A stretch of DNA of 64,000 nt from Flavobacteriales bacterium (GTDB lineage: Bacteria > Bacteroidota > Bacteroidia > Flavobacteriales_F > PHOS-HE28): positions 62,001 to 126,000 of the forward strand of contig JAHDVX010000002.1 of the NCBI GenBank assembly GCA_023382455.1, given 5' to 3'. The position numbers were made by a program, and so were the translations under genes. The notes beneath the pieces were generated by a model. The model did no database searches. It worked only from the letters and a program-made list of their open reading frames with translations, and was not told where the DNA came from. Shown in pieces: positions 1 to 64,000 of this stretch (positions are counted from its first letter, which is position 1; each line of letters starts with the position of its first letter).

Positions 1-123
1 CAGATTGGTCTTCCCCGTGCCGTTGGGCCCCACCAGGCAATTCACCTGCGGGCCCAGCTCCACGCCGGCCTCGCGATGGTTACGGAACTGGAGCACCGAA
101 AGGCGGCTGAGCTGGACATTCAT
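1..123 (-). CDS. recF: DNA replication/repair protein RecF, N-terminus only (cut by window edge)
   Basis: The reverse strand reads from an ATG at 123 and runs off the window start, so 41 residues are visible. They show the RecF/SMC-like N-terminus: a beta strand leading to FRNH, then a Walker A loop (VGPNGTGKTN, about residues 31-40). RecF is a cytosolic ABC-type ATPase that loads RecA at single-strand gaps. It is transcribed away from the TPR gene at 260, so the two share a divergent promoter region. The ATP-binding loop is intact; the rest cannot be judged. Confidence 0.85.
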   Translation of the reverse strand, partial: MNVQLSRLSVLQFRNHREAGVELGPQVNCLVGPNGTGKTNL

Positions 124-259
124 GGCGCAGCGCCAAAGATAGACCGCCCCGCGGGGCACCGCGCCGATAGACGCAATCGCCGTATTTGGGGCCGGTTGCT
201 GGCCGGTTTGGGCGGAACACCTACTTTTGCGCTCCACAAAAAAATCGACGGGCACCACG

Positions 260-949
260 ATGTCGACGCAAACCACGGAGGAGAAGGACATTGACCTCGG
301 CCAGCTCTACACCAAAAGCGAGCTGTTCCTGGAGAAGCACAAGAACACCGTTTCCATCGCGGTGATCGCCGTGCTGGTGATCGTCGGCGGCCTGCTGGGC
401 TACCGCAAATGGGTGGTGGAGCCGAAAGCCAAGGAGGCGCAGGACATGATCTGGAAGGCCCAGTACTATTTCGAGATCGACAGCTTGGACCTGGCCTTGA
501 ACGGCGACGGCAACTTCCTGGGCTTTGCCGACGTGGCCGATCAATATGGATCCACCGCCACGGGCCAGCTCGCCAAGTTCTACATCGCGGTGATCAATCA
601 CCAGAAGGGTGACTATGAGTCGGCGCTGCAGTACTACAAGGAAGCCGACCTGGGCGATGACGTGCTGCGCGTGATGGCCACCGGGAACCAAGGCGACGTG
701 CTGGTGGAACTGGGCCGCCCCGAGGAGGCCTTGGCCCAATTCATGAAGGCCGCGGACATGGTGAAGAGCGACTACACCACGCCGATGTTCCTGATGAAGG
801 CCGGCATCCTCTACCAGCAGCAGAACGACTGGAAGAACGCCGCGAAGTGCTTCGAGCGCATCAGCCGCGACTACCCGATGTCCCCTGATGCCGCCACCGC
901 CCGCAAGTATGGTGCCCGCGCCCAGGCCATGGCCGGCCAGCCTTCGTAA
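260..949 (+). CDS. Single-pass membrane protein with periplasmic tetratricopeptide repeats
   Basis: This 229-residue protein has a short acidic cytosolic N-terminus, one transmembrane helix at about residues 32-50 (SIAVIAVLVIVGGLLGY) and a TPR-rich remainder. The TPR helices include a GDYESALQYY-type repeat, a GRPEEALAQF repeat and a DWKNAAKCFERI repeat. The start at 260 is preferred over an in-frame upstream codon because it gives a normal N-terminus. Architecture resembles the YfgM/TPR_21 group of periplasmic scaffolds, but no specific partner can be named. The stop overlaps the ribH start (TAATG), so the two are probably translationally coupled. Confidence 0.8.
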   Translation: MSTQTTEEKDIDLGQLYTKSELFLEKHKNTVSIAVIAVLVIVGGLLGYRKWVVEPKAKEAQDMIWKAQYYFEIDSLDLALNGDGNFLGFADVADQYGSTATGQLAKFYIAVINHQKGDYESALQYYKEADLGDDVLRVMATGNQGDVLVELGRPEEALAQFMKAADMVKSDYTTPMFLMKAGILYQQQNDWKNAAKCFERISRDYPMSPDAATARKYGARAQAMAGQPS

Positions 950-1437
950 TGGCCACCACGGACCTTTCGAAATATGATGCAGCCGGTGTCCCCAAGGGCA
1001 CCGGTCTGCGTTTGGGCCTGGTGGTCAGCGAATGGAATGCCGAGATCACCGGGGCCTTGCGCGATGGGGCCGTGGAAACGCTGCTCAAGCACGGTGTGGC
1101 CCTGAAGGACATCCGCGAGGAATCCGTACCCGGCAGCTTTGAGCTGGCCCTGGGCGCCCAACTGTTGCTGGAGCGCCACGACCTGGACGGCGTGATCTGC
1201 ATCGGCAGCGTGGTGCGCGGCGAAACACCCCACTTCGATTTCGTCTGCCAGGCCACGGCCCATGGCATCATGGAAGTGGGCCTGAAGACCGGCCTGCCCG
1301 TGATCTTCTGCGTGCTCACCGATGACAATATGGAGCAGGCACGGGCGCGCAGCGGCGGCCGGCATGGCAACAAGGGCGTGGAGGCCGCGGTGGCCGTGCT
1401 GAAGATGGCCGCCCTGCGCCGAAAGTCCGCCGTGTAG
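949..1437 (+). CDS. ribH: 6,7-dimethyl-8-ribityllumazine synthase
   Basis: The 162-residue protein makes the penultimate intermediate of riboflavin, condensing 5-amino-6-ribitylaminouracil with 3,4-dihydroxy-2-butanone 4-phosphate in the cytosol. Family signatures are visible: VVSEWNAEIT near the N-terminus, VPGSFELALGAQ in the middle, IGSVVRGETPHFDFVC with the catalytic His, and FCVLTDDNMEQARAR at the C-terminal end. Length is normal for the family. It is joined by stop/start overlap to the TPR gene. Confidence 0.95.
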   Translation: MATTDLSKYDAAGVPKGTGLRLGLVVSEWNAEITGALRDGAVETLLKHGVALKDIREESVPGSFELALGAQLLLERHDLDGVICIGSVVRGETPHFDFVCQATAHGIMEVGLKTGLPVIFCVLTDDNMEQARARSGGRHGNKGVEAAVAVLKMAALRRKSAV

Positions 1438-1439
1438 GC

Positions 1440-3020
1440 CTATTTGAACGTGATCAGCCCGAAGCGGTAGTCGTTCTTGCGGCTGGCGTAGATGAACATG
1501 TCCTTGTTGTCCAGTTCCACGCAGTCCATCGGCCGTAGGATCACATCGCGGCGCTCGGGCGAGAACAGGGCCTCGCGCGCCACCTCCCCGTTCCGGTCCA
1601 CGGTGGCCAGCACCACCAGGGCATCCTCCCCGGTCACCTCGAACTGCTTCACCTTGTCCCCAGGCTTCAGGAAGAGGTTCTCCCCGGAATCGTTGAACAC
1701 CAGGTAGAGCTTGTCCCCCTTCACGTTCAACGCGAAGCCGCTGAACGTCGCCGCTCCGGTGGTATGCTGCCGCTTGGGCACCTTCACCGCCCATTCGATG
1801 TCGCCGACCGGGCTGATGTTGATCACCAGCACATCGTTGTACACATAGTGCACCACCGTGGTGGTGTACGTCTGCCCGTTCATGGAGGAAGTATGGGTGG
1901 TGGTGTACATGTAGTACTGCTCGGCCAGCAGGACCGCTCCCCCATCATCGCGGTGCACGATGTCATGCAACTGGAATTCGGGAAGTTCCAGCTCCTCCTC
2001 CTTCCGTTCGGCCTTTTTCCTGGCCTTGGCTGCCTGCCGCTCGGTCATGTAGGAGGTGATGAAGTCATCCTCAAACGGCTTGTAGCTCTCGTGCAGGATG
2101 CGCTTGGTGGCGCGGTCCAGCCGGAGGAAGAAGGCGCCCCGGACGCTGAAGCTCCCCTGGTTGCCGTACAGCCCGGCACAGAGGATGTCGCCGGTCTTCG
2201 CGATGGAAAGGGTCATGTCCTGCAGGAACTTGTCCCCCACCACGATCGGGTGATCCTCCATTTGGGCGCTCTCTCCCGTGAGGGTCAGCAGGTGGTACTC
2301 GTAGGTGGCCTTGTTCTCCCGTTTCAGCGCCCGCTTCTCGGACTTCCGGGCGTACTTCACCCCCAGCGTCACCACGCTGCCGTCATCATCCACCCGCTGC
2401 GATTCCACCTGGAATTCGTCCGAGTCGTAGGGGAGCACATGCTCCTGGGACCACAGCAACCGCATCCCGGGGTCGTACATCTCCATGCGCGATCTGCTCG
2501 CCACGTCCTTCTCCACCGGGAAGAACACGTGGACCAGGATCTTGCTGCCATCGGGAGAGGAGTGGATGGAGAAGCTCCCGGTGTTGGACTGCTTCTCCGC
2601 CGGGATGGACGTGAGCTTCACGGCCGACTGCACCGGAGCGAAACTTTCCTGGTCGAAGCGCATGCCATACAGGCTGTTCTCGTTCGTCCCCTTGTCATAG
2701 TACGAGGCCAACACCACCACCTCCCTTTGGGTGATGACGACCCGCTGAAGTATCAGGTCCCTTTTGTCCAGCTCCAGGTCCAACGGCTTCTGCCAGGCCA
2801 TCTTCAATCCGTCCATCCGCCGGATGAAAAGGTCCTTCTTGCGGGCCATCAGGAGGAATGTGGCGTTGTTCCTTTCCCCCAGCAACTCCTGGAATGCCCC
2901 GCCGTCCTTCATCGACTGGTCCGGCCCCCAATCCACCTTGGCCCTGGTGGTTTTCACTTGGGCTGGCAGGTTAAGTGCAAAGGCGAGGACAAAAAGGAAG
3001 GCAAGAGCCCGGGCCAGCAT
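1440..3020 (-). CDS. Secreted protein of unknown function
   Basis: The 526-residue protein begins with a clear signal peptide (hydrophobic stretch LAFLFVLAFALNLPAQ) starting at the ATG at 3020; upstream in-frame sequence is not protein-like. The mature part alternates short beta strands and turns through most of its length, as in beta-propeller-like secreted proteins, with a very charged Lys/Glu stretch around residues 322-335. No catalytic motif or T9SS sorting tail is seen. It ends 2 bp from the convergent ribH gene and was not assigned to a known family. Confidence 0.7.
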   Translation of the reverse strand: MLARALAFLFVLAFALNLPAQVKTTRAKVDWGPDQSMKDGGAFQELLGERNNATFLLMARKKDLFIRRMDGLKMAWQKPLDLELDKRDLILQRVVITQREVVVLASYYDKGTNENSLYGMRFDQESFAPVQSAVKLTSIPAEKQSNTGSFSIHSSPDGSKILVHVFFPVEKDVASRSRMEMYDPGMRLLWSQEHVLPYDSDEFQVESQRVDDDGSVVTLGVKYARKSEKRALKRENKATYEYHLLTLTGESAQMEDHPIVVGDKFLQDMTLSIAKTGDILCAGLYGNQGSFSVRGAFFLRLDRATKRILHESYKPFEDDFITSYMTERQAAKARKKAERKEEELELPEFQLHDIVHRDDGGAVLLAEQYYMYTTTHTSSMNGQTYTTTVVHYVYNDVLVINISPVGDIEWAVKVPKRQHTTGAATFSGFALNVKGDKLYLVFNDSGENLFLKPGDKVKQFEVTGEDALVVLATVDRNGEVAREALFSPERRDVILRPMDCVELDNKDMFIYASRKNDYRFGLITFK

Positions 3021-3076
3021 GGGCGGATTGATCGATCGGATCAAGGTTGGTAAATGAAACGGGGTGGAAATGCGGA

Positions 3077-3733
3077 TCACAGGGAGGTGCCCAGGTCGTA
3101 GATCTGGCGGACTTCCTCGAGCTTGGCCACGAAATCGAAGTTCAGGTCCACCAGTTCGCCGGTGCGCATGTCGAAGACCCAACCATGCACGGTGGGCAGT
3201 CCATCGCGGAGGTAGGCGCGCTGGAACACGGCCGTCTTGATCACGTTGATGCACTGCTCCTCCACATTGAGCTCCACCAGGCGGTCATAGCGTTCCTGCC
3301 CGTCCGTGATGGCGGTCAATTCGGCCTTGTGCAGGCGGTACACGTCGCGGATCTGCCTGAGCCAGGGGTTGAGCAGGCCCAGGTCCTGAGCCTGCATGGC
3401 GGCCTTCACACCGCCACATCCGTAGTGCCCGCATACCACCACGTGCTTCACCTTCAGGGTACCGATGGCGTACTCCACAACGCTGAGCGCATTGAGGTCC
3501 GCACTGCCCACGATGTTGGAGATGTTGCGGTGCACGAACATCTCGCCCGGATTGGCCCCCATCAGCTCCTCCGCGGTAACGCGGCTGTCGCTGCAGCCCA
3601 CGAAAAGGATCTCGGGGTTCTGCCCTTGTGCCAATTGCTCGAAGTACGCAGGGTTGACGGCCAATTTGCCGGCCACCCATTTGCGGTTGTTGTCGAACAC
3701 CTGCTTGAAAAATGAATCCTGCTGTCCGTTCAT
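3077..3733 (-). CDS. Beta-class carbonic anhydrase
   Basis: The 218-residue enzyme interconverts CO2 and bicarbonate. The beta-class zinc site is complete: Cys47, Asp49 and Arg51 in CSDSR, then His103 and Cys106 in GHYGCGG. The ATG at 3733 (MNGQQDSFFK) was chosen because codons upstream do not look like protein. It may supply bicarbonate to biosynthetic carboxylases. A SulP anion transporter, a frequent partner of these enzymes, is present but 24 kb away. Confidence 0.93.
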   Translation of the reverse strand: MNGQQDSFFKQVFDNNRKWVAGKLAVNPAYFEQLAQGQNPEILFVGCSDSRVTAEELMGANPGEMFVHRNISNIVGSADLNALSVVEYAIGTLKVKHVVVCGHYGCGGVKAAMQAQDLGLLNPWLRQIRDVYRLHKAELTAITDGQERYDRLVELNVEEQCINVIKTAVFQRAYLRDGLPTVHGWVFDMRTGELVDLNFDFVAKLEEVRQIYDLGTSL

Positions 3734-3806
3734 TAGGAATGAATTTCGTGGATGACCGCGGCATGCTTCCCCGCGGGGTCCGTGCAATGCACGAGCGGTG
3801 TGTGCT

Positions 3807-4688
3807 TCATCCGCCTGCGGCCTTCAGCGTGTTCAGCAACAGGGAGGTTACGGTCATGGGGCCCACGCCACCGGGCACCGGGGTGATCCAGCTGCACTTG
3901 GGGGCCACCCGGTCGAAGTCAACATCGCCGCAAAGGCGGAACCCGTTCTTCCGCGTGGGGTCCTCCAAGCGGTGGATGCCCACATCCACCACCACGGCCT
4001 CGTCCTTCACCATGTCCTCGCCGATGAAGTTGGCCTTCCCGATGGCCACGATCAGGATGTCGGCCTGGCGCGTGATGGCGCGCAAGTCCCTGGTACGGCT
4101 GTGCGCCACGGTGACCGTGCAGTTTCCAGGGTTCGCGTTCCGGCTCATCAACACGGCCATCGGGGTGCCCACGATGTTGCTGCGGCCCACCACCACGCAA
4201 TGTTTGCCTTCGGTGGGCACCTCATGGTGCTTCAGCAGCTCCAGGATACCGCTGGGGGTGGCCGGCAGATAGCCCGGCAGGCCCAGCATCATGCGGCCCA
4301 GGTTCTGCGGATGGAAGCCGTCCACATCCTTTCCCGGGGCGATGGCCAGGGTCACACGCTCCTCGTCGATCTGTTTCGGCAGGGGAAGCTGCACGATGAA
4401 TCCGTCCAGACTTGCATCGGCGTTCAGGCTGGCCACCAGTTCCAGCAGGTCGCCCTCGGTGACATCAGCAGGCCTGCGCAACAACGTACTCTGGAAGCCC
4501 ACGCCCTCGCAGGCCTTGACCTTGCTGGCCACGTAGGTCTGGCTGGCGGGGTCATCACCCACCAGCACGGCGGCCAGGTGCGGCGGACGTCCCCGCTTCT
4601 TCTTCACTTCCATGGCGCCCTTGGCGATGCGTTCAAGCACGGCCTTGGAACACGCTTTTCCGTCGAGCAATTGATAGGTGGTGGACAT
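3807..4688 (-). CDS. folD: Bifunctional methylenetetrahydrofolate dehydrogenase / methenyltetrahydrofolate cyclohydrolase
   Basis: The 293-residue cytosolic enzyme interconverts 5,10-methylene-, 5,10-methenyl- and 10-formyl-tetrahydrofolate for purine and formyl-Met synthesis. Visible signatures are YVASKVKACEGVG with the catalytic Lys, QLPLPKQID, the cofactor-binding VVVGRSNIVGTPMA, and the C-terminal PVPGGVGPMT. Length is usual. A possible -7 box, TAGTTTCG on the minus strand (4694-4701), lies just upstream of the start. Confidence 0.95.
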   Translation of the reverse strand: MSTTYQLLDGKACSKAVLERIAKGAMEVKKKRGRPPHLAAVLVGDDPASQTYVASKVKACEGVGFQSTLLRRPADVTEGDLLELVASLNADASLDGFIVQLPLPKQIDEERVTLAIAPGKDVDGFHPQNLGRMMLGLPGYLPATPSGILELLKHHEVPTEGKHCVVVGRSNIVGTPMAVLMSRNANPGNCTVTVAHSRTRDLRAITRQADILIVAIGKANFIGEDMVKDEAVVVDVGIHRLEDPTRKNGFRLCGDVDFDRVAPKCSWITPVPGGVGPMTVTSLLLNTLKAAGG

Positions 4689-4767
4689 GGCGCCGAAACT
4701 ACTCCTTTCCGGGTCACGTGGGCCATGACCAGGGCCATGCCCGCCTCATGCAGGCCATGAATGCAAA

Positions 4768-4793
4768 AGGGCCGCTCCATGCGGAGTGGCCCT
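4768..4793 (-). terminator. Rho-independent terminator, minus strand
   Basis: An 11-bp stem (4768-4778 with 4783-4793, one G-T pair) closes a 4-nt loop and is followed on the minus strand by a short T run (4768-4765). It would end transcription from the outer-membrane barrel gene at 4945-5709 before folD. Confidence 0.7.
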
Positions 4794-4795
4794 CT

Positions 4796-4912
4796 TCATG
4801 CACTATGCCGGGATCGGAAGTTGTAGGCCACGCGGAGCCCCAAGTAGGCGGAGGACTTCGACGAGTCGCCTGAGCTGACCGTCCCGGTCATCGCTTCAGC
4901 CGAAGGGATGCA
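4796..4912 (-). pseudogene. Short remnant with a formylglycine-generating-enzyme-like C-terminus
   Basis: Between the barrel gene and the terminator, the minus strand encodes about 38 open codons ending at 4796, the last ones reading SAYLGLRVAYNF. This resembles the C-terminal signature of sulfatase-modifying-factor (FGE-like) domains. There is no upstream body of such a gene, and an in-frame stop lies at 4913-4915. It is best read as a decayed gene end, but the segment is too short to be certain. Confidence 0.25.
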
Positions 4913-4944
4913 CTATCGGACCCACGCTGAGCGGTGAACCATGA

Positions 4945-5709
4945 TCATTCCCCGCCAAACTGCCAGCCGATGGCGAGTTCGATCAGGTTGGTCCATACCC
5001 GATGGCGGGTGTTGCTCTCGGTGCGGTCGTAGGTGGTGCTCAACCCCCGGTAATACCGCAGGTCCATGTCAAAACCCACGGGCAGGGTATAGCCAACCCC
5101 GGCCATCACCATGACATCCGCTTTCTTGAAATCCTTGATGGCGCTGCTGCCCTTCTTCTTGGAGGTGGCAAGGTCCTGCTGGTCCACCGATTGTTGTTGG
5201 TTCCCATTGGTGATGGTGCCTTTCCACGTGGTGGTCTCATCGGTGTTCTGCTTTCCACCCATCAGGAAATTGATCGAGGGTCCAAGCATCACCCGGAGCC
5301 CTTCCGAAGGGCTGAGCGTCAAGGGCACGTTGACCTGGAAATAGGACAGCCGTTGGTCGGTCTCCGAGGTGTAGTCCATGGTCCCCGTATAGGTGCCCCC
5401 ACCCTGCACCACTTCGGCGCTATTGGTATAGGAGCGGTTGATCGTCAAGTCCGACTTGGCCTTGCGGAAGGAAAACATGATCTCCGGCCGGACACCCACC
5501 AGGTCGGAGAACGGGATACCCGCAAAACCGCCGAAGGATAGGCCCAATCCCTTGGGGTTGCTGGGCATGTCCTTCTGCTCCGGTTGGATCTTCTGCGCAC
5601 CGAGGAAATAGTTGGTACCCACCTTTCCGCCGAAGCTCACTTGGGCGGAAAGCGCGGTGGCCGACAACACACAGAGCGCCATGGCGACTTGCTTGTAAGG
5701 ATTGTTCAT
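4945..5709 (-). CDS. Outer-membrane beta-barrel protein (porin-like)
   Basis: The 254-residue protein starts at the ATG at 5709 with a signal peptide (ALCVLSATALSAQ), followed by alternating amphipathic strands such as VSFGGKVGTNYFLG and DMDLRYYRGLSTTYD. It ends in an aromatic-rich last strand (NLIELAIGWQFGGE). This is the outer-membrane beta-barrel family common in Bacteroidota; substrate is unknown. Its own -7 box lies at 5727-5734 and a terminator follows at 4768-4793, so it is probably a single-gene unit. Confidence 0.8.
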   Translation of the reverse strand: MNNPYKQVAMALCVLSATALSAQVSFGGKVGTNYFLGAQKIQPEQKDMPSNPKGLGLSFGGFAGIPFSDLVGVRPEIMFSFRKAKSDLTINRSYTNSAEVVQGGGTYTGTMDYTSETDQRLSYFQVNVPLTLSPSEGLRVMLGPSINFLMGGKQNTDETTTWKGTITNGNQQQSVDQQDLATSKKKGSSAIKDFKKADVMVMAGVGYTLPVGFDMDLRYYRGLSTTYDRTESNTRHRVWTNLIELAIGWQFGGE

Positions 5710-5726
5710 GGATAATGAGTTTATCC

Positions 5727-5734
5727 CAAATATA
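5727..5734 (-). promoter_or_regulatory. -7 promoter box of the barrel gene
   Basis: The minus strand reads TATATTTG, an exact match to the Bacteroidota sigma-factor -7 consensus TAnnTTTG, 17 bp upstream of the ATG at 5709. No convincing -33 TTTG was found at the expected spacing. Confidence 0.5.
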
Positions 5735-5803
5735 CCCCAAGACCTCAATCCAGCTGCTCCCTAAAATTGGGGATGCCTGCCTGTTGCTGCCCGAAAAATG
5801 AGA

Positions 5804-5826
5804 AGCCCCGCCTCCGGGGGCGGGGC
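5804..5826 (-). terminator. Rho-independent terminator after aconitase
   Basis: The minus strand forms a 9-bp GC stem (AGCCCCGCC pairing with GGCGGGGCT) with a small loop, followed by a T-rich stretch. It lies 20 bp beyond the aconitase stop codon. Confidence 0.75.
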
Positions 5827-5846
5827 TCCATGATCAACAATACCGG

Positions 5847-8120
5847 TCACTTCTTCTGCTGTGCCCGGATCAGGTTCAATGCACTGCCCGCCTTGAACCA
5901 TTCGATCTGGTGGGCATTGTAGGTGTGGTTGCAGATGATGGTGTCCTTGCTGCCGTCCTTGTGGATGAGCACCACGGTGAGCGGCTTGCCGGGCGTGAAC
6001 TGCGCCAGGTCGGTGAAGTCGAAGCGGTCGTCCTCCTGCACCTTGTCGAAGTCGCTCTCATCGGCGAAGGTGAGCGCCAGCATGCCCTGCTTCTTCAGGT
6101 TGGTCTCGTGGATGCGGGCGAAGCTCTTCACCAGCACCGCACGAACGCCGAGGTGGCGGGGCTGCATGGCGGCATGCTCGCGGCTGCTGCCCTCGCCGTA
6201 GTTCTGATCGGCCACCACCACGCTGGGCATGCCCGCAGCCTTGTAGACGCGTTGCACGGCAGGCACTTCCCCGTACTCGCCGGAGATCTGGTTCTTCACT
6301 TTGTTGGCCTCGCCGTTGAAGGCGTTGATGGCCCCGGTGAGCGTGTTGTTGCTGATGTTGTCCAGGTGGCCGCGGTAACGCAGCCAGGGCCCGGCCATGC
6401 TGATGTGGTCCGTGGTGCACTTGCCCTTGGCCTTGATCAGGAGCACCGCACCGGTGATGTTGTTGCCATCCCATGCGGGGAAGGGTTCGAGCAGCTGCAG
6501 GCGGTCACTGCCAGGCTTCACCACCACTTCCACGCTGCTGCCATCGGCGGCAGGGGCCTTGTAGCCGGGATCATCCACATCAAACCCTTTCGGCGGCAGT
6601 TCAAGGCCCACCGGCTCATCCAGCTTCACCTCCTCGCCCGCGGCATTCCGAAGCGTATCGGTAAGGGGGTTGAACGAGAGATGGCCGCTGAGGGCCATGG
6701 CGGTGACCAACTCCGGGCTCGCCACGAAGGCGTGCGTGCTGGAGTGGCCGTCATTGCGCTTGGCGAAGTTGCGGTTGTAGGAGGTCAGGATGGAGTTCTT
6801 GCGCTCGGGATCATCGATGTGGCGCGCCCATTGGCCGATACATGGCCCGCAGGCATTGGCCAGCACCACCCCGCCCATTTCCTCGAAGGTGGCCAAAAGG
6901 CCATCGCGCTCGGCGGTGTACCGCACCGTTTCACTGCCCGGGGTAACGGTGAACTCACTGGTGGCCTTCAATCCCTTGCTGATGGCCTGGCGTGCCACGG
7001 AGGCGCTGCGCGTCAGGTCCTCGTAGCTGCTGTTGGTGCAGCTGCCGATGAGACCCACCTCCAACTTCTCGGGCCATCCGTGCTCCTTCACCGCAGCGGC
7101 GAACTTGCTGATGGGCCAGGCCAGGTCGGGTGTGTAGGGCCCGTTGATGTACGGCTCCAGGGTGCTGAGGTCGATCTCGATCACCTGGTCGAAGTACTTT
7201 CCGGGATCGGCATAGACCTCGGGGTCGCCGGTGAGGTGCTCGGCGATCCGGTCCGCCAACTCCACCACCTCGGCGCGGCCGGTGCCGGTGAGGTAGCGGC
7301 GCATGCTGTCGTCATACCCGAAGGTGCTGGTGGTGGCGCCGATCTCCGCGCCCATGTTGCAGATGGTGCCCTTGCCGGTGGCGCTCAGGCTCTGCGCGCC
7401 GGGGCCGAAGTACTCCACGATAGCACCGGTGCCGCCCTTGACGGTGAGGATGCCCGCCACCACCAGGATGACATCCTTGGCGGACGCCCATCCGCTGAGC
7501 CGGCCCTTGAGGTGCACCCCGATGATCTTGGGCTGCTTCAGTTCCCAGGGAAGGCCGCTCATCACGTCGCAGGCGTCGGCACCACCCACGCCGATGGCCA
7601 GCATGCCCAGGCCGCCGCCGTTGGGCGTGTGGCTGTCGGTACCGATCATCATGCCGCCGGGGAACGCATAGTTCTCCAACATCACCTGGTGAATGATGCC
7701 CGCGCCGGGGCGCCAGAAGCCGATTCCATACTTGTTACTGATGCTTTCCAGGAACTGGTACACCTCATTGCCCTTGAGCAGCGCGTCCTGCAGGTCCTGC
7801 TTGGCCCCCACCCGCGCTTGGATCAGGTGGTCGCAGTGCACGGTGGTGGGTACGGCCACCTTGGACTTGCCGGTGGTCATGAACTGCAGCAAGGCCATTT
7901 GCGCCGTGGCGTCCTGCATGGTCACCCGGTCCGGTGCGAAATCGACGTAATCCCCCGCCCGCTTGTACTCCTTGGTGGCCTCCCCCTGCGTGAGGTGTGC
8001 GTACAGGATCTTCTCGGTGAGCGTGAGCGGCCTGCCCAACGCCTTGCGGGCTGCGGCCACGCGCGCCGGATAGCGCTCGTAGACCGCCTTGATCATGTCG
8101 ATATCGAAAATGTGTGCCAT
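5847..8120 (-). CDS. Aconitate hydratase (mitochondrial-type)
   Basis: The 757-residue TCA-cycle enzyme isomerises citrate and isocitrate through a [4Fe-4S] cluster. Cluster cysteines are seen in [11 protein letters not shown] and [10 protein letters not shown]. Also present are the substrate-binding [23 protein letters not shown] region and the C-terminal swivelling domain with [13 protein letters not shown]. Layout and length match the eukaryote-like aconitase of many Bacteroidota rather than AcnB. The ATG at 8120 is chosen because the preceding in-frame codons encode a lysine-rich stretch that also contains the promoter box at 8151. With icd at 12870, two TCA genes lie within 7 kb, though on opposite strands. 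Confidence 0.96.
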
Positions 8121-8150
8121 GGCTTTTCGCTGCAATAGTTTTTTCGGCCG

Positions 8151-8158
8151 CAAAGGTA
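8151..8158 (-). promoter_or_regulatory. -7 promoter box of aconitase
   Basis: The minus strand reads TACCTTTG, an exact TAnnTTTG match, 30 bp upstream of the ATG at 8120. Confidence 0.55.
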
Positions 8159-8202
8159 CACATCCGTGTGGGCGGCCTGCCGGGATGCCTTTTCAGATCC
8201 AC

Positions 8203-9498
8203 CTACAGGGTGCCTTCCCACTCCTCCGGGCCGCTCTCCGGAACGGGCGGACCCTTGCGCCACCAGCGGGCGCGGCGCACGTGCAGCAGGCCACTGTACA
8301 AGAAAGCCCCGATGAGCGCGCCGGTGGCGATGGCCGTGAGGATGAACAGCAGCTGCAGGATGCTTCCGGCCGTGCCCATACCCTCCGCGGCCATGGTGGT
8401 GATGCTCACCAGGCCGAACGATCCCGGGGCGAGCAGCCAGAAGGCGGGGATGATGGTCACCAACGCCGGCGGCCCCTTGAACCGGTATTCGATCACCAGG
8501 GCGGTGATGGCCATCACCGCAGCGCCGAAGAAGGCCGTGGAGGCCCCGTCCACCAACACGCCGCTGACGTACTGCCCGAAGTAGGCCATCAGCATGGTGA
8601 GCATCATCCAGGGCAACGACCTGCGCCGGCTGCTCATGAACAGGTGGAGGCCCAGCGCAAAGACCACCACGCCCAACCAGGCCAGCCAAGGGGCCAGGCG
8701 GTCGGCGGCCTGCATCATGGGCATTTCCCCACCGAACAGGCGGAAACCGCCCAGCAGGCCGAAGGCCAACAGGATCAGCTGCGTGAAGCCGGCCACCAGC
8801 CTGCTGGCCCCGGAGACCGTGTTGGAGAATGCCAGCTCCACCACGGCCACGGTGAGCATGATGCCGGGCAGGAAGACGATCAACGGCGGGATCAGCAGCT
8901 GGAACACGGGTTCCTGCACCCCGTACCGGTAAAGCAGCGCCACGGCCGAGGACAGGATGAAGGCCGCCACCACGGGCATCACGGCGGCCCAGGCCGGCTG
9001 CCGCCTTACGGCCACTTGCAGCAGGGCCGCCAGCAGGCCCAGCCCGGCCACATAGCCCAGCCCGCTCCACGTGGGGCGAAGGATGAGGGCGATGCCGATG
9101 GTGGTCAACAGGTAGCCCAGCACGTAGCCGAAGTCGCCGTACCGGTGCTTCATGCGCCAGACGGCATCCAGCTTGCGCAGGCCGTCCGCGGGCGACAGCC
9201 GCCCGGCGCGCGCCTCGCGGGCGATCTCCAGCACGCCCTCCATCTGGTCGAAGCGCAGCTCGCCCACGCGGTACGGCCCGGGAGTGATCTGCACGCGGTG
9301 CTCGTGCCCGTCATCGGACTGCACCATGAGCACGGTGGGCAGGGCGAAGACCAGGATGCCGGGCTGGCCGTGGCGCCTGGCGATCTGCCCCAGGTCGCGC
9401 TCCACCAGGGCCACCGCGTTACCGGCGGCCAGCTCGGCCTGCCCCAGGCGGGCCAGGAAGCGGAGCAGGGTGCGTTGCTGCGGGTCGGCCTCGGCCAT
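8203..9498 (-). CDS. Threonine/serine exporter family (ThrE-type) membrane protein
   Basis: The 431-residue protein has a soluble N-terminal part of about 125 residues, then roughly ten hydrophobic helices. The N-terminal half carries the ThrE/DUF1212 features (LLRFLARLGQAELAAGNA, and a PGIMLT turn); the C-terminal membrane half resembles the second ThrE domain. The family exports small amino acids such as threonine and serine. Here both halves are in one chain, as in Corynebacterium ThrE. The substrate is inferred from the family only. Confidence 0.85.
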   Translation of the reverse strand: MAEADPQQRTLLRFLARLGQAELAAGNAVALVERDLGQIARRHGQPGILVFALPTVLMVQSDDGHEHRVQITPGPYRVGELRFDQMEGVLEIAREARAGRLSPADGLRKLDAVWRMKHRYGDFGYVLGYLLTTIGIALILRPTWSGLGYVAGLGLLAALLQVAVRRQPAWAAVMPVVAAFILSSAVALLYRYGVQEPVFQLLIPPLIVFLPGIMLTVAVVELAFSNTVSGASRLVAGFTQLILLAFGLLGGFRLFGGEMPMMQAADRLAPWLAWLGVVVFALGLHLFMSSRRRSLPWMMLTMLMAYFGQYVSGVLVDGASTAFFGAAVMAITALVIEYRFKGPPALVTIIPAFWLLAPGSFGLVSITTMAAEGMGTAGSILQLLFILTAIATGALIGAFLYSGLLHVRRARWWRKGPPVPESGPEEWEGTL

Positions 9499-9536
9499 GG
9501 GGCGAAGCTACGCGCCGGGATGTGCCGAAATGACGA

Positions 9537-9564
9537 AAGGGCCGCCCCTTGCGGAACGGCCCTT
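9537..9564 (-). terminator. Terminator-like hairpin after the ribosomal protein operon
   Basis: AAGGGCCG (9537-9544) pairs with CGGCCCTT (9557-9564). The hairpin lies about 20 bp past the rplI stop. The following minus-strand sequence is only moderately T-rich. Confidence 0.55.
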
Positions 9565-9585
9565 CCCATGGCTTGTTCGACTGCC

Positions 9586-10032
9586 TTATTCCTCCACCAC
9601 CTCAAAGGAGATGGTCTTCACCACGTCGCGGTGGAAGGTGACCTCGGCCTCGTAGGTGCCGATGGCCTTGATGGCCTCCCCCTTGATCTTGATGTGCTTG
9701 CGGTCCACCTCCACGCCCAAGGCCTTGAAGGCATCGCTGAGCATGATGGTGTTCACACTGCCGAAGATGCGGCCCTGCTCGCCCACCTTGGCGGCGATCT
9801 TCACCGCTTGGGCCGCGAGCTTGCCGGCGTTCTTGTCAGCCTCTTCGCGCAGCTTCACCTCCTTGTGTGCGCGCTGCTTGAGGGTTTCTGCGAGCTGCTT
9901 GCGCTCGCTGGCGGTGGCGGCCACGGCCAGCTTGCGGGGAAGCAGGAAATTGCGTGCGTAGCCGTCCTTCACCTTCACCACGTCATTGGCGAAGCCCAGG
10001 TGTTCCACGTCTTGTTTGAGGATCACTTCCAT
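9586..10032 (-). CDS. rplI: 50S ribosomal protein L9
   Basis: The 148-residue protein binds 23S rRNA at the base of the L1 stalk. The N-terminal domain carries the family signature (VILKQDVEHLGFANDVVKVK, then GYARNFLLP). It is followed by the long connecting helix and a C-terminal domain with GSVNTIMLSDAF. The internal ATG at 10032 is preferred because L9 proteins begin MEVIL; a start two codons earlier is possible. It is the last gene of the rpsF-rpsR-rplI operon. Confidence 0.96.
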   Translation of the reverse strand: MEVILKQDVEHLGFANDVVKVKDGYARNFLLPRKLAVAATASERKQLAETLKQRAHKEVKLREEADKNAGKLAAQAVKIAAKVGEQGRIFGSVNTIMLSDAFKALGVEVDRKHIKIKGEAIKAIGTYEAEVTFHRDVVKTISFEVVEE

Positions 10033-10044
10033 GGTCACGGGTTC

Positions 10045-10365
10045 TTACTTGAGCATGTCGGCCACGTACGGCATCAGGGCCAGGTGACGGCTGCGCTTCA
10101 CGGCCTGGGCCACGCGCTTCTGGTACTTCTGGCTGGTGCCGGTGAGGCGGCGGGGAAGGATCTTGCCTTGCTCGTTCACCAGGCGCAGCAGGAAGTCCGC
10201 GTCCTTGTAATCGATGTAGTGGATGCCGAGCTTCTTGAAGCGGCAGTACTTCTCCTTCTTCGTCTCGATGGCGATCGGCGTGAGATAGCGGATCTCGTTA
10301 TTGGATCCCCCGCCTGTCCTGGCGGCTGCCGATTCCGAAGCGGTGGCGGTTGTTTCTTCGCTCAT
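10045..10365 (-). CDS. rpsR: 30S ribosomal protein S18
   Basis: The 106-residue protein has an alanine/threonine/serine-rich N-terminal extension of about 22 residues, then the conserved S18 core: [37 protein letters not shown] and the basic [18 protein letters not shown]. It binds S6 on the small-subunit platform, and the S6 gene lies 11 bp upstream in the same operon. Confidence 0.96.
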
Positions 10366-10376
10366 CTTCGTTGGGT

Positions 10377-10760
10377 TCAGGCGTTGACTTTCTTGTTGCG
10401 GGGGGTGCGATCACCTTCGCCAGCCTGCTTCCCTCCCCGACCGGGGCGGCTCTCGGCGAAGGCGATGTGATGCTTGTCCATGGCCACCGTCAGGAAGCGG
10501 ATCACCCGTTCGTCGCGGCGGTATTCGGTCTCGAGCTTGGCAATGAGCGAGGGCTCGCTCTCAAACTCGATCAGGTGGTAGAAGCCCGAGGACTTCTTCT
10601 GGATGGGATACGCCAACTTGCGCATCCCCCAGTTCTCTTCATGGCGGACCTTGCCATTGCCTTCCTTCAGAAGGTCTTTGAACTTGCTGACCGCCTCCTT
10701 TGCCTGGTCCTCAGACAAAACGGGAGTTAGAATGAAGACGGTCTCGTACCTTTTGGTCAT
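10377..10760 (-). CDS. rpsF: 30S ribosomal protein S6
   Basis: The 127-residue protein starts at the ATG at 10760 ([19 protein letters not shown]) and has the ferredoxin-like S6 fold with [22 protein letters not shown] Gly/Lys/Arg-rich disordered C-terminal tail follows. It is the first gene of the rpsF-rpsR-rplI operon and is divergent from dnaX. A much longer reverse frame through dnaX is open but is not coding. Confidence 0.96.
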
Positions 10761-10783
10761 GTGCCTCTGGTAAAATTGGGGTG

Positions 10784-10791
10784 CAAATGTA
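10784..10791 (-). promoter_or_regulatory. -7 promoter box of the rpsF operon
   Basis: The minus strand reads TACATTTG (TAnnTTTG consensus), 23 bp before the rpsF ATG. Confidence 0.55.
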
Positions 10792-10938
10792 ACCAAAAGG
10801 TTGAATCGGAGGTGCATCCCGGAAAACGCCGGGCGCCCAGCCGGTTGATGCGGTCCATCCCAACGGCGCCTCCCCCATGCCCCGGCGATGACTTCCTGGC
10901 CCATGAACTTCGGCCTCGGCCGGTTCTGCCTGCCCAAG

Positions 10939-10946
10939 TATCTTCG
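10939..10946 (+). promoter_or_regulatory. Putative -7 box immediately before the dnaX start
   Basis: TATCTTCG differs from TAnnTTTG at one base and ends 6 bp before the dnaX ATG. If used, transcription would start at or next to the AUG, giving a leaderless or nearly leaderless mRNA. Confidence 0.35.
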
Positions 10947-10952
10947 CCCTCG

Positions 10953-12719
10953 ATGGAACGATTTGTGGTCAGCGCACGGAAATACCGCCCGGCGACGTTC
11001 GGGAGCGTGGTCGGGCAGGAGCATGTCACCAGCACGCTGATGAACGCCATCCGCTCGGGCCACATGGCCCAAGCCTACCTGTTCACCGGGCCGCGCGGCG
11101 TGGGCAAGACCACCTGCGCACGCATCCTGGCCCGCACCATCAACTGCGAAAACCTGCAGGAGGACCTTACCACCTGCGGGGAGTGCCCCAGCTGCAAGAG
11201 CTTCGAGGAAGGGCACTCGCTGAACATCTTCGAGCTGGACGCCGCCAGCAACAACAGTGTGGACGATATCCGCAACCTGATCCAACAGGTGCAGATCGCC
11301 CCGCAGATCGGCACCAAGAAGGTGTACATCATCGACGAGGTGCACATGCTGAGCCAGGCCGCCTTCAACGCCTTCCTGAAGACCTTGGAGGAGCCTCCCT
11401 CCTACGCCATCTTCATCCTGGCCACCACCGAGAAACACAAGATCCTGCCCACCATCCTCAGCCGCTGCCAGGTGTTCGATTTCCGGCGGATCACCGTGAA
11501 GGACACTGCGGCACACCTGGCCGAGATAGCTGCCAAGGAGGGCGTCAAGGCCGAGCCCCAGGCTCTGCACACCATCGCCCAAAAGGCCGACGGCGGCCTG
11601 CGTGATGCCCTCAGCATCTTCGACCAGCTGGTGAGCTACGGAGGCGATACGTTGACCTATGCCGATGTGCGGAAGAACCTCAATGTGCTGGACCATGACC
11701 ACTATTTCAGCATCACGGAGAGCCTCCGCACGGGCGATGCGGCCGGTGCATTGGTCGCCTTCAACGAGATCCTTTTCCAAGGCTTCGATGCACACCTGTT
11801 CGTGGCCGGCCTGTCCAAGCATTTCCGCGACCTGCTCGTGAGCCAGGACCCACGCACCATTCCCCTGCTGGAGGTGAGCGAGGACATGGGTGCGCAGTAC
11901 GCTGAACAGGCCCGGAACATGCCCCGCCATCTGTTGGTGGAAGGCTTGGCCCGGTTGGGCCAGGTGGACGCGCAGTACAAGAACAGCAAGGAGCCCCGGC
12001 TGCTGGTGGAGCTGGCCTTGATCCAACTGGCGCAAGGCGCACCGGACGGTGCGGTACCGCAGGGCGCCGTTGAAAAAAAAAGCCCTGACGTGACCGCGGC
12101 GCCCGCAGCCCGTACACGCCCCACGTCTCCCCCGCCCGCCCCACCCCCGGTGACGGCACCCGCCCCGGCGCTGCCCACAACGCAACCGGCCACCACCACG
12201 GCCGCACCACCCGACCGCCCGGCACGGCGCGTGGCCGGCGGCGTCTCCATCCTGCAACACCTGGCCCCCCCCAAGGAACAAGCCCCCAAGGGCAACCTAT
12301 CGGACCAGCCCGGGGAACAACCTGAAGGAACGGGCACCGCCCTCCCGGAACGGGAGCTGAACGAGGCCCTGCTTGCCAAGGCCTGGGCGACGTACGCCCG
12401 CGAGCAGAAACAAAACGGCAAGAGCAGCCTGCATGCCACCCTCACGGCGAAGCAACCGGTGATCACCGGCCCGAACTCCATCACCTTCACCATCGTGAAC
12501 ACCGTGCAGGAGAACTACATGCGCGAGGAAAAGGCCGCGCTGATGGGCTTCCTGCGCCGGGAGCTGGGCATCCCCGGCCTGGAGCTGGAGGTGCAGAAAC
12601 ACGAGGCCACCGCCGTGCGTCCCCGTTACACGCCGCGGGACAAGTTCATGCTTATGGCCGAGAAAAACCCGGCCCTGCTCAAGCTGCGCGAGGACCTGGA
12701 CCTGGACCTCGGCCAGTGA
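10953..12719 (+). CDS. dnaX: DNA polymerase III subunits gamma and tau
   Basis: The 588-residue clamp-loader ATPase starts at the ATG at 10953 ([16 protein letters not shown]); upstream in-frame codons overlap the promoter region. Visible are Walker A (GPRGVGKTT, residues 46-54), the four-Cys zinc module (C-X8-C-X2-C-X2-C), Walker B ([10 protein letters not shown]) and the SRC motif (LSRCQVF). Domains I-III end near residue 370. A Pro/Ala/Thr-rich linker and a tau-specific C-terminal domain follow. An A9 run at 12073-12081, at the domain III/linker boundary, is bracketed by stops in both other frames and could yield a short gamma protein of about 378 residues. Confidence 0.96.
12073..12081 (+). 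promoter_or_regulatory. A9 slippage site inside dnaX (candidate gamma-producing signal)
   Basis: Nine consecutive A residues encode the end of Glu374, then Lys375, Lys376 and the first base of Ser377. Adding one A, or a -1 ribosomal shift, gives Lys-Pro-stop (TGA at 12086-12088). Losing one A gives Ala-Leu-Thr-stop (TGA at 12091-12093). Both frames therefore terminate within a few codons, as in the Thermus dnaX A9 transcriptional slippage site. The loss of all tau-specific domains is read directly from the sequence; slippage itself is inferred. Confidence 0.65.
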
Positions 12720-12869
12720 CCCGCTCCGGCGCATCCGCATGATGCCTCGGGACCACCGACCCGAAGCCCGCCACCATCCTGGGGATACGGGCCCCGGCAC
12801 CGGAGTGTACGATGTGATCGCCTTGGGCGCGGTACCTTCGCGGCCCGAAATCAAGACCATACAGGCAGC

Positions 12870-14090
12870 ATGCAGAAGATCAAGGTGGCCAATCCCGTAG
12901 TGGAGATCGATGGGGACGAGATGACCCGCATCATTTGGAAATGGATCAAGGATCAACTGATCCTCCCTTACGTGGACGTACCCTTGGACTACTATGACCT
13001 GGGGATCGAGCACCGCGACGCCACGGCGGACCAGGTGACCGTGGACGCGGCCAAGGCGATCCAGAAGCACCACGTGGGCATCAAGTGCGCCACCATCACG
13101 CCCGATGAGGCCCGCGTGAAGGAGTTCGGCCTGAAGCAGATGTGGAAGAGCCCCAACGGCACCATCCGGAACATCCTCGGCGGCACCGTGTTCCGCGAGC
13201 CCATCGTGATCAACAACATCCCGCGCCTGGTGCCCGGCTGGACCAAGCCCATCGTGATCGGCCGCCACGCCTTCGGCGACCAATACAAGGCCACCGACGC
13301 GGTGATCAAGGGCAAGGGCAAGCTCACCATGACCTTCACGCCCGATGAAGGCGAGCCCACCACCTGGGAAGTGTACCAGTTCAAAGGCGACGGCGTGGCC
13401 ATGAGCATGTACAACACCGAGGAGAGCATCGAGGGCTTCGCCCACAGCTGCTTCCGCCTGGCCCTCGAAAAGCAGTGGCCCCTCTACTTCAGTAGCAAGA
13501 ACACCATCCTGAAGAAGTACGACGGCCGCTTCAAGGACATCTTCGAGGCGATCTTCCAGCAGCACTACAAGGCCGAGTTCGAGAAACTGGGCATCACCTA
13601 CGAGCACCGCCTGATCGACGACATGGTGGCCAGCGCGCTGAAGTGGAACGGCGGCTTCATCTGGGCCTGCAAGAACTACGACGGCGACGTGCAGAGCGAC
13701 ATCGTGGCGCAGGGCTTCGGCTCGCTGGGCCTGATGACCAGCGTGCTGCTGACGCCCGACGGCAAGACCATGGAGGCTGAGGCCGCCCACGGCACCGTGA
13801 CGCGCCACTACCGCATGCACCAGCAGGGCAAGCCCACCAGCACCAACCCCATCGCCAGCATCTTCGCCTGGACGCGCGGCCTCGCCTTCCGCGGCAAGCT
13901 GGACGGCAACCAGGCCCTGGTGGATTTCGCGCACATGCTGGAGGCCGTGTGCATCAAGACCGTGGAAGCGGGCAAGATGACCAAGGACCTCGCCGTGTGC
14001 ATCCACGGCAGCAAGGTGGCACCGGACCAGTACCTCACCAGCGAGGGCTTCATGGCCGCCATCCGCGAGGAATTGGAGCGTTTCCTCTAA
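12870..14090 (+). CDS. icd: Isocitrate dehydrogenase, NADP-dependent (eukaryote-like type)
   Basis: The 406-residue TCA-cycle enzyme converts isocitrate to 2-oxoglutarate and CO2. It shows the eukaryotic-type IDH features: [14 protein letters not shown], the substrate loop [30 protein letters not shown], and [22 protein letters not shown] with metal-binding Asp residues. The cofactor region [31 protein letters not shown] predicts NADP. Length and order match the dimeric form. A TACCTTCG box at 12833-12840 may be its promoter. Confidence 0.95.
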
Positions 14091-14126
14091 ACCAAGCACC
14101 GGCCGGATCGATGCATCTTCGCGGGC

Positions 14127-15617
14127 ATGGGCATGCCACGCGAACGCTGGATCCCGCTCCCGGCATTCGTCGTGCTGCTGCTGGCGGCCTGGTTCAGCAC
14201 GGGCTACCACAGCGCGGATGAATTCCACCAAGTGATCGCCTTCGCCGGTGACAAGGTGCAGCGTGAACCGGCCGAGCCTTTGCCGTGGGAGTACGCCGAG
14301 CGGATCCGTTCCGCCTTCCTCCCCGCCGTGGCGGCAGGCGTGTTCGCCGCCGCACGCGCGGTCGGCATCCATGATTTCAGCACGTGGGCGCTGCTGCTGC
14401 GGCTGCTCACCGCTGGATCGGCCTTTGTCGCGGTGCTCCGCTTCACCCGCACCATGCGTGCGCAGGTGCCGCCGGCCTTGCAGCCCACTTTCCTGCGGCT
14501 CTCCTGGTTCCTGTGGTTCCTGCCATTCCTGCACGTGCGCTTCACGGGCGAAACCTGGTCCGGGCTGTTCCTCCTGTTGGCGCTCGCTGAGCTGTTCAAG
14601 GCGCAACCGGCGCGCATGGGCCATCTGCGCGCGGGCGGCCTCCTGGGCCTGGCCTTTCTGTGCAGGCCCCCGGTAGTGCTGGCGGTCGGCGGGCTGCTGT
14701 GCTGGCTGGCGATCGTCCGCAAGGATACCGCCACGAAGCTGGCTGCACTGGCCGCAGGTTTCGGGGCTGCTTTTGCCTTGGGCTTCGCGGTGGACAGTTG
14801 GTTCTATGGCGAGCCGGTGTTCACGGCATGGAACTACCTCCGCCGCGGGCTTGAAGGAAGCCCCGACCATGATTTCATGGAATATCCATGGTGGTACTAC
14901 TTCCCCTGGGTGATCAAGTACGCGCTGCCTGTGATCGGCCTGCCGATCCTGGCGGCTACATGGCTGCTGCTCCGTTTCCGGCCCCGCCATGTGCTGGTGT
15001 GGATGGTCCTGCCTTTCGTGCTTTTCCATGTGGCCCTGCCACACAAGGAACTGCGCTTCCTGTACCCGCTGGCGGACCTGATGCCCCTGTTGCTGGTGAT
15101 GGGCCTGGACATCGTGATGCGGCATTGGCCCGCGTTCACCGCAAGAATCCAGGGGAAAGGGTGGATCACCGGACCGGCGATCGTGATCGCGGCGATCAAC
15201 CTGGTGGCCTTGGCCTGTGTGGTGTTCGCCCCCGCCGGAAGCGGCAACACGCGCTTGGCCTCCTACGTGCGATCGCATTGGCCCAACGGAGGCATGGAAC
15301 TGCGCTACCTCGCTCCGCAAACCGAAGTGTGGCGCATCAAGATCCCGGCGTGGTACCTTCCCCAAGGCATCACCGGCAACGTGGTCGATGATCCGTGCAT
15401 TTCCCCGGACCCCGCATTGGCCGGCCGCTCGCTGTTGATCGCCCGGGAGCCGTGGCCCCGGTGCGCGGACACGCCCGGTGCAACCTGGAAGCTGGCATTG
15501 CCCGCAATCCCCGTGTGGAAGCAATATGCTTTGCGCGCCTACGATTGGGAGGATGCCCAGCCTTGCTGGAACCTGTACGTGCAGGAGCCGGGGCCTTCGG
15601 ATCTACTTTCGCCATGA
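14127..15617 (+). CDS. GT22-family (Alg9/PIG-B-like) mannosyltransferase, integral membrane
   Basis: The 496-residue protein has about ten hydrophobic helices and the two signatures of the GT-C family 22 glycosyltransferases. These are an acidic motif in the first extracytoplasmic loop (HSADEFHQ, Asp31/Glu32) and the conserved LPHKELRFLYP further in. Such enzymes use polyprenyl-linked sugars on the periplasmic side. The acceptor is unknown. Two ATGs (14127, 14133) are possible. An ATCTTCG element ends 5 bp before the first, again suggesting a very short leader. Its stop overlaps the next gene's start. Confidence 0.8.
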   Translation: MGMPRERWIPLPAFVVLLLAAWFSTGYHSADEFHQVIAFAGDKVQREPAEPLPWEYAERIRSAFLPAVAAGVFAAARAVGIHDFSTWALLLRLLTAGSAFVAVLRFTRTMRAQVPPALQPTFLRLSWFLWFLPFLHVRFTGETWSGLFLLLALAELFKAQPARMGHLRAGGLLGLAFLCRPPVVLAVGGLLCWLAIVRKDTATKLAALAAGFGAAFALGFAVDSWFYGEPVFTAWNYLRRGLEGSPDHDFMEYPWWYYFPWVIKYALPVIGLPILAATWLLLRFRPRHVLVWMVLPFVLFHVALPHKELRFLYPLADLMPLLLVMGLDIVMRHWPAFTARIQGKGWITGPAIVIAAINLVALACVVFAPAGSGNTRLASYVRSHWPNGGMELRYLAPQTEVWRIKIPAWYLPQGITGNVVDDPCISPDPALAGRSLLIAREPWPRCADTPGATWKLALPAIPVWKQYALRAYDWEDAQPCWNLYVQEPGPSDLLSP

Positions 15618-16189
15618 TGCAGCGCCTCCTCTTCCTCCTCGCCTTCGCCTGCCTTGCCTGCACTGCGGCCTTGGGGCAGGACAGCACCGCCTACGTACAG
15701 CCGCGCCAAGCCAAGCCGGACAGGATCCCCTTCAAGGACCGCCTTTGGTTCGGCGGCGGCATCGGTTTGAGCTTCGGCACGGTGACCGCCATACAGCTGG
15801 ACCCGATCGTAGGCCTGCATCTGGACAAGGCACAAAAGCTCTCCACGGGCCTGGGGGTGAGCTACAATTACTTCCGGGACAACCGCTTTGCGCCGGCCTA
15901 TGAGATGAGCGCCTACGGATACAGGGCTTTCACGCGGTACCGGTTGCTGGAACCCGTTTTCCTCCATGCCGAGTTCCTGCATCTGAACATGGAACCCTAC
16001 TACTACTTCATGCAGGACAAGGGCCGCATCTGGGTGCCGCACTTGCTGGTGGGTGGCGGGTATGCCCAGTCGGCCGGTGGAAAGACCGTGTTCTACCTCC
16101 AGGTCCTGTTCGAGGTGCTGCAGGACCCGAACAGCTTCTATGCCGGCCAAGGGCCGATCTTGAGCGGCGGTGTGGGCGTGGGGTTTTAA
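15614..16189 (+). CDS. Small outer-membrane beta-barrel protein
   Basis: The 191-residue protein begins with a signal peptide (LLFLLAFACLACTAALGQ). The mature part is a set of amphipathic strands ending in Phe (GGVGVGF), as expected for a barrel of about eight strands. It overlaps the GT22 gene by ATGA, so the two are probably co-translated. Function is not recognised. Confidence 0.75.
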   Translation: MMQRLLFLLAFACLACTAALGQDSTAYVQPRQAKPDRIPFKDRLWFGGGIGLSFGTVTAIQLDPIVGLHLDKAQKLSTGLGVSYNYFRDNRFAPAYEMSAYGYRAFTRYRLLEPVFLHAEFLHLNMEPYYYFMQDKGRIWVPHLLVGGGYAQSAGGKTVFYLQVLFEVLQDPNSFYAGQGPILSGGVGVGF

Positions 16190-16238
16190 GCAGATTGGAT
16201 CGATCGCATCCGGATGAAGCTTCCAGCCTGCCGAAGAT

Positions 16239-16484
16239 CTACAGCAAATGCCTGCTCATAAAAGCCCTCCCTGATCCGGACTTCAGGTACTTCTCAACAT
16301 TGAATGCCTTGTACTTGTCCGGAAAGCCGAATGCCGCAATACACTCAACAGGCAATCGTGTGCTTGTATAATGCACCTCCCCCCTTCCATGCCGGGCAAG
16401 GCGCTCGGGTAAATTCCCAGTACATCCCACATATAGATGGCCATCCGCACATCGCAGGATGTATACTTTGTATGGGAAATCCAT
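16239..16484 (-). CDS. GIY-YIG domain protein (UPF0213/excinuclease-like small nuclease)
   Basis: The 81-residue protein consists almost entirely of a GIY-YIG domain: YKVYIL (GIY strand), LYVGCT (YIG strand), then Arg in the following helix and a Glu near the end (VEKYLKSGSGRAF). The ATG at 16484 is preferred because the upstream frame runs into the tmRNA gene. Single-domain members are common in Bacteroidota, and their substrate is unsettled. Confidence 0.8.
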   Translation of the reverse strand: MDFPYKVYILRCADGHLYVGCTGNLPERLARHGRGEVHYTSTRLPVECIAAFGFPDKYKAFNVEKYLKSGSGRAFMSRHLL

Positions 16485-16602
16485 TTTATGGAGTGGACTG
16501 CGTCCACCGTAGCCGAGCTGAGGCAACAAGCATGGGGGGAACGAGGGTTCGGGACGAGGTGAGGCGCAGTTCGTTTCCGCCGTAGGCTTCAGCGGAACAA
16601 GT

Positions 16603-16645
16603 TCGCCTTCGCAACGACCTGCTGGCGCAGGCCGTTGCTTCGGCG
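16603..16645 (-). terminator. Strong hairpin just downstream of tmRNA
   Basis: A long imperfect stem (GCAACG with CGTTGC, CCTGC with GCAGG and flanking GC pairs) lies a few bases past the tmRNA 3' end on the minus strand. It could act in termination or 3' processing. There is no clear T run, so confidence is limited. Confidence 0.4.
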
Positions 16646-16652
16646 AGGCGAA

Positions 16653-17049
16653 GGTGGAGCCGGAGGGATTCGAACCCTCGTCCAAACGACCGTACCACGA
16701 GCTTTCCACATGCTTCTTCCTCCGTTGGTTTTCGGAAGCAGGCCGGGGAAGGACGCCCTACCTGCAGCTTAGGTCCTGTTTTCTCGCCAACGCTCCGGAC
16801 CACCGCGCTGGCCAGCTTCCCATGGTCGATACCCCTGGATCGGGAAGGAGGGCTGCGGGCCTCCCCGAGGAGTACTTGCCCCCGCTACTGTGCTTCACGG
16901 GATCAGCTTCATAGCCTTGGGCTATTAGGCAGCAAGTGCGTAATCAGTGTTGCCGGTTAAGGCTGGAGATCGGGATTAAAGAGCTGTATCCCCAACGCTC
17001 TGCATGCTTACACGCACTACGAAGCCGCTGTCGAAACCAGGTCGGCCCC
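16653..17049 (-). ncRNA. ssrA: Transfer-messenger RNA (tmRNA)
   Basis: The minus strand starts GGGGCCGACCTGGTTTCGAC, the hallmark tmRNA 5' end, and finishes with a T-arm (GGTTCGAATCC) and acceptor strand CGGCTCC-A-CC. The seven acceptor pairs include the G-U wobble at the third pair that alanyl-tRNA synthetase recognises. The reading frame resumes at GGC (16954-16952) and encodes GNTDYALAA followed by TAA and TAG. The tag ends in the YALAA degron typical of the phylum. About 397 nt is normal. The final A of CCA is not encoded. It rescues stalled ribosomes with SmpB and marks products for proteolysis. Confidence 0.95.
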
Positions 17050-17078
17050 AAGATGGAAGTGCTTTTCAAAGAACACCG

Positions 17079-17086
17079 CAAAGATA
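17079..17086 (-). promoter_or_regulatory. -7 promoter box of ssrA
   Basis: The minus strand reads TATCTTTG (TAnnTTTG), about 29 bp before the mature tmRNA 5' end. This fits a short 5' leader removed by RNase P. Confidence 0.55.
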
Positions 17087-17167
17087 AGGCCACGCCGCCC
17101 TGTGGAACTGCTTCCGGTCAGTGCCACCCTGATCGGAAGCCCTACTTTCGCCGCCCCAATCCAGACC

Positions 17168-18391
17168 ATGTTCAAGAAGATCGGCCTTATCCGCGAAGGC
17201 AAAATCCCCCCGGACCGCCGCGTACCCCTCACCCCCAAGCAATGCCGTGAGGTCATGCTCCAGGGGATCGATATCGCCGTGCAGCGAAGTGAGGTGCGCG
17301 CCTACACGGATGCCGAGTACACGGCCAAGGACGTGCGCTTGACGCATGACCTCACCGACCGGGACCTGATCATCGGCGTGAAGGAGGTTCCTTTGGACAT
17401 GCTGATGGCCGGCAAGGCCTACCTGTTCTTCTCGCACACCATCAAGCAGCAACCGCACAATGCCAAGCTGCTGCACACCGTGCTGGAGCGGCGCATCACC
17501 CTGATCGACCATGAGCTGCTCACCGATGCGAAAGGGAACCGCGTGCTTGCTTTCGGCCGATGGGCCGGCGTGGTGGGCGCCTACAACGCCTTCCGGGCAT
17601 GGGAGGTGCGCGATGGCGGCATGCCCCGCCTGAAGCCCGCCAACCAATGCCATGACCGGGCGGAGATGGACCAGCACCTGGATGAATTCCCGGTGCCGAA
17701 GGACCTGCGTGTGGTGCTCACCGGGGGCGGGCGCGTGGGCGGCGGCGCCATGGAAACCCTGGAACGTGCAGGCCTGGAACGGGTCTCGCCCGAGGACTTC
17801 CTGCACAAGGACTTCGACGGCCCGGTGTACACCGTGCTCGGCAGCCCCGACCTGTACCGGCGTGATGACGGGAAACCGTTCGACCGCGCCGCCTTCCACG
17901 CCGACCCGCGCAGGCACCACGCCCTGTTCCTCCCCTTCGCCCGCAGGGCGCACATCTACATCGCCTGCCACTTCTGGGATGCCCGCGGCCCGAAAATCCT
18001 CACCGCCGAGGATCTGCGCGACCCCGGATGCTCGCTCCGCGTGGTGGCCGACATCAGCTGCGACATCGGCGGCCCCATCGACTGCACCTTGCGGGCCAGC
18101 ACCATCGCCGACCCGTTCTTCGGCTACGACATCGCCACCGGTGAGGAGCGGTCCACCGGCACGCCCGGCACCATCACCGTGATGTCCGTGGACAACCTGC
18201 CCTGCGAACTTCCCCGTGACTCCTCGAAATCCTTCGGCCGTGACCTGCTGGACAATGTGATGCCCCACCTCACCGGCCCGGACCGTGAGGGCATGATCGA
18301 AAGAGCCACCATCGCCAAGGATGGCCAGCTGACGCCGAAGTACGCTTACTTGAAGGATTACGCCGCGGACCATGCGCGGCATGGGGGCTGA
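17168..18391 (+). CDS. Saccharopine dehydrogenase (lysine-forming)/alanine dehydrogenase-like NAD-dependent oxidoreductase
   Basis: The 407-residue protein starts at the ATG at 17168 (MFKKIGLIREGKIPPDRRVPLTP), which matches the N-terminal domain shared by alanine dehydrogenase, transhydrogenase and yeast LYS1. A Rossmann segment follows (VVLTGGGRVGGGAMETL), then the LYS1-like DISCDIGGPIDCTLRAST region. The family oxidises or reduces amino-acid-derived imines with NAD(H). Lysine degradation or synthesis is plausible but no pathway partner is adjacent. Confidence 0.8.
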   Translation: MFKKIGLIREGKIPPDRRVPLTPKQCREVMLQGIDIAVQRSEVRAYTDAEYTAKDVRLTHDLTDRDLIIGVKEVPLDMLMAGKAYLFFSHTIKQQPHNAKLLHTVLERRITLIDHELLTDAKGNRVLAFGRWAGVVGAYNAFRAWEVRDGGMPRLKPANQCHDRAEMDQHLDEFPVPKDLRVVLTGGGRVGGGAMETLERAGLERVSPEDFLHKDFDGPVYTVLGSPDLYRRDDGKPFDRAAFHADPRRHHALFLPFARRAHIYIACHFWDARGPKILTAEDLRDPGCSLRVVADISCDIGGPIDCTLRASTIADPFFGYDIATGEERSTGTPGTITVMSVDNLPCELPRDSSKSFGRDLLDNVMPHLTGPDREGMIERATIAKDGQLTPKYAYLKDYAADHARHGG

Positions 18392-18404
18392 ATCCCCCGA
18401 TCGA

Positions 18405-18998
18405 TCATGCCGCGCCCAGCGGCCGGTCCTCGTCCATCCCGACCCGCACCTCGATGGTGAAGTAGGACGTGAACGGCCCCAGCAGGTCGCTCAACACCAC
18501 CAGCGGCGGGGCACTCTTCCGCGCCATGGTGAGCAAGCCCAGGCCCGCACCACCATTGGACGATCGGCCGCCGCAAGCGAGCAGGCGCAGGTAATGTTCC
18601 TTCAGGTCGTCGCGGTCCATGGAGTTCAGGATATCCACGCGATGGGCCAGCAACGTGGCCGTGGCGTGGGGAACCGCATTGCCCGTGGCCAACCGGTAGC
18701 CCTCACGGTCGCGCACCAACAGGGCGAACGTGGCCTCATCCATCAGGCTCAGGCTGTGCCGCGACACGTTGTCCATGGCCTCGAGCATCACCATCAGCAA
18801 CCGTTTGCGCAAGGGGACCGGATCACCATGCGTCCTGCTGAAGGCCTCCACCCTGGTCACCATGTCCGTTATAATGTCCGGATCCACACGGCCCGAGTGC
18901 TCGAACAAGGGGACCGCGGCGGGATCCGCCTGGAGCCGTGCCTTCGCACGGTCAAGCCAGCGATGGCTCATCTCCGGGAGGGGGATTGCGAGGTTCAT
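18405..18998 (-). CDS. SiaB-family protein (HATPase-like anti-regulator)
   Basis: The 197-residue protein has the compact GHKL-ATPase signs of the SiaB family: MLEAMDNVSRHS in the N-box position and a GGAGLGLLTMARKS glycine-rich lid. In Pseudomonas, SiaB is a kinase that phosphorylates the threonine of SiaC and so controls a diguanylate cyclase. No SiaA, SiaC or SiaD partner is visible here, so the target is unknown. The start could be at 18998 or the internal ATG nine codons later. It converges with the dehydrogenase gene. Confidence 0.7.
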   Translation of the reverse strand: MNLAIPLPEMSHRWLDRAKARLQADPAAVPLFEHSGRVDPDIITDMVTRVEAFSRTHGDPVPLRKRLLMVMLEAMDNVSRHSLSLMDEATFALLVRDREGYRLATGNAVPHATATLLAHRVDILNSMDRDDLKEHYLRLLACGGRSSNGGAGLGLLTMARKSAPPLVVLSDLLGPFTSYFTIEVRVGMDEDRPLGAA

Positions 18999-19150
18999 GT
19001 TCGTGCTTCAACCAAGCCGGCTCTACCGGCCAGACCGGACTACCCGGCGCGATTCCTACGGAAAACCAGGCGCGAAGGTTCAGGCCACCCGGCTCCACCC
19101 GGGAAGATTGCCGATCACTACTTTCACGCGCTTCCATCCACCCTGCACCC

Positions 19151-19873
19151 ATGAATTCCCTGATTTCCCGAAGCCTGCTCCTGCTGGGCCTGATCACCGT
19201 AGTGACCAGTGGCTGCCGGCTGAACTGCATCAAGGGCGAAGGAGCCGCCGAGCAACGCACCTTGGACGTGGCCTCCTTCACCGGCATCACCGTGGACGGC
19301 CCCATTCGCGTGACCTTGGAAAAGGGACCGGCCCAAATGATCACCGCCACCGGGCAACCGAACCTGCTCGACCTGCTGAATACCAGCGTGAGCGGCGAAA
19401 CGTGGCGGATCACCACCTCCCGTTGCTGGAGTTCCAAGGAGGAGATCGCCGTTCATATCGTCACACCAACGGAAATCCGCGCCATTGAGTTGAACGGCAG
19501 TTCCGATGTGGCCTCCGCCGATGTCTTCGGGCGCGGAGACGTGGAGCTGGCCACGCGGGGAAGCGGGTCCATCACGGTGGACGCCATCAACGCAGGGAAG
19601 CTGTCCACGCGGATCACCGGCAGTGGATCCATCACCATCCAGGGCACCTGTGCCACGCTGGATGCCGGCATCACCGGCAGTGGAGACCTTCACGGGCGCG
19701 GCCTTACCGCCAATGACGCCACGCTCGACATCACCGGCAGCGGCAGCGCCAGCATCATCGCCATCAGCAAGTTGAAAGCCAACGTAACCGGAAGCGGCGA
19801 TGTGCGCTATGGCGGAAGGCCCATGTTGGAATCCAAGATCACCGGAAGCGGATCCGTTGCCCCCTTGCCATGA
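19151..19873 (+). CDS. Lipoprotein with a DUF2807 (GIN-type) beta-helix domain
   Basis: The 240-residue protein starts at the ATG at 19151 and has a lipoprotein signal ending in SGC (lipobox). The mature part is a series of short strands with repeated GSGSI/TGSGD units about 18-20 residues apart, the pattern of the head-GIN/DUF2807 right-handed beta-helix. It is envelope-anchored and of unknown function, widespread in Bacteroidota. Its stop overlaps the next lipoprotein gene by ATGA. Confidence 0.85.
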   Translation: MNSLISRSLLLLGLITVVTSGCRLNCIKGEGAAEQRTLDVASFTGITVDGPIRVTLEKGPAQMITATGQPNLLDLLNTSVSGETWRITTSRCWSSKEEIAVHIVTPTEIRAIELNGSSDVASADVFGRGDVELATRGSGSITVDAINAGKLSTRITGSGSITIQGTCATLDAGITGSGDLHGRGLTANDATLDITGSGSASIIAISKLKANVTGSGDVRYGGRPMLESKITGSGSVAPLP

Positions 19874-20595
19874 GGCCGACACACCTGCTCGCCGCGACCA
19901 TCATTCTCGCCGCCTGTTCCTCCCCGGAGCCGGAACCTCACAAAGTCCCCGGTCCGGTGAACCTGCTGCCCGGCGCCAAGGAGTTCCATGTGCTGGACCT
20001 GCCCAACCAGGAGGACAACATCCGCCACGACACGCTCTTGGTGCAGACCACCCACCACCTCCCGGATGGCCGGTACGTCATGGCCGCCCGGAACAAGGAT
20101 GATTCGCGGGAGGGCCTCCGCCTCTTCCTCTACACACCGCAACCCGACAGCAGCGCCGCGGTGATCGCCATCAGCGCGCCCGCGTACGACAGTTACACCA
20201 TGCTGCCCACCTTCTACGCCACGGGCGACACCGCCGACGGCATGGTGATCCTGGCCAACTTCGGGGAGCGGGACAGCTGGGGCCAGAAAGTGTTCTGGCT
20301 GAAGAACCGGCAGTTCAGGGACCTGGGCTGGCTGGACGTGGCGCACCGGGAATGGCGCGCGGTGGATGACTCCACCTTCCAACGGCTTACCAATATCGCG
20401 CCGTTCACGCAAGTGAAGGGATCCGGCGGAAGTTTCCTCTTCACCTTCATGGGCGACAGTGTACACCTGTTCGATGACCTGGAAGGCCACTTGGACCGCA
20501 TGATCCCCGCCCAGGACTTGGCCTACCGCTACGATGGGCAGCGGATGACGCTGGTGGTGGAGGGGCGGGAGCGGCTGCCGGCCTCGCCCCTGTAG
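19870..20595 (+). CDS. Lipoprotein of unknown function
   Basis: The 241-residue protein has a short lipoprotein signal (ATIILAAC, lipid-attachment Cys at residue 16) and a soluble domain rich in beta strands. No family was recognised. It is translationally coupled (ATGA) to the GIN-domain lipoprotein and followed by the marR operator, so the two lipoprotein genes probably form a small operon. Confidence 0.7.
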   Translation: MRPTHLLAATIILAACSSPEPEPHKVPGPVNLLPGAKEFHVLDLPNQEDNIRHDTLLVQTTHHLPDGRYVMAARNKDDSREGLRLFLYTPQPDSSAAVIAISAPAYDSYTMLPTFYATGDTADGMVILANFGERDSWGQKVFWLKNRQFRDLGWLDVAHREWRAVDDSTFQRLTNIAPFTQVKGSGGSFLFTFMGDSVHLFDDLEGHLDRMIPAQDLAYRYDGQRMTLVVEGRERLPASPL

Positions 20596-20632
20596 CTCCC
20601 TTCCCCGGCCAAGCCCCAGGCCTTGTCAGTTT

Positions 20633-20648
20633 GGTATGCACGCATACC
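20633..20648. promoter_or_regulatory. MarR-type operator upstream of marR (site 1)
   Basis: GGTATGCACGCATACC is a perfect 7-2-7 inverted repeat, 34 bp before the marR ATG. It is followed by a TACCTTCG -7 box (20657-20664) whose first base lies 16.5 bp from the operator centre. The near-identical site 2 at 30346 has the same spacing to its -7 box. Autoregulation by the adjacent MarR protein is inferred. Confidence 0.75.
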
Positions 20649-20682
20649 ATTTTCACTACCTTCGGGACCGAAGTTGATCGTG

Positions 20683-21114
20683 ATGAAGCCTGAGGAGACC
20701 ATCGATTTCCCCATCCGCAAGGTCTGGAACCGCATCTCCCGGATGTACAACACGGAAGCGGCCAAGTACGGCGGCAGCATGGCCATCGGCCAGATCCTGT
20801 TGAACATCGAACCCGGCGGCACACCCAGCACCAAGCTGGCGCCCAAGATGGGCATGGAAAGCCGCAGCATCGTGCGGACCCTGCAGACCATGCAACAGGC
20901 CGGATTGATCAAGCGGGAAGCGGACAAGGCGGACAAGCGTGTGGTGCGCATCCACCTCACCACGAAGGGCAAGCAGATGCGCGATGTGAGCCGGGACACC
21001 GTGGTGCGGTTCAACCAGGCCGTACAGTCACGGTTCACGCCCGCACAGATCAGCAACTTCCGGCAGATGATGAACGAACTGGACCGGATATTGGAACAGG
21101 AACAACTCTTCTGA
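20683..21114 (+). CDS. MarR-family transcriptional regulator of beta-oxidation genes
   Basis: The 143-residue protein starts at the ATG at 20683; the longer frame would extend over the operator. It has the MarR winged helix: a recognition-helix region (TPSTKLAPKMGMESRSIVRTLQTMQ), the wing (KREADKADKRVVRIHLTTKGKQM) and dimerisation helices at both ends. It heads the operon with the FadN-like enzyme. In many Bacteroidota the order is marR, hydroxyacyl-CoA dehydrogenase, thiolase, acyl-CoA dehydrogenase, so it is likely an acyl-CoA-responsive repressor. The ligand is not known. Confidence 0.88.
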   Translation: MKPEETIDFPIRKVWNRISRMYNTEAAKYGGSMAIGQILLNIEPGGTPSTKLAPKMGMESRSIVRTLQTMQQAGLIKREADKADKRVVRIHLTTKGKQMRDVSRDTVVRFNQAVQSRFTPAQISNFRQMMNELDRILEQEQLF

Positions 21115-21203
21115 TGATGAACCGCCACGACGCTACGAACATTACGTCCATGCGCATCAGCGTTGCGCTCATTGCGCCGTTGCGGTAAAACAACTGAGCA
21201 GAC

Positions 21204-23582
21204 ATGACCAAGAGGAACATCCGCAAAGTCGCCGTCCTCGGAAGCGGCGTCATGGGCAGCCGCATCGCGTGCCACTTCGCCAACATCGGCGCCGAGGTGC
21301 TGCTGCTGGACATCCCGCCCAAGGAGGGCACCGACCGCAACGCCGTGGCCAACGAGCACCTGAAGGCCGCGCTCAAGAGCAACCCCTCGCCCATCTACGA
21401 CAAACGCTTCGCGAAGCGTATCACCACGGGCAACTTCGACGACGACCTGCCGAAGATCAAGGACTGCGATTGGGTGATCGAGGTGGTTGTGGAGCGGCTC
21501 GACATCAAGCAGCAACTGCTGGGTCGCGTGGACCAGGTGCGCAAGCCCGGAACGCTCATCACCACGAACACCAGCGGCATTCCCATCCACGCCATCGCGG
21601 AAGGCCGCAGCGATGACTTCAAGAAGCACTTCTGCGGCACGCACTTCTTCAACCCGCCGCGCTACCTGCCGTTGCTGGAGATCATCCCAGGCCCGGACAC
21701 CGACCCGGCGGTGATCGCCTTCCTGGAGGAATACGGCCAACGGATCCTCGGCAAGGTCACCGTGCGGGCCAAGGACACGCCCGCCTTCGTGGCCAACCGC
21801 ATCGGCGTGTTCGGCATCATGGACGTCTTCCACCTGATCACCGACATGGGCCTTACCGTGGAGGAAGTGGACCGCCTCACCGGGCCGGTGATCGGCCACC
21901 CCAAGAGCGCCACCTTCCGCACGGCCGACGTGGTGGGCCTGGACACGCTGGTGAAAGTGGCCGAAGGCGTGAAGGATAACTGCCCCAAGGATGAACGCAA
22001 CGCGCTCTTCGCCATTCCGCCGTATCTGCAGAAGATGGTGGAGGGGAACATGCTGGGCAGCAAGACCGGCAAGGGCTTCTACTTCAAGGACCGCAGCAAG
22101 AAGGGCGAGATCCTGCAACTGGACCTGAAGACGCTGGAATACGTGCCGCAGGTGAAACCCAAGTTCGACACGCTGGCCGCCGCCAAGAAGGTGAACGACC
22201 TGCCCGGCCGGCTGAAGCTGGTGTACAACGGCAGCGACAAGGCCGGCGAATTCTACCGCCGCAGCTTCAACAGCCTTTTCGCCTACGTGAGCCACCGCGT
22301 GCCGGAGATCAGCGACGAGCTGTACCGCATCGACGACGGCATGCGTGCCGGCTTCGGCTGGGAGCTGGGGCCGTTCGAGAGCTGGGATGCGATCGGCGTG
22401 AAGGAGGTGCTGGAAACAATAAAAGGCGCTTCGGCTCCGCTCAGCGCAACGGAGAAGGTGGCAGCGTGGGTCGAAGAGATGGTGGCCGCTGGTCACACCA
22501 GCTTTTACAAGACCGAAGGCGGCAGGCGCCTGTACTACGATCCCGCCACCAAGGGCTACAAGCCAGTGCCACGCGCCGAGGGCCTGATCGTCCTGGCCGA
22601 CCTGCCGGAAACGAGCATCGTGTGGAAGAACAAGGACCTCACCGTGCGCGACCTCGGCGACGGCATCCTCTGCGCCAGCTGGAGCACCAAGATGAACACC
22701 TTCGGCAGCGGCGTGATCCAGGGCCTCAACAAGGCCATCGACATCGCGGAGCAGGGCTATAAGGGCCTGGTGATCTACAACGACGGGCCGCTCTTCAGCG
22801 CCGGCGCCGACGTGGGCATGATCTTCATGATGGCGGTGGAACAGGAATACGACGACCTCAACATGGCCGTGCGCACCTTCCAGCACACCATGATGCGCAT
22901 GCGCTACAGCAGCATCCCCGTGGTGGCCGCGCCGCACCAGCTCTGCCTCGGCGGCGGCACCGAACTCTGCCTGCACGCCGACAAGGTGGTGGCGCACGCC
23001 GAGACCTACATGGGCTTGGTGGAATTCGGCGTGGGCGTGATCCCCGGCGGCGGCGGCACCAAGGAATTCACCCTGCGCCTCAGCGACGAACTGCGCGAGG
23101 GCGACATCCGCACCAACACCTTCCGCCACCGCCTGCTCACCATCGCCCAGGCCCAAGTGAGCACCAGCGGCCACGAAGCCTTCGCACTCGGCTACCTCCG
23201 CCCCGGCATCGACGAGGTGATCGTCAGCCGCCAGCACCAACTGGCCTACGCCAAGCAATGCGCCCTCGCGCTCTGGAACAAGGGCTACACGCAGCCCGCG
23301 CCCCGCAAGGACATCACCGTGCTGGGCGTGGAAAGCCTCGGCCTCACCTACTCCGGCGCGGACAGCATGACGAGCGGCCACTACATCAGCGAGCACGACC
23401 AGTTGATCAGCCAAAAGCTCGGCCACGTGATGTGCGGCGGCGACCTGAGCGAACACACCGAGGTGAGCGAGCAATACCTGCTGGACCTTGAACGGAAGGC
23501 GTTCGTGGAGCTGTGCCAGCAGCGGAAGACGCTGGAGCGGTTGCAGAGCATCATTACATCAGGCAAGGTGCTCCGGAATTGA
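21204..23582 (+). CDS. fadN: 3-hydroxyacyl-CoA dehydrogenase / enoyl-CoA hydratase fusion (FadN-like)
   Basis: The 792-residue protein carries out two beta-oxidation steps. The N-terminal NAD-binding domain opens with VAVLGSGVMGSRIACHFANIG, followed by the HADH C-terminal domains (VANRIGVFGIMDVFHLI). The C-terminal third is a crotonase domain with the oxyanion-hole segments FSAGADVGMIF and LCLGGGTELCLHAD. This order, dehydrogenase first, is that of Bacillus FadN and not of E. coli FadB. It lies 89 bp after marR. The thiolase expected next is displaced by the restriction-modification island. Confidence 0.92.
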   Translation: MTKRNIRKVAVLGSGVMGSRIACHFANIGAEVLLLDIPPKEGTDRNAVANEHLKAALKSNPSPIYDKRFAKRITTGNFDDDLPKIKDCDWVIEVVVERLDIKQQLLGRVDQVRKPGTLITTNTSGIPIHAIAEGRSDDFKKHFCGTHFFNPPRYLPLLEIIPGPDTDPAVIAFLEEYGQRILGKVTVRAKDTPAFVANRIGVFGIMDVFHLITDMGLTVEEVDRLTGPVIGHPKSATFRTADVVGLDTLVKVAEGVKDNCPKDERNALFAIPPYLQKMVEGNMLGSKTGKGFYFKDRSKKGEILQLDLKTLEYVPQVKPKFDTLAAAKKVNDLPGRLKLVYNGSDKAGEFYRRSFNSLFAYVSHRVPEISDELYRIDDGMRAGFGWELGPFESWDAIGVKEVLETIKGASAPLSATEKVAAWVEEMVAAGHTSFYKTEGGRRLYYDPATKGYKPVPRAEGLIVLADLPETSIVWKNKDLTVRDLGDGILCASWSTKMNTFGSGVIQGLNKAIDIAEQGYKGLVIYNDGPLFSAGADVGMIFMMAVEQEYDDLNMAVRTFQHTMMRMRYSSIPVVAAPHQLCLGGGTELCLHADKVVAHAETYMGLVEFGVGVIPGGGGTKEFTLRLSDELREGDIRTNTFRHRLLTIAQAQVSTSGHEAFALGYLRPGIDEVIVSRQHQLAYAKQCALALWNKGYTQPAPRKDITVLGVESLGLTYSGADSMTSGHYISEHDQLISQKLGHVMCGGDLSEHTEVSEQYLLDLERKAFVELCQQRKTLERLQSIITSGKVLRN

Positions 23583-23608
23583 TGAACACGGTGAAGCATA
23601 GTGGTGCG

Positions 23609-23733
23609 TTGGGCGTGCCCCGGCTCAAATGCAGCCGGGTCGCGCTTGGAGTTCAGCCCGGGCAAGGACCCGGGCCTGCAAGTCCTCGCGCGGATTACCG
23701 CGTTGTGGGCTTTCCGCTTCAATCGCTCACGCG
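23609..23733. repeat. Left arm of imperfect inverted repeat flanking the R-M island
   Basis: Between the FadN stop and the island lies a non-coding segment that matches, in inverted order, the segment at 26473-26564. Shared blocks are the first 27 bp (GGGCGTGCC...GCTCAAATGCAGC), AGTCCTCGC, and GGGCTTTCCGCTTCAATCGC with CTCACGCG. The order of blocks is conserved although the spacing differs. It resembles short dispersed repeats found in Bacteroidota intergenic DNA. Confidence 0.6.
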
Positions 23734-23769
23734 AAAGGCAGCATTACCTTTCAACCACATCCACAAAAC

Positions 23770-24453
23770 ATGGCAACTGTGAACACCTTCATCCCTAGAA
23801 ATGGCACCTTCGAGAAATTCGAACTTGAGCCAATGTCATTCAATGATACTGTCACTCGATTAGGATACCATCCTAATCAAGTCCGATCTCACCACAACAT
23901 CAATGTCGAGTGCATCTATTGGGTTGGCTTCAAAATCTTCACAAACGAGATAGTTGCCATTGCGACGGGCGCTGACACGTTGGACCCAACACTCCTATCT
24001 CGATTCATCTCGAACTACGACGCGAGGTATGAGAGATACGAAATCGAAGGGATACTTGATGACGGAGTTACGAATGGGTCATTGAGCGCAGACTACCTGT
24101 CGAGCGTACTTGGCATACCTCCTGTCGACCCCAATGGGTCTATTGTTGCGCCCACACTCGGATACGAGTTGGTCTTTCTTGATGGCAAGCTTGCGGGTTA
24201 CCAGCCAAGTGATGGCCTGAGCATGTGGGCGAAGTCGATGAAGGAGAGCAACCCTAAGCTATTTGCGAGCTATCTCATAGCTGGCCGGAAGCGATGGAAT
24301 AACGATGAAGACAGAGTACGAATCGAAATCAACGCACAAGCAGATGCCTTTGCCAACATTCCTCAAGGTCTGCTCAACCCCCTGATTGAGCAATACCGTC
24401 AATCAGATGGTACAATTGACTTTGTCCAGTTGATGAATGAGCATTACAGCTAA
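23770..24453 (+). CDS. Unknown 227-residue protein, first gene of the R-M island
   Basis: The start at 23770 (MATVNTFIPRNGTF) follows an A-rich leader. The protein is soluble, without signal peptide or membrane segment. It has an N-terminal beta-rich part (VECIYWVGFKIF, EIVAIATGAD) and a helical C-terminal half (SMWAKSMKESNPKLF...YLIAGRKRW). Codon use is visibly more AT-rich than its neighbours and differs from the following methyltransferase, suggesting separate recent acquisition. It lies 21 bp before the methyltransferase on the same strand. No family was recognised; a role in the R-M system is only positional inference. Confidence 0.7.
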   Translation: MATVNTFIPRNGTFEKFELEPMSFNDTVTRLGYHPNQVRSHHNINVECIYWVGFKIFTNEIVAIATGADTLDPTLLSRFISNYDARYERYEIEGILDDGVTNGSLSADYLSSVLGIPPVDPNGSIVAPTLGYELVFLDGKLAGYQPSDGLSMWAKSMKESNPKLFASYLIAGRKRWNNDEDRVRIEINAQADAFANIPQGLLNPLIEQYRQSDGTIDFVQLMNEHYS

Positions 24454-24474
24454 TCTCCAGAATCGGGAAGCCCC

Positions 24475-25335
24475 ATGCCTACGACCCACGAACACGACGG
24501 CCACGCCATCATCCACGGCGACGCGATCGCAGCGCTACAACAGCTCGTGCCGGACAATTCCGTGGACCTGATCTTCGCCGACCCGCCCTACAACATCGGC
24601 AAGAACTTCAACGGCCGCATGGACCGCTGGCCCAGCGACGAAGCGTACATGGCGTGGTGCCGACAATGGATCGACCTCTGCCTCGCGAAGCTGAAGGACA
24701 ACGGCAGCTTCTACCTGATGACCTCCACGCAGAACATGCCGCACTTCGACCTGTACGTGCGGCAGAAGGCGCACATCCTCTCGCGCATCGTGTGGTCGTA
24801 CGACAGTTCAGGGGTGCAGGCCAAGCGCTACTACGGTTCGCTCTACGAGCCGATCCTGTTCGGCGTGAAGGACAAGGACCACTACACTTTCAACGCCGAC
24901 GCGATCATGGTGGAGGCCCGCACCGGCGCCAAGCGCAAGCTAATCGACTACCGCAAGCCCGTGCCCACGCCGTACAACACACAGAAGGTACCGGGCAATG
25001 TCTGGAACTTCCCGCGTGTGCGCTACCGCATGGAGGAGTACGAAGAGCACCCCACGCAGAAGCCCACCGCGCTGCTGGAACGCATCGTGCTGGCAAGCTC
25101 CAACCCCGGCGACATCGTGCTGGACCCGTTCTCCGGTACGTTCACCACGTCGTTCGTGGCTAAATCGCTGGGGCGGCGGTCCATCGGCATCGAGATCGAC
25201 GAGGAGTACATGAGGATCGGGCTACGGCGGCTGGGCATCCGCGACGAGTACAACGGCGAGAAGCTGCGCCGGAAGCCCAAGACCTACCAACAGCCCAAGG
25301 AGGAGCCACAGCATCTGGTCCTATTCGAGCCCTGA
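24475..25335 (+). CDS. DNA adenine N6-methyltransferase, YhdJ-like (predicted ATGCAT specificity)
   Basis: The 286-residue enzyme has catalytic motif IV first (DPPY, residues 36-39) and the AdoMet-binding motif I late (DPFSGTF, 217-223), the beta-class order. The target-recognition part (SRIVWSYDSSGVQAK, KVPGNVWNFPRVRYRM, HPTQKP) closely follows that of E. coli YhdJ, which modifies ATGCAT. It lies 2 bp before the putative endonuclease gene, so it is probably the protective half of a type II system. The specificity is inferred from similarity I recall, not from an alignment. Confidence 0.9.
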   Translation: MPTTHEHDGHAIIHGDAIAALQQLVPDNSVDLIFADPPYNIGKNFNGRMDRWPSDEAYMAWCRQWIDLCLAKLKDNGSFYLMTSTQNMPHFDLYVRQKAHILSRIVWSYDSSGVQAKRYYGSLYEPILFGVKDKDHYTFNADAIMVEARTGAKRKLIDYRKPVPTPYNTQKVPGNVWNFPRVRYRMEEYEEHPTQKPTALLERIVLASSNPGDIVLDPFSGTFTTSFVAKSLGRRSIGIEIDEEYMRIGLRRLGIRDEYNGEKLRRKPKTYQQPKEEPQHLVLFEP

Positions 25336-25337
25336 CC

Positions 25338-26450
25338 ATGGACCACGCCTTCACCCCGGAGATCAGGGCGGTCCTCGCCAAGCACTTCAAGGCCCGCGCC
25401 GATGAGGTGTTTGAGCGCAGCCCGCTGCTCCAGTACATTAATATCAAGACCCGTTCGGCCACGCGCGGCTCGAAGTCGCGCAGCAGCTACGCGAACCTCT
25501 ACGCCATCTATGTGCTGGTGGAGGACTATGTGCAGCGCGGCTTCCACAAGAAGGGCGGCTACGCCAAGGACGCGGGCGCGCGGTTCAGCACGCTCTTCAA
25601 GCGGCAGCGCGAGCTTCCGTTCGGCGGCAAGCTCCAGAACCACGCGCTGAACCACCGCATGAACGAGGAGTTCAAGAAGTTCTTCCCGCAGGTGGAGGCC
25701 ACGCCGATCCTGCGCGTGGTGGAGACCAAGCGCTACTGGATCAACGAACAACTGCTGAAGGTCGGCAAGGGCAGGAACGAATTGCATATCGGTCCCACCG
25801 TGCTGGAGATCATCGACGCCTACACCACGGTGAAGAAGCGGTCGTTCGAGGAGTTCATCGCCACCTGCGAACGGCTGAACAGGATCGCCGGGAAAGGCTC
25901 CGGCGAGATCGAGGCGTTCATCATGGGCCTGCTGGCGCCAACCGTGGATGCCCGGTTGTTCGAGATCGTGAGCTACGCCATCCTGAAGCACTTCTACCAC
26001 GACCAGAAGGTGTGGTTTGGTTTCCAGCGGAACAAGGTGAAGGCGGACCGGCTGAAGCTGTTCAAGACCGGCCGCACCAACGCCAACGACGGCGGCATCG
26101 ACTTCGTGATGCAGCCACTGGGCCGGTTCTTCCAAGTGACCGAGACCTTGGACGTGAAGAAGTACTTCCTGGACATCGACAAGATCGAGCGCTACCCGAT
26201 CTCGTTCGTGATCAAGTCCGAAGCTTCCATCGGCGACCTACAAGCCCAGCTACGACACGGTGCCGAAAAGCAATACGGCGTGAAGGCCGTGGTGGACAAG
26301 TACATGAGGTGCATCGAGGAGGTCATCAACATCGACGTGCTCCGTACACGTTTCCGCAAAGCCATGAAGGACGGTCACCTGAAAGGCATCATCGGGGAAA
26401 TTGTGCTTCAGAGCAAGGTGGAGTTCAACTATGAGGATGAGGAACAATAG
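25338..26450 (+). CDS. Putative type II restriction endonuclease partner
   Basis: The 370-residue protein has no membrane segment. Its N-terminal 200 residues are basic and helical. A PD-(D/E)XK-like core is suggested by a helix with Glu209 (LFEIVSYAILKHFY), then Asp255 in GGIDFV and a strand ending QVTE (266-269). The usual catalytic Lys position is Thr268, so the active site is either a variant or elsewhere. Its position 2 bp after an ATGCAT-type methyltransferase gives the main support. If correct, it should cut at or near ATGCAT. Confidence 0.7.
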   Translation: MDHAFTPEIRAVLAKHFKARADEVFERSPLLQYINIKTRSATRGSKSRSSYANLYAIYVLVEDYVQRGFHKKGGYAKDAGARFSTLFKRQRELPFGGKLQNHALNHRMNEEFKKFFPQVEATPILRVVETKRYWINEQLLKVGKGRNELHIGPTVLEIIDAYTTVKKRSFEEFIATCERLNRIAGKGSGEIEAFIMGLLAPTVDARLFEIVSYAILKHFYHDQKVWFGFQRNKVKADRLKLFKTGRTNANDGGIDFVMQPLGRFFQVTETLDVKKYFLDIDKIERYPISFVIKSEASIGDLQAQLRHGAEKQYGVKAVVDKYMRCIEEVINIDVLRTRFRKAMKDGHLKGIIGEIVLQSKVEFNYEDEEQ

Positions 26451-26472
26451 ACCAAAACTTGGACCCGCACTC

Positions 26473-26564
26473 CGCGTGAGGGATAGCAGCGAAAAGCCGG
26501 CAGCGAAGCGAGGACTATACGCGGATAGCCCGACGGTGCTGCATTTGAGCGCCGGCACGCCCAA
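26473..26564. repeat. Right arm of imperfect inverted repeat flanking the R-M island
   Basis: This non-coding segment after the endonuclease gene is the inverted, diverged copy of 23609-23733. It shows the same blocks in the same order when read on the minus strand, ending in ATTGGGCG-type sequence at the thiolase side. The two arms bracket all three island genes. Confidence 0.6.
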
Positions 26565-26648
26565 TCCACACGAACAAGCAACCACAAGTCCTGCATCGGA
26601 CATACGACAAGCATTCCAACGCCTTCGCCGGGCTACGGCGCACAAAGC

Positions 26649-27824
26649 ATGAACGCATACATCATCTCCGGTTTCCGCTCCGCTGTCGGCAAGGCGCCGC
26701 GCGGCAAATTCCGTTTCACCCGGCCGGACGACCTGGCCACCCACGTGGTGAAGCACCTGATGGCCTCCGTGCCCAACCTGGCGCCCGAACAGGTGGACGA
26801 CCTGATCGTGGGCAATGCCACGCCCGAGGCCGAGCAGGGCCTGAACATCGGCCGCATGATCAGCCTGATGGGCCTGGACACCGACAAGGTGCCGGGCATG
26901 ACGGTGAACCGCTATTGCAGCAGCGGCAGCGAGACCATCGCCATCGCCTCGGCCAAGATCCACAGCGGCATGGCCGATGTGATCATCGCCGGCGGCGTGG
27001 AGTGCATGAGCCCGATCCCCTTCGGCGGCTGGCGCATCGTGCCCAACGCCAAGGTGGCCCGCGAGCACCCCACGTGGTACTGGGGCATGGGCCTCACCGC
27101 CGAGGCCGTGGCGCGCGAGTACAAGGTGAGCCGCGAGGACCAGGACACCTTCGCGCTGAAGAGCCAGGAGAAGGCGCTGGCCGCCATTGCCGCCGGGCGC
27201 TTCAAAGAGGAGATCGTGCCCTTTGAGGTGGAGCACACCTTCCTGGACGGGAACCAGAAGCGGCAGGTGGAGAAGTACACCGTGGACACCGACGAGGGTC
27301 CGCGCGCCAGCACCTTGGAAGGCCTGGCGAAACTGAAGCCCGTGTTCGACGCGAAGGGTACGGTAACGGCCGGCAACAGCAGCCAGACCAGCGATGGCGC
27401 GGCCTTCGTGCTGGTGGTGAGCGAGCGGATGCTGAAGCAGTTGAACGTGCAGCCCATCGCGCGGCTGATGGCCTACCACGTGGCGGGCGTGCCCCCGCGC
27501 ATCATGGGCATCGGGCCTACGGCGGCGGTGCCCAAGGTGCTGGAGCGCGCGGGCCTGAAGCTGCAGGACATTGAACTGATCGAGCTGAACGAGGCCTTCG
27601 CCAGCCAGAGCGTGGCGGTGATCCGCGAGCTGGGCCTCAACCCCGACATCGTGAACGTGAACGGTGGCGCCATCGCCATGGGCCACCCGCTGGGCTGCAC
27701 GGGTACCAAGCTCACCGTGCAACTGCTGAACGAGATGCGGCGCCGCAAACAGAAATATGGCGTAGTGACGATGTGCGTGGGGAACGGGCAGGGTGCGGCG
27801 AGTGTATTTGAGTTGTTGAATTGA
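26649..27824 (+). CDS. fadA: Acetyl-CoA acyltransferase (thiolase) of beta-oxidation
   Basis: The 391-residue enzyme cleaves 3-ketoacyl-CoA to acetyl-CoA and a shortened acyl-CoA. The nucleophilic Cys90 lies in VNRYCSSG. The second catalytic pair is in [12 protein letters not shown], and NEAFASQS is present. Length is normal. It is the next step after the FadN-like enzyme, from which it is separated by the R-M island. No operator of the marR type is seen directly upstream, so it may depend on read-through or an unrecognised promoter. Confidence 0.94.
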
Positions 27825-27845
27825 GCAACTTGATCCACTTGGCCC

Positions 27846-29495
27846 ATGTGGCCCCCTGAATTCACCCCCAAGGCATTCACCGAGCTCCGCCACGGCTACT
27901 CGGGCGCGCAGTTCCGCCGCGATGTGATGGCCGGCATCATCGTGGGCATCGTGGCGTTGCCGCTGGCCATCGCCTTTGCCATCGCCAGCGGCGTATCACC
28001 GGAGAAAGGGCTGATCACCGCCGTGGTGGCGGGCTTCGCCATCAGCGCTTTCGGCGGCAGCCGCGTGCAGATCGGCGGGCCCACGGGCGCCTTCATCGTC
28101 ATCGTGTACGCCATCGTGCAGAAGCACGGCGTGCAAGGCCTCACCATCGCCACCTTCCTGGCGGGCTTCATCATCATGCTGATGGGCTTGCTGCGCCTGG
28201 GCGCCTTGCTGCGCTATTTCCCGCACACGCTCATCGTGGGCTTCACCTCGGGCATCGCGGTGATCATCTTCTCGGCCCAGATAAACGATTTCTTCGGGCT
28301 GGGGCTGAAGGACGTGCCCTCGGGCTTCGTGGAGAAATGGGCCCTGTACCTCCGGTCGGCGGCAGCGATCGATCCCTTGGCAATGGCCATCGCGGTGGGC
28401 ACGGTGCTGGTGATGGTGCTGATGCCGCGCCTGACCAAAAAGGTGCCCGGCTCCATCGTGGCGATCATCATCGGTACCCTTGCAGCCAGTTGGCTGCACC
28501 TGCCCGTGGAGACGATCGGCACACGCTTCGGCTCCATCCCCTCCACCCTGCCGATGCCGCAGTTCTACGCGGTGGACCTGGGCACCATCAAGGACTTGCT
28601 GCAGCCCGCGTTGGCCATCGCCCTGCTGGGCGGCATCGAGTCGTTGCTTTCGGCCGTGGTGTCGGACGGCATGATCGGCGGGCAGCACCGCAGCAACATG
28701 GAACTGGTGGCGCAGGGCGGGGCCAACGTGCTCTCGGCCATGTTCGGCGGCATACCGGCCACCGGCGCCATCGCGCGCACGGCCACCAACGTGAAGAGCG
28801 GCGGGCGCAGCCCCGTGGCCGGCATGGTGCACGCCCTCACCCTGCTGGTGATCATGCTGGTGGCGGCGCCGTTGGCGGAGCACATCCCCATGGCCTGCCT
28901 GGCCGGCGTGCTGGTGATGGTGGCCTGGAACATGAGCGAGGCCCACGCCTTCATCACCGTGTTCAAGACCAACCGCTACGACCGCGCGGTACTGCTCACC
29001 ACCTTCCTGCTCACCGTGGTCTTCGACCTGGTGATCGCCATCGAGATCGGCATGGTGCTGGCCGCCTTCCTGTTCATGAAGCGCATGGCCGACACGGTGC
29101 AGCTGGCCGAGGTGGCGCCGGAACAACCCGGCGATGACGCGGGCATGGCCGCGCGACAAGGCATACCCGAGGGCGTGCTGGTGTACGAGATCAACGGGCC
29201 GCTCTTCTTCGGCGCCGCCCAGATGTTCGCCTCCACGCTGCGCAAGATCGGCGACAAGCACAAGGTGCTCATCCTGCAAATGCGGAACGTGCCGCTGATC
29301 GACGCCACGGGCCTGCACCGCATCCGCGACATCGTGGACACGATGCGGCGGCGGAATGTGCAGGTGCTGATCGCCGGTACCAACGATCAGGTGGGCCGGG
29401 AAATGGTCGAGGCCGGGATCCTTGATCCACGATCGATGTATGCTTCCTTGGAGGATGCGGTGCGCGCACTCAAGGCCGTGACCGTGAAAGCGTAG
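27846..29495 (+). CDS. SulP-family inorganic anion transporter with STAS domain
   Basis: The 549-residue protein has the SulP membrane core of 10-14 helices ([37 protein letters not shown]). A cytosolic STAS domain of about 110 residues follows ([15 protein letters not shown], then [19 protein letters not shown]). SulP members move sulfate, bicarbonate or other anions. The sequence alone does not settle the substrate. It starts 22 bp after the thiolase stop and probably shares its transcript. Confidence 0.9.
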
Positions 29496-29516
29496 GTCCA
29501 AGTGATCCCGATCAGG

Positions 29517-30062
29517 TCAGGATCGCAGCGGAAAGCTGCGCACGTGCGCGTACCGCTCCCCGGGTCGCAGCAAGCGTTTCATCAGCACCACCTCGGAAAC
29601 GGATCCCTCAGCGGAGAGATCATGCGGTGCGAGCATGTCCCAAGCCCTTGCGAACTGCTCGGGTTTCAATCCCGCGGCGATGGTGAGGTGCGGATGGTCG
29701 GTTTCGCGAAGGGCAGGACCCAGCGCCTTCTGCTGGCGTAGTGCAGTAACGACGGGTGTGCGCACCACCGAGATGGTCTCCTTCTCCACCGGATCGATGT
29801 AGATGGTGCGCTTGTCGGGGAAATGCGTGATGCCTTCGTAGCGCAAGGCGAAGCCGTGCTGTCCGTTCACGCCTTGGTCAATGGCCTCGCAGATCGATGC
29901 TTCACACGCCGCTGGCAGATCGGCAATGAAGAGCGTGATGTGCGGCAGGAGATACCGTCCGCTGAAGGAACCGATGCGGGCGTGGAGTTGATCACGCAAC
30001 CGGTCCACTGCTGCCGATAATTCCTGTGGGGGAAGGATGGTGAGGAGGAAGCGGTGCAGCAT
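29517..30062 (-). CDS. 2H phosphoesterase / 2'-5' RNA ligase family protein
   Basis: The 181-residue protein has the two HxT motifs that define the family, HITLFI and HLTIAA, about 80 residues apart, within a duplicated alpha/beta fold. Members hydrolyse cyclic phosphodiesters in RNA or nucleotides. The precise substrate cannot be told. It converges with the SulP gene, with only 21 bp between stops. Confidence 0.85.
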   Translation of the reverse strand: MLHRFLLTILPPQELSAAVDRLRDQLHARIGSFSGRYLLPHITLFIADLPAACEASICEAIDQGVNGQHGFALRYEGITHFPDKRTIYIDPVEKETISVVRTPVVTALRQQKALGPALRETDHPHLTIAAGLKPEQFARAWDMLAPHDLSAEGSVSEVVLMKRLLRPGERYAHVRSFPLRS

Positions 30063-30345
30063 GGTTCAGGGGGCCGGATATCCGTGAATATCCGCAAATA
30101 CCCGCAACGTATCCGAAAACCGGGATGCCGCGTGAGGGGCAGGAGCGGCGGCCTGCCGATGGTGCGCCGCTGGTGCGGCGCGTGCGAGGAGGCTGCGACG
30201 CAGGAGCAGACCCCGGAGCCGCCCCCGCACCCGGCGCAACGAGGCAGCCACAGCGGATGACCCGACCCGTGCGCGGGCCCGTGCGCGGCAAGGGGCACGC
30301 CCGCCATCGGCTGCGCTCGGGCTGATGCGTGCCAATCGTCATTTT
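30063..30345. other. GC-rich intergenic region without recognised gene
   Basis: This divergent intergenic stretch lies between the 2H phosphoesterase and the acyl-CoA dehydrogenase operator. It contains several GC-rich inverted repeats (for example around 30163-30187) but no codon-biased frame. Short open frames in it lack protein character. I see no RNA gene. Confidence 0.4.
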
Positions 30346-30361
30346 GTTATGCACGCATACC
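30346..30361. promoter_or_regulatory. MarR-type operator upstream of acyl-CoA dehydrogenase (site 2)
   Basis: GTTATGCACGCATACC differs from site 1 (20633-20648) at one base. Its centre lies 16.5 bp from the first base of the -7 box at 30370-30377, exactly as at marR. This places it over the -33 region, fitting repression. Confidence 0.75.
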
Positions 30362-30369
30362 TTTTTTAT

Positions 30370-30377
30370 TACCTTTG
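30370..30377 (+). promoter_or_regulatory. -7 promoter box of acyl-CoA dehydrogenase
   Basis: TACCTTTG matches TAnnTTTG exactly and follows a T-rich run right after operator site 2, 49 bp before the ATG. Confidence 0.6.
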
Positions 30378-30426
30378 ACTGAACAACGCATCCGTTCCAT
30401 CGTTGAACCTTGCAGTACCGGAACCC

Positions 30427-32235
30427 ATGAGCACTGAAACGAAGAAAGCCCTGCAGGGCGGCGAATTCCTGATCCGCGAGAGCGCACCGGAGGACATCTT
30501 CATCCCCGAGGAATTCAACGAGGAGCAACGCATGATCGCGCAGACCTGCACGGAGTTCCTGGAGCAGCACGTGTGGTCACAGCTGGACGCGATCGATGCA
30601 CAACAGGAAGGGCTGATGCCCTCAGTGTTGGGCAAGGCGGGGGAACTGGGCCTGTTGGGCATCTCGATCCCCGAGCAGTACGGCGGCTACGGCAAGGATT
30701 TCGTGACGGGCATGCTGGTGACGGAGAAGACCGGCGCGGGGCACAGTTTCAGCGTAGCCATCGCGGCGCACACCGGCATCGGCACCCTACCCACCCTGTA
30801 CTACGGCAATGATGCGCAGCGGGCCAAGTACATTCCCAAGCTGGCCAGCGGCGAATGGAAGGCGTGCTACTGCCTGACCGAGCCGGGCAGCGGCAGCGAC
30901 GCCAACAGCGGCAAGACCAAGGCGGTGCTCTCACCCGACGGCAAGCATTACCTGCTCACCGGGCAGAAGATGTGGATCACCAACGCGGGCTTCGCGGACG
31001 TGTTCACCGTGTTCGCGAAGATCCACGACCCGAAGACCGGCGAGGCGGACGAGAACCTCAGCGCCTTCATCGTGGAGAAGGGCTTCAGCGGCATCACGCT
31101 AAACCCCGAGGAACACAAGATGGGGATCAAGGGCAGCAGCACGCGGCAGGTGTTCTTCAACGATTGCCCGGTGCCGGTGGAGAACCTGCTGAGCGAGCGC
31201 GGCAACGGCTTCAAGATCGCCGTGAACATCCTGAACATCGGGCGGATCAAGCTGGCGGGTGGCACGGTGGGCGGCTCGAAGGCCGTGGTGGACCACTGCG
31301 TGCAGTACGCCAACGAGCGGCAGCAGTTCGGGCGGCCGATCAGCTCCTTCGGGGCCATCCGCCAAAAACTGGCCGACCAAGCGATCAACTGCTACGTGGT
31401 GGAAAGTGCCATCTATCGGTGCAGCCATGACATGGAGAACAAGATCCAAGAGCTGAAGGCCGCCGGTGCCGACCATGCGCAGGCCCTGCTGAAGGGCGTG
31501 GAGCAGTTTGCCGCCGAGGCCGCGATCCTGAAGGTGGCCGGCAGCGAATGCCTGGACTACGTGGTGGACGAAGGCGTGCAGATCTACGGCGGCATGGGCT
31601 ACAGCGCGGAAAGCCCCGTGGAGCGCGCCTACCGCGACAGCAGGATCAACCGGATCTTCGAAGGCACGAACGAGATCAACCGTATGCTCACGGTGGACAT
31701 GCTGCTGAAGCGCGCGTTGAAGGGCCAGCTGGACCTGCTGGGGCCGGCGCAGGCCGTGGCCGAGGAACTGATGGGCATCCCGGAGATGCCGGAGCCGGAC
31801 GACAGCCTGCTGGCCGATGAGAAGCGCATGGTGGCCAACTTCAAGAAGGCCGTGCTGATGACCGCCGGCGGGGCCGCAAAGACGCTGGGCATGGAGCTGG
31901 CCAAGCACCAGGAAACGCTGATGCACATCGCCGACATGGTGATCGATACCTACCTGGCGGAGAGCGTGCTGCTGCGGACCCTGAAGCTGGCGGGCATGAA
32001 AGGCGCCGACCAGGTGAAGGAGCAGGTGGCCATGTGCCAACTGTACATCCACGAGGCCGCCGACCGCATCCACAAATACGCCAAGGAGGCCGTGAACAAC
32101 TTCGCGGAGGGCGATGAGCAGCGCGCCATGCTGATGGGCGCCAAGCGCTTCGCCAAGAACACGCCGCTGAACACGGCCGAGCTGCGGAAGGCGATCGCCA
32201 AGAAGATGATCGCGGAGGGGAAATACTGCTACTGA
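30427..32235 (+). CDS. Acyl-CoA dehydrogenase, VLCAD-like
   Basis: The 602-residue flavoenzyme catalyses the first step of beta-oxidation. Seen are the FAD/substrate signature (CYCLTEPGSGSDANS), KMWITNAGFADVF, and the catalytic Glu region RINRIFEGTNEINRML. A C-terminal extension of about 170 residues is typical of the long-chain type used in Bacteroidota. The ATG at 30427 is preferred over an upstream TTG. It has its own operator and promoter and is displaced from the thiolase by two unrelated genes. Confidence 0.94.
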   Translation: MSTETKKALQGGEFLIRESAPEDIFIPEEFNEEQRMIAQTCTEFLEQHVWSQLDAIDAQQEGLMPSVLGKAGELGLLGISIPEQYGGYGKDFVTGMLVTEKTGAGHSFSVAIAAHTGIGTLPTLYYGNDAQRAKYIPKLASGEWKACYCLTEPGSGSDANSGKTKAVLSPDGKHYLLTGQKMWITNAGFADVFTVFAKIHDPKTGEADENLSAFIVEKGFSGITLNPEEHKMGIKGSSTRQVFFNDCPVPVENLLSERGNGFKIAVNILNIGRIKLAGGTVGGSKAVVDHCVQYANERQQFGRPISSFGAIRQKLADQAINCYVVESAIYRCSHDMENKIQELKAAGADHAQALLKGVEQFAAEAAILKVAGSECLDYVVDEGVQIYGGMGYSAESPVERAYRDSRINRIFEGTNEINRMLTVDMLLKRALKGQLDLLGPAQAVAEELMGIPEMPEPDDSLLADEKRMVANFKKAVLMTAGGAAKTLGMELAKHQETLMHIADMVIDTYLAESVLLRTLKLAGMKGADQVKEQVAMCQLYIHEAADRIHKYAKEAVNNFAEGDEQRAMLMGAKRFAKNTPLNTAELRKAIAKKMIAEGKYCY

Positions 32236-32544
32236 GGAGCGGGCAGCGGAAGCGCCGGGCAGGGGATCGCAGTCGTTCCTCCCGCTGCAACCGAAGGCCG
32301 GCACCGGGGTGCCCCGGTGCTTAGCGCGCATCTCATGAAAGCCCTTCGGGCTGCGCTCGGGTCTTTCACTCCCATGCGTCGTTGTCGAAGACCTCACAGA
32401 GCACCCGACCATGCCCGGTTTCGACGCCTGACCTGGTCGCGAAATACCTCTCGCTTTTGAGATGCGCTCCAGTGCCCCCTAACTAAGGTTCTATTGTACG
32501 TGTCGCACCGGCGGTCTTGCTTCGCCCCAAGCAAAACCCATCGA
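32236..32544. other. Intergenic region with one hairpin
   Basis: About 309 bp hold no codon-biased frame. A GC stem (GCACCGGG 32301-32308 with CCCGGTGC 32313-32320) lies 66 bp after the acyl-CoA dehydrogenase stop. It may terminate transcription, but no T run follows. No clear promoter box for the next gene was found. Confidence 0.4.
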
Positions 32545-34413
32545 ATGCGTCACCTTCACCCGGTACTGGCCACGGCCCTCACCCTCCTGCTTCATCCCGG
32601 AAATGCCAAAGCCCTAGGCTTCCAATGGTCCACCACAGGTGGGGCTGCAGGTATCAGCAACTCCTACATGGGAGCCATGGACATCGCCAGGGATCCCGCA
32701 GGCGATCTGTACCTCTTCAACGATGCGAACACTGCCCAGCAATGCCAGGGGGATACGGTGCAGCCTTTGGGCGGAGGCGGAAGCCTGAACACCTTCATCC
32801 ACAAGTTCGACGCCGACGGCATCCTCCAATGGATCCGCCCGATCGGCCCGTTCTTCCAGCCTTTCAGCATCGAATGTGACGACGCGGGCAGTATCTACCT
32901 GCTGGGCCGAACGCTCACAAGCGACATCCTCTTGGCGGACACGGTCCTGAGCGTGACGGCGAACCGGAACCACCTGCTGAAGTTCGCCCCCAACGGGGAC
33001 CTGATCTGGCACCACGACACCGGCATGCCGTTGACCGGGGGAGTGGGCCGAACGACCCTCCTGCATCACGCGGCCGGCCGGCTCTATTTCCAAAGCGGCA
33101 ACCTGTCCATGGCCTGCATCGACACGTCCGGCGCTCCGGTCGGAACGCTCACGGCGACCAGCTACGTGCCGCAGACCGCATTCCAGAACCTGTGGTTCAA
33201 GAGCGCGGTGAGCCAGAGCAATGGGGATCTGGTAGTGGCCGGGGAGCACCGGGGGGAACTGGCGTTCGGCACGAACCCAAGCCTGCCGGGCGACCCCAAT
33301 GCTGCCGCACTGAACCACTACTTCTTCCTGCGCCTGGGCCCTGAGCTCGACACGATCCATTGGTTCACCTCACACGGCAGCTTCCTCGATCGGTATGAAT
33401 ATGACATCCCCTTGATCCGTGATGGCGCGGACCAGGTCTACGCCGCGGTCACCCTGAACGCGAACACCCCGATCACCTTCGGACCGGACCAGATCACCAA
33501 CACCTTGGTCAATGGCTTGGACGCGATCGTGAAGATGGATGCCAACGGCAGCCCGCTCTGGATGCGTGCCCTGCCTAACACCTCGAACAGCGCGTATGCC
33601 TTCGCCCTCACGTGGAAGGACGATGACAGCGGCCTTCTGGCCTGCGGGGAGTTCACCACGGACATCACCTTCGGGAACATCACCCTAACACCGGGGAACA
33701 CCGGCAGGGGGTTCATCGCTGAGGTGGCGCCCGATGGCACCTTCGTCACGGGCTATGCAAGCGGAACACCCGGCACCCCGCCCGGCCCGGTACAGAGCTG
33801 GGGGCAGGCATTGGCCTCCAACGGAGGTGGGGAATATCTCATCACCGGCTTCCTGAACACCCTTTCGAACTGGGAACTGAGCTGCACGCCAGTTGCCCCG
33901 GATCAAGGTTTCTTCCTTGGCTCCTTCACCGCCGTTCCAGACAGCGTGCCCACACCGACCATCACGCAGTCCGGCGACTCCCTGATCGCCACGCCGGCCT
34001 TCGGGGGTGAGATCCAATGGTTCCTTGACGGCGCACCGATCACGGGGGCCACGGGGAACAGTATCGCCATCCCGGCCAACGGGAGCTACAGCGTCACGTA
34101 CACCAGCACCACCGGCTGCACCGGTACTGCCGCCTCCAGCAGCTTCTCGGTGACCACCATGGGTCTGGGCGTGCCCAATGGCTCCTCGACCGTGGACCTG
34201 ATGCCCAACCCGACCGAAGGGCCGTTCCGTATCACCGGCCTCACGGAAGGCTCGATCGTCCGGCTGGTCGATGCCACCGGGCGCACCCTCCTGTCCCGTC
34301 GAAGCCACGGCGGATCGCTCGAGCTGGACCTGAGCCACCTTCCCAATGGGCCGTATTTGGTGCGCATCGGATCGGCGGATGCCGTCCATACGCTCCGTAT
34401 GCTCAAGCAGTAA
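32545..34413 (+). CDS. T9SS-secreted protein with SBBP-like beta-propeller repeats
   Basis: The 622-residue protein has a signal peptide (VLATALTLLLHPGNAKA) from the ATG at 32545. Spaced repeats of the SBBP type follow (FIHKFDADGILQWIRP, LLKFAPNGDLIW, IVKMDANGSPLWMRAL). Then come an Ig-like segment (GEIQWFLDGAPITGATG) and a C-terminal type A sorting domain (LMPNPTEGPFRITG...LPNGPYLVRI). It should be exported by type IX secretion and shown on the surface or released. Ligand is unknown. It lies between the acyl-CoA dehydrogenase and a decayed copy of that gene's end. Confidence 0.85.
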   Translation: MRHLHPVLATALTLLLHPGNAKALGFQWSTTGGAAGISNSYMGAMDIARDPAGDLYLFNDANTAQQCQGDTVQPLGGGGSLNTFIHKFDADGILQWIRPIGPFFQPFSIECDDAGSIYLLGRTLTSDILLADTVLSVTANRNHLLKFAPNGDLIWHHDTGMPLTGGVGRTTLLHHAAGRLYFQSGNLSMACIDTSGAPVGTLTATSYVPQTAFQNLWFKSAVSQSNGDLVVAGEHRGELAFGTNPSLPGDPNAAALNHYFFLRLGPELDTIHWFTSHGSFLDRYEYDIPLIRDGADQVYAAVTLNANTPITFGPDQITNTLVNGLDAIVKMDANGSPLWMRALPNTSNSAYAFALTWKDDDSGLLACGEFTTDITFGNITLTPGNTGRGFIAEVAPDGTFVTGYASGTPGTPPGPVQSWGQALASNGGGEYLITGFLNTLSNWELSCTPVAPDQGFFLGSFTAVPDSVPTPTITQSGDSLIATPAFGGEIQWFLDGAPITGATGNSIAIPANGSYSVTYTSTTGCTGTAASSSFSVTTMGLGVPNGSSTVDLMPNPTEGPFRITGLTEGSIVRLVDATGRTLLSRRSHGGSLELDLSHLPNGPYLVRIGSADAVHTLRMLKQ

Positions 34414-34446
34414 GCGGCGCGGAGCGATCGGCACTTGCGGCCGCAC

Positions 34447-34541
34447 GCCAAGCGCGGGAGCGGGAACACGCCGCTGAACCAGGCCGCACTGCGATAGCTG
34501 GTGGCGAAGAAGATGATCGCGGAGGGGAAATACTGCTACTG
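34447..34541 (+). pseudogene. Decayed duplicate of the acyl-CoA dehydrogenase 3' end
   Basis: This segment repeats the last 31 or so codons of the gene ending at 32235. Identical blocks include GCCAAGCGC, AACACGCCGCTGAAC and AAGAAGATGATCGCGGAGGG, the last continuing without change through the stop codon. An in-frame TAG (in gcgatagctgg) and small deletions make it non-functional. It marks either a lost second acyl-CoA dehydrogenase gene or a duplication made when the T9SS gene entered. Confidence 0.75.
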
Positions 34542-34657
34542 AGCAGGTTCCCGGCAAGGCGATGGTCCTGTCCCCGAATGGGCAGGACCATCGCCCCTGT
34601 GCTGTCCGGGCCGGTCGGTCCCGAAGGAATGTGCACAGTCGGCACACAATTCTTTTT

Positions 34658-34695
34658 ACTAAACATTATTTAGTTGATATTATTTACTAATTTTG
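34658..34695 (+). promoter_or_regulatory. AT-rich promoter with overlapping inverted repeat
   Basis: ACTAAA (34658-34663) and TTTAGT (34669-34674) form a 6-5-6 inverted repeat. It abuts a TTG -33-like element at 34674-34676, which is followed 11 bp later by an exact -7 box TAATTTTG (34688-34695). The -33 spacing is shorter than usual. The ATG of the ATPase is 14 bp further. The high AT content stands out in this GC-rich genome. Confidence 0.55.
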
Positions 34696-34709
34696 ATCAA
34701 CTTCGCTGC

Positions 34710-35849
34710 ATGGCGCTCGACAATCCCTTCCCGGTGATCGGCTACCACGGCCCGGATTACTTCTGCGACCGGAAGCGGGAGACGGCCGCGATCGCCTCCG
34801 CCCTGCGCAACGGCCGCAACGTGGTGCTCCACAGCCCGCGGCGCTACGGCAAGACCGGTCTGGTCCGCCATACGTTCCGGCAGCTTGAAAAGGAGCGCGG
34901 CGCCCGGACCGTCCTCGCCGACATCTACGCCGCCCAGGACGCGCATGAGTTCAACACCATCCTGCTCAACACCGTCCACCAGGCGCTGAACCCCACACCG
35001 AAGCAGTTCCTCCGGAACGTGATGGCATGGTTCTCCGCGCTGCGGCCCGTGGTGACCGTGGACGAGCTGACCGGGCAGCCGAGCATCGGCCTGGAACGCG
35101 GCACCCCCCAGCGCGAGGCCGTCACCACCCGCGAGATCTTCAAGGTGCTGAACGGGCAGCGGCACACCATCTTCCTCGCCATCGACGAGTTCCAACAAGT
35201 GGCCCTGTTCAAGGATGTCCGCATGGACGCCGTGCTGCGCACCGAACTGCAGAACAGCCCCAAGGTGCATTGCATCTTCTCCGGAAGCCGCCGCCACCTG
35301 CTGCTGGACCTGTTCAACAACGCCAAGAACCCCTTCCACGGCAGCGCCGACCAACTGGAACTGGAGCGCATCGACCGGAAGACCTACGCCGCCTTCGCGG
35401 TGGCCCTGATGAAACGCCACAAGCGGACCCTGAAGCCGGAGGACGCGCTCTTCTGCTACGACATCTGCCGGGGCCATACCTACTACGTGCAGGCCCTGTT
35501 CAACCGGCTCTTCAGCGCCGCCCGGCAACTGGACCGGGACATCATCGTGCAGGTGCTGCTTGCCATCGTGCGCGAGCAGGACGCCATCATGGCCACGCTG
35601 CGCAGCGCGCTCACGAAGAACCAATGGGACCTGTTCGCCGCGATCTCCCGCGAGGGCGAGGTGGATACGCCCACGGGCGGCGCCTTCATCAAAAAGCACG
35701 ACCTCCCCTCCTCCGCCGCCCTGGTGCATGCCCTGCAGGCCCTGATCGACCGCGAGCTCGTGTACATCACGGCCTACGACGAACGCAACGGCAAGCCCGT
35801 CTACGCGCCCTACAACCCGTTCATGGCGGCGTGGTTCAAGTACCGGTGA
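34710..35849 (+). CDS. P-loop ATPase of the archaeal/STAND-like AAA family
   Basis: The 379-residue protein starts at the ATG at 34710. Its N-terminus carries a P-loop variant (LHSPRRYGKTGLVRH), a Walker B (TIFLAIDEFQQ), a sensor-1 Ser/Gly-Ser-Arg (CIFSGSRRHLL), and a C-terminal winged-helix-like region (NQWDLFAAISREGEVDTP). This is the architecture of ATPases found beside toxins, transposons and NTPase-linked defence genes, often as single genes. No partner is adjacent. Function is unknown. Confidence 0.8.
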   Translation: MALDNPFPVIGYHGPDYFCDRKRETAAIASALRNGRNVVLHSPRRYGKTGLVRHTFRQLEKERGARTVLADIYAAQDAHEFNTILLNTVHQALNPTPKQFLRNVMAWFSALRPVVTVDELTGQPSIGLERGTPQREAVTTREIFKVLNGQRHTIFLAIDEFQQVALFKDVRMDAVLRTELQNSPKVHCIFSGSRRHLLLDLFNNAKNPFHGSADQLELERIDRKTYAAFAVALMKRHKRTLKPEDALFCYDICRGHTYYVQALFNRLFSAARQLDRDIIVQVLLAIVREQDAIMATLRSALTKNQWDLFAAISREGEVDTPTGGAFIKKHDLPSSAALVHALQALIDRELVYITAYDERNGKPVYAPYNPFMAAWFKYR

Positions 35850-35887
35850 GGCCCCGTCCGTTCGGCGCGCACCGATCCCCCATCGCC

Positions 35888-35895
35888 TATCTTCG
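35888..35895 (+). promoter_or_regulatory. Putative -7 box directly before the glycosidase gene
   Basis: TATCTTCG ends 4 bp before the ATG at 35900, the same arrangement as at dnaX (10939). It suggests a leaderless transcript if used. Confidence 0.3.
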
Positions 35896-35899
35896 GGGA

Positions 35900-37713
35900 A
35901 TGCGCCGGTACTTGTTCCCGCTCGCACTCGTTCCATCCTTGCTCACCGCGCAGGTGAACATCAACGCGGCGGTCGATGCCTCGACCGTCACGGGACCATC
36001 AACCCGCTGTGGGGCGACCACTACGACATCCAGCTGCTGATCGGCGCCGGCGGCAACCCCTCCGTGTTCGGGCCGCACACGCTGTACATCGACGATCCCG
36101 GCTTCCTGCCCGGCATGGCGCAGCTCAAACCGCGCTCCATCCGCGTCAGCACCGGCCGCTACGACGACCCCGGCACCGCCGCCGACTATTCCACCGACAC
36201 GGCCGTGCTGCGCAACCTGCCGAGCGAATTCTACCGCGGCCCCAACACCCTCGCCGGGGCGGACGACCCCGCCAACTACGACTTCAGCTACGTGGATTCG
36301 CTGGTGGACGTGGTCCACGCCATGGGCGCCGAGCCGTTCCTGGACATGGCCGCGATGCCCATCACCCTGAGCAGCGTGGACACCCCGGCCTATGTCCCCT
36401 ACGTGTACGACAACCCGCCCTGCCACCTGTTCTCCTGGGACAACGGCATCCGCACCGCGCCGCCTGCCGACCCCGCCGTGTACGGCAGGGTGTTCTACCA
36501 CTTGGTGAAGCACCTGTACGATACGCGCGGCGTACGTTGGTTCGAGGTATGGAACGAACCGGACCAGTTCCCCGGTTTCACTCCGTTCTGGGACGGGGAC
36601 GTGCCGCAGCTGCACGCCATGCTGGCCGCGCTCAGCGCCGAGGTCAATGCCGACCCCGGCCTATCGCCCAACGTGGAGATCGGCTGCTGCAGCTTCGCCA
36701 TGCAGAGCTTCCTCAACCTCTTCATGGTGCAGTTCCTCGCCACCGTGCAGCAGAACAACACGCGCCTGGATTTCCTCAGCGTCCACCCCTATTCCTCCGA
36801 TGCCATGGGCGGATACGACAGCGCAACAACCACTACGGCTGAATTCCTGCGCGACCTCTACGTTCCCGGCACGCCGCTAGTCAATGCCGAATGGGGCATC
36901 CTCAGCCCCTTCTTCGGCTCCGCCGGCTGGAGCAGCCTGGACTATGGCCTGGACCGCATCCGTGCGTTGATCGAGATGCAGGACCGCGATCACCTCTTCG
37001 CCCACGTCGCCAGCCTGGCCGACAACGACACCACCGTGAGCACCTGTTGCCTGGGCATGTACTACACCAAGCCCACGTTCGCACCCAAGCCCGCCGCCTT
37101 CGCGTACATCGCAATGAACCGGTTCAACAACACGCTGCAACGCCTTTCCGCCACGGCCAATGCCCCGCACCTTGTGCTGTCCGGGCGAAGCAACAATGGC
37201 GACACCATCCACATCGCCCTGCCGGCGCCGGACCCGGACCCCGGTACGGGGCAAGTGGTGATGAACGTGGCCGGACTGCCATGGACCACCGGATCCGCCA
37301 CGCGCTACGAACTGACCATGGACGGATACGCCGATAACACGGTACTCAGCCCTGCCTCCGGCGCAACGATCACGGACGGAACCTTCGCCGATACCTTGAC
37401 CTACGCAAGCGACCAGGGGAACGGCCGCCTGTTCCTGTGGGAGCTGGTGCGAGACCCGGAGCAAGGCATTGCAGATCCGGCCGACGGACGGCTACGATTG
37501 GTGCCGGATGCCACACGCGATGCAGTGAGCATCGCTTTGCCGAACGGAGAACGGCCCGATCGGATCCGCGTGCTGGGCATGGATGGCAAGCTGCTGCGAA
37601 CGGCAAGCCTGACCGACCAGATTGAACTGCAGGGCCTGCCCGCCGGGATGTACCTGATCGCAGCGGAACTGCGGGACGGGCAACGGCTTTGTGCGCGGTG
37701 GGCGCGGTGGTGA
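35900..37713 (+). pseudogene. GH39-like glycoside hydrolase gene, T9SS-secreted, with a frameshift near the N-terminus
   Basis: The ATG at 35900 encodes a signal peptide (YLFPLALVPSLLTAQ) and about 30 codons, then the frame is lost near 35992-35999. One base earlier the next frame reads TINPLWGDHYDIQLL and continues to 37713. The main part carries the GH39 acid/base signature (RWFEVWNEPDQFPGF), a nucleophile candidate (VNAEWG) and a C-terminal T9SS sorting domain (RIRVLGMDGKLLRTASL). A single missing base explains everything, so this is a recent pseudogene or an assembly error. Confidence 0.75.
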
Positions 37714-37742
37714 GACCGGCTTCCCGAGGGTTGCTGGAGCCA

Positions 37743-37750
37743 TACCTTTG
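37743..37750 (+). promoter_or_regulatory. -7 promoter box before the DUF2007-like gene
   Basis: TACCTTTG matches TAnnTTTG exactly, 95 bp upstream of the ATG at 37846. The interval contains a 29-codon open stretch without ATG that is probably not a gene. Confidence 0.45.
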
Positions 37751-37845
37751 ATCATCAAGGCAGCGTGGGCCTCGGTGGAATATGCCGAACGCCTGCATGC
37801 CGACCCGCGTGTGCAGCCCGTGCTGGTGGCCCGAAAACGATAGCC

Positions 37846-38280
37846 ATGGCCTACGAACTCGACCTGGTCCCGGTGCGCTTCTACGACGACCCCATGGAAG
37901 CCCACCTCGCGCGCTGCCTCTTGGAAAATGAGGGCATCCGGGCGTTCGTGCATGATGAGAACATCGTCGGGCTGAACCGCATGCTGAGCTATGCCATCGG
38001 CCAGGTAAAGCTGAAGGTGCAAGGCTCCGACCGTACGAAGGCCTTGCAAATACTAGAGGAACTGGAGCATCGCCCCTACCTCGATGAACAGCAACACGCG
38101 AAGGCGTGCCCGAACTGCAAGTCCACGGACCTCACGATGGATATCAGGCAACCACGATCACCCGGCGCCATCCTGCACTTCATCCTCGCGGCGGCCTTCA
38201 GCGTTCTTCCACTGTCCATGGACCGTTCCGCGAGGTGCAACCGTTGCGGGCATATCTTTCCGGCGGAACCCGGGGATTAA
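37846..38280 (+). CDS. DUF2007-like protein with zinc ribbon
   Basis: The 144-residue protein has an N-terminal signal-transducing-protein (DUF2007) domain ([24 protein letters not shown]...[17 protein letters not shown]). A zinc-ribbon follows, with CPNC and CNRC knuckles separated by one hydrophobic helix ([16 protein letters not shown]). It is probably membrane-associated. The role of the family is not established. It precedes the threonine aldolase gene by 42 bp. Confidence 0.75.
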
Positions 38281-38322
38281 GCGGTGCAGGCAACGGGAGC
38301 GGCGCCCAGATCCACGACGAAC

Positions 38323-39351
38323 ATGGACTTCATCGACCTTCGATCGGACACCGTGACCAAGCCCACCCCGGCCATGCGCGAAGCCATGGCACGGGCCGAA
38401 GTGGGCGACGACGTGTACGGCGAGGACCCCGAAGTGAAACGCCTGGAAGCGCGAATGGCCGCCTTGTTCGGCCACGAAGCCGCCCTGTTCTGTGCCAGTG
38501 GCACCATGACCAACCAGATCGCGATCAAGGTGCATACGCGGCCCGGCGACGAGGTGATCTGCGATGAAGGGGCACACATCTACCGGTATGAAGGGGGGGG
38601 CACCATGGCCAACAGCGGGTGCAGCGTGAAGCTGATCGCCGGTGACCACGGGCGGTTCAGTGCCATGCAGGTGAACGAAGCGCTGAACGACCCGAACAAC
38701 CCGCACCTGCCCCGGACCCGCCTGGTGAGCGTGGAGAACACCACCAACCGGGGGGGCGGGAGCATTTGGGACCTCGGAGCCGTGGCCGCCATCCGGGCAT
38801 TGTGCACCGCCCACGGCCTGGCACTCCACATGGACGGTGCCCGCATCTTCAATGCCTTGGCCGTGGACGGCAGCACGCCCTTGCACTGGGGCCGGCTCAC
38901 CGACTCCATCTCCATCTGCCTGAGCAAGGGCCTCGGCGCACCGGTCGGCTCGGTGCTTACCGGCAGCGCTTCCTTCATCCATGAAGCACGCCGGGTGCGC
39001 AAGCGGATGGGCGGGGGCATGCGGCAAGCGGGCATCTTGGCCGCTGCCGGGCTTCATGCACTGGAGCACCACGTCGCGCGATTGTCGGAGGACCACGCAC
39101 GCGCACAACGCATCGGGGCCGCTTTGCACCGGTTGCCATTCACGGAATCCGTCCTGCCGGTGACCACGAACATCGTGATCGCCACCTTGGGTGCCGGCCT
39201 CACAGCGGACGGATTGGTGGCCGCATTGAAGCAACACGGCATCCTCATCTCGTCCATCGGCCCGCAGTCCGTCCGCTTCGTCACGCACCTCGACGTGGAT
39301 GACGCGGCCATTGACCAGGTGGAGAACGCATTGAGATCGATCACCGCATGA
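38323..39351 (+). CDS. ltaE: Low-specificity L-threonine aldolase
   Basis: The 342-residue PLP enzyme cleaves threonine or allo-threonine to glycine and acetaldehyde. It begins [19 protein letters not shown], the family signature. It carries [28 protein letters not shown] with the PLP-pairing Asp, and the PLP lysine in [14 protein letters not shown]. The ATG at 38323 is chosen by this signature. It overlaps the following lipoprotein gene by ATGA. Confidence 0.93.
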
Positions 39352-39734
39352 ACCGACTTCCCATTTTCGCGGCCTTCCTGTTCCTCGCCGCGTGCAAGGC
39401 ACCACAATTCACCCAGGCCGGCAACAAGGACGGCGTTGCGGTGAGCTACCGGTGGAACCATCGCGAAGGCAAGCCCAGCGAGCTGCTGTTGAAGTTGGTG
39501 AACGCCGATAGCACCTCGCACCGGGTCACCATGGGCCTGGACATCCACTTCCAAGCCCTCACGGTGGAGCAATTCCATGCGGACACCTGCATCCCGGCCG
39601 GACGCACCTTCAATGGCAAGCTCAACGGCATTTACTTCATTCCCCAAGTGCTCACCACGGAGCAGGCCAAAAGCCCCGACACCCAAGTGGACTTGACCGA
39701 GTTCACCGTGACGCCTGCCGGCAAATGCCCATAA
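39348..39734 (+). CDS. Small lipoprotein of unknown function
   Basis: The 128-residue protein has a lipobox (FLFLAAC, Cys16) and a beta-rich domain resembling an immunoglobulin-like fold ([26 protein letters not shown]). It is translationally coupled to the threonine aldolase gene. No family recognised. Confidence 0.7.
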
Positions 39735-39753
39735 CTTCCCGGCCCGGCCCACC

Positions 39754-41445
39754 ATGCTGAATTTGCGGGAACTGCCACAGCGTTGGCTCATCATCGGCAT
39801 CGCCGCATTGATGCTGCTTGCCTTGGCCATCCTGGCCAAGGTCTTGGGAAACACCAACGACCTCGGCGAGCGCATGGGCCTGCTGATGCTGGACCGCGCC
39901 TTGGACAACCAGACCCTGCGCGTGCAGCTGATCGCCGAAACCTATGCCTGGGACCTGGACGAACAGGCGGAGCAGCAACTGGAAAGCCCCGCCAACTCCG
40001 ACAGCCTCCTGCTGCGCCGCTGGCTTCCACTGCTGCACAACCGGTATGCCATCCAGGCGATCGGCCTTGCGGACGACCAGGGAAATGCACGCATCCTGGA
40101 GCGCGCGGACAGCTCATGGCGGTTCACCTCCGTGCAACGCAACGGGCTCCAATCCACGTCCAGCATCGCCCAATGGCCTGTTGGATCCAGCGCAAGGCCG
40201 GCCGGCGATACCGTGGCCATGGGGATCGACCCACGAACGGAGGCCCGGTTCAGCAAGGCCTTGGAGAACGACCAGGACCTACCCATCTGGACCGAGGAGA
40301 ACACCAGGGAAAACGAACAGTGCTTCCACCTTTCGAAATTGATCCAGCCTCCATCGGATACGCATGCGTTCCAAGTGATCTTCCTCTCAATCGATGCAGG
40401 CGCCATGGTCAACGAAAAGGAAGGGAACGGCTCTGGCGCGCATACGGCCCAGTTCGACAGCCGCAAGCAAATGATCGGTGAACCGGAATCTCCCGCTATC
40501 CGGAACATCTGGAACAATGCCGCCCAACCACTGAAGGCCCATTCTTCCGGAGCACCCGCCGAGGTGGAAGTGGACGGAAGGCGATGGCTCGGCCGCATGG
40601 CCCCCATGGACCTGAACGGCCTCCGGCTTTACTCCGGGGCAATGGTCAATGTGGATGCCATCACACATCTCAACCGCGCCAAGCACATGGGCCTCACGCT
40701 GGTGCTCGGGCTGCTGCTGTTGCTGGGGTTGCTCCTGCTGATCGTGTTCCTGCAAAGCCGGAGCGCAGCCCTTCGCGAAATGCGCCAAGCCAAGCGGTCC
40801 TCCTTGCAGGCCCGGCACCTGGCCAAGGCCATCGGTGAGCGGGAAGTGCTGGACCGCGAGGTGCACCACCGCGTGAAGAACAATCTGCAAGTGGTAAGCA
40901 GCCTGCTCAATCTCCAGGCCCAGCGTGTGCCGGACGAGGCTGCACGGAGCGAGTTCATGCGTGGCAAGCGCCGCATCGATTCCATGGCCCTGGTGCACCA
41001 CAAGCTCTACCGGCAACAGGACTTGGCCGCCATCGATCTCGGTGTTTTCCTCGACGACCTTGCCAAGGCCATCTCCGCCATGTTCGAGCCCGCAAGCCGA
41101 AGGGTGAGCCACGGCGTGGACGCCAACGGTATCCGGTGCGACGCGGATACCGCCATTCAGCTGGGCATGCTCTGCTGCGAACTGCTCGCCAATTGCCACC
41201 AACATGCCTTCCCCTATGCCACCGGCGGCCATATCGCCATCACCGTCAGGCAGGGCGAAGGCGACAGCCTGGTGATGGAGGTGAACGACAACGGGCAAGG
41301 GTTCGACCCGGATGCCCGCGGGGAGGCTGCACTCGGCCTGGAGGTGGTGGAGGCGCTGGCCGGCCAGTTGGACGGCAGCGTGCACATCACGCAGGATGGA
41401 GGAACGCACGCGCGGGTGGTGTTCCGGCCAGGCAGCACCCCCTAA
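39754..41445 (+). CDS. Membrane sensor histidine kinase, HisKA_2 type
   Basis: The 563-residue protein has transmembrane helices at about 10-31 and 313-334 enclosing a 280-residue periplasmic sensor. A short coiled linker follows, then the HisKA_2 dimerisation helix with phospho-acceptor His371 (EVHHRVKNNLQVVSSLL). The HATPase domain has an N box (ELLANCHQHAF) and G box (VNDNGQGFDPD). No response regulator gene is nearby, so it is an orphan. The ligand is unknown. Confidence 0.88.
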   Translation: MLNLRELPQRWLIIGIAALMLLALAILAKVLGNTNDLGERMGLLMLDRALDNQTLRVQLIAETYAWDLDEQAEQQLESPANSDSLLLRRWLPLLHNRYAIQAIGLADDQGNARILERADSSWRFTSVQRNGLQSTSSIAQWPVGSSARPAGDTVAMGIDPRTEARFSKALENDQDLPIWTEENTRENEQCFHLSKLIQPPSDTHAFQVIFLSIDAGAMVNEKEGNGSGAHTAQFDSRKQMIGEPESPAIRNIWNNAAQPLKAHSSGAPAEVEVDGRRWLGRMAPMDLNGLRLYSGAMVNVDAITHLNRAKHMGLTLVLGLLLLLGLLLLIVFLQSRSAALREMRQAKRSSLQARHLAKAIGEREVLDREVHHRVKNNLQVVSSLLNLQAQRVPDEAARSEFMRGKRRIDSMALVHHKLYRQQDLAAIDLGVFLDDLAKAISAMFEPASRRVSHGVDANGIRCDADTAIQLGMLCCELLANCHQHAFPYATGGHIAITVRQGEGDSLVMEVNDNGQGFDPDARGEAALGLEVVEALAGQLDGSVHITQDGGTHARVVFRPGSTP

Positions 41446-41455
41446 TACTACGTAC

Positions 41456-42796
41456 TCATCGGAGCCAATCCAACTCCACGCGGCGCTCCGCAGGGTCAGC
41501 TCCGGTGCTCCTGCCGGCCCCTTGATAGTTGAGCAACACACGATCACCTCCGATGCCGAGCTTCAGCAGATGGTCCCGGACCGCCTTGGCGCGTCGCTCG
41601 CTCAGCGCCAGGTTCAGGGCGGGGCTGCCGCTGGCGTCCGCATAGCCGGTGACCAGCAACCGGCCACCCGCGTCCTGCCCCATGGCCCGGGCCACCTCCT
41701 CCAGCAAGGCCTTCTCCTGTACGCCCAATTCAAACGAGCCGAGGCCGAAGCGGATGGTCACGTTCTTTCCGGTGAGAGCGCTGAGGCTGGCCACCGGATT
41801 CTCCGCCCTTTGCTCCTGGTCACGGTTGAGGTGCTCCACCTGCAGGCCCAGGTCGTCCAGCCTCCCCTCGATGTCGTCCATCCGGTCGCGCAAGGCCCAA
41901 AGCTCCTTGCGTTGGTCGGCCTGGTCGATCCGCCGGTTGATGGCGTCCAGTTCCTCCTTCAACCAACGGTCCCGCTTGCGCGGTTTGTAGGCACGGGCCT
42001 CCGGGCTCGGGCTCGCGGCCTGGGTGGCGATCACGGAGAGCATGGCATCGGTAAGCTCAACGTCAGTGACGGCAAGGCTGGTGTCCATACCAAGGTCCAA
42101 GGCACAGAGGTAGTTCTCGTCGTCGAATACCGTGCTGCACACGGTGGGCACCTGCTCCTGACCGGGTTGCGCCTGGTCCGCGGTGGTTCGGGCCAAGTCC
42201 ACCCCGGCCAAAGGCAGCAGGTCGCTGAGCAGGTTGCGCTCCAGTTCCTGCCGCTGGGCCCGCACATAGAAATAGATGGCGATGTACTTCTCCTGGTCAT
42301 CCTCGCCATCCACCCCGAACGTGGCCCGGCTCCAGTCAATGGATGCCACGCGGGCCAGTTGCCGGTGCGTGGCCTCGGACAAGGATGCGTGCGGCGTGCC
42401 GAAATGTGTGGATGCCAGGGCGATCATCCGGTTCACGCCATTGGCGATGCGGTCCACCGGAAGGCTGGCCGCCACCCCCTGCCGGGTGAAGCGTATCCGC
42501 TGGTCCAGGTACTGTTCCACGCCCGTGACCACCAGATCGGTCAATGGCATGGCCACGCCGGGGCGGATTCCACCCAGATCATGGACCGTGAACCGAGGCG
42601 AGGGACCATCGATGCCCGACCAATCCGCCTGCAGCACCGGCGCCGAGGCTCCAGGCTGCCCGGAATACCCCGAGACCGTCACGGAATCCTCCTCGCCCAA
42701 TGCAAGAAAAGTCCCCGTCGGCTGGGCCGAAAGAGTACTGAAGCCCCCCAGGATGATGACCAGAAGGACCTCCCGAAACCGGGCGGACGGTGGCAT
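41456..42796 (-). CDS. OmpA-family outer-membrane/peptidoglycan-binding protein
   Basis: The 446-residue protein starts at the ATG at 42796 with a signal peptide (EVLLVIILGGFSTLSAQ). The N-terminal part is unassigned. Residues about 280-340 form a charged coiled coil (WLKEELDAINRRIDQADQ). The C-terminal 110 residues are an OmpA-like domain (LLVTGYADASGSPALNLALS, then ERRAKAVRDHLLKLG). It likely tethers the outer membrane to peptidoglycan. It converges with the kinase gene at 10 bp. Confidence 0.82.
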   Translation of the reverse strand: MPPSARFREVLLVIILGGFSTLSAQPTGTFLALGEEDSVTVSGYSGQPGASAPVLQADWSGIDGPSPRFTVHDLGGIRPGVAMPLTDLVVTGVEQYLDQRIRFTRQGVAASLPVDRIANGVNRMIALASTHFGTPHASLSEATHRQLARVASIDWSRATFGVDGEDDQEKYIAIYFYVRAQRQELERNLLSDLLPLAGVDLARTTADQAQPGQEQVPTVCSTVFDDENYLCALDLGMDTSLAVTDVELTDAMLSVIATQAASPSPEARAYKPRKRDRWLKEELDAINRRIDQADQRKELWALRDRMDDIEGRLDDLGLQVEHLNRDQEQRAENPVASLSALTGKNVTIRFGLGSFELGVQEKALLEEVARAMGQDAGGRLLVTGYADASGSPALNLALSERRAKAVRDHLLKLGIGGDRVLLNYQGAGRSTGADPAERRVELDWLR

Positions 42797-42883
42797 TGGC
42801 GGAGCGAACTTAGAGAACCGGGGTACACGGCGCCAGTCCCCCACCCTGCCGGAAGCTCCTTGAACAACAGGAAAGTATGCACC

Positions 42884-44542
42884 TCAGCGGCCCTGGCCCG
42901 GGCTGATCACTTCCGACACCACCCGGCCATCGGCCGCATTGGGCAGCGCCATCCCGATCAATGCAGAGACGGTGGGCGCCACGTCGGTGATCCACGTGCG
43001 CCGCAATACCTCGCCCTTTTCAACTCCCTTCCCGAAGAAGATCACCGGCACCTGCGTGTCGTAGTTCCAGGCCGTGGCATGGTCGGCGCCTTGCTCCTTC
43101 CAGTCTGGATGGCCGCGGAAGAAGCCCGGGCGTAAGGCGAACAGCACATCGCCGCAACGCTGCCGCATGAACCCGTTGGCCATGGCCTGTGCAAGGCCGG
43201 AACCGGAAGCTTCGGAAAACAGCCTGTCCGCACTGGTCGCGTAGGCAATGGCCGTATCCGTATTCAATGCCCTGGCCACGGCCTCCGCACTGCCTGCCGG
43301 GGCATCTGCCCGCAGGTACACCTGGTCGTTCTTGATCGTGTCCACCACCGCACGAAGCCCGTTGCGGTCCAGCGTTCCATACAGGCTGGACATGAACGTG
43401 TACCCCGCACTTCCCTTCATGTCGCGCAGGTATGCCGGCACATCACCGCCACCATGGTCCGCCGTGAGGAAGACGGTGTAGTTGCCCGTGCCCACCTTCT
43501 CATCCAGGTGCCGGAGCAACCGGGCCAAGTCCCTGTCCAGGCGGACATACATATCCTCCACTTCCAATGCCCGCGGACCCATGGCATGCTGCAATTCATC
43601 GGTGCTGCCGTAGCTCACGGCCAACAGGTCCGGCACCTCATCCGTGCCAAGCGAATCGCCATCGATGGCGGCCATGGCCAAGTCCGTGGTCAACGTGTTG
43701 CCCCATGGCGTGTCCTTCAGCACATCCAGGTCGGTGCCGCCTTTGCTGACCTTCCGCAGGTCCAAGGGAAGTGTGGCCGGTTCGCCTTCGGCCCATTCCG
43801 CTTCATAGGGATTGAGGTCCGGCAAGGGCGTGTGATACCGGTCCCGCGGCAGGGCGAGGTCCCAGGTACGATCCAGGTATCCTTCGGGAAGGCGCTTCGC
43901 GTTGAAGGCCTGCAACCAGCCCGGCAGTTCCTGCCGGTACCACGTGCTGGTGACGAACTTTCCTTCCGTGCCGCCGACGTACCAGTAGGCTTCGTCACCC
44001 ATGCGACCCATGGGCATGATGGCGGAGCGGTCCTTCAAGGCCACGCCCACCGTGTGTGATCGGCGGTCGGTGCGCAGCTCCAGTTCATCGGCCAAGGTGG
44101 AGGCCAGCAGGTTGGCGGGTGAGCGCCGTGCGCTGCTGCTGCCGGTGCCCACCGGGGCCACGGCCGTATCACGTGCGATGTAAACGGAACGCCGCAGCCG
44201 TCGGTCATACGGGTAGTTGGCGACGATGCCGTGGCGACCGGGCGCGGTACCCGTGTAGATGCTGGCATGGCCCGGCGCGGTCTGTGTGGGCACATAGGTG
44301 TAATGGGCATCGCGCTGGAAGGAGCCTTCACCCACCAATCGCCGGAAGCCCCCGTCACCGAAATTGTCCCAGTACCGATAGAGAAAATCCACCCGCATCT
44401 GGTCCACCACGATGCCCACCACGACCTTCGGCGGTTGCTGCCAGGAGGGCTGGGCTAGCAGCAGGGCGGGAAGAATGGATGTGATGAGGACCGGCAGTGC
44501 CCTCAGGCGTAACGGGCGACCAGGTAAAAGACAGCCAAGCAT
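42884..44542 (-). CDS. Alkaline phosphatase family protein, PafA-like
   Basis: The 552-residue exported enzyme starts at the ATG at 44542, which lies inside crcB by 40 bp. The signal segment is ALPVLITSILPALLLAQ. The catalytic core matches PafA-type phosphatases: VVVGIVVDQMRVDFLYRYW with metal-binding Asp, the nucleophilic Thr in PTQTAPGHASIYTG, DELQHAMGP, and LTADHGGGDVP with Asp-His metal ligands. It releases phosphate from monoesters in the periplasm. It is the last gene of the hpt-adk-obgE-PAP2-crcB-phosphatase run. Confidence 0.85.
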   Translation of the reverse strand: MLGCLLPGRPLRLRALPVLITSILPALLLAQPSWQQPPKVVVGIVVDQMRVDFLYRYWDNFGDGGFRRLVGEGSFQRDAHYTYVPTQTAPGHASIYTGTAPGRHGIVANYPYDRRLRRSVYIARDTAVAPVGTGSSSARRSPANLLASTLADELELRTDRRSHTVGVALKDRSAIMPMGRMGDEAYWYVGGTEGKFVTSTWYRQELPGWLQAFNAKRLPEGYLDRTWDLALPRDRYHTPLPDLNPYEAEWAEGEPATLPLDLRKVSKGGTDLDVLKDTPWGNTLTTDLAMAAIDGDSLGTDEVPDLLAVSYGSTDELQHAMGPRALEVEDMYVRLDRDLARLLRHLDEKVGTGNYTVFLTADHGGGDVPAYLRDMKGSAGYTFMSSLYGTLDRNGLRAVVDTIKNDQVYLRADAPAGSAEAVARALNTDTAIAYATSADRLFSEASGSGLAQAMANGFMRQRCGDVLFALRPGFFRGHPDWKEQGADHATAWNYDTQVPVIFFGKGVEKGEVLRRTWITDVAPTVSALIGMALPNAADGRVVSEVISPGQGR

Positions 44543-44871
44543 GCGAGGATATTTACGAGGATATTGGCCCCTGCCAAAACGGGAAGACCTTCGCGGAAGA
44601 GCAGGAAATTCTCGTAGCTGAAGGTACTGAAGGTACTGAAACCGCCACATACACCCACGGCGAGGAATGCGGCCCAAGCAGGCCGATGCTGGAGCCAGGG
44701 TTGCATGCGGAACAGTGCCCAAGCCAGAATGGCCGTTGCCAACAAATTGGAAAGGAACGTGGCCCACGGGAACGCTCCGCGCAGGTCCATGGCAAGCAGT
44801 GCCCGGGACATGCCATACCGCATCAGGCTGCCCAGTCCACCACCGATGAATACGACCAGCCACGTGTTCAT
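44503..44871 (-). CDS. crcB: Fluoride exporter CrcB/Fluc
   Basis: The 122-residue, four-helix protein shows the CrcB signatures GGGLGSLMRYGMSR at the start and GVCGGFSTFSTFSYEN in the third helix. It forms dual-topology dimers that let fluoride leave the cell. No fluoride riboswitch can sit directly upstream because its ATG overlaps the stop of the PAP2 gene (ATGA). Confidence 0.93.
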   Translation of the reverse strand: MNTWLVVFIGGGLGSLMRYGMSRALLAMDLRGAFPWATFLSNLLATAILAWALFRMQPWLQHRPAWAAFLAVGVCGGFSTFSTFSYENFLLFREGLPVLAGANILVNILACLAVFYLVARYA

Positions 44872-45449
44872 CGCTCCACGAATCGCTGGTGCACGGCCCG
44901 AAACAGCATATAGGCAAGGCCTCCGACCAGGGATCCGTACAAGGCGCCCACGATCACATCACCGGGATAGTGGGCACCGAGATAGACCCGGCTGTATGCG
45001 ATGAGCGCCGCCCAGAGCAGGAGCAGCGGCAAGGCCCACCACGGACGACGCTGCAGGATGCCCGCCATGAAGGCCGCCAGGGCGAAGTGGTTGGAGGCAT
45101 GCGAGGAGACAAAGCCGTACCGGCCTCCGCAATGGCCATCCACCAGGTGCACCAGGCCTTGCAGGTCCGGGGCATGGCAGGGGCGCAGGCGCTGCACGGT
45201 CTCCTTGAACAGGAGCACGGAACCGGTATCGCTGAACAGGATCAACAGCGCCACCACCGGCAAGGACCACCAGAGGCCGCGCCAGCCCCAACGCCACTTG
45301 ATGAGCACCAGGAAGAACACATAGAGCGGCACCCAGAACAAGGGTTCGCTCATGTAGGCCATCCACACATCCGCCGCTTCGGTGTGCATACCGTTCACCG
45401 CGAGGAAAGCTGTGCGGTCCGCCGCGAGTATGGCGTCCGTCCAGGCCAT
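44868..45449 (-). CDS. Membrane phosphatase, PAP2 family
   Basis: The 193-residue protein has five to six membrane helices and the three PAP2 motifs: KETVQRLRP (KX6RP), SSHASNHF (PSGH equivalent, here with Ser-Ser-His-Ala) and SRVYLGAHYPGD (SRX5HX3D). Members dephosphorylate lipid phosphates such as undecaprenyl diphosphate. The ATG at 45449 overlaps the obgE stop codon. Confidence 0.88.
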   Translation of the reverse strand: MAWTDAILAADRTAFLAVNGMHTEAADVWMAYMSEPLFWVPLYVFFLVLIKWRWGWRGLWWSLPVVALLILFSDTGSVLLFKETVQRLRPCHAPDLQGLVHLVDGHCGGRYGFVSSHASNHFALAAFMAGILQRRPWWALPLLLLWAALIAYSRVYLGAHYPGDVIVGALYGSLVGGLAYMLFRAVHQRFVER

Positions 45450-46468
45450 CAATTGCTGTCCTCGGGGGGCTTGGCCGGGGCATGTACCTTGCGCCAGAGC
45501 ATGTCCTTCAGTTTATCCAGCCCCTTGTTGGCCACTGCGCTGATGAACACATGCTCCACATCGGCCGGCAATTCGCGCTCCATGGCGGCCATCAGCTCCT
45601 CATCCAGCAGGTCGCTCTTGGTAATGGCCAGCACGCGCTCCTTGTCCAGAAGCTCCGGTGAGTACTTGGCCAGCTCATTCAGCAGCACGCCGTACTCGGC
45701 CTTCACATCGGGGCTGTCCGCGGCCACCATGAAGAGCAGCACGCTGTTTCGCTCGATGTGGCGCAGGAAGCGCAGGCCGATGCCCTTGCCTTCATGCGCG
45801 CCTTCGATGATGCCCGGGATGTCCGCCATGACGAAGCTGGCGCCATCGCGATAGGCCACGATGCCCAGGTTGGGCACCAGTGTGGTGAACGGATAGTCGG
45901 CGATCTTGGGCTTGGCCGCGCTGACCACGGATAGCAGCGTGCTTTTGCCGGCGTTGGGGAAGCCCACCAGACCGACGTCGGCCAGCACTTTCAGCTCCAG
46001 GGTGAACCAACGTTCCTGGCCGGGCTCACCCGGCTGGGCGAAACGCGGCGTCTGGAAAGTGGCGCTGTGGAAGTGCTGGTTGCCCAGGCCCCCGCGTCCG
46101 CCTTCGAGCAGGACCACTTCCTGGCCATGCGCGGTAACCTCGGCCAGCACTTCGCCGGTCTCGTCGTCCTTGGCCACGGTGCCCAGGGGCACTTCGATGA
46201 TGCGGTCCTGGCCCATGCGCCCGCTGCGCTGGTTGGAGCCGCCGCCCTCGCCGTCCTCCGCGATCACATGCTTGGTGTAGCGCAGGTGGAGCAACGTCCA
46301 CAACTGGTCGTTGGCCTTGAGGAGCACGTGGCCACCGCGGCCACCGTCCCCGCCGTCCGGGCCGCCCTTGGGCATGAACTTCTCGCGGCGCAGGTGCCTG
46401 CTGCCGGCCCCGCCCTTGCCCGAGCGGCAATGGATGCGGATCTGATCGATGAAGTTCGCCGAGGACAT
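45449..46468 (-). CDS. obgE: GTPase Obg/CgtA
   Basis: The 339-residue GTPase has the glycine-rich Obg domain ([21 protein letters not shown]). A G domain follows with G1 GFPNAGKS, G3 DIPG and G4 TKSD. It acts in large-subunit assembly and stress control. No long C-terminal extension is present. It follows adk by 27 bp, an order common in Bacteroidota. Confidence 0.96.
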
Positions 46469-46495
46469 CTTGCCACGATCGGGTACGTGCGTCGA

Positions 46496-47068
46496 TCAGC
46501 CGATGGCCTCCACCAAGCGGGCGGTGATGGCGGCGATGCCGCCCATGCCGTCGATGGGGCGCAGTTTGCCCTGTGCGTCGTAGTACCCCTTCAACGGTGC
46601 GGTCTTGTCGTGGTACTCCTTGATCCGCTTGCGCACCACTTCCTCGCTGCGGTCATCCTCCCTTCCGCTGGTGGCGCCGCGGCCCAGCAGGCGCTTGACC
46701 AGCTCCTCCTCCTCCACTTCCAGGGAGAGCATCACGGTGATCTCCGTGCCGAGTGCCTTGAGGGTACTATCCAGCGCCTCGGCCTGGGCGATGGTGCGCG
46801 GGAACCCGTCGAAGATGAAGCCTTTGGCATCCGGCCTCTCGCGCAGGCGGTTGCGGATCATGCCCACCACCACCACATCGGGCACCAGTTCACCGGCGCT
46901 CATCAGCTCCTGGGCGCGGAGGCCGAGCTCCGTGCCGCGCTTGATCTCCCCGCGCAGCAGGTCCCCGGTGCTGAGGTGTTCCAGTCCGTAGCGTTCCACG
47001 AGGAATGCGCTCTGGGTGCCCTTGCCCGCGCCCGGCGGGCCGAAAAGCACGATGTTCGTCTTGTTCAT
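46496..47068 (-). CDS. adk: Adenylate kinase (short-lid form)
   Basis: The 190-residue enzyme interconverts ATP+AMP and 2 ADP. The P-loop GPPGAGKGTQ, STGDLLRGEI for AMP binding, and FDGFPRT are visible. The LID region is short and lacks zinc cysteines, as in the type usual for Bacteroidota. The ATG at 47068 is set by the P-loop position. Confidence 0.95.
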   Translation of the reverse strand: MNKTNIVLFGPPGAGKGTQSAFLVERYGLEHLSTGDLLRGEIKRGTELGLRAQELMSAGELVPDVVVVGMIRNRLRERPDAKGFIFDGFPRTIAQAEALDSTLKALGTEITVMLSLEVEEEELVKRLLGRGATSGREDDRSEEVVRKRIKEYHDKTAPLKGYYDAQGKLRPIDGMGGIAAITARLVEAIG

Positions 47069-47102
47069 CCGTGTATCTGGCTGATGCCCTCTGGTTGTTC
47101 GT

Positions 47103-47642
47103 TTAGTGCCCATTGATCCGGTAGATGCCCGGCAGGTTGCGGCCAAGCCCGTCGTGGTCAAGCCCGGAGCCCACCACGAATACGTTGGGGATCTCCATGG
47201 CCACGAAATCGACGGGCAGGTCCTTCTTGTATACATCCGGCTTCAGGAGCATGCTGGCGATCGCGATGCTGGCCGGGCTCTTCTCGCGCAGGGCCTCCAC
47301 CACATGGGTGATGGTGTTGCCCGTATCCACGATATCCTCCAGCACCACCACGTGGCGGCCCGCGATGCGCTCCTGCACGCCGATGAGCTCGCGCACCGTG
47401 CCACTGCTCACCGTGCCGTGGTAGCTGGCCACCTTCACGAAGGAGATCTCACAGGGAATGGCCAGCCGCTTGATCAGCTCCGAGGCGAAGAAATAGCTGC
47501 CGTTGAGCACGCCCAGGAAGAGCGGCACGGAATCGCCGTAACGGGCAGCCACCTTGGTGGCCACCGCATCGATCGCGGCGTCCAGCTGCTGCGGACTGAT
47601 GAAGGGTTCAAAGTTCTTGCCGTGCAAGGTGACCATGGCCAT
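47103..47642 (-). CDS. hpt: Hypoxanthine phosphoribosyltransferase
   Basis: The 179-residue enzyme salvages hypoxanthine and guanine. It shows the PRPP loop VVVLEDIVDTGNTI, LGVLNGSYFFASELI near the N-terminus, and PNVFVVGSGLDHDGLGRNLPGIY at the C-terminal end. A -7-like TAACTTCG (minus strand, 47658-47665) lies 15 bp upstream of the ATG at 47642, and a start two codons further on is also possible. It heads the operon with adk and obgE. Confidence 0.94.
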   Translation of the reverse strand: MAMVTLHGKNFEPFISPQQLDAAIDAVATKVAARYGDSVPLFLGVLNGSYFFASELIKRLAIPCEISFVKVASYHGTVSSGTVRELIGVQERIAGRHVVVLEDIVDTGNTITHVVEALREKSPASIAIASMLLKPDVYKKDLPVDFVAMEIPNVFVVGSGLDHDGLGRNLPGIYRINGH

Positions 47643-47783
47643 GTGCGGTGAAGGGGCCGAAGTTAGCCACCTGCCCCACCGCCACGCCATGCGGCGGTTA
47701 TTTGTCCCGGACATCCCCGCCAGTGGCACCCGGGAAATCCATGGCATCGCGCATATACCGGCCGCATCCATACATTCGGACCG

Positions 47784-48599
47784 ATGCGGAAAGTCGTCGT
47801 CCTCCTTGCAGCGGCCCTGGCCCCTGCCCTTGCGCTTGCCGGTGGCGAGCAGGTCCCCACCGGCGCCCGCATCGCGGGCATGGGCCATGCGGGCTTCACG
47901 CTGGTGGACCTGTGGGGCGTGAACGGCAACCAGGCCGGATTGGCGGGCCTGGAGCATCCCATGGCCGGGGCCTACTACCAGCAGCATTGGCTTTCGCCGG
48001 ACATGGCCATGCAGGGGCTTGCCGCGGCAGTGCCCGTGGGCAAAGGCACCTTCGCCCTCAGCGCCAACTCCTTCGGCAACAACCTGTTCGCCCAGCGCAG
48101 CTTCGGCCTGGCCTATGCCATGAAGCTGGGGGACGGGCTGCGGGCCGGCGTGCAGCTGGACTACCTCAACATCCGCCTGGGTGAGAACTACGGCAGCACC
48201 GGCGCGGTGACCGCCCAGCTCGGCATGCAGGCCGCGATCACCGAGAAACTGTGGATCGGCGCACACATCTACAATCCCAACCGCGCCAAGCTGGGCGGCC
48301 CCTACGAGGAGCGCGTGCCCACCGTGCTCGGCGCGGGCCTGGGCTACACCTTCAACGACCGCGTGACGGCCACCGGCGGTGTAAGCAAGGATATCGACCG
48401 GCCCGAGCAATTCCATTTCGGCGTGGAGTACCGGCCCATCCAGGCGCTTTTCCTGCGTACCGGCGTGAGCACCGGCCCCACCCGGGCGCACTTCGGCGCG
48501 GGCGTGCGCGTGGGCGCGTTCGACATCGACCTGGCGGCCGTGGTGCGCAGCCAGCTGGGCCTCACCCCGATGGTGAACCTCAACTACCGCTTTCCATGA
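47784..48599 (+). CDS. Outer-membrane PorV/PorQ-like barrel protein
   Basis: The 271-residue protein has a signal peptide (VVLLAAALAPALALA), then ARIAGMGHAGFTLVDLWGVNGNQAGLA, which is the N-terminal signature of the PorV/PorQ and FadL-like barrels. Many amphipathic strands follow, ending NLNYRF. PorV-type proteins shuttle cargo in type IX secretion. This one is only family-level similar. Its stop overlaps the next gene by ATGA. Confidence 0.75.
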   Translation: MRKVVVLLAAALAPALALAGGEQVPTGARIAGMGHAGFTLVDLWGVNGNQAGLAGLEHPMAGAYYQQHWLSPDMAMQGLAAAVPVGKGTFALSANSFGNNLFAQRSFGLAYAMKLGDGLRAGVQLDYLNIRLGENYGSTGAVTAQLGMQAAITEKLWIGAHIYNPNRAKLGGPYEERVPTVLGAGLGYTFNDRVTATGGVSKDIDRPEQFHFGVEYRPIQALFLRTGVSTGPTRAHFGAGVRVGAFDIDLAAVVRSQLGLTPMVNLNYRFP

Positions 48600-50776
48600 T
48601 GCGCGGCCTGCTGCTGGCGGCGCTGCTGGCCGTGTGCGCCTTCATGCCCCTGCGCGCGCAGGTGGCCCCGCCCGAGCTGCGCGACCTGATCGAGGAGCGC
48701 CTGGCCGTGGTGGCTGAGCAATTGGGCGACGACAGCGACGTGGACCTCAGTGAGCTGGCGGACCGGATGATGGACCACTTCAACGACCCGATCGACCTGA
48801 ACCGGGCCACGGCCGAGGACCTCGCTTCGCTGTACCTGCTTTCGGACATTGAGATCAACGCGATCCGCGACCATATCCGTCTCTACGGACCGTACATCAG
48901 CATCTATGAACTGCAAACGGTGGACGGCCTGAGCCAGGCCACGCTGGAACTGGTCCGGCCGTTCCTGACCGTGCGCGCCGAGGGCAGCTCCCGCACCCCC
49001 CTGAAAGTAATGCTGCAGAACGGAAGCCACGAACTGCTTTTCCGCTCGCAAGTGAACATCGAACAACGCCGGGGCTTCCTGGGCCGCGACCCCTTCGGAC
49101 TGCCCTACACCTACCCGAACGGAAGCCCGCTGCCGGACGTGGATGACCCCGCCGTGATGGACTCCCTGCGCCTGAACAACAAGGTGTACCTCGGCAGCCC
49201 CTGGAAGCTCTACACCCGGTACCGTTTCAAATACCGGCGCAACATCAGCTTCGGCATCACCGCCGAGAAGGACGAAGGCGAGGAATTCCTCAAGGGCACG
49301 CGCACCGACGGTTTCGACTTCTACTCGGCACACCTTTTCCTGCGTGATATCGGGCCGTTCAAGGCCGTGGCATTGGGCGATTTCCAGGCCCAATTCGGCC
49401 AAGGGCTGGTGTTCTCCAGCGGCTTGGCGTACTCGCGCAAATCGGCGTACACCATGAACATCACGCGGAACGCGGAAGGACTAACACCCTACGCCAGCGT
49501 GAACGAGAACCAGTTCCTGCGCGGGGCCGGCGCCACCATGGGCCTGGGCAAGCACTGGGAGGCAACGGCCTTCATCAGCCGCAAGGGATACGACGCCAAC
49601 GTGGTGGAGGCCGCGGACACCGCCTACGGGGGCGGTGGCGATGCCGACCTGGTCTCCTTCAGTTCCTTCCAGGAGGACGGGTACCACCGCACCCACACGG
49701 AGCTGGCCAAGAAGAACGCGATCGAGGAATTCATCTACGGCGGACATCTGAAGTACCGCGGCAAAGGCTGGGAAGCGGGCATCACTGCGGCGCAAGTTGA
49801 ATTCGGCCATGCCTTGAGCAAGACAAGGGTTTACCCTTACAACCAATTCGATTTCCAAGGAAAGCGGAACACCACCTATGGTTTCAACTGGAATGTACCC
49901 TACCGCAACGTGACCTGGTTCGGCGAGGCGGCACGCAGTGCCAACGGTGGCATGGCCGGACTCACCGGCCTGATGGCCGCGCTGGACAAACGCTTCGCGG
50001 TAGCCATGCTGTACCGCGACCTGCAGCGCGATTTCCACGGATTGTACAGCAGTGCCTTCTCCGAGGGAACGAACCCTTGGAATGAGCGTGGCCTGTACAC
50101 CGGGATCGAGATCAAGCCCAACCGCCAATGGGTGTTCAACGCTTACTTCGACCAGTTCGCCTTCCCCTGGCTGCGCTTCCAGACCGACGGACTGAGCAAC
50201 GGCTCCGAGGTCTTGGGCCAATTGACCTGGACCCCGAAACGGGGCTTCCAACTCTACGTGAAGGCACGGCACCAGAACAAACCGCGGAACACCGGGGAAA
50301 GCTTGCCGGGCGTGCCTCCCCTGGTGGGCACCCGCCAAGAGAACTACCGCTTCAATGCGAGCTATCGGGTGAGCGATGGTGTCACCCTGCGCACCCGTGT
50401 GGAGCGTGTGGACTACCGCCGCGGGGAGGAACCATTGGAGCGCGGATTCATGCTCTACCAGGACGTCATCCACCGGCCCAAGCGTGGCCGGGTGGAATAC
50501 ACGGGCCGCATCATGGTATTCGCCACGGACAGCTACGATGCCCGCATCTACGCCTACGAATCCGATGTGCCGGGCGTGTTCGGCCTGCCGCCCATCTATG
50601 GCCGGGGCATGAAATGGTACACCATGCTGCGCTGGTCGGTGGCACGGCACGTCGACATCTGGGCGAGGTACGGCATCACCGTGTACACGGACCGCACGGT
50701 GATCGGGTCGGGCATGCAGGAGATCCATGGCGACCAGAAGAGCGACCTGAAGCTGGAGATGCGCCTGAAGTTCTGA
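48596..50776 (+). CDS. Helix-hairpin-helix protein with large outer-membrane beta barrel
   Basis: The 726-residue protein has a signal peptide (LLLAALLAVCAFMPLRAQ), then a ComEA-like HhH domain (DLNRATAEDLASLYLLSDIE, YGPYISIYELQTVDGLSQ). About 550 residues of amphipathic strands rich in Tyr, Arg and Phe follow, ending KLEMRLKF. The combination suggests a barrel with a periplasmic nucleic-acid-binding-type domain. Similar proteins are common in Bacteroidota without known function. It is coupled to the PorV-like gene. Confidence 0.8.
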   Translation: MMRGLLLAALLAVCAFMPLRAQVAPPELRDLIEERLAVVAEQLGDDSDVDLSELADRMMDHFNDPIDLNRATAEDLASLYLLSDIEINAIRDHIRLYGPYISIYELQTVDGLSQATLELVRPFLTVRAEGSSRTPLKVMLQNGSHELLFRSQVNIEQRRGFLGRDPFGLPYTYPNGSPLPDVDDPAVMDSLRLNNKVYLGSPWKLYTRYRFKYRRNISFGITAEKDEGEEFLKGTRTDGFDFYSAHLFLRDIGPFKAVALGDFQAQFGQGLVFSSGLAYSRKSAYTMNITRNAEGLTPYASVNENQFLRGAGATMGLGKHWEATAFISRKGYDANVVEAADTAYGGGGDADLVSFSSFQEDGYHRTHTELAKKNAIEEFIYGGHLKYRGKGWEAGITAAQVEFGHALSKTRVYPYNQFDFQGKRNTTYGFNWNVPYRNVTWFGEAARSANGGMAGLTGLMAALDKRFAVAMLYRDLQRDFHGLYSSAFSEGTNPWNERGLYTGIEIKPNRQWVFNAYFDQFAFPWLRFQTDGLSNGSEVLGQLTWTPKRGFQLYVKARHQNKPRNTGESLPGVPPLVGTRQENYRFNASYRVSDGVTLRTRVERVDYRRGEEPLERGFMLYQDVIHRPKRGRVEYTGRIMVFATDSYDARIYAYESDVPGVFGLPPIYGRGMKWYTMLRWSVARHVDIWARYGITVYTDRTVIGSGMQEIHGDQKSDLKLEMRLKF

Positions 50777-50882
50777 CCACGGCCGGGGATCACCACCCAT
50801 CAGCCGAACCCACCGGCCAGTCCGCTGTTGTTCCCTATGCACCATGATCCGCCCGGGATCCGGTGCCGAACGTCACGCTACC

Positions 50883-51161
50883 ATGGTCGACCCGCACACC
50901 GCACCCCGAGCAGAGAAGCATCCACCCTCGGACCTCGAGGCGGAATTGATCCGTTGTTTCCTGGCCAAGCCGCGGTCCATTCCGCAGCGGCCTTCGGCCA
51001 CGCACGTTTCCACCCTGGTGATCCGCAAGGAGCTCCTACCCTTCTACTTTGCGATCTATGACCACGACCTGGGCCGCTTCACGGCGTTGCAGTACCATAC
51101 CGACCCGGATGCGCCTCTATGTTCAGTTGCCCTGCAACCCCACGAGCAGCCTTCCAAGTGA
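50883..51161 (+). CDS. Small hypothetical protein
   Basis: A 92-residue frame starting at the ATG at 50883 (an earlier start at 50844 is possible). It has a charged N-terminus and a beta-rich segment (ELLPFYFAIYDHDLGRFTAL). Codon use is acceptable but the frame is short and unrecognised, so this is a weak call. Confidence 0.4.
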   Translation: MVDPHTAPRAEKHPPSDLEAELIRCFLAKPRSIPQRPSATHVSTLVIRKELLPFYFAIYDHDLGRFTALQYHTDPDAPLCSVALQPHEQPSK

Positions 51162-51176
51162 CCTTACCCGCAGGAA

Positions 51177-51599
51177 TCAGTTCTCCAGGCCAAGCCGCAG
51201 CTTCACTTCCTCGTTCGCCCAGGCAATCGCTTCCCGCTCATCCGAAAACACCCTGTACTTGAAGGAGGTTGGATGATAAGCGATGTAAAGGTTGGCCAAT
51301 GGTTGGTGCAGCACACCCGAGGACACCACGGCCATGGCCAACGTACTCTCGGTATAACGCTGCTCCGTGTAGTGGTCCCGGTCCAAGAGGCTCATGTCGA
51401 AATCCATGTCCTCCGGGAAGATGGCGATCACCGCCTTGGCCAACGGCCCGGGCATCGCCATGCGTACCTCCAGATTCTCCCGTACTGCCTCCGCCGTGAC
51501 ATGCGCCGCCGGCTTGTATCTGGTGATCACCAAATGTGGATTGAGCAACTCAATGAAGGCCGTGCTGGTCTCTACACGTTCCATCGTTGACGATGTCAT
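51177..51599 (-). CDS. STAS/SpoIIAA-like (DUF7793-type) protein, copy A
   Basis: The 140-residue protein follows the pattern of small STAS-like folds: alternating strands and helices with VITRYKPAAHVTAEAVRENLEVR, DFDMSLLDRDHY, then LANLYIAYHPTSFKYRVF and a C-terminal helix (EREAIAWANEEV). It is a clear paralogue of the gene at 51810, sharing MERV-TSTA, DFDM-L--DHY, PLA-LY-AY-PT-F and VF---EA-AW. The role is unknown. Confidence 0.7.
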   Translation of the reverse strand: MTSSTMERVETSTAFIELLNPHLVITRYKPAAHVTAEAVRENLEVRMAMPGPLAKAVIAIFPEDMDFDMSLLDRDHYTEQRYTESTLAMAVVSSGVLHQPLANLYIAYHPTSFKYRVFSDEREAIAWANEEVKLRLGLEN

Positions 51600-51809
51600 G
51601 GTGCGAAGCTAGTAAGACTGTTTGTGGAGATTGCATGCTCCGACACACGGCTACAGACCGTCTCATCCGGCATCCTTGGATGGCAAATCCCGGGATCATC
51701 CCGCGCCACGGGTAATCAGTCCATTCATTCCGCTTGGAAGCCCATGTGCGAGCCTGGAGCACTGGAGCGCCCTTGCAACCGGAACAAGCAGGCACCGCAT
51801 CTCGGCGCA

Positions 51810-52223
51810 TCACCGCCGGAACATGCCCTGTTGGTCCCTGATCCAGGCCATGGCTTCGGGCTCGGAGGCGAACACCTCATTCCTGAACCGTGTCGGGAAA
51901 TAGGCGAAGTACAATTTCGCCAAGGGGAACATCACCGCACCTTCGGCAACCATGGCCTGTGCTTGGAGGGAATCATCACCCGGCACACCGGCATAGTGGT
52001 CCTGCTTGAGCATGGTCATGTCGAAATCCTCCGGGGATGGCAGCACGGTGACGGCCAGATGGGGAGCACTCCCGGCCAATTTCCGCCGCGCCTCGATGTT
52101 CTCGTTGATGCCCGCTGCAGTGACCTTGGCACCGGGCATATAGCGACACACCACAATGCCGCCGCCTGTTATTTCCACCACTGCCGTGGATGTGGTAACA
52201 CGTTCCATGTCGTTCGACTGCAC
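51810..52223 (-). CDS. STAS/SpoIIAA-like (DUF7793-type) protein, copy B
   Basis: The 137-residue paralogue of the gene at 51177, encoded 211 bp upstream on the same strand, carries the same motif order: VVCRYMPGAKVTAAGINENIEAR, DFDMTMLKQDHY, FPLAKLYFAYFPTRF and EPEAMAWIRDQ. The space between the two genes holds no recognisable frame. The pair arose by tandem duplication and has diverged considerably. Confidence 0.7.
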   Translation of the reverse strand: MQSNDMERVTTSTAVVEITGGGIVVCRYMPGAKVTAAGINENIEARRKLAGSAPHLAVTVLPSPEDFDMTMLKQDHYAGVPGDDSLQAQAMVAEGAVMFPLAKLYFAYFPTRFRNEVFASEPEAMAWIRDQQGMFRR

Positions 52224-52429
52224 GGCAAATGAAGGGGAATGCCGCTACCTGTGCAAGTGCAGAGGTGACCAAGGCAGCCTGGCTCCTGGCAACCTACGCC
52301 AGGAGCCACCTTGGGCCCCTGCCCTTCGCCACATGGCTAGGTATCTTTAAGCCGGGCGGAAGCGGAAAATCCGACTCGCCCCGCACGACCCACCCAACGA
52401 ATACCGACCATTTCATCCTGACCCACCCC

Positions 52430-52831
52430 ATGAGCAATACCATCCGGGCCCATATCGGCCGCGAACACTACCGCGTGGAAATATGCACAATCAGCCACAC
52501 CTTCATTGCGGACGAACCTGAACGTAACGGCGGCGGGGGCCGTGGTTTCACCCCACATGAACTCCTGGCCGCAGCGCTGGGCGGCTGCACCAACATCACC
52601 CTGCGCATGTACGCCGACCGCAAGCAATGGCCGCTCGAGGCGGTGGATACCCAAGTGGAGGTGGAGCACGGCGAGACCTTCGACACCACGCACATCAAAC
52701 GCACCATCCGGCTCACCGGCCCACTGAGCGGGGAACAACGCGAGCGACTGCTGCAGATTGCCGGCCGCTGCCCGATCCACCGCACACTCGCAGGCCAGAC
52801 GGACATCCGAACGGAATTGCTTCCCGATTGA
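52430..52831 (+). CDS. OsmC-family protein
   Basis: The 133-residue protein starts at the ATG at 52430 and matches the OsmC/YhfA fold. Visible are GFTPHELLAAALGGCTNITLRMYADRK, containing the reactive Cys, and GRCPIHRTLAGQTDI with the second Cys. The two cysteines reduce organic peroxides in the OsmC/Ohr class. The upstream frame without this start is not protein-like. Confidence 0.88.
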   Translation: MSNTIRAHIGREHYRVEICTISHTFIADEPERNGGGGRGFTPHELLAAALGGCTNITLRMYADRKQWPLEAVDTQVEVEHGETFDTTHIKRTIRLTGPLSGEQRERLLQIAGRCPIHRTLAGQTDIRTELLPD

Positions 52832-53028
52832 CGCCGTGCAGCCTGACGCACGGAAGACCCCTCACCATGCTTCAACCACCTGCACATGCTTCCCGGATCA
52901 ATCCGTCTCAACCACCAACGGTATTTTTGTACCGGCCACGCTCACCAAGGCACCACACGAACAACACGCGATGCAACCTTGGCCGATGTGGCCGAACACG
53001 CACTCGCCAACCTCATAGACCGTATTTC

Positions 53029-53478
53029 ATGGCATCCACTTCATTGACCGGGAAACTGCGCTATTCCCCGGAGGAGCTCCAGGAGTTCGAGACCCTGATC
53101 CGCCAAAAGCTTGCCCAAGCCGAGGAAACCCTTCTCCAAGCCAAAGAATCCCTGATGCGTCTGTCGGGGAACACCACCGACGACACTTACCAGGGTCTGT
53201 CCAGCCTGGACGACGGCACCGCGATCATGGAACGTGAGGACCTGACGCGCTCGGTGGTCAGGCAGGAAAAATTCATCACCCAGCTGACCGCTGCACTCGG
53301 AAGGATCCGAACCGGCGAATACGGTGTGTGCAGGGCCACCGGCCAACTGATCCCCAAGGAAAGGTTGCGCCTGGTACCCCACGCCACACTCACTGTGGAA
53401 GCCAAGAACCAGCGGCCGGAGCAACGGCCGGAACCGTCGCAGCCCGCAAGCATCCAGCTCGACCACGCGGAGGATTGA
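53029..53478 (+). CDS. TraR/DksA-family zinc-finger-like transcription factor
   Basis: The 149-residue protein has a coiled-coil N-terminal half (LIRQKLAQAEETLLQAKESL, then LDDGTAIMEREDL). The short DksA-type tail reads GEYGVCRATGQLIPKERLRLVPHATL. In this Bacteroidota group the finger keeps only one Cys, so zinc is probably not bound. It should act at the RNA polymerase secondary channel. Confidence 0.88.
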   Translation: MASTSLTGKLRYSPEELQEFETLIRQKLAQAEETLLQAKESLMRLSGNTTDDTYQGLSSLDDGTAIMEREDLTRSVVRQEKFITQLTAALGRIRTGEYGVCRATGQLIPKERLRLVPHATLTVEAKNQRPEQRPEPSQPASIQLDHAED

Positions 53479-53495
53479 AGCCCGCAACCTGCCCC

Positions 53496-54257
53496 ATGAA
53501 GAACATCACTGCATTACTGCTCCTGCTCCTCGCCCATTCGGCTTCCGCCTGGGGCCCCACGGGCCACCGGGTGGTGGGCGAGATCGCCGAACACCACCTA
53601 TCGCGCAAGGCACGGAAGGAGGTGCAGCGCATCCTGGGCCATGAATCCATGGCCATGGCCTCCACCTGGATGGACGAGATCAAGAGCGACCGTTCCCAGG
53701 ACTACATGCGGGACTGGCATTGGGTGACCATCCCGGATGGCAGCACCTATGCCACGGCGGGGAAAAACCCCCAAGGTGATGTGGTGGAGGCCATCGGCCG
53801 CATGGTGACCGCCCTCAAGAGCGACACCTTGCCCCCCGACCGGCGCGTCCGCTGCCTCAAGGTGCTCATCCACCTCGTGGGCGACATGCACCAACCGCTG
53901 CACGTGGGCCGTGGCGACGACAAGGGCGGCAACGACTTCCAGGTGCAATGGTTCCGCAAGGGCAGCAACCTGCACCGCGTGTGGGACAGTGAAATGATCG
54001 ACAAGAAGCAGTTGAGCTACACGGAGCTCGCTTCGGCGCTGGACCATGCCGGCCAGGATCAGATCGCAGCCTGGACCAAGGGCACGGCGGCGGATTGGGC
54101 ACAGGAGAACCTGGCCCTGCGGGCGGGGATCTATGGTGTGGAGAAGGGGGCGGACCTGGGGTATCGCTACCTCTATGACCATTGGACCACCGTGGAGGAG
54201 CAGTTGCTCAAGGGCGGCATCCGCCTGGCGGGTGTGCTCAACGCCATCTTCAAATAA
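53496..54257 (+). CDS. S1/P1-type zinc nuclease, exported
   Basis: The 253-residue protein has a signal peptide (ALLLLLLAHSASA) cut just before the mature N-terminal Trp, whose backbone and side chain bind zinc in this family (WGPTGHRVVGEIAEHHL). Other ligands are in LIHLVGDMHQPLHVGRGDDKGGND and NLHRVWDSEMI. It degrades single-stranded nucleic acid in the periplasm or outside the cell. Confidence 0.92.
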   Translation: MKNITALLLLLLAHSASAWGPTGHRVVGEIAEHHLSRKARKEVQRILGHESMAMASTWMDEIKSDRSQDYMRDWHWVTIPDGSTYATAGKNPQGDVVEAIGRMVTALKSDTLPPDRRVRCLKVLIHLVGDMHQPLHVGRGDDKGGNDFQVQWFRKGSNLHRVWDSEMIDKKQLSYTELASALDHAGQDQIAAWTKGTAADWAQENLALRAGIYGVEKGADLGYRYLYDHWTTVEEQLLKGGIRLAGVLNAIFK

Positions 54258-54375
54258 CCGGCGCCAACAGGCCAGGCGGTGCCCGCAGCAGGGCGGCGAC
54301 CTGCCCGGCCCCGCAGACCGATTCAATTTTGGCACGCAGTTGGCATGTAACTTTCCCCAACCAAAACACCAAACC

Positions 54376-54804
54376 ATGAACAAGTGGATGATGACGTTGG
54401 CCTGTGCGGTCCTGATCGGCGGCACGGCCATGGCCCAGGCGAACGTGAAAGCCAACGAGGGCAGCAAGGCCGACCAATTGACCGAGCGGATGACCACCCG
54501 CCTGAAACTGGATGCGGACCAAGCCGCGAAAGTGAAGGAGATCAACGACCGCTATGCCAAGGAGATCAACATGATGCGGAAGGAGAACAAGGCCACCAAG
54601 GAAGCCGGGCAAACGGTGGACCGGGAAGAGAACCGTGAGGAGTTCAAGGCCCTGACCGCCAAAAAGAACAACGAACTGAGCCAGGTGCTCACCAAGGAGC
54701 AGATGGTGGAGTGGGAAAAGATGCAGGCGGAGATGCGCGAGAAGCTCCAAGAGCGGCACCAGGAACGCAAAGCGAACCGCGTGGAGAAGGCCAAGACCGA
54801 ATAA
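54376..54804 (+). CDS. Exported Spy/LTXXQ-like helical protein, copy 1
   Basis: The 142-residue protein has a signal peptide (MMTLACAVLIGGTAMAQ). The mature part is almost wholly helical and charged, with a Spy-like segment (LTERMTTRLKLDADQAAKVKEIN) and VLTKEQMVEWEKMQAEM. It is a candidate periplasmic chaperone or metal/stress protein. TAACTTTC (54348-54355), with TTTTGG about 17 bp upstream, is a possible promoter. A terminator follows at 54828. Confidence 0.78.
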   Translation: MNKWMMTLACAVLIGGTAMAQANVKANEGSKADQLTERMTTRLKLDADQAAKVKEINDRYAKEINMMRKENKATKEAGQTVDREENREEFKALTAKKNNELSQVLTKEQMVEWEKMQAEMREKLQERHQERKANRVEKAKTE

Positions 54805-54827
54805 TCCCGCACGGGACCATGTATGCG

Positions 54828-54855
54828 AACGGCCGGGCACAAAAGCCCGGCCGTT
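54828..54855 (+). terminator. Rho-independent terminator
   Basis: A perfect 11-bp stem (AACGGCCGGGC 54828-54838 with GCCCGGCCGTT 54845-54855) and 6-nt loop is followed by a T-rich stretch, 24 bp after the Spy-like gene. It may also serve the convergent small lipoprotein gene. Confidence 0.85.
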
Positions 54856-54877
54856 TTCATTTCAGGGGCTTCAAGGC

Positions 54878-55087
54878 TCAATGGCCTTGTGCCGTATCCG
54901 GCGAAGCAGTGGCCGGAGCCACCGCCGAACTGTCGTCCATCGCAGGAGCCAAGTTCCTGGTGTCCTTCAGTTCGTAGGCATCCTCGTCGGTACCGTCCGT
55001 GGTACCGGCTGCTCCGTCGCGGTTGCCGCAGGCACCGGCACCCAGGGCCATCAGGAACAAGGCGACCAACCATCCTTTCCTTCCCAT
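54878..55087 (-). CDS. Very small lipoprotein
   Basis: The 69-residue frame from the ATG at 55087 has a lipoprotein signal (LVALFLMALGAGAC, lipid Cys at residue 20). The mature tail is acidic, rich in Asp, Thr and Ala, and probably disordered. Function unknown. It lies between two related Spy-like genes on the other strand. Confidence 0.6.
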   Translation of the reverse strand: MGRKGWLVALFLMALGAGACGNRDGAAGTTDGTDEDAYELKDTRNLAPAMDDSSAVAPATASPDTAQGH

Positions 55088-55208
55088 CTTGTTTCGTGTT
55101 TCCTTTATCAACATCCGGTCCGGGGCGATGGTTCATTCTTTCACCCGGCCCGGCCGTATCCTTCCCGCCGCCGATCCACTAACTTGGCTTCCTCAAACCA
55201 CCGATCCC

Positions 55209-55577
55209 ATGAAATGGATGCTGACCGCCCTGCTTGCCGCCTGCCTGGCCGGAAGTTCTTTCGCGCAAAACACCAAGGAACAAGGACCGGACCCGGCCGC
55301 GGAAGCTGAACGGATGACGGCACGCATGACCCAGGAACTCAGCCTGAGCCCCGACCAGGCCTCCGCCGTGAAGGCCATCAACCTGAAATACCTGGAGAAG
55401 GTGCTCGCCAACAAGGAACAAGGGCTTACACTGAACAAGGCCGACATCATGGCCTCGATGGAGCAGGAACTGAAGGGCGTGCTGACCGCGGCGCAATTCG
55501 AGCGGATGGAACAACTGCGCACCACGCGCACCACACCGGACGGGCGTACGATCAAGGAAGTGCAACCGGTGGAATAA
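55209..55577 (+). CDS. Exported Spy/LTXXQ-like helical protein, copy 2
   Basis: The 122-residue protein has a signal peptide (MLTALLAACLAGSSFAQ) and a helical body with RMTARMTQELSLSPDQASAVKAIN, which parallels copy 1 (54376). LTAAQFERMEQL follows at the LTXXQ position. The two are paralogues with about the same spacing of helix motifs. Confidence 0.78.
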   Translation: MKWMLTALLAACLAGSSFAQNTKEQGPDPAAEAERMTARMTQELSLSPDQASAVKAINLKYLEKVLANKEQGLTLNKADIMASMEQELKGVLTAAQFERMEQLRTTRTTPDGRTIKEVQPVE

Positions 55578-55588
55578 CCACCCCGGCC

Positions 55589-56041
55589 CTACCGCACGAA
55601 GCTGAAGGGCTGCACCATACGAACGGTGACCGGCTTGCCGTGCATCAGTCCGGGTTTCCATGCGGGCATGCCGCGCACCACGCGCAGCGCCTCGGCATCC
55701 AACAGCGGGTGCTTGCCGCGCGCCAGCTCCACGTTATCAACGCGGCCATCCGGCCGGATGATGAACCGCACGTACACGCGGCCTTCCAGCCGATCCTTCT
55801 CCGCATCAGGCGGGTACACGGTATTTTCCTTCAGGTAGGCATACATCGCCTCCGTGCCGCCGGGAAACTCGGGCGGCACTTCCACCCCGCCGGCATCATA
55901 AGTGGAATCCGGAGCTGCCCGGAAACGCTGGTCGAACCGGCGCTGCGCCGCATCGGAGGCACCGCCCAGCCCACCTCCGGATTGTGCGATCGCACCCTGC
56001 GCCCAAAGGAGCGCTGAAAGAAGGCAGCACGCTTTCCACAT
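55589..56041 (-). CDS. TonB C-terminal-domain exported protein
   Basis: The 150-residue protein starts at the ATG at 56041 with a signal peptide (CCLLSALLWAQGAIAQ) and no membrane anchor. It has a TonB-type C-terminal domain (VPPEFPGGTEAMYAYLKENTVYPP, GRVYVRFIIRPDGRVDNVELARG, VVRGMPAWKPG). Because the N-terminal transmembrane/Pro-rich part of TonB is absent, it is unlikely to be the energy transducer itself. Confidence 0.82.
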   Translation of the reverse strand: MWKACCLLSALLWAQGAIAQSGGGLGGASDAAQRRFDQRFRAAPDSTYDAGGVEVPPEFPGGTEAMYAYLKENTVYPPDAEKDRLEGRVYVRFIIRPDGRVDNVELARGKHPLLDAEALRVVRGMPAWKPGLMHGKPVTVRMVQPFSFVR

Positions 56042-56104
56042 ACCGCCAAGATACATGCAGGCGGCAGGTATCGGGAACGGCGACCGTTTGGTACCGGGTG
56101 CAAG

Positions 56105-56112
56105 TACATTTG
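56105..56112 (+). promoter_or_regulatory. -7 promoter box of tryptophan dioxygenase
   Basis: TACATTTG matches TAnnTTTG exactly, 24 bp before the ATG at 56137. No well-spaced -33 box was seen. Confidence 0.5.
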
Positions 56113-56136
56113 GTGCCCATCCTATCCAAACAAACC

Positions 56137-57141
56137 ATGAGCGACGTGTATTACCCGGACTACCTGCAACTGTCCAAGATCCTCAATGCCCAGGAACCCG
56201 AAAGCGACAAGCTTGGCAAGCATGCGCATGACGAGATGCTGTTCATCATCATCCACCAGGCGTATGAACTTTGGTTCAAGCAATTGCTGCACGAGGTGGG
56301 CAGCGTGATCGAGATCTTCGAGCACAAGCAAGTGGACGACAACGGCGGGGAGCTGAACATCGTGACGCACCGCATGCACCGGGTGAACACGATCCTGGAC
56401 CTGCTGGTGAAACAGCTGGGCATCCTGGACACCATGACCCCGCTGGATTTCCTGGACTTCCGCGACATGCTGCGCCCGGCGAGCGGGTTCCAGAGCATGC
56501 AGTTCAAGATCCTGGAGGCCCGCCTGGGCCTGCGCATGGAGGACCGTTTCGGCAAGCAGTACTACACCAGCCAGCTGCACCCCGAGCACAAGGCACAGAT
56601 CGAGGCGCTGGAGAGCAAGCGCACCCTGCGTGAACTGGTGAACGGCTGGCTGGAACGCATGCCGTTCCTGCAACCGCAGTACTGGCCCGGCGAGGCGCAA
56701 TTCTTCCAGCAACTGGAGAAGCTTTACACCGGATCATTGGTGGCCGGGGAGGAAGGGAATGCCAAGCTCTGGCAGGAGATCTTCGTGGACGGCTCGGACA
56801 AGCGCCACTTCTCCCCCGCCGCCGCGCGCAATGCACTGTTCATCATGCTGTACCGGGACGAACCGATCTTCCAGCAAGCCTTCCGCTTCCTGGACCAGTT
56901 GGTGATCCTGGACAGCAGCATGGCCCGCTGGCGCGCACGGCACATCGACATGGTGCACCGCATGATCGGCCTGCGCGTAGGCACCGGCGGCAGCACCGGC
57001 AAGAATTACCTGCGCGGCGCCATGGACCACCACTACGTGTTCAATGAGATCGCCGACCTGGGGAGCTTCCTCTTCGAGCGCCGCAAATTGCCGGCCTTGC
57101 CGGACAGCCTGAAGAAGGCCGTACGCTTCACCACGGGATAG
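56137..57141 (+). CDS. kynA: Tryptophan 2,3-dioxygenase
   Basis: The 334-residue haem enzyme opens the indole ring of tryptophan to N-formylkynurenine. It has the substrate/haem region DEMLFIIIHQAYELWFKQLLHEV, FRDMLRPASGFQSMQFK, and RHIDMVHRMIGLRVGTGGSTGKNYLRG with the proximal haem His. Other kynurenine genes are not adjacent. It converges with the MBL-fold gene. Confidence 0.94.
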   Translation: MSDVYYPDYLQLSKILNAQEPESDKLGKHAHDEMLFIIIHQAYELWFKQLLHEVGSVIEIFEHKQVDDNGGELNIVTHRMHRVNTILDLLVKQLGILDTMTPLDFLDFRDMLRPASGFQSMQFKILEARLGLRMEDRFGKQYYTSQLHPEHKAQIEALESKRTLRELVNGWLERMPFLQPQYWPGEAQFFQQLEKLYTGSLVAGEEGNAKLWQEIFVDGSDKRHFSPAAARNALFIMLYRDEPIFQQAFRFLDQLVILDSSMARWRARHIDMVHRMIGLRVGTGGSTGKNYLRGAMDHHYVFNEIADLGSFLFERRKLPALPDSLKKAVRFTTG

Positions 57142-57142
57142 C

Positions 57143-58555
57143 CTACACCTCGAAGCGCTGGCCCTGGCGTGGCAGTTCCACGCGGCGGAACCCCTGCCCG
57201 TTGAGCAGGTCGCGGAAATTTTCGCGCGAGTTGTCCGCGCCGTGCACCAGGAAGACCTTCCGTACGAGCGACGGATCCTGGCACCCGATCCACTTCAGGA
57301 GCTCGCTGCGGTCGGCGTGCGCGCTGTAGCTGTCCATGGTGAGGATGGAGGCCCGTACCTGCACCTCTTCCCCGTACATGTTCACCGTGGAAGGACGCTC
57401 CAGCAGCCTTGCGCCGAACGTGCCGGGGGCGCAGAAGCCCACGATCAGCACCGCATTGGCCGGGTCGCCCAGGCTGTGGAACAGGTGGTGGCGGATGCGG
57501 CCCGCATCCATCATGCCACTGGCCGCGATGGTGATGCTCGGCCCCTTGCGGCCGTTGAGCTCCTTGCTGCGCGAGGCTTCCCGGACAAACTCCACGCCCG
57601 GGAACCCGAACAGGTCCGGATCACGCTCGAGCTCCTTGCGGATCTCCGGCCGCAGCAATGCCGAATGCTTCCGGTAGATGCCGGTGGCGTTCACCGAAAG
57701 CGGGCTGTCCACGAAGACCGGCACCCGCGGCAGCAGGCCTTGGTTGAAATACTTGTTCAACTGGTGCAGCAATTCCTGGGTACGCCCCACACTGAACGCG
57801 GGAATGACCAGGCGGCCGTTCTGTTCCACGCAGATGCGTTTCACATGCCCCAGGAGCTCGGCCTCGTATCCCTCCGCCGCCGGGTGGTCCCGATCGCCGT
57901 AGGTGCTCTCGCAGATGATGATGTCCGCCTGCGGGAATGGCTGCGGAGGCGGCACCAGGCGGTCCACGTAACGGCCAACGTCCCCGCTGAAGGAGATCCG
58001 GCGCACGCCCTCCCTGCCGGAGATGGTGAGGTGCACGGAGGCGCTGCCCAGGATGTGGCCGGTATCGATGAAGGTGAGCTCCACCCCCGGCAGGATCACG
58101 GTGGGCGTGGCATAGGGCACCAGGCGGAACAGGTCCATGGTTGCGGCCACGTCGCCGGAGTCGTACAACGGCCCGATCTCGGTCATGGCCTTGCCCTGCT
58201 TCTTGGCCCGCTTGGCATCATAGCGATAGTCGCTCTCCTGGATGTAGGCGCTGTCGGCCAGCAGGATCTCGCACAGGTCGCGCGTGGCCTCCGTGGCATA
58301 GATGGGCCCGCGGAACCCTTCGGCCACCATGCGCGGGATCAGGCCGCTGTGGTCGATGTGCGCATGGGAAAGCACCAGGGCATCGATATCCTCGGGGTTG
58401 AAGCCGAAGCGCCGGTTCAGGGCATCGCTCGCAGGGCCTTCGCCTTGGAACATGCCGCAATCCAGCAATACGCGGCGGCCATCAGGAAGGCCCAGGAGGT
58501 GTTTGCTGCCGGTGACCGTGCCGGCGGCGCCATGAAAGGTGATGGACAAGGGCAT
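57143..58555 (-). CDS. MBL-fold beta-CASP metallohydrolase (RNA-processing type)
   Basis: The 470-residue protein starts at the ATG at 58555 (MPLSITFHGAAGTVTGS). It has the zinc-binding SHAHIDHSG, GHILGSAS, FSGDVGR and the beta-CASP insert (VIPAFSVGRTQELL). Near the C-terminus are SGMMDAGRI and SYSAHADRSELL with the further His ligand. Members cleave RNA as endo- or exonucleases; this group is often annotated only as an RNA-processing hydrolase. Confidence 0.88.
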   Translation of the reverse strand: MPLSITFHGAAGTVTGSKHLLGLPDGRRVLLDCGMFQGEGPASDALNRRFGFNPEDIDALVLSHAHIDHSGLIPRMVAEGFRGPIYATEATRDLCEILLADSAYIQESDYRYDAKRAKKQGKAMTEIGPLYDSGDVAATMDLFRLVPYATPTVILPGVELTFIDTGHILGSASVHLTISGREGVRRISFSGDVGRYVDRLVPPPQPFPQADIIICESTYGDRDHPAAEGYEAELLGHVKRICVEQNGRLVIPAFSVGRTQELLHQLNKYFNQGLLPRVPVFVDSPLSVNATGIYRKHSALLRPEIRKELERDPDLFGFPGVEFVREASRSKELNGRKGPSITIAASGMMDAGRIRHHLFHSLGDPANAVLIVGFCAPGTFGARLLERPSTVNMYGEEVQVRASILTMDSYSAHADRSELLKWIGCQDPSLVRKVFLVHGADNSRENFRDLLNGQGFRRVELPRQGQRFEV

Positions 58556-59112
58556 CAGGTTCGGGATCAAGATCGGAAGGGCAAGGTAGGAAACGCCGCA
58601 AGCAAGCCCGGGAACTTCATCCTCTCCACCACGGATTTTCCATGTGCTTGGCGGCGTGATCAAGGGAGAAACGAGGAACCGCGGAGAACACAGATCGAGA
58701 CCCAAGCGGGGTAAACCCTGGCGACATGGAAAAAGCGCTCCCCAACCATGTTCCTTCCGCGTTGCCGGGCTTTCGCAGTTCCTTCCGTGCAGCGAGGTTC
58801 AAGCGAGTCCGTGCTGTCCGGTCAGGATACACGGGTGTCCGGCGAATTGCTGCGACGCCCTTCGGTGTGTGGAGGGTAAGGCTGCCAGATTCCCTTTGCG
58901 CCTGGGAACTTGGAACACCGGCGGCGAACACAATGGGGCCGCAGCCAAACTGATCTGATCCCGACCAGAAGGCGTCCCCTCGATTAGGACACGATTGCAG
59001 GCGGGAGGGATCAACGAATTGAGCGTGCGTAATGGATCTTTCCCGGACATCAGTGATTTGGGGACCCACCTGCACGCAGGAGCGTGAAGGCCGGGATGGT
59101 CCAGACCAGGTC

Positions 59113-59235
59113 TCAAGCAGGCAAGGCCCATGCTCCCCAGACCAGCAGGCACACCGCGATGGCGGCGGCCAGCAACAGGAGCCCCAGTGCATGGCGCCTG
59201 AGCCACCGCGCCAAGTCCGTCCATTGCTTCGCCAT
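59113..59235 (-). CDS. Possible 40-residue single-span membrane protein
   Basis: Within the long gap between 58556 and 59303, the minus strand encodes a small protein from the ATG at 59235. It has a basic N-terminus (WTDLARWLRRHAL) followed by one transmembrane helix (LLLLAAAIAVCLLVWGAWAL). The charge pattern is that of a real inner-membrane peptide, but no homologue is known to me. The rest of the gap (58556-59112) shows no codon-biased frame and no RNA gene that I recognise. Confidence 0.35.
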   Translation of the reverse strand: MAKQWTDLARWLRRHALGLLLLAAAIAVCLLVWGAWALPA

Positions 59236-59303
59236 GGCCCCACGCCTTGCAAGGCGCATGCCAGCACGGAGGGGAGGCTGACCGGGTCGGCCCAAAGACC
59301 AGG

Positions 59304-60734
59304 TCAGTCGCAGCTACCCGCCGCATCCGGCTGGCCTTTGCGGGGTGTAAAGGCGTAGACCAGGCCACCCAAGGCCACGATGCCCAGGCCCATGCCTGCA
59401 TACAGCGGCTTGCTCCAAAGCAGGTTCAGGCAGAAGGCCGCCGCACCCAGGATGTACAGTGCGGGCAGCACCGGATAGCCCCAGGCACGGTAAGGACGCT
59501 CGGCCGCAGGCTCCTTCACGCGCAGCACGAAGAGCCCACTGATGGTGACGATGTAGAAGAGCAGTGAGGCGAACATGGTGTAGTCGAGCAGATCGCCGTA
59601 GCGCCCGCTGAGGCACAGCAACGAGGCCCAGATGCATTGCACCCACAACGCGAAGCCGGGCACCGCGGCCTTGTTCAGCGTGCCTGCACGGCGAAAGAAG
59701 AGCCCATCGTTCGCCATGGCGTAGTAGAGCCGCGCACCCGAAAGGATGATGCCGTTGTTGCATCCGAAGGTGCTCACCATGATCAATCCGGCCATGATCA
59801 TTGCGCCCTTGTTGCCGAAGATCACCTCCGCTGCCGCCGCGCCCACGCGGTCCTCCGTGGCATGCTGGATCTCGCTCACCGGAAGCAGGGCCAGGTAGGC
59901 CGTGTTGGCCAACAGGTACAGGACGGAGACCAGCGCGGTGCCCAGCACCAGGCCCAGCGGGATGTTGCGCTGCGGCCGTTCCACCTCACCGGCGATGAAG
60001 GTGACGTTGTTCCAGGCGTCGCTGCTGAAGAGCGAACCCACCATGGCCACGCCGAACGCGGATAGCAGGGCCAGGCCCGCCAGCGGATAGGTGGATCCGG
60101 TGCCGTCCTTCGCGATGTCCAGGTGCGTGGCCTGCCAACCCGCGCTGAAGTTGCGCTCCAGCACGCCACTGCCGGAAGCCACCCACAGGCCCAGCACCAC
60201 CAGGCCCATCACCGCGATGATCTTCGCCAACGTGAACACGGTTTGCAGGGTCTTCCCGTTCTCCACCCCGCGTGCATTGAAGGCGGTGAGCACCACGATG
60301 CTCGCGATGGCCAGCACCTGTGAGGCGTTGACCTCCAGGAAGCCGAGGTCCAGCAGGACATTACCGGCACCCAGCGAAGGGACGAACACCGCCGTGTACT
60401 TGGCGAAGGCCACGGCCACCGCCGCGATCAGCCCGGTCTGGATCACGGTGAACACCGTCCAACCGTAGAGGAAGGCGGGCAGCTTGCCGAAGGCCCGTTG
60501 GATGTACACATACTGCCCGCCGGCCTTGGGCATCATGGCGGCCAACTCGCCGTAGCTCAGCGCCGCCAGGATGGTCATCACCCCGGCGGCCACCCAGGCC
60601 AGCATCATCCAGGAAGGCGAGCCCAACTGCCGCAGCATGTCGGCGCTGACGATGAAGATGCCGCTGCCGATCATCGATCCGGCGACGAGCATCACAGCGT
60701 CCAGCAGGGTCACAGAGCGTTTGAACTCAGCCAT
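59304..60734 (-). CDS. APC-family amino-acid permease
   Basis: The 476-residue protein has about twelve helices and the APC signature VAGSMIGSGIFIVSADM in the first helix. Also seen are SYGELAAMMPKAGGQYVY and GEVERPQRNIPLGLVLG. A C-terminal 70-residue hydrophobic part completes the fold. It transports an amino acid or peptide; substrate unknown. Its upstream region contains MarR operator site 3, shared with the divergent TonB receptor, so it may also belong to that regulon. Confidence 0.9.
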   Translation of the reverse strand: MAEFKRSVTLLDAVMLVAGSMIGSGIFIVSADMLRQLGSPSWMMLAWVAAGVMTILAALSYGELAAMMPKAGGQYVYIQRAFGKLPAFLYGWTVFTVIQTGLIAAVAVAFAKYTAVFVPSLGAGNVLLDLGFLEVNASQVLAIASIVVLTAFNARGVENGKTLQTVFTLAKIIAVMGLVVLGLWVASGSGVLERNFSAGWQATHLDIAKDGTGSTYPLAGLALLSAFGVAMVGSLFSSDAWNNVTFIAGEVERPQRNIPLGLVLGTALVSVLYLLANTAYLALLPVSEIQHATEDRVGAAAAEVIFGNKGAMIMAGLIMVSTFGCNNGIILSGARLYYAMANDGLFFRRAGTLNKAAVPGFALWVQCIWASLLCLSGRYGDLLDYTMFASLLFYIVTISGLFVLRVKEPAAERPYRAWGYPVLPALYILGAAAFCLNLLWSKPLYAGMGLGIVALGGLVYAFTPRKGQPDAAGSCD

Positions 60735-60795
60735 GTCGGGGTGGTTGGAGGGCGGCCAATGTAACAGGACCGCGGACCGCGCTGGCCGAAAAAAT

Positions 60796-60811
60796 GGTAT
60801 GCATGCATAGC
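60796..60811. promoter_or_regulatory. MarR-type operator between permease and TonB receptor (site 3)
   Basis: GGTATGCATGCATAGC differs from site 1 at two positions, one in the spacer and one in the right half. It lies in the divergent promoter region. A TATATTGG box for the receptor starts at 60830, 26.5 bp from the operator centre, one helical turn further than at sites 1 and 2. The site contains two overlapping ATGCAT sequences, the predicted target of the methyltransferase at 24475. Confidence 0.6.
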
Positions 60812-60873
60812 AATTGGGTGGAGGCCTTCTATATTGGCTCCGTTCTACCCGTCCAACCCATCCCCCACCCACT

Positions 60874-63798
60874 TTGAGGCATTTCCTTCTCCTCATCGCC
60901 CTTCTTGTCCGGTCCTTTCTTCCTGAACTGCATGCACAGGCCACGCAGCTGCGTGGAAGCGTCCACGACGGCTCCACCGGTGAAGCCTTGGTGGGCGCGG
61001 TGGTGAAAGTGAAGGAACTGACTGGCGGCGCCGTCACGGACCTCGACGGGCGGTTTTCGCTGGCCGTGGACCGGGAGCCGCCCTTCACCCTGCAGGTGGT
61101 GTACTTCGGCTACGCCAGCCAGGAGCTCACCATCACCAGCCTGGAGAAGGAGGTGCGGGTGAACCTGGTGCAGGACGCGGTGATGCTGCAGGATGCCGAG
61201 GTGGTGCGCCAGCGCATCAGCGACAAGCAGAAGCAGGAGCCCCTCACCGTGGAGCGCATGGACCTGATCGCCATCAAGGAGGTGGCGGGGGGCGACTTCT
61301 ACGAAGGGCTGGGCAACCTCAAGGGCGTGGACATGACCGCTGCCAGCTTCGGCTTCAAGGTGATCAACACGCGCGGCTTCAACAGCACCAGCCCCGTGCG
61401 CTCCCTGCAGCTGATCGACGGCGTGGACAACCAAAGCCCCGGCCTGAACTTCAGCCTCGGCAACTTCCTCGGTGCAAGCGACCTGGACGTGCTGAGCGTG
61501 GATGTGATCGCCGGTGCAAGCACTGCCTACTACGGGCCCGGCGCCTTCAACGGGGTGATCAACATGACCACCAAGAGCCCGTGGATGTTCCCCGGGCTGA
61601 GCGTGAGCCTGAAGGGCGGCCAGCGCAACATGCTGGAAGCCGCGGTACGCTGGGCCGATGTGCTGGGCGACAGCTCCGGCACGCAACGCTGGGCCTACAA
61701 ACTGAACGCCTTCGCGCTACGAGCCGATGACTGGTGGGCCGAGAACTACGACCCCACCAGCGACAGCCCCACAGGCATCGACCACCCCGGACGCTACGAC
61801 GCGGTGAACATCTACGGCGACGAGGACGTGAGCATCAACAACAACTACGCCCGCGGCATCACCGACCGGAGGGATTATCCCGGCCTGGGGCTTTTCCTGC
61901 GCAACGGATACAAGGAAAGCGACCTGGTGGACTACGCCACTCACAACATCAAGCTCGGCGGGTCGCTCCACTACCGCATCCACGACAGCTTGGAGGTGAT
62001 CGCCGCCAGCAATTTCAGCACCGGCAGCACGGTGTACCAAGGCGACAACCGCTACCGCCTGAAGGACATCACCTTCTTCCAGCACCGGCTGGAGATCCGG
62101 CAGGAAGGCAAATGGTTCGCCCGTGCCTACGTGACGCACGAGGATGCCGGCAACACCTACGACATCTACACCACCGCATTGCGCCTGCAGGAGGCGGCCG
62201 GCCTGACAGGTGGAGCCAACGGCTGGAACTTCGAGTACAACAAGTTCTGGGGGGATTCCATCACCCCGCTGGTGCGCGCCTTGCCCGGGTACATCACCGT
62301 GAGCCAAGCCGTGGCCATGGGCTGGACCCAGGCCCAGTGGATCGCCTGGCAGGACCAATACGTGCTCGACAACCTTTCCGTGTTCCAAGGCTTCCACCAG
62401 CAGGCACTCGATTACACCAACAACCTCAACACCGCCTACCTCGACCCCTTCCTGGTGCCCGGCACCGACCGCTTCAATGAGGCGTTCGCCGAGATCACCG
62501 GCAAGCGCTTCACCGAGGGCGGTTCGCTCTTCTACGACAAGAGCGTGCTGGCCCATGCCATGGGCGAATACAAGTTTGACCTGGGAACGAAGCATTGGAA
62601 CCATACCGGAAGGCAGCGGTATGTCCGCAAAGACCTACAGCTTACCGTGGGCGGCAACTTCCGCCAGTACCTGCCCAACAGCGCGGGCACCATCTTCCGC
62701 GACACCGGCGACGTGCGCATCCGCAACCGTGAATTCGGGCTGGTGGCCGGCCTGGAACGGAAGATGCTCGCCAAGCAGCTCACCGGCACGTTCACCTTGC
62801 GCATGGACAAGAACGAGAATTTCAAGGCCCTCTTCTCCCCCGCCCTCTCCTTCGTCTACGCCAAGGCCCCGGCGCACGTGTTCCGCCTCAGCTTCAGCAG
62901 CGCCATACGCAACCCCACGCTGGCCGACCAGTACCTCTACTACAACGTGGGCCGCGCCCTGCTGCTTGGCAACGTGGACGGCCAATTCGAGGCCGGCCGT
63001 GACTCGCTCTTCACCCTGGAGAGCTTCAACGATTACCGCAACCAATCCCAGCTAAGCACCACCAACCTCGACTACTTCAACGTGGACCGCGTGAAGCCCG
63101 AGCAGGTAAGGACCATCGAGGCGGGCTACCGCGGCACCCATTGGGAAAGCGTGTACATCGACCTCAGCGCGTATAACAGCTGGTACACCGACTTCATCGG
63201 CTACATCATCGGCCTGCACGCCGATTTCCAGACCCCCACCTCCGTGCCCCAGCGCCTGCAGGCCTACCGCGTGGCCGCCAATGCCAACGCCACCGTGGTG
63301 ACCCGCGGACTGAACGCCGGCCTGAACTGGTACCGCCCCAAACTCACCTACACCTTCAACTACGGCCTGAACGTGCTGACCACGGGAGAGGACGACCCGA
63401 TCATTCCCGCCTTCAACACCCCGCGGAACAAATTCAACCTCGGCCTCAATGCCCGCGACCGCAGGATCCCCTTCACCACGCTGAAGCGCCTGGGCTACGG
63501 CGTGAACTGGAAGTACGTGGAGGGCTACACCTTCGAGGGCTCGCCGCAATTCACCGGAGCGATCCCCAGCTACGACATGGTGGACGCCCAGGTGAACGTG
63601 AAATTCCCCAAGCAGGACCTCACCGTGAAACTGGGGGCCAGCAACATCTTCGGCCTGCTGCCGCTATGGGATGAACACGTGGCGGACGGCGACCGCCTGG
63701 ATCGCGCCTGGAACAATGACGTGTACCTGGTCTACGGCGGACCGCGCATCGGCCGGCTGGCCTACCTGCAGCTCACCTACGAATTCAGCACACGCTGA
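60874..63798 (+). CDS. TonB-dependent outer-membrane receptor
   Basis: The 974-residue protein starts most plausibly at the TTG at 60874, which gives a proper signal peptide (HFLLLIALLVRSFLPELHAQ); an earlier in-frame TTG at 60814 overlaps the operator. A carboxypeptidase-regulatory-like domain follows (LRGSVHDGSTGEALVGAVVKV), then a plug domain (VINTRGFNSTSPVRSLQLIDGVDN, STAYYGPGAFNGVINMTTKSP). A large barrel ends in LQLTYEFSTR. It imports an unidentified large ligand using TonB energy. The operator suggests lipid- or fatty-acid-related cargo. Confidence 0.92.
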   Translation: MRHFLLLIALLVRSFLPELHAQATQLRGSVHDGSTGEALVGAVVKVKELTGGAVTDLDGRFSLAVDREPPFTLQVVYFGYASQELTITSLEKEVRVNLVQDAVMLQDAEVVRQRISDKQKQEPLTVERMDLIAIKEVAGGDFYEGLGNLKGVDMTAASFGFKVINTRGFNSTSPVRSLQLIDGVDNQSPGLNFSLGNFLGASDLDVLSVDVIAGASTAYYGPGAFNGVINMTTKSPWMFPGLSVSLKGGQRNMLEAAVRWADVLGDSSGTQRWAYKLNAFALRADDWWAENYDPTSDSPTGIDHPGRYDAVNIYGDEDVSINNNYARGITDRRDYPGLGLFLRNGYKESDLVDYATHNIKLGGSLHYRIHDSLEVIAASNFSTGSTVYQGDNRYRLKDITFFQHRLEIRQEGKWFARAYVTHEDAGNTYDIYTTALRLQEAAGLTGGANGWNFEYNKFWGDSITPLVRALPGYITVSQAVAMGWTQAQWIAWQDQYVLDNLSVFQGFHQQALDYTNNLNTAYLDPFLVPGTDRFNEAFAEITGKRFTEGGSLFYDKSVLAHAMGEYKFDLGTKHWNHTGRQRYVRKDLQLTVGGNFRQYLPNSAGTIFRDTGDVRIRNREFGLVAGLERKMLAKQLTGTFTLRMDKNENFKALFSPALSFVYAKAPAHVFRLSFSSAIRNPTLADQYLYYNVGRALLLGNVDGQFEAGRDSLFTLESFNDYRNQSQLSTTNLDYFNVDRVKPEQVRTIEAGYRGTHWESVYIDLSAYNSWYTDFIGYIIGLHADFQTPTSVPQRLQAYRVAANANATVVTRGLNAGLNWYRPKLTYTFNYGLNVLTTGEDDPIIPAFNTPRNKFNLGLNARDRRIPFTTLKRLGYGVNWKYVEGYTFEGSPQFTGAIPSYDMVDAQVNVKFPKQDLTVKLGASNIFGLLPLWDEHVADGDRLDRAWNNDVYLVYGGPRIGRLAYLQLTYEFSTR

Positions 63799-63841
63799 AA
63801 TTCGCTAACTTTCAAAACTTGAACACACCAATCCGGAACCA

Positions 63842-64000
63842 ATGAACAGAAAAGTACTCCTTGCCATACCGCTCGCGGCGGCCGCACTGACCGCATCGGC
63901 CCAGGACCGCTACCTCTCCGAGGTATTCACCGCCTCGCAGGTCACGGTCACCGACGGGATCACCTTCGGCACGAACATCGATTTCATGACCTCGGACTTC
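63842..64000 (+). CDS. Exported protein, N-terminus only (possible alpha/beta-hydrolase)
   Basis: A frame from the ATG at 63842 to the window end gives 53 residues: a signal peptide (VLLAIPLAAAALTASAQ), then DRYLSEVFTASQVTVTDGIT and FGTNIDFMT. The mature start resembles that of secreted Bacteroidota alpha/beta-hydrolases (lipase/esterase type), but the catalytic part lies outside. It follows the TonB receptor by 43 bp and is probably in the same operon. Confidence 0.6.
   Translation, partial: MNRKVLLAIPLAAAALTASAQDRYLSEVFTASQVTVTDGITFGTNIDFMTSDF

Follow-up and report, generated by a model that had tools for sequence, protein, structure and literature searches.

A probable defence helper protein of a candidate Bacteroidota family, encoded beside a YhdJ-type restriction-modification pair as a mere neighbour

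Does a gene that stands directly ahead of a restriction-modification (R-M) pair work with that pair? The window analysed here, a 64-kb stretch of contig JAHDVX010000002.1 from a Flavobacteriales bacterium, raises this question through an open reading frame, called X below, that precedes a YhdJ-type methyltransferase and a type II endonuclease (Table 1). A sequence-only reading had proposed that X could be a third component, with a control, specificity or accessory defence role, or else a passenger in its own right. Based on the searches and locus comparisons described here, X probably serves as a helper protein in defence and in this genome merely adjoins the R-M genes.

Table 1. Features in and around the X locus, in window coordinates.
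Feature	Coordinates	Strand	Remarks
3-hydroxyacyl-CoA dehydrogenase / enoyl-CoA hydratase (fadJ-like)	21204-23582	+	left flank
Dispersed hairpin-like repeat, left arm	23604-23646		upstream of X; 79% complementary to 26527-26569
X	23770-24453	+	227-aa protein, pI 4.75; putative undescribed defence-neighbourhood family; no family match
YhdJ-type adenine-specific DNA methyltransferase	24475-25335	+	PRK11524 equivalog model, E 9.5e-141; judged no functional partner of X
Type II restriction endonuclease	25338-26450	+	PADLOC PDLC03455 REase_II, E 1.3e-148, nearly whole length; judged no functional partner of X
Dispersed hairpin-like repeat, right arm, inverted	26527-26569		downstream of endonuclease
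Thiolase (fadA-like)	26649-27824	+	right flank

The frame of X opens with ATG and runs over 227 codons to its stop, filling exactly 23770-24453 of the + strand; this agrees with the position given earlier, 21 bp from the methyltransferase start (24475) on the same strand. The first methionine, in the motif MA[TS]VNTF, is common to X and two relatives from the same genus (84% and 59% identity). Compared with its closest relative, X gave a pS of 0.561 and a pN of 0.085 (ratio about 0.09 once corrected), a strong silent-site bias of substitutions which indicates that X is under purifying selection. Because of the shared start methionine and this silent-site bias, X was considered a genuine gene rather than a chance frame. 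The relatives give no support to a longer version of the frame (274 aa) that would open with the ATG at 23629. The deviant codon use reported earlier was confirmed: X has a GC content of 0.48 and a GC3 of 0.54, compared to GC3 values of 0.90 for the methyltransferase, 0.88 for the endonuclease and 0.91 for fadJ and fadA. The protein has 29 acidic (D+E) vs 18 basic (K+R) residues, and its low pI prompted us to consider a DNA-mimic anti-restriction protein; this candidate was dropped, since one relative has a pI of 8.28 and acidity is therefore no trait of the family.

Searches of Pfam-A, NCBIfam and PADLOC-DB with X returned zero matches, PHROGs returned one meaningless row (best E 0.34) and the best E against PDB sequences was 0.92, such that the earlier statement that X matches no family holds for all of these collections. 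No match was obtained with X or its relatives by tblastn against plasmids or phages, or by pattern scans of viral contigs, and the idea of a phage or plasmid gene was set aside on these empty searches. Fairly confident predicted structures of X (pLDDT 82.4) and of the relative in genome G1202 (pLDDT 88.8) both showed mixed alpha/beta parts and a helical segment. Foldseek found no PDB entry at E ≤ 0.001 for either model (best 0.38 and 0.20) and no viral structure at that threshold for the window's X model (best 0.11). The best VIA-align Z scores of the two models were 3.5 and 4.0; the top row of the better model, a Bacteroides T6SS immunity protein (Z 4.0, rmsd 2.3, 50 residues), may reflect a common arrangement only. 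These empty fold searches, made with whole-protein models, do not amount to a predicted new fold. The family alignment contained few invariant polar residues and no evident catalytic set. Overall, the profile and structure-based searches that the sequence-only reading had called for uncovered relatives in Bacteroidota, but no curated family or trustworthy fold.

Profile searches of Bacteroidota genomes recovered, beyond the window, two fragments and seven loci with most or all of the X domain, at identities from 84% down to about 24%. X was present in 3 of 45 genomes of the window's genus, the window included. Wider genome draws, which overlap such that their counts are not additive, gave 5/395 genomes in a class draw at E ≤ 0.01 (G354 among them, and one of the five spurious), 4/298 in family f63 (G542, G533, a fragment in G610, and G354), 4/396 in an order draw (with G1202 as a new locus), 2/176 in family f35 (new locus G1365), 3/227 in a second class draw (a new fragment in G072) and 3/395 in a phylum draw (the window, G354 and one rejected row). 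Two rows were judged spurious, namely a 56-residue match in G152 (E 0.002) with no X-like frame among those listed and a match in G921 (E 4e-4) with two internal stops, while G610 and G072 were retained as fragments only. Re-scanning all examined loci with a family profile recovered the same X loci and no others. X and the G1202 protein aligned over 227 positions with 33% identity (E 2e-37), and the G542 and G533 copies were 37% identical to each other. Family members measured 227–295 aa, plus one fused form; a C-terminal extension of about 50 residues in the longer relatives is missing from the window's branch, and the G533 copy is shortened at its C-terminus. Shortened or fragmentary copies (L018:6896-7441, L019:5748-6008 and L031:1832-2185) suggest gene decay in several lineages. 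X belongs to what appears to be a small, undescribed Bacteroidota protein family.

The occurrence of the R-M enzymes was compared with that of X in both directions. A tblastn search of 8.6–17 kb stretches around the 9 other X loci detected neither the window's methyltransferase nor its endonuclease at any of them; the recurrent siting of X homologues beside YhdJ-type methyltransferases that a third R-M component should display was thus not seen. Conversely, the X profile had no match in four plasmid R-M loci, each with both enzymes, that were taken from the 11 records matching the endonuclease (plasmids of Leptospira noguchii, Acetobacter ascendens, Lactiplantibacillus plantarum and E. coli). 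A short HTH gene lay just before the endonuclease in two of these four loci and just after it in one. For an HTH control-protein domain in X itself, neither the Pfam and NCBIfam searches nor the fold searches gave a usable match either way. Since each of the two, X and the R-M pair, occurs without the other, X is not regarded as an R-M component; their co-transcription is possible, and a functional link between them is unlikely. YhdJ-type enzymes methylate ATGCAT. This motif, counted as a possible sign that the site is avoided, occurred four times in the window (14111, 59632, 60799 and 60803) vs 8.1 expected under a maximal-order Markov model, which is suggestive at most, and 20 times vs 26.6 expected by the same estimate in sibling stretches; an alternative figure of 3 vs 19.6 stems from a weaker null and non-overlapping counts.

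The site itself accounts for how such genes could come together. All 12 sibling genomes examined contained fadJ, and the stretch to fadA was readable in ten of them, the other two being at contig ends. Five of the ten sibling gaps measured about 0.7–0.8 kb and five 3.3–4.9 kb; the gap was 3066 bp in the window (23583-26648) and 3366 bp in G002. Counting these two, 7 of 12 readable junctions hold 3 kb or more. From the long sibling gaps, ten cargo proteins were scanned. The cargo comprised a fusion of a XamI-type endonuclease with an Eco57I-type methylase (G033), DUF4062 and Schlafen AlbA_2 proteins (G013), AlbA_2, HNH endonuclease and AbiEi proteins (G006) and AbiEi with AbiEii (G040); the single protein scanned from G024 had no match, though its neighbours looked AbiE-like by eye. 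The X profile matched in none of the ten sibling gaps. In the window's genus, the fadJ-fadA gap is thus a hotspot where cargo of defence type collects, which explains how X and an R-M pair could come together in it without any partnership. Duplicated 5' ends of fadA (55–77 bp) were seen twice in the gap of G040 (L047) and once in that of G006 (L046), and were absent from the window and G002; they are a possible insertion footprint. A dispersed repeat, roughly 100 bp long, lies on either side of the cargo, occurs also at L004, L005, L044, L045 and L047, and was located upstream of X in all three loci of the genus; by eye, its stems vary in sequence yet remain complementary.

Elsewhere, the neighbours of X relatives were largely of defence type. 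Of the seven other loci that retain most of the domain, three (G542, G533 and G1202) had a TIR gene adjoining X on the same strand. In G542, genes for a 146-aa TIR protein, a 206-aa membrane-looking protein and a TIR_2-EAD11 protein were followed 3 bp on by X, and in G533 X lay 9 bp downstream of TIR_2-EAD11; this pair is kept in two genera, with TIRs that are 59% identical. The TIR gene of G1202, 26 bp downstream of X, matched PADLOC PDC-S66 (E 1.4e-106) and ThsB models (best E 5.1e-45), in a gene cluster that included a GmrSD_N protein (PADLOC NsnA, E 1e-44). G1202-like TIRs without X were found in 5.8-kb stretches of Niallia and Priestia plasmids, and X is therefore not obligatory for such TIRs. 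Among the plasmid matches listed, H15–H26 were enterobacterial proteins, many annotated as DUF1883, with 51% identity to the C-terminal TIR of G1202.

In G1365, X lay between the gene for an uncharacterised protein and a CAP12-TIR-like gene 300 bp upstream of X, the latter a weak CAP12/PCTIR-TIR match just under the cut-off (E 3.6e-5), with a DEAD/MZB helicase nearby. In G354, the X domain forms the C-terminal part of a fusion protein of 564 aa; the N-terminal half of this protein is hydrophobic and looks membrane-spanning by eye. Within the window's genus, X headed a gene run in 3/3 loci with a different next gene each time: the R-M pair in the window; in G002, at the same fadJ-fadA site, four other low-GC genes, of which the first (272 aa) had an ExoX-like_C match; and in G003, at another site and 2 bp on, a 155-aa protein with an Mrr_cat match. 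The partner assignments in G002, G003 and G1365 are sub-threshold Pfam matches. A frame downstream of X in G003 (L005:5923-6399), which includes a masked stretch, had, by eye, the look of a REP-associated (IS200-like) transposase, and the G072 fragment lay near a cytosine methyltransferase-type gene, also by eye. The GC3 gap between X and its neighbour was at most 0.09 at the six other loci with a separate neighbour, compared to 0.36 in the window; this agreement is informative at four of the six, the background genes of G1202 and G1365 being similar in composition. Defence-type neighbourhoods of X relatives are thus well supported; joint function is unproven by neighbourhood alone, because defence genes cluster anyway.

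With a probability of about 0.5, we read X as the constant, non-enzymatic part (a sensor, an adaptor or a regulatory switch) of defence modules with an exchangeable effector. This reading is based on the TIR adjacency, the G354 fusion, the varied next genes, the GC3 match elsewhere, the dissociation from the R-M pair and the lack of a catalytic set. In such modules the exchangeable effectors would be TIR, membrane-domain or nuclease-type proteins, and we infer that X would hold or gate the effector next to it until a cue from an invader arrives. The partner that matched X in composition was probably lost or replaced in the window, which would have left X ahead of an unrelated, self-sufficient YhdJ-type R-M pair within the fadJ-fadA cargo hotspot. 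A bolder version, in which X is the sensing switch of an effector-swapping immune system whose slot has been taken by the type II R-M pair, now placed under infection sensing, appears improbable.

The strongest competitor, possible though clearly the less favoured, is a passenger role, in which X would be self-contained, serve defence or anti-defence, and move between defence islands with no partner among its neighbours. Such a protein would fit neighbours that vary at nearly every X locus, the existence of both the R-M pair and PDC-S66-type TIRs without X, and the location in a cargo hotspot. However, X stays very close to TIR-EAD11 in two genera and is fused to a membrane-like domain in G354, and both features are partner-like. 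An immunity or antitoxin-like protein that restrains a toxic neighbour (a TIR NADase or a nuclease) until infection is unlikely: although the gene pairs are adjacent and short-spaced and the top VIA row was a T6SS immunity protein, that structural match is weak (Z 4.0), X is fused in cis in G354, and the window's genus keeps X under strong purifying selection without a TIR neighbour.

Still less credit goes to a role of X within the adjoining R-M system, be it in control, in specificity or as an accessory. The 21-bp spacing on the same strand, with perhaps a shared transcript, argues for it, whereas the two-way dissociation (0/9 and 0/4), the GC3 contrast and the presence of X at the same fadJ-fadA site of G002 without the R-M pair argue against it; moreover, a short HTH gene adjoins the endonuclease in some of the plasmid loci, none of which carries X. 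Hardly any weight remains for the idea that X is a housekeeping protein with no tie to defence. No evidence for it was found beyond conservation in 3 of 45 genus genomes, and it is countered by the patchy spread (those 3/45, and 4/298 in family f63), the foreign composition and the defence-type neighbours. Hence, from the sequence-only reading, the accessory-defence proposal gained from the TIR and effector-type neighbours and the separate-passenger proposal from the lack of shared composition or conserved R-M linkage, while the proposal of a third R-M component fell.

The X family has no curated entry in the libraries searched, yet recurs beside TIR and effector-type genes. If X does gate effectors, TIR immunity in Bacteroidota would gain a new regulatory element, and searches for further defence modules could start from X. 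The case also cautions against equating operon adjacency with partnership in cargo hotspots.

Among known systems, the plasmid YhdJ-type type II R-M pairs share their methyltransferase and endonuclease families with the window, and all four do without X. TIR effector modules (Thoeris ThsB, TIR-EAD11 and PDC-S66) resemble the X loci in that their TIR proteins directly adjoin X relatives; they differ in that X itself is no TIR and that PDC-S66-type TIRs also exist without X. ThsA of Thoeris was not among the four other scanned neighbours in G1202, though the TIR there matches ThsB models. In EAD-coupled conflict systems a matching EAD copy would be expected on core component and effector alike; EAD11 is present on the TIRs of G542 and G533 and absent from X. 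The EACC1/EACC2 'effector-associated constant components' belong to two-gene conflict systems and, as far as those accounts go, are described around caspase-domain proteins (PMC7159879, PMC8195603). Compared with them, X has neither a Pfam match nor an EAD, and its partners are TIR, nuclease-like and membrane-like; no caspase domain was found among the X-locus neighbours scanned, a set drawn from loci other than G610 and G354. The neighbours or fusion partners at eight X loci were the R-M pair, an ExoX-C-like, an Mrr-like and a membrane-like domain, TIR-EAD11 (twice), a PDC-S66 TIR and a CAP12-TIR-like protein, three of these being sub-threshold. As those accounts portray EACC1/EACC2, the likeness lies in the arrangement, with a constant component encoded beside a variable effector.

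Follow-up and report, generated by a model that had tools for sequence, protein, structure and literature searches.

A conserved palindrome upstream of a TonB receptor gene and a predicted MarR regulon of fatty-acid degradation in Flavobacteriales

Three copies of a palindrome in one genome

The window analyzed here is a stretch of 64,000 nucleotides from a Flavobacteriales genome (assembly GCA_023382455.1, contig JAHDVX010000002.1, positions 62,001 to 126,000). As described in the initial annotation, an amino-acid permease gene on the minus strand (59304-60734) and a TonB-dependent receptor gene on the plus strand (60874-63798; the TTG start was assigned from relatives) diverge from a common intergenic region. 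This region contains an 18-bp palindrome, TGGTATGCATGCATAGCA (60795-60812), symmetric at 16 of its 18 positions. The inner 12 bp (60798-60809) of segment 60796-60811, GGTATGCATGCATAGC, form a perfect palindrome. An Rfam search of the permease-receptor intergenic region returned no match. The palindrome had been reported to be shared among three places, and both siblings are indeed present: TGGTATGCACGCATACCA at 20632-20649, before marR-fadB and just 5′ of TACCTTCG (20657-20664), and TGTTATGCACGCATACCT at 30345-30362, before an acyl-CoA dehydrogenase gene and just 5′ of TACCTTTG (30370-30377). Other long perfect palindromes of the window are found at 8501-8520 (20 bp) and at 60941-60956 (16 bp), the latter close to where the receptor coding region begins.

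Genome-wide counts were obtained by pattern searches for TATGCRYGCATA. The 3.43-Mb genome contains three exact matches, all inside the window and all at the three operators just described, while about 0.33 per genome is expected by chance from composition. In the first 35 genus genomes 69 exact sites were counted, compared to 5 for a reversed control. The centre of the genus sites is variable, being AC/GT, AT or GC. When up to three mismatches are allowed, the 12-bp core occurs in the window 18 times against 14.9 expected, i.e. not above chance, which speaks for a chance palindrome at 60795-60812. However, exact matches are rare and their placement is conserved across species and families, which makes a chance origin extremely improbable.

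A MarR-family regulator and fatty-acid degradation genes

The gene downstream of copy 1 (20683-21114, plus strand) codes for a MarR-family regulator whose winged-helix domain matched PF01047 with 33.8 bits (Pfam gathering cutoff 24.6). Further along the same strand are genes for a FadB-like 3-hydroxyacyl-CoA dehydrogenase/enoyl-CoA hydratase (21204-23582) and an acetyl-CoA acyltransferase (thiolase; 26649-27824). The gene downstream of copy 2 codes for a FadE-like acyl-CoA dehydrogenase (30427-32235, plus strand). A 274-aa open reading frame without a known domain follows fadB (23629-24453); since a 78.5%-identical counterpart adjoins fadB in G009, it is probably a real gene.

The domain match and the sites upstream of orthologues make the MarR protein the presumed binder of the palindrome and suggest that it is autoregulated. 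An exact 12/12 palindrome was found 36-60 nt before the start in 26 of the 30 MarR orthologues examined, usually just 5′ of a TAnnTTnG-like −7 box, with a gap of 5-10 nt. No nearby site was detected at three of the 30 (G003, G031 and G056). Orthologues with an exact self-upstream site include some from families f5 and f24. The site is likewise present at the orthologues near 55% identity in G038 and G057, which represent two families outside that of the genus, and, again close upstream, at the more distant orthologues of G047, G042, G037 and G054. Class-level genomes with MarR contain a mean of 2.9 sites, compared to 0.5 in those without it (Mann-Whitney p = 0.0013). Among genus genomes the operator repeatedly precedes the acyl-CoA dehydrogenase gene; its targets in other families include genes for ETF beta, short-chain dehydrogenases/reductases, a thioesterase and an acyl-CoA dehydrogenase. 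The simplest reading of this distribution is that the palindrome serves a putative autoregulated MarR repressor of beta-oxidation.

Two more placements were recorded. A fourth operator target that recurs in the genus is a small DUF7793/SpoIIAA-like protein about 140 aa in length (L034, L046, L050, L106, L119, L133). In G057 and G038 (L135, L189) an operator lies between divergent genes for ETF beta and a 2-oxoacid-dehydrogenase E1 beta-like protein, the latter named by eye.

The predicted regulator resembles FabT, a MarR-family lipid repressor, in being a small, autoregulated winged-helix protein with a palindromic operator over its own promoter and with lipid genes as targets. FabT, however, controls fatty-acid synthesis in Firmicutes, whereas the Bacteroidia MarR protein described here is placed at genes of degradation. 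Its match to the FabT model was weak, reaching 27 bits where the cutoff is 200. A predicted repressor over beta-oxidation genes shares its logic with FadR, PsrA and the TetR-type FadR, but these are members of the GntR and TetR families and the window regulator is a member of the MarR family. Repression by FadR, PsrA and the TetR-type FadR is relieved by acyl-CoA or fatty acid. To our knowledge, a TonB receptor operator is not part of the classical FadR/PsrA regulons. A search of the open-access literature, which does not prove absence, retrieved no MarR regulator of beta-oxidation in Bacteroidetes. The regulon is newly delineated, while the regulation itself is of an ordinary type.

The receptor promoter and the secreted partner

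The TonB-dependent receptor contains CarboxypepD_reg_2 and plug domains. Its matches to the plug model PF07715 (34.5 bits) and the beta-barrel model PF00593 (76.8 bits) were both above cutoff; the score with the SusC/RagA model TIGR04056 (88.7 bits) was far below the cutoff of 368. The receptor operator is kept in six genus genomes including this one, being exact in three (G000, G028, G019) and differing at a single position of the 12-bp core in the other three (G022, G012, G003). An exact operator is also present upstream of the receptor gene of G038, a genome of another family whose receptor is 54% identical. Alignment of receptor upstream regions revealed the operator as the best-conserved block, along with a probable Bacteroidota −7 box, TATATTGG (60830-60837, plus strand), which we assign to the receptor promoter and which is also found upstream of the receptor in G022, G003 and G032. 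Since the operator is kept in the six genus genomes and in G038, the link of the receptor to the lipid regulon, suggested in the initial annotation, is well supported by phylogenetic footprints. The operator is missing before the receptor in the close congeners G017 and G032, only a weak match was seen in G020, and no operator was found at any genus receptor of 66% identity or less. The link is therefore lineage-specific. The match before the G020 receptor (12/18, containing ATGCAT) was not counted, since random stretches often reach a score of this kind.

Because the operator lies between two divergent genes, it might regulate the permease instead of, or as well as, the receptor, and the permease also adjoins in G028 and G003, both of which keep the operator. 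On the other hand, G017 and G032 have an adjoining permease without an operator, and no good −7 box at the usual distance was seen by eye on the permease side of the window region. In G038, moreover, the operator precedes the receptor, abutting the receptor's TATATTTG box, while the divergent gene codes for an oligopeptidase-like protein (named by eye). The receptor is thus the likelier target, since G038 shares it and differs in the divergent gene; control of the permease is unlikely.

The geometry of the receptor promoter differs from that of the other two. At marR and at the acyl-CoA dehydrogenase gene, 7 nt separate the end of the operator from the −7 box; at the receptor it ends 17 nt 5′ of TATATTGG and would therefore cover the −33 region. 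In G038 the operator directly follows the receptor TATATTTG box. Its position relative to the −33 and −7 boxes makes repression the likely sign of regulation at the receptor. The distance between operator and −7 box is greater here by some 10 nt, which makes repression less certain and activation possible.

A partner gene starts 43 nt after the receptor gene on the plus strand (63842-64000), runs off the window and continues in L214 (L214:343-2034). Its 563-aa product has an esterase/lipase-like fold and carries a T9SS sorting tail. Nearly all of the genomes examined across the class, other families included, have a homologue 3′ of the receptor. In nearly all orthologues the nucleophile motif reads G-E/Q-G-T/S-G-G, with glycine replacing the serine of GxSxG. 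Enzymatic activity of the partner is therefore uncertain. It may be an inactive hydrolase, or a non-canonical one, whose role is to bind a lipid ligand on behalf of the receptor. The pairing of receptor and partner fits lipid or ester scavenging.

We consider it probable, judging by sequence comparisons, that the MarR protein (20683-21114) uses the palindrome at 60795-60812 as an operator and would repress the fad genes and the receptor gene until released by an acyl signal. We infer the following mechanism. Bound between the −7 box and the −33 box, a MarR dimer would keep both the acyl-CoA dehydrogenase gene and the marR-fadB-thiolase operon repressed; at the receptor promoter, it would repress by occupying the −33 region. 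The ligand that relieves repression would be a fatty acid or acyl-CoA. The receptor and its T9SS-secreted esterase/lipase-fold partner would then be induced together with beta-oxidation and take part in scavenging of lipids or esters, the presumed transported substrates. Most likely, one switch governs fatty-acid breakdown together with the receptor and its secreted lipase-like partner.

Predicted ATGCAT methylation and the meaning of the regulon

A methylase gene and a nuclease gene (24475-26450) lie between fadB and the thiolase gene, on the same strand; about 21 nt separate them from the ORF in front. The first (24475-25335, plus strand) codes for a YhdJ-equivalog N6-adenine methyltransferase (PRK11524, 468 bits, cutoff 292), the second (25338-26450, plus strand) for a type II restriction endonuclease related to R.EcoT22I, as judged by homology to the pEC22 nuclease. 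The methylase is 63.8% identical to its pEC22 counterpart and the nuclease is 39.6% identical over 88%; comparison of the nuclease with PDB sequences produced no match. EcoT22I cuts ATGCAT. Plasmid pEC22 codes for M/R.EcoT22I, as stated in the title of one of the references of PMC5052281. YhdJ methylates ATGCA*T (PMC9239280). Unlike the plasmid-borne EcoT22I pair, which has an HTH gene beside the nuclease, the window pair is located inside the fad operon and no such gene was seen beside its nuclease. YhdJ equivalence together with EcoT22I-type homology of both proteins makes the prediction of ATGCAT specificity, already present in the initial annotation, a good one, and the window methylase most likely modifies this sequence. 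Avoidance of ATGCAT tells nothing about specificity: the window looks depleted (4 sites versus 19 in shuffles), but the genome as a whole is ordinary for the genus. Its 104 sites per Mb compare with a genus median of 117 and place it 11th of 35, and its ATGCAT/TACGTA ratio is not low; ATGCAT counts are low genus-wide.

The methylase-nuclease (R-M) pair was found in only 3 of 45 genus genomes. Six congeners examined (G009, G012, G017, G022, G023, G028) have no R-M insertion in the fad operon, and in G019 the pair lies elsewhere, on a contig stretch without fad genes. The nuclease gene of the pair is interrupted in G065 (L219, L220), where a change of frame, caused by decay or an assembly error, divides it. 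In the genome studied, the pair is a rare insertion in the fad operon assigned to MarR control. A scan between the fad genes and the pair found neither a −7 box nor a sigma-70-like promoter. If the pair is co-transcribed with the fad genes, MarR would control the R-M genes and not the reverse; restriction and methylation would then follow lipid status. Such wiring is compatible with MarR repression as proposed above, and the location of the pair, the scan and the absence of the insertion from the congeners are in its favor. R-M genes, however, often have promoters missed by such scans, and lipid-dependent expression of a methylase could harm, so we regard it as a tentative possibility.

The opposite direction of influence had been raised as a speculation, namely, that the ATGCAT methylase modifies operator adenines and alters MarR binding, so that the R-M pair might indirectly control the receptor. 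Copy 3 does contain, as noted earlier, two overlapping ATGCAT sequences (60799-60804 and 60803-60808, sharing 2 bp), which are two of only four in the window, and the specificity is backed by the YhdJ and EcoT22I homology. The arrangement is reminiscent of the Pap and agn43 Dam switches, where a regulator site overlaps adenine-methylation sites. Unlike in those systems, the methylation site is present in just one of three window operators and is not conserved within the operator. ATGCAT arises only when the operator centre is AT, and both siblings are AC-centred and lack it. Hand-tallied AT centres account for 1 of 10 genus sites in R-M-bearing congeners and 11 of 85 in the rest (Fisher p = 1). 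G019 has a 93%-identical methylase, yet its receptor operator is GT-centred, and none of the four operator sites of G065 is AT-centred. The rarity of the pair in the genus likewise argues against a methylation switch. In Salmonella, the transcriptome hardly responds to the loss of all YhdJ methylation: 12 genes changed in LB, and under SPI-2-inducing conditions no gene did (PMC9239280). Control of the receptor by operator methylation thus appears highly improbable, and the overlap looks like a coincidence; under MarR repression it would be a by-product of an AT centre in the variable middle of the operator. Just as improbable is a strain-specific closed loop in which the MarR promoter drives the R-M pair and the methylated AT-centred operator alters MarR binding at the receptor-hydrolase unit. 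If true, lipid uptake would be set through methylation and apart from beta-oxidation.

The analysis tells a real operator apart from a methylation motif that overlaps it by coincidence. The operator is defined as TATGCRYGCATA and can hence be searched for in any genome. Its sequence, rarity, placement and conservation delineate a compact predicted regulon of fatty-acid degradation in uncultured Flavobacteriales and other Bacteroidia. Through the same operator, a conserved outer-membrane receptor and its secreted esterase/lipase-fold partner would be attached to lipid catabolism, which gives this pair a testable function.
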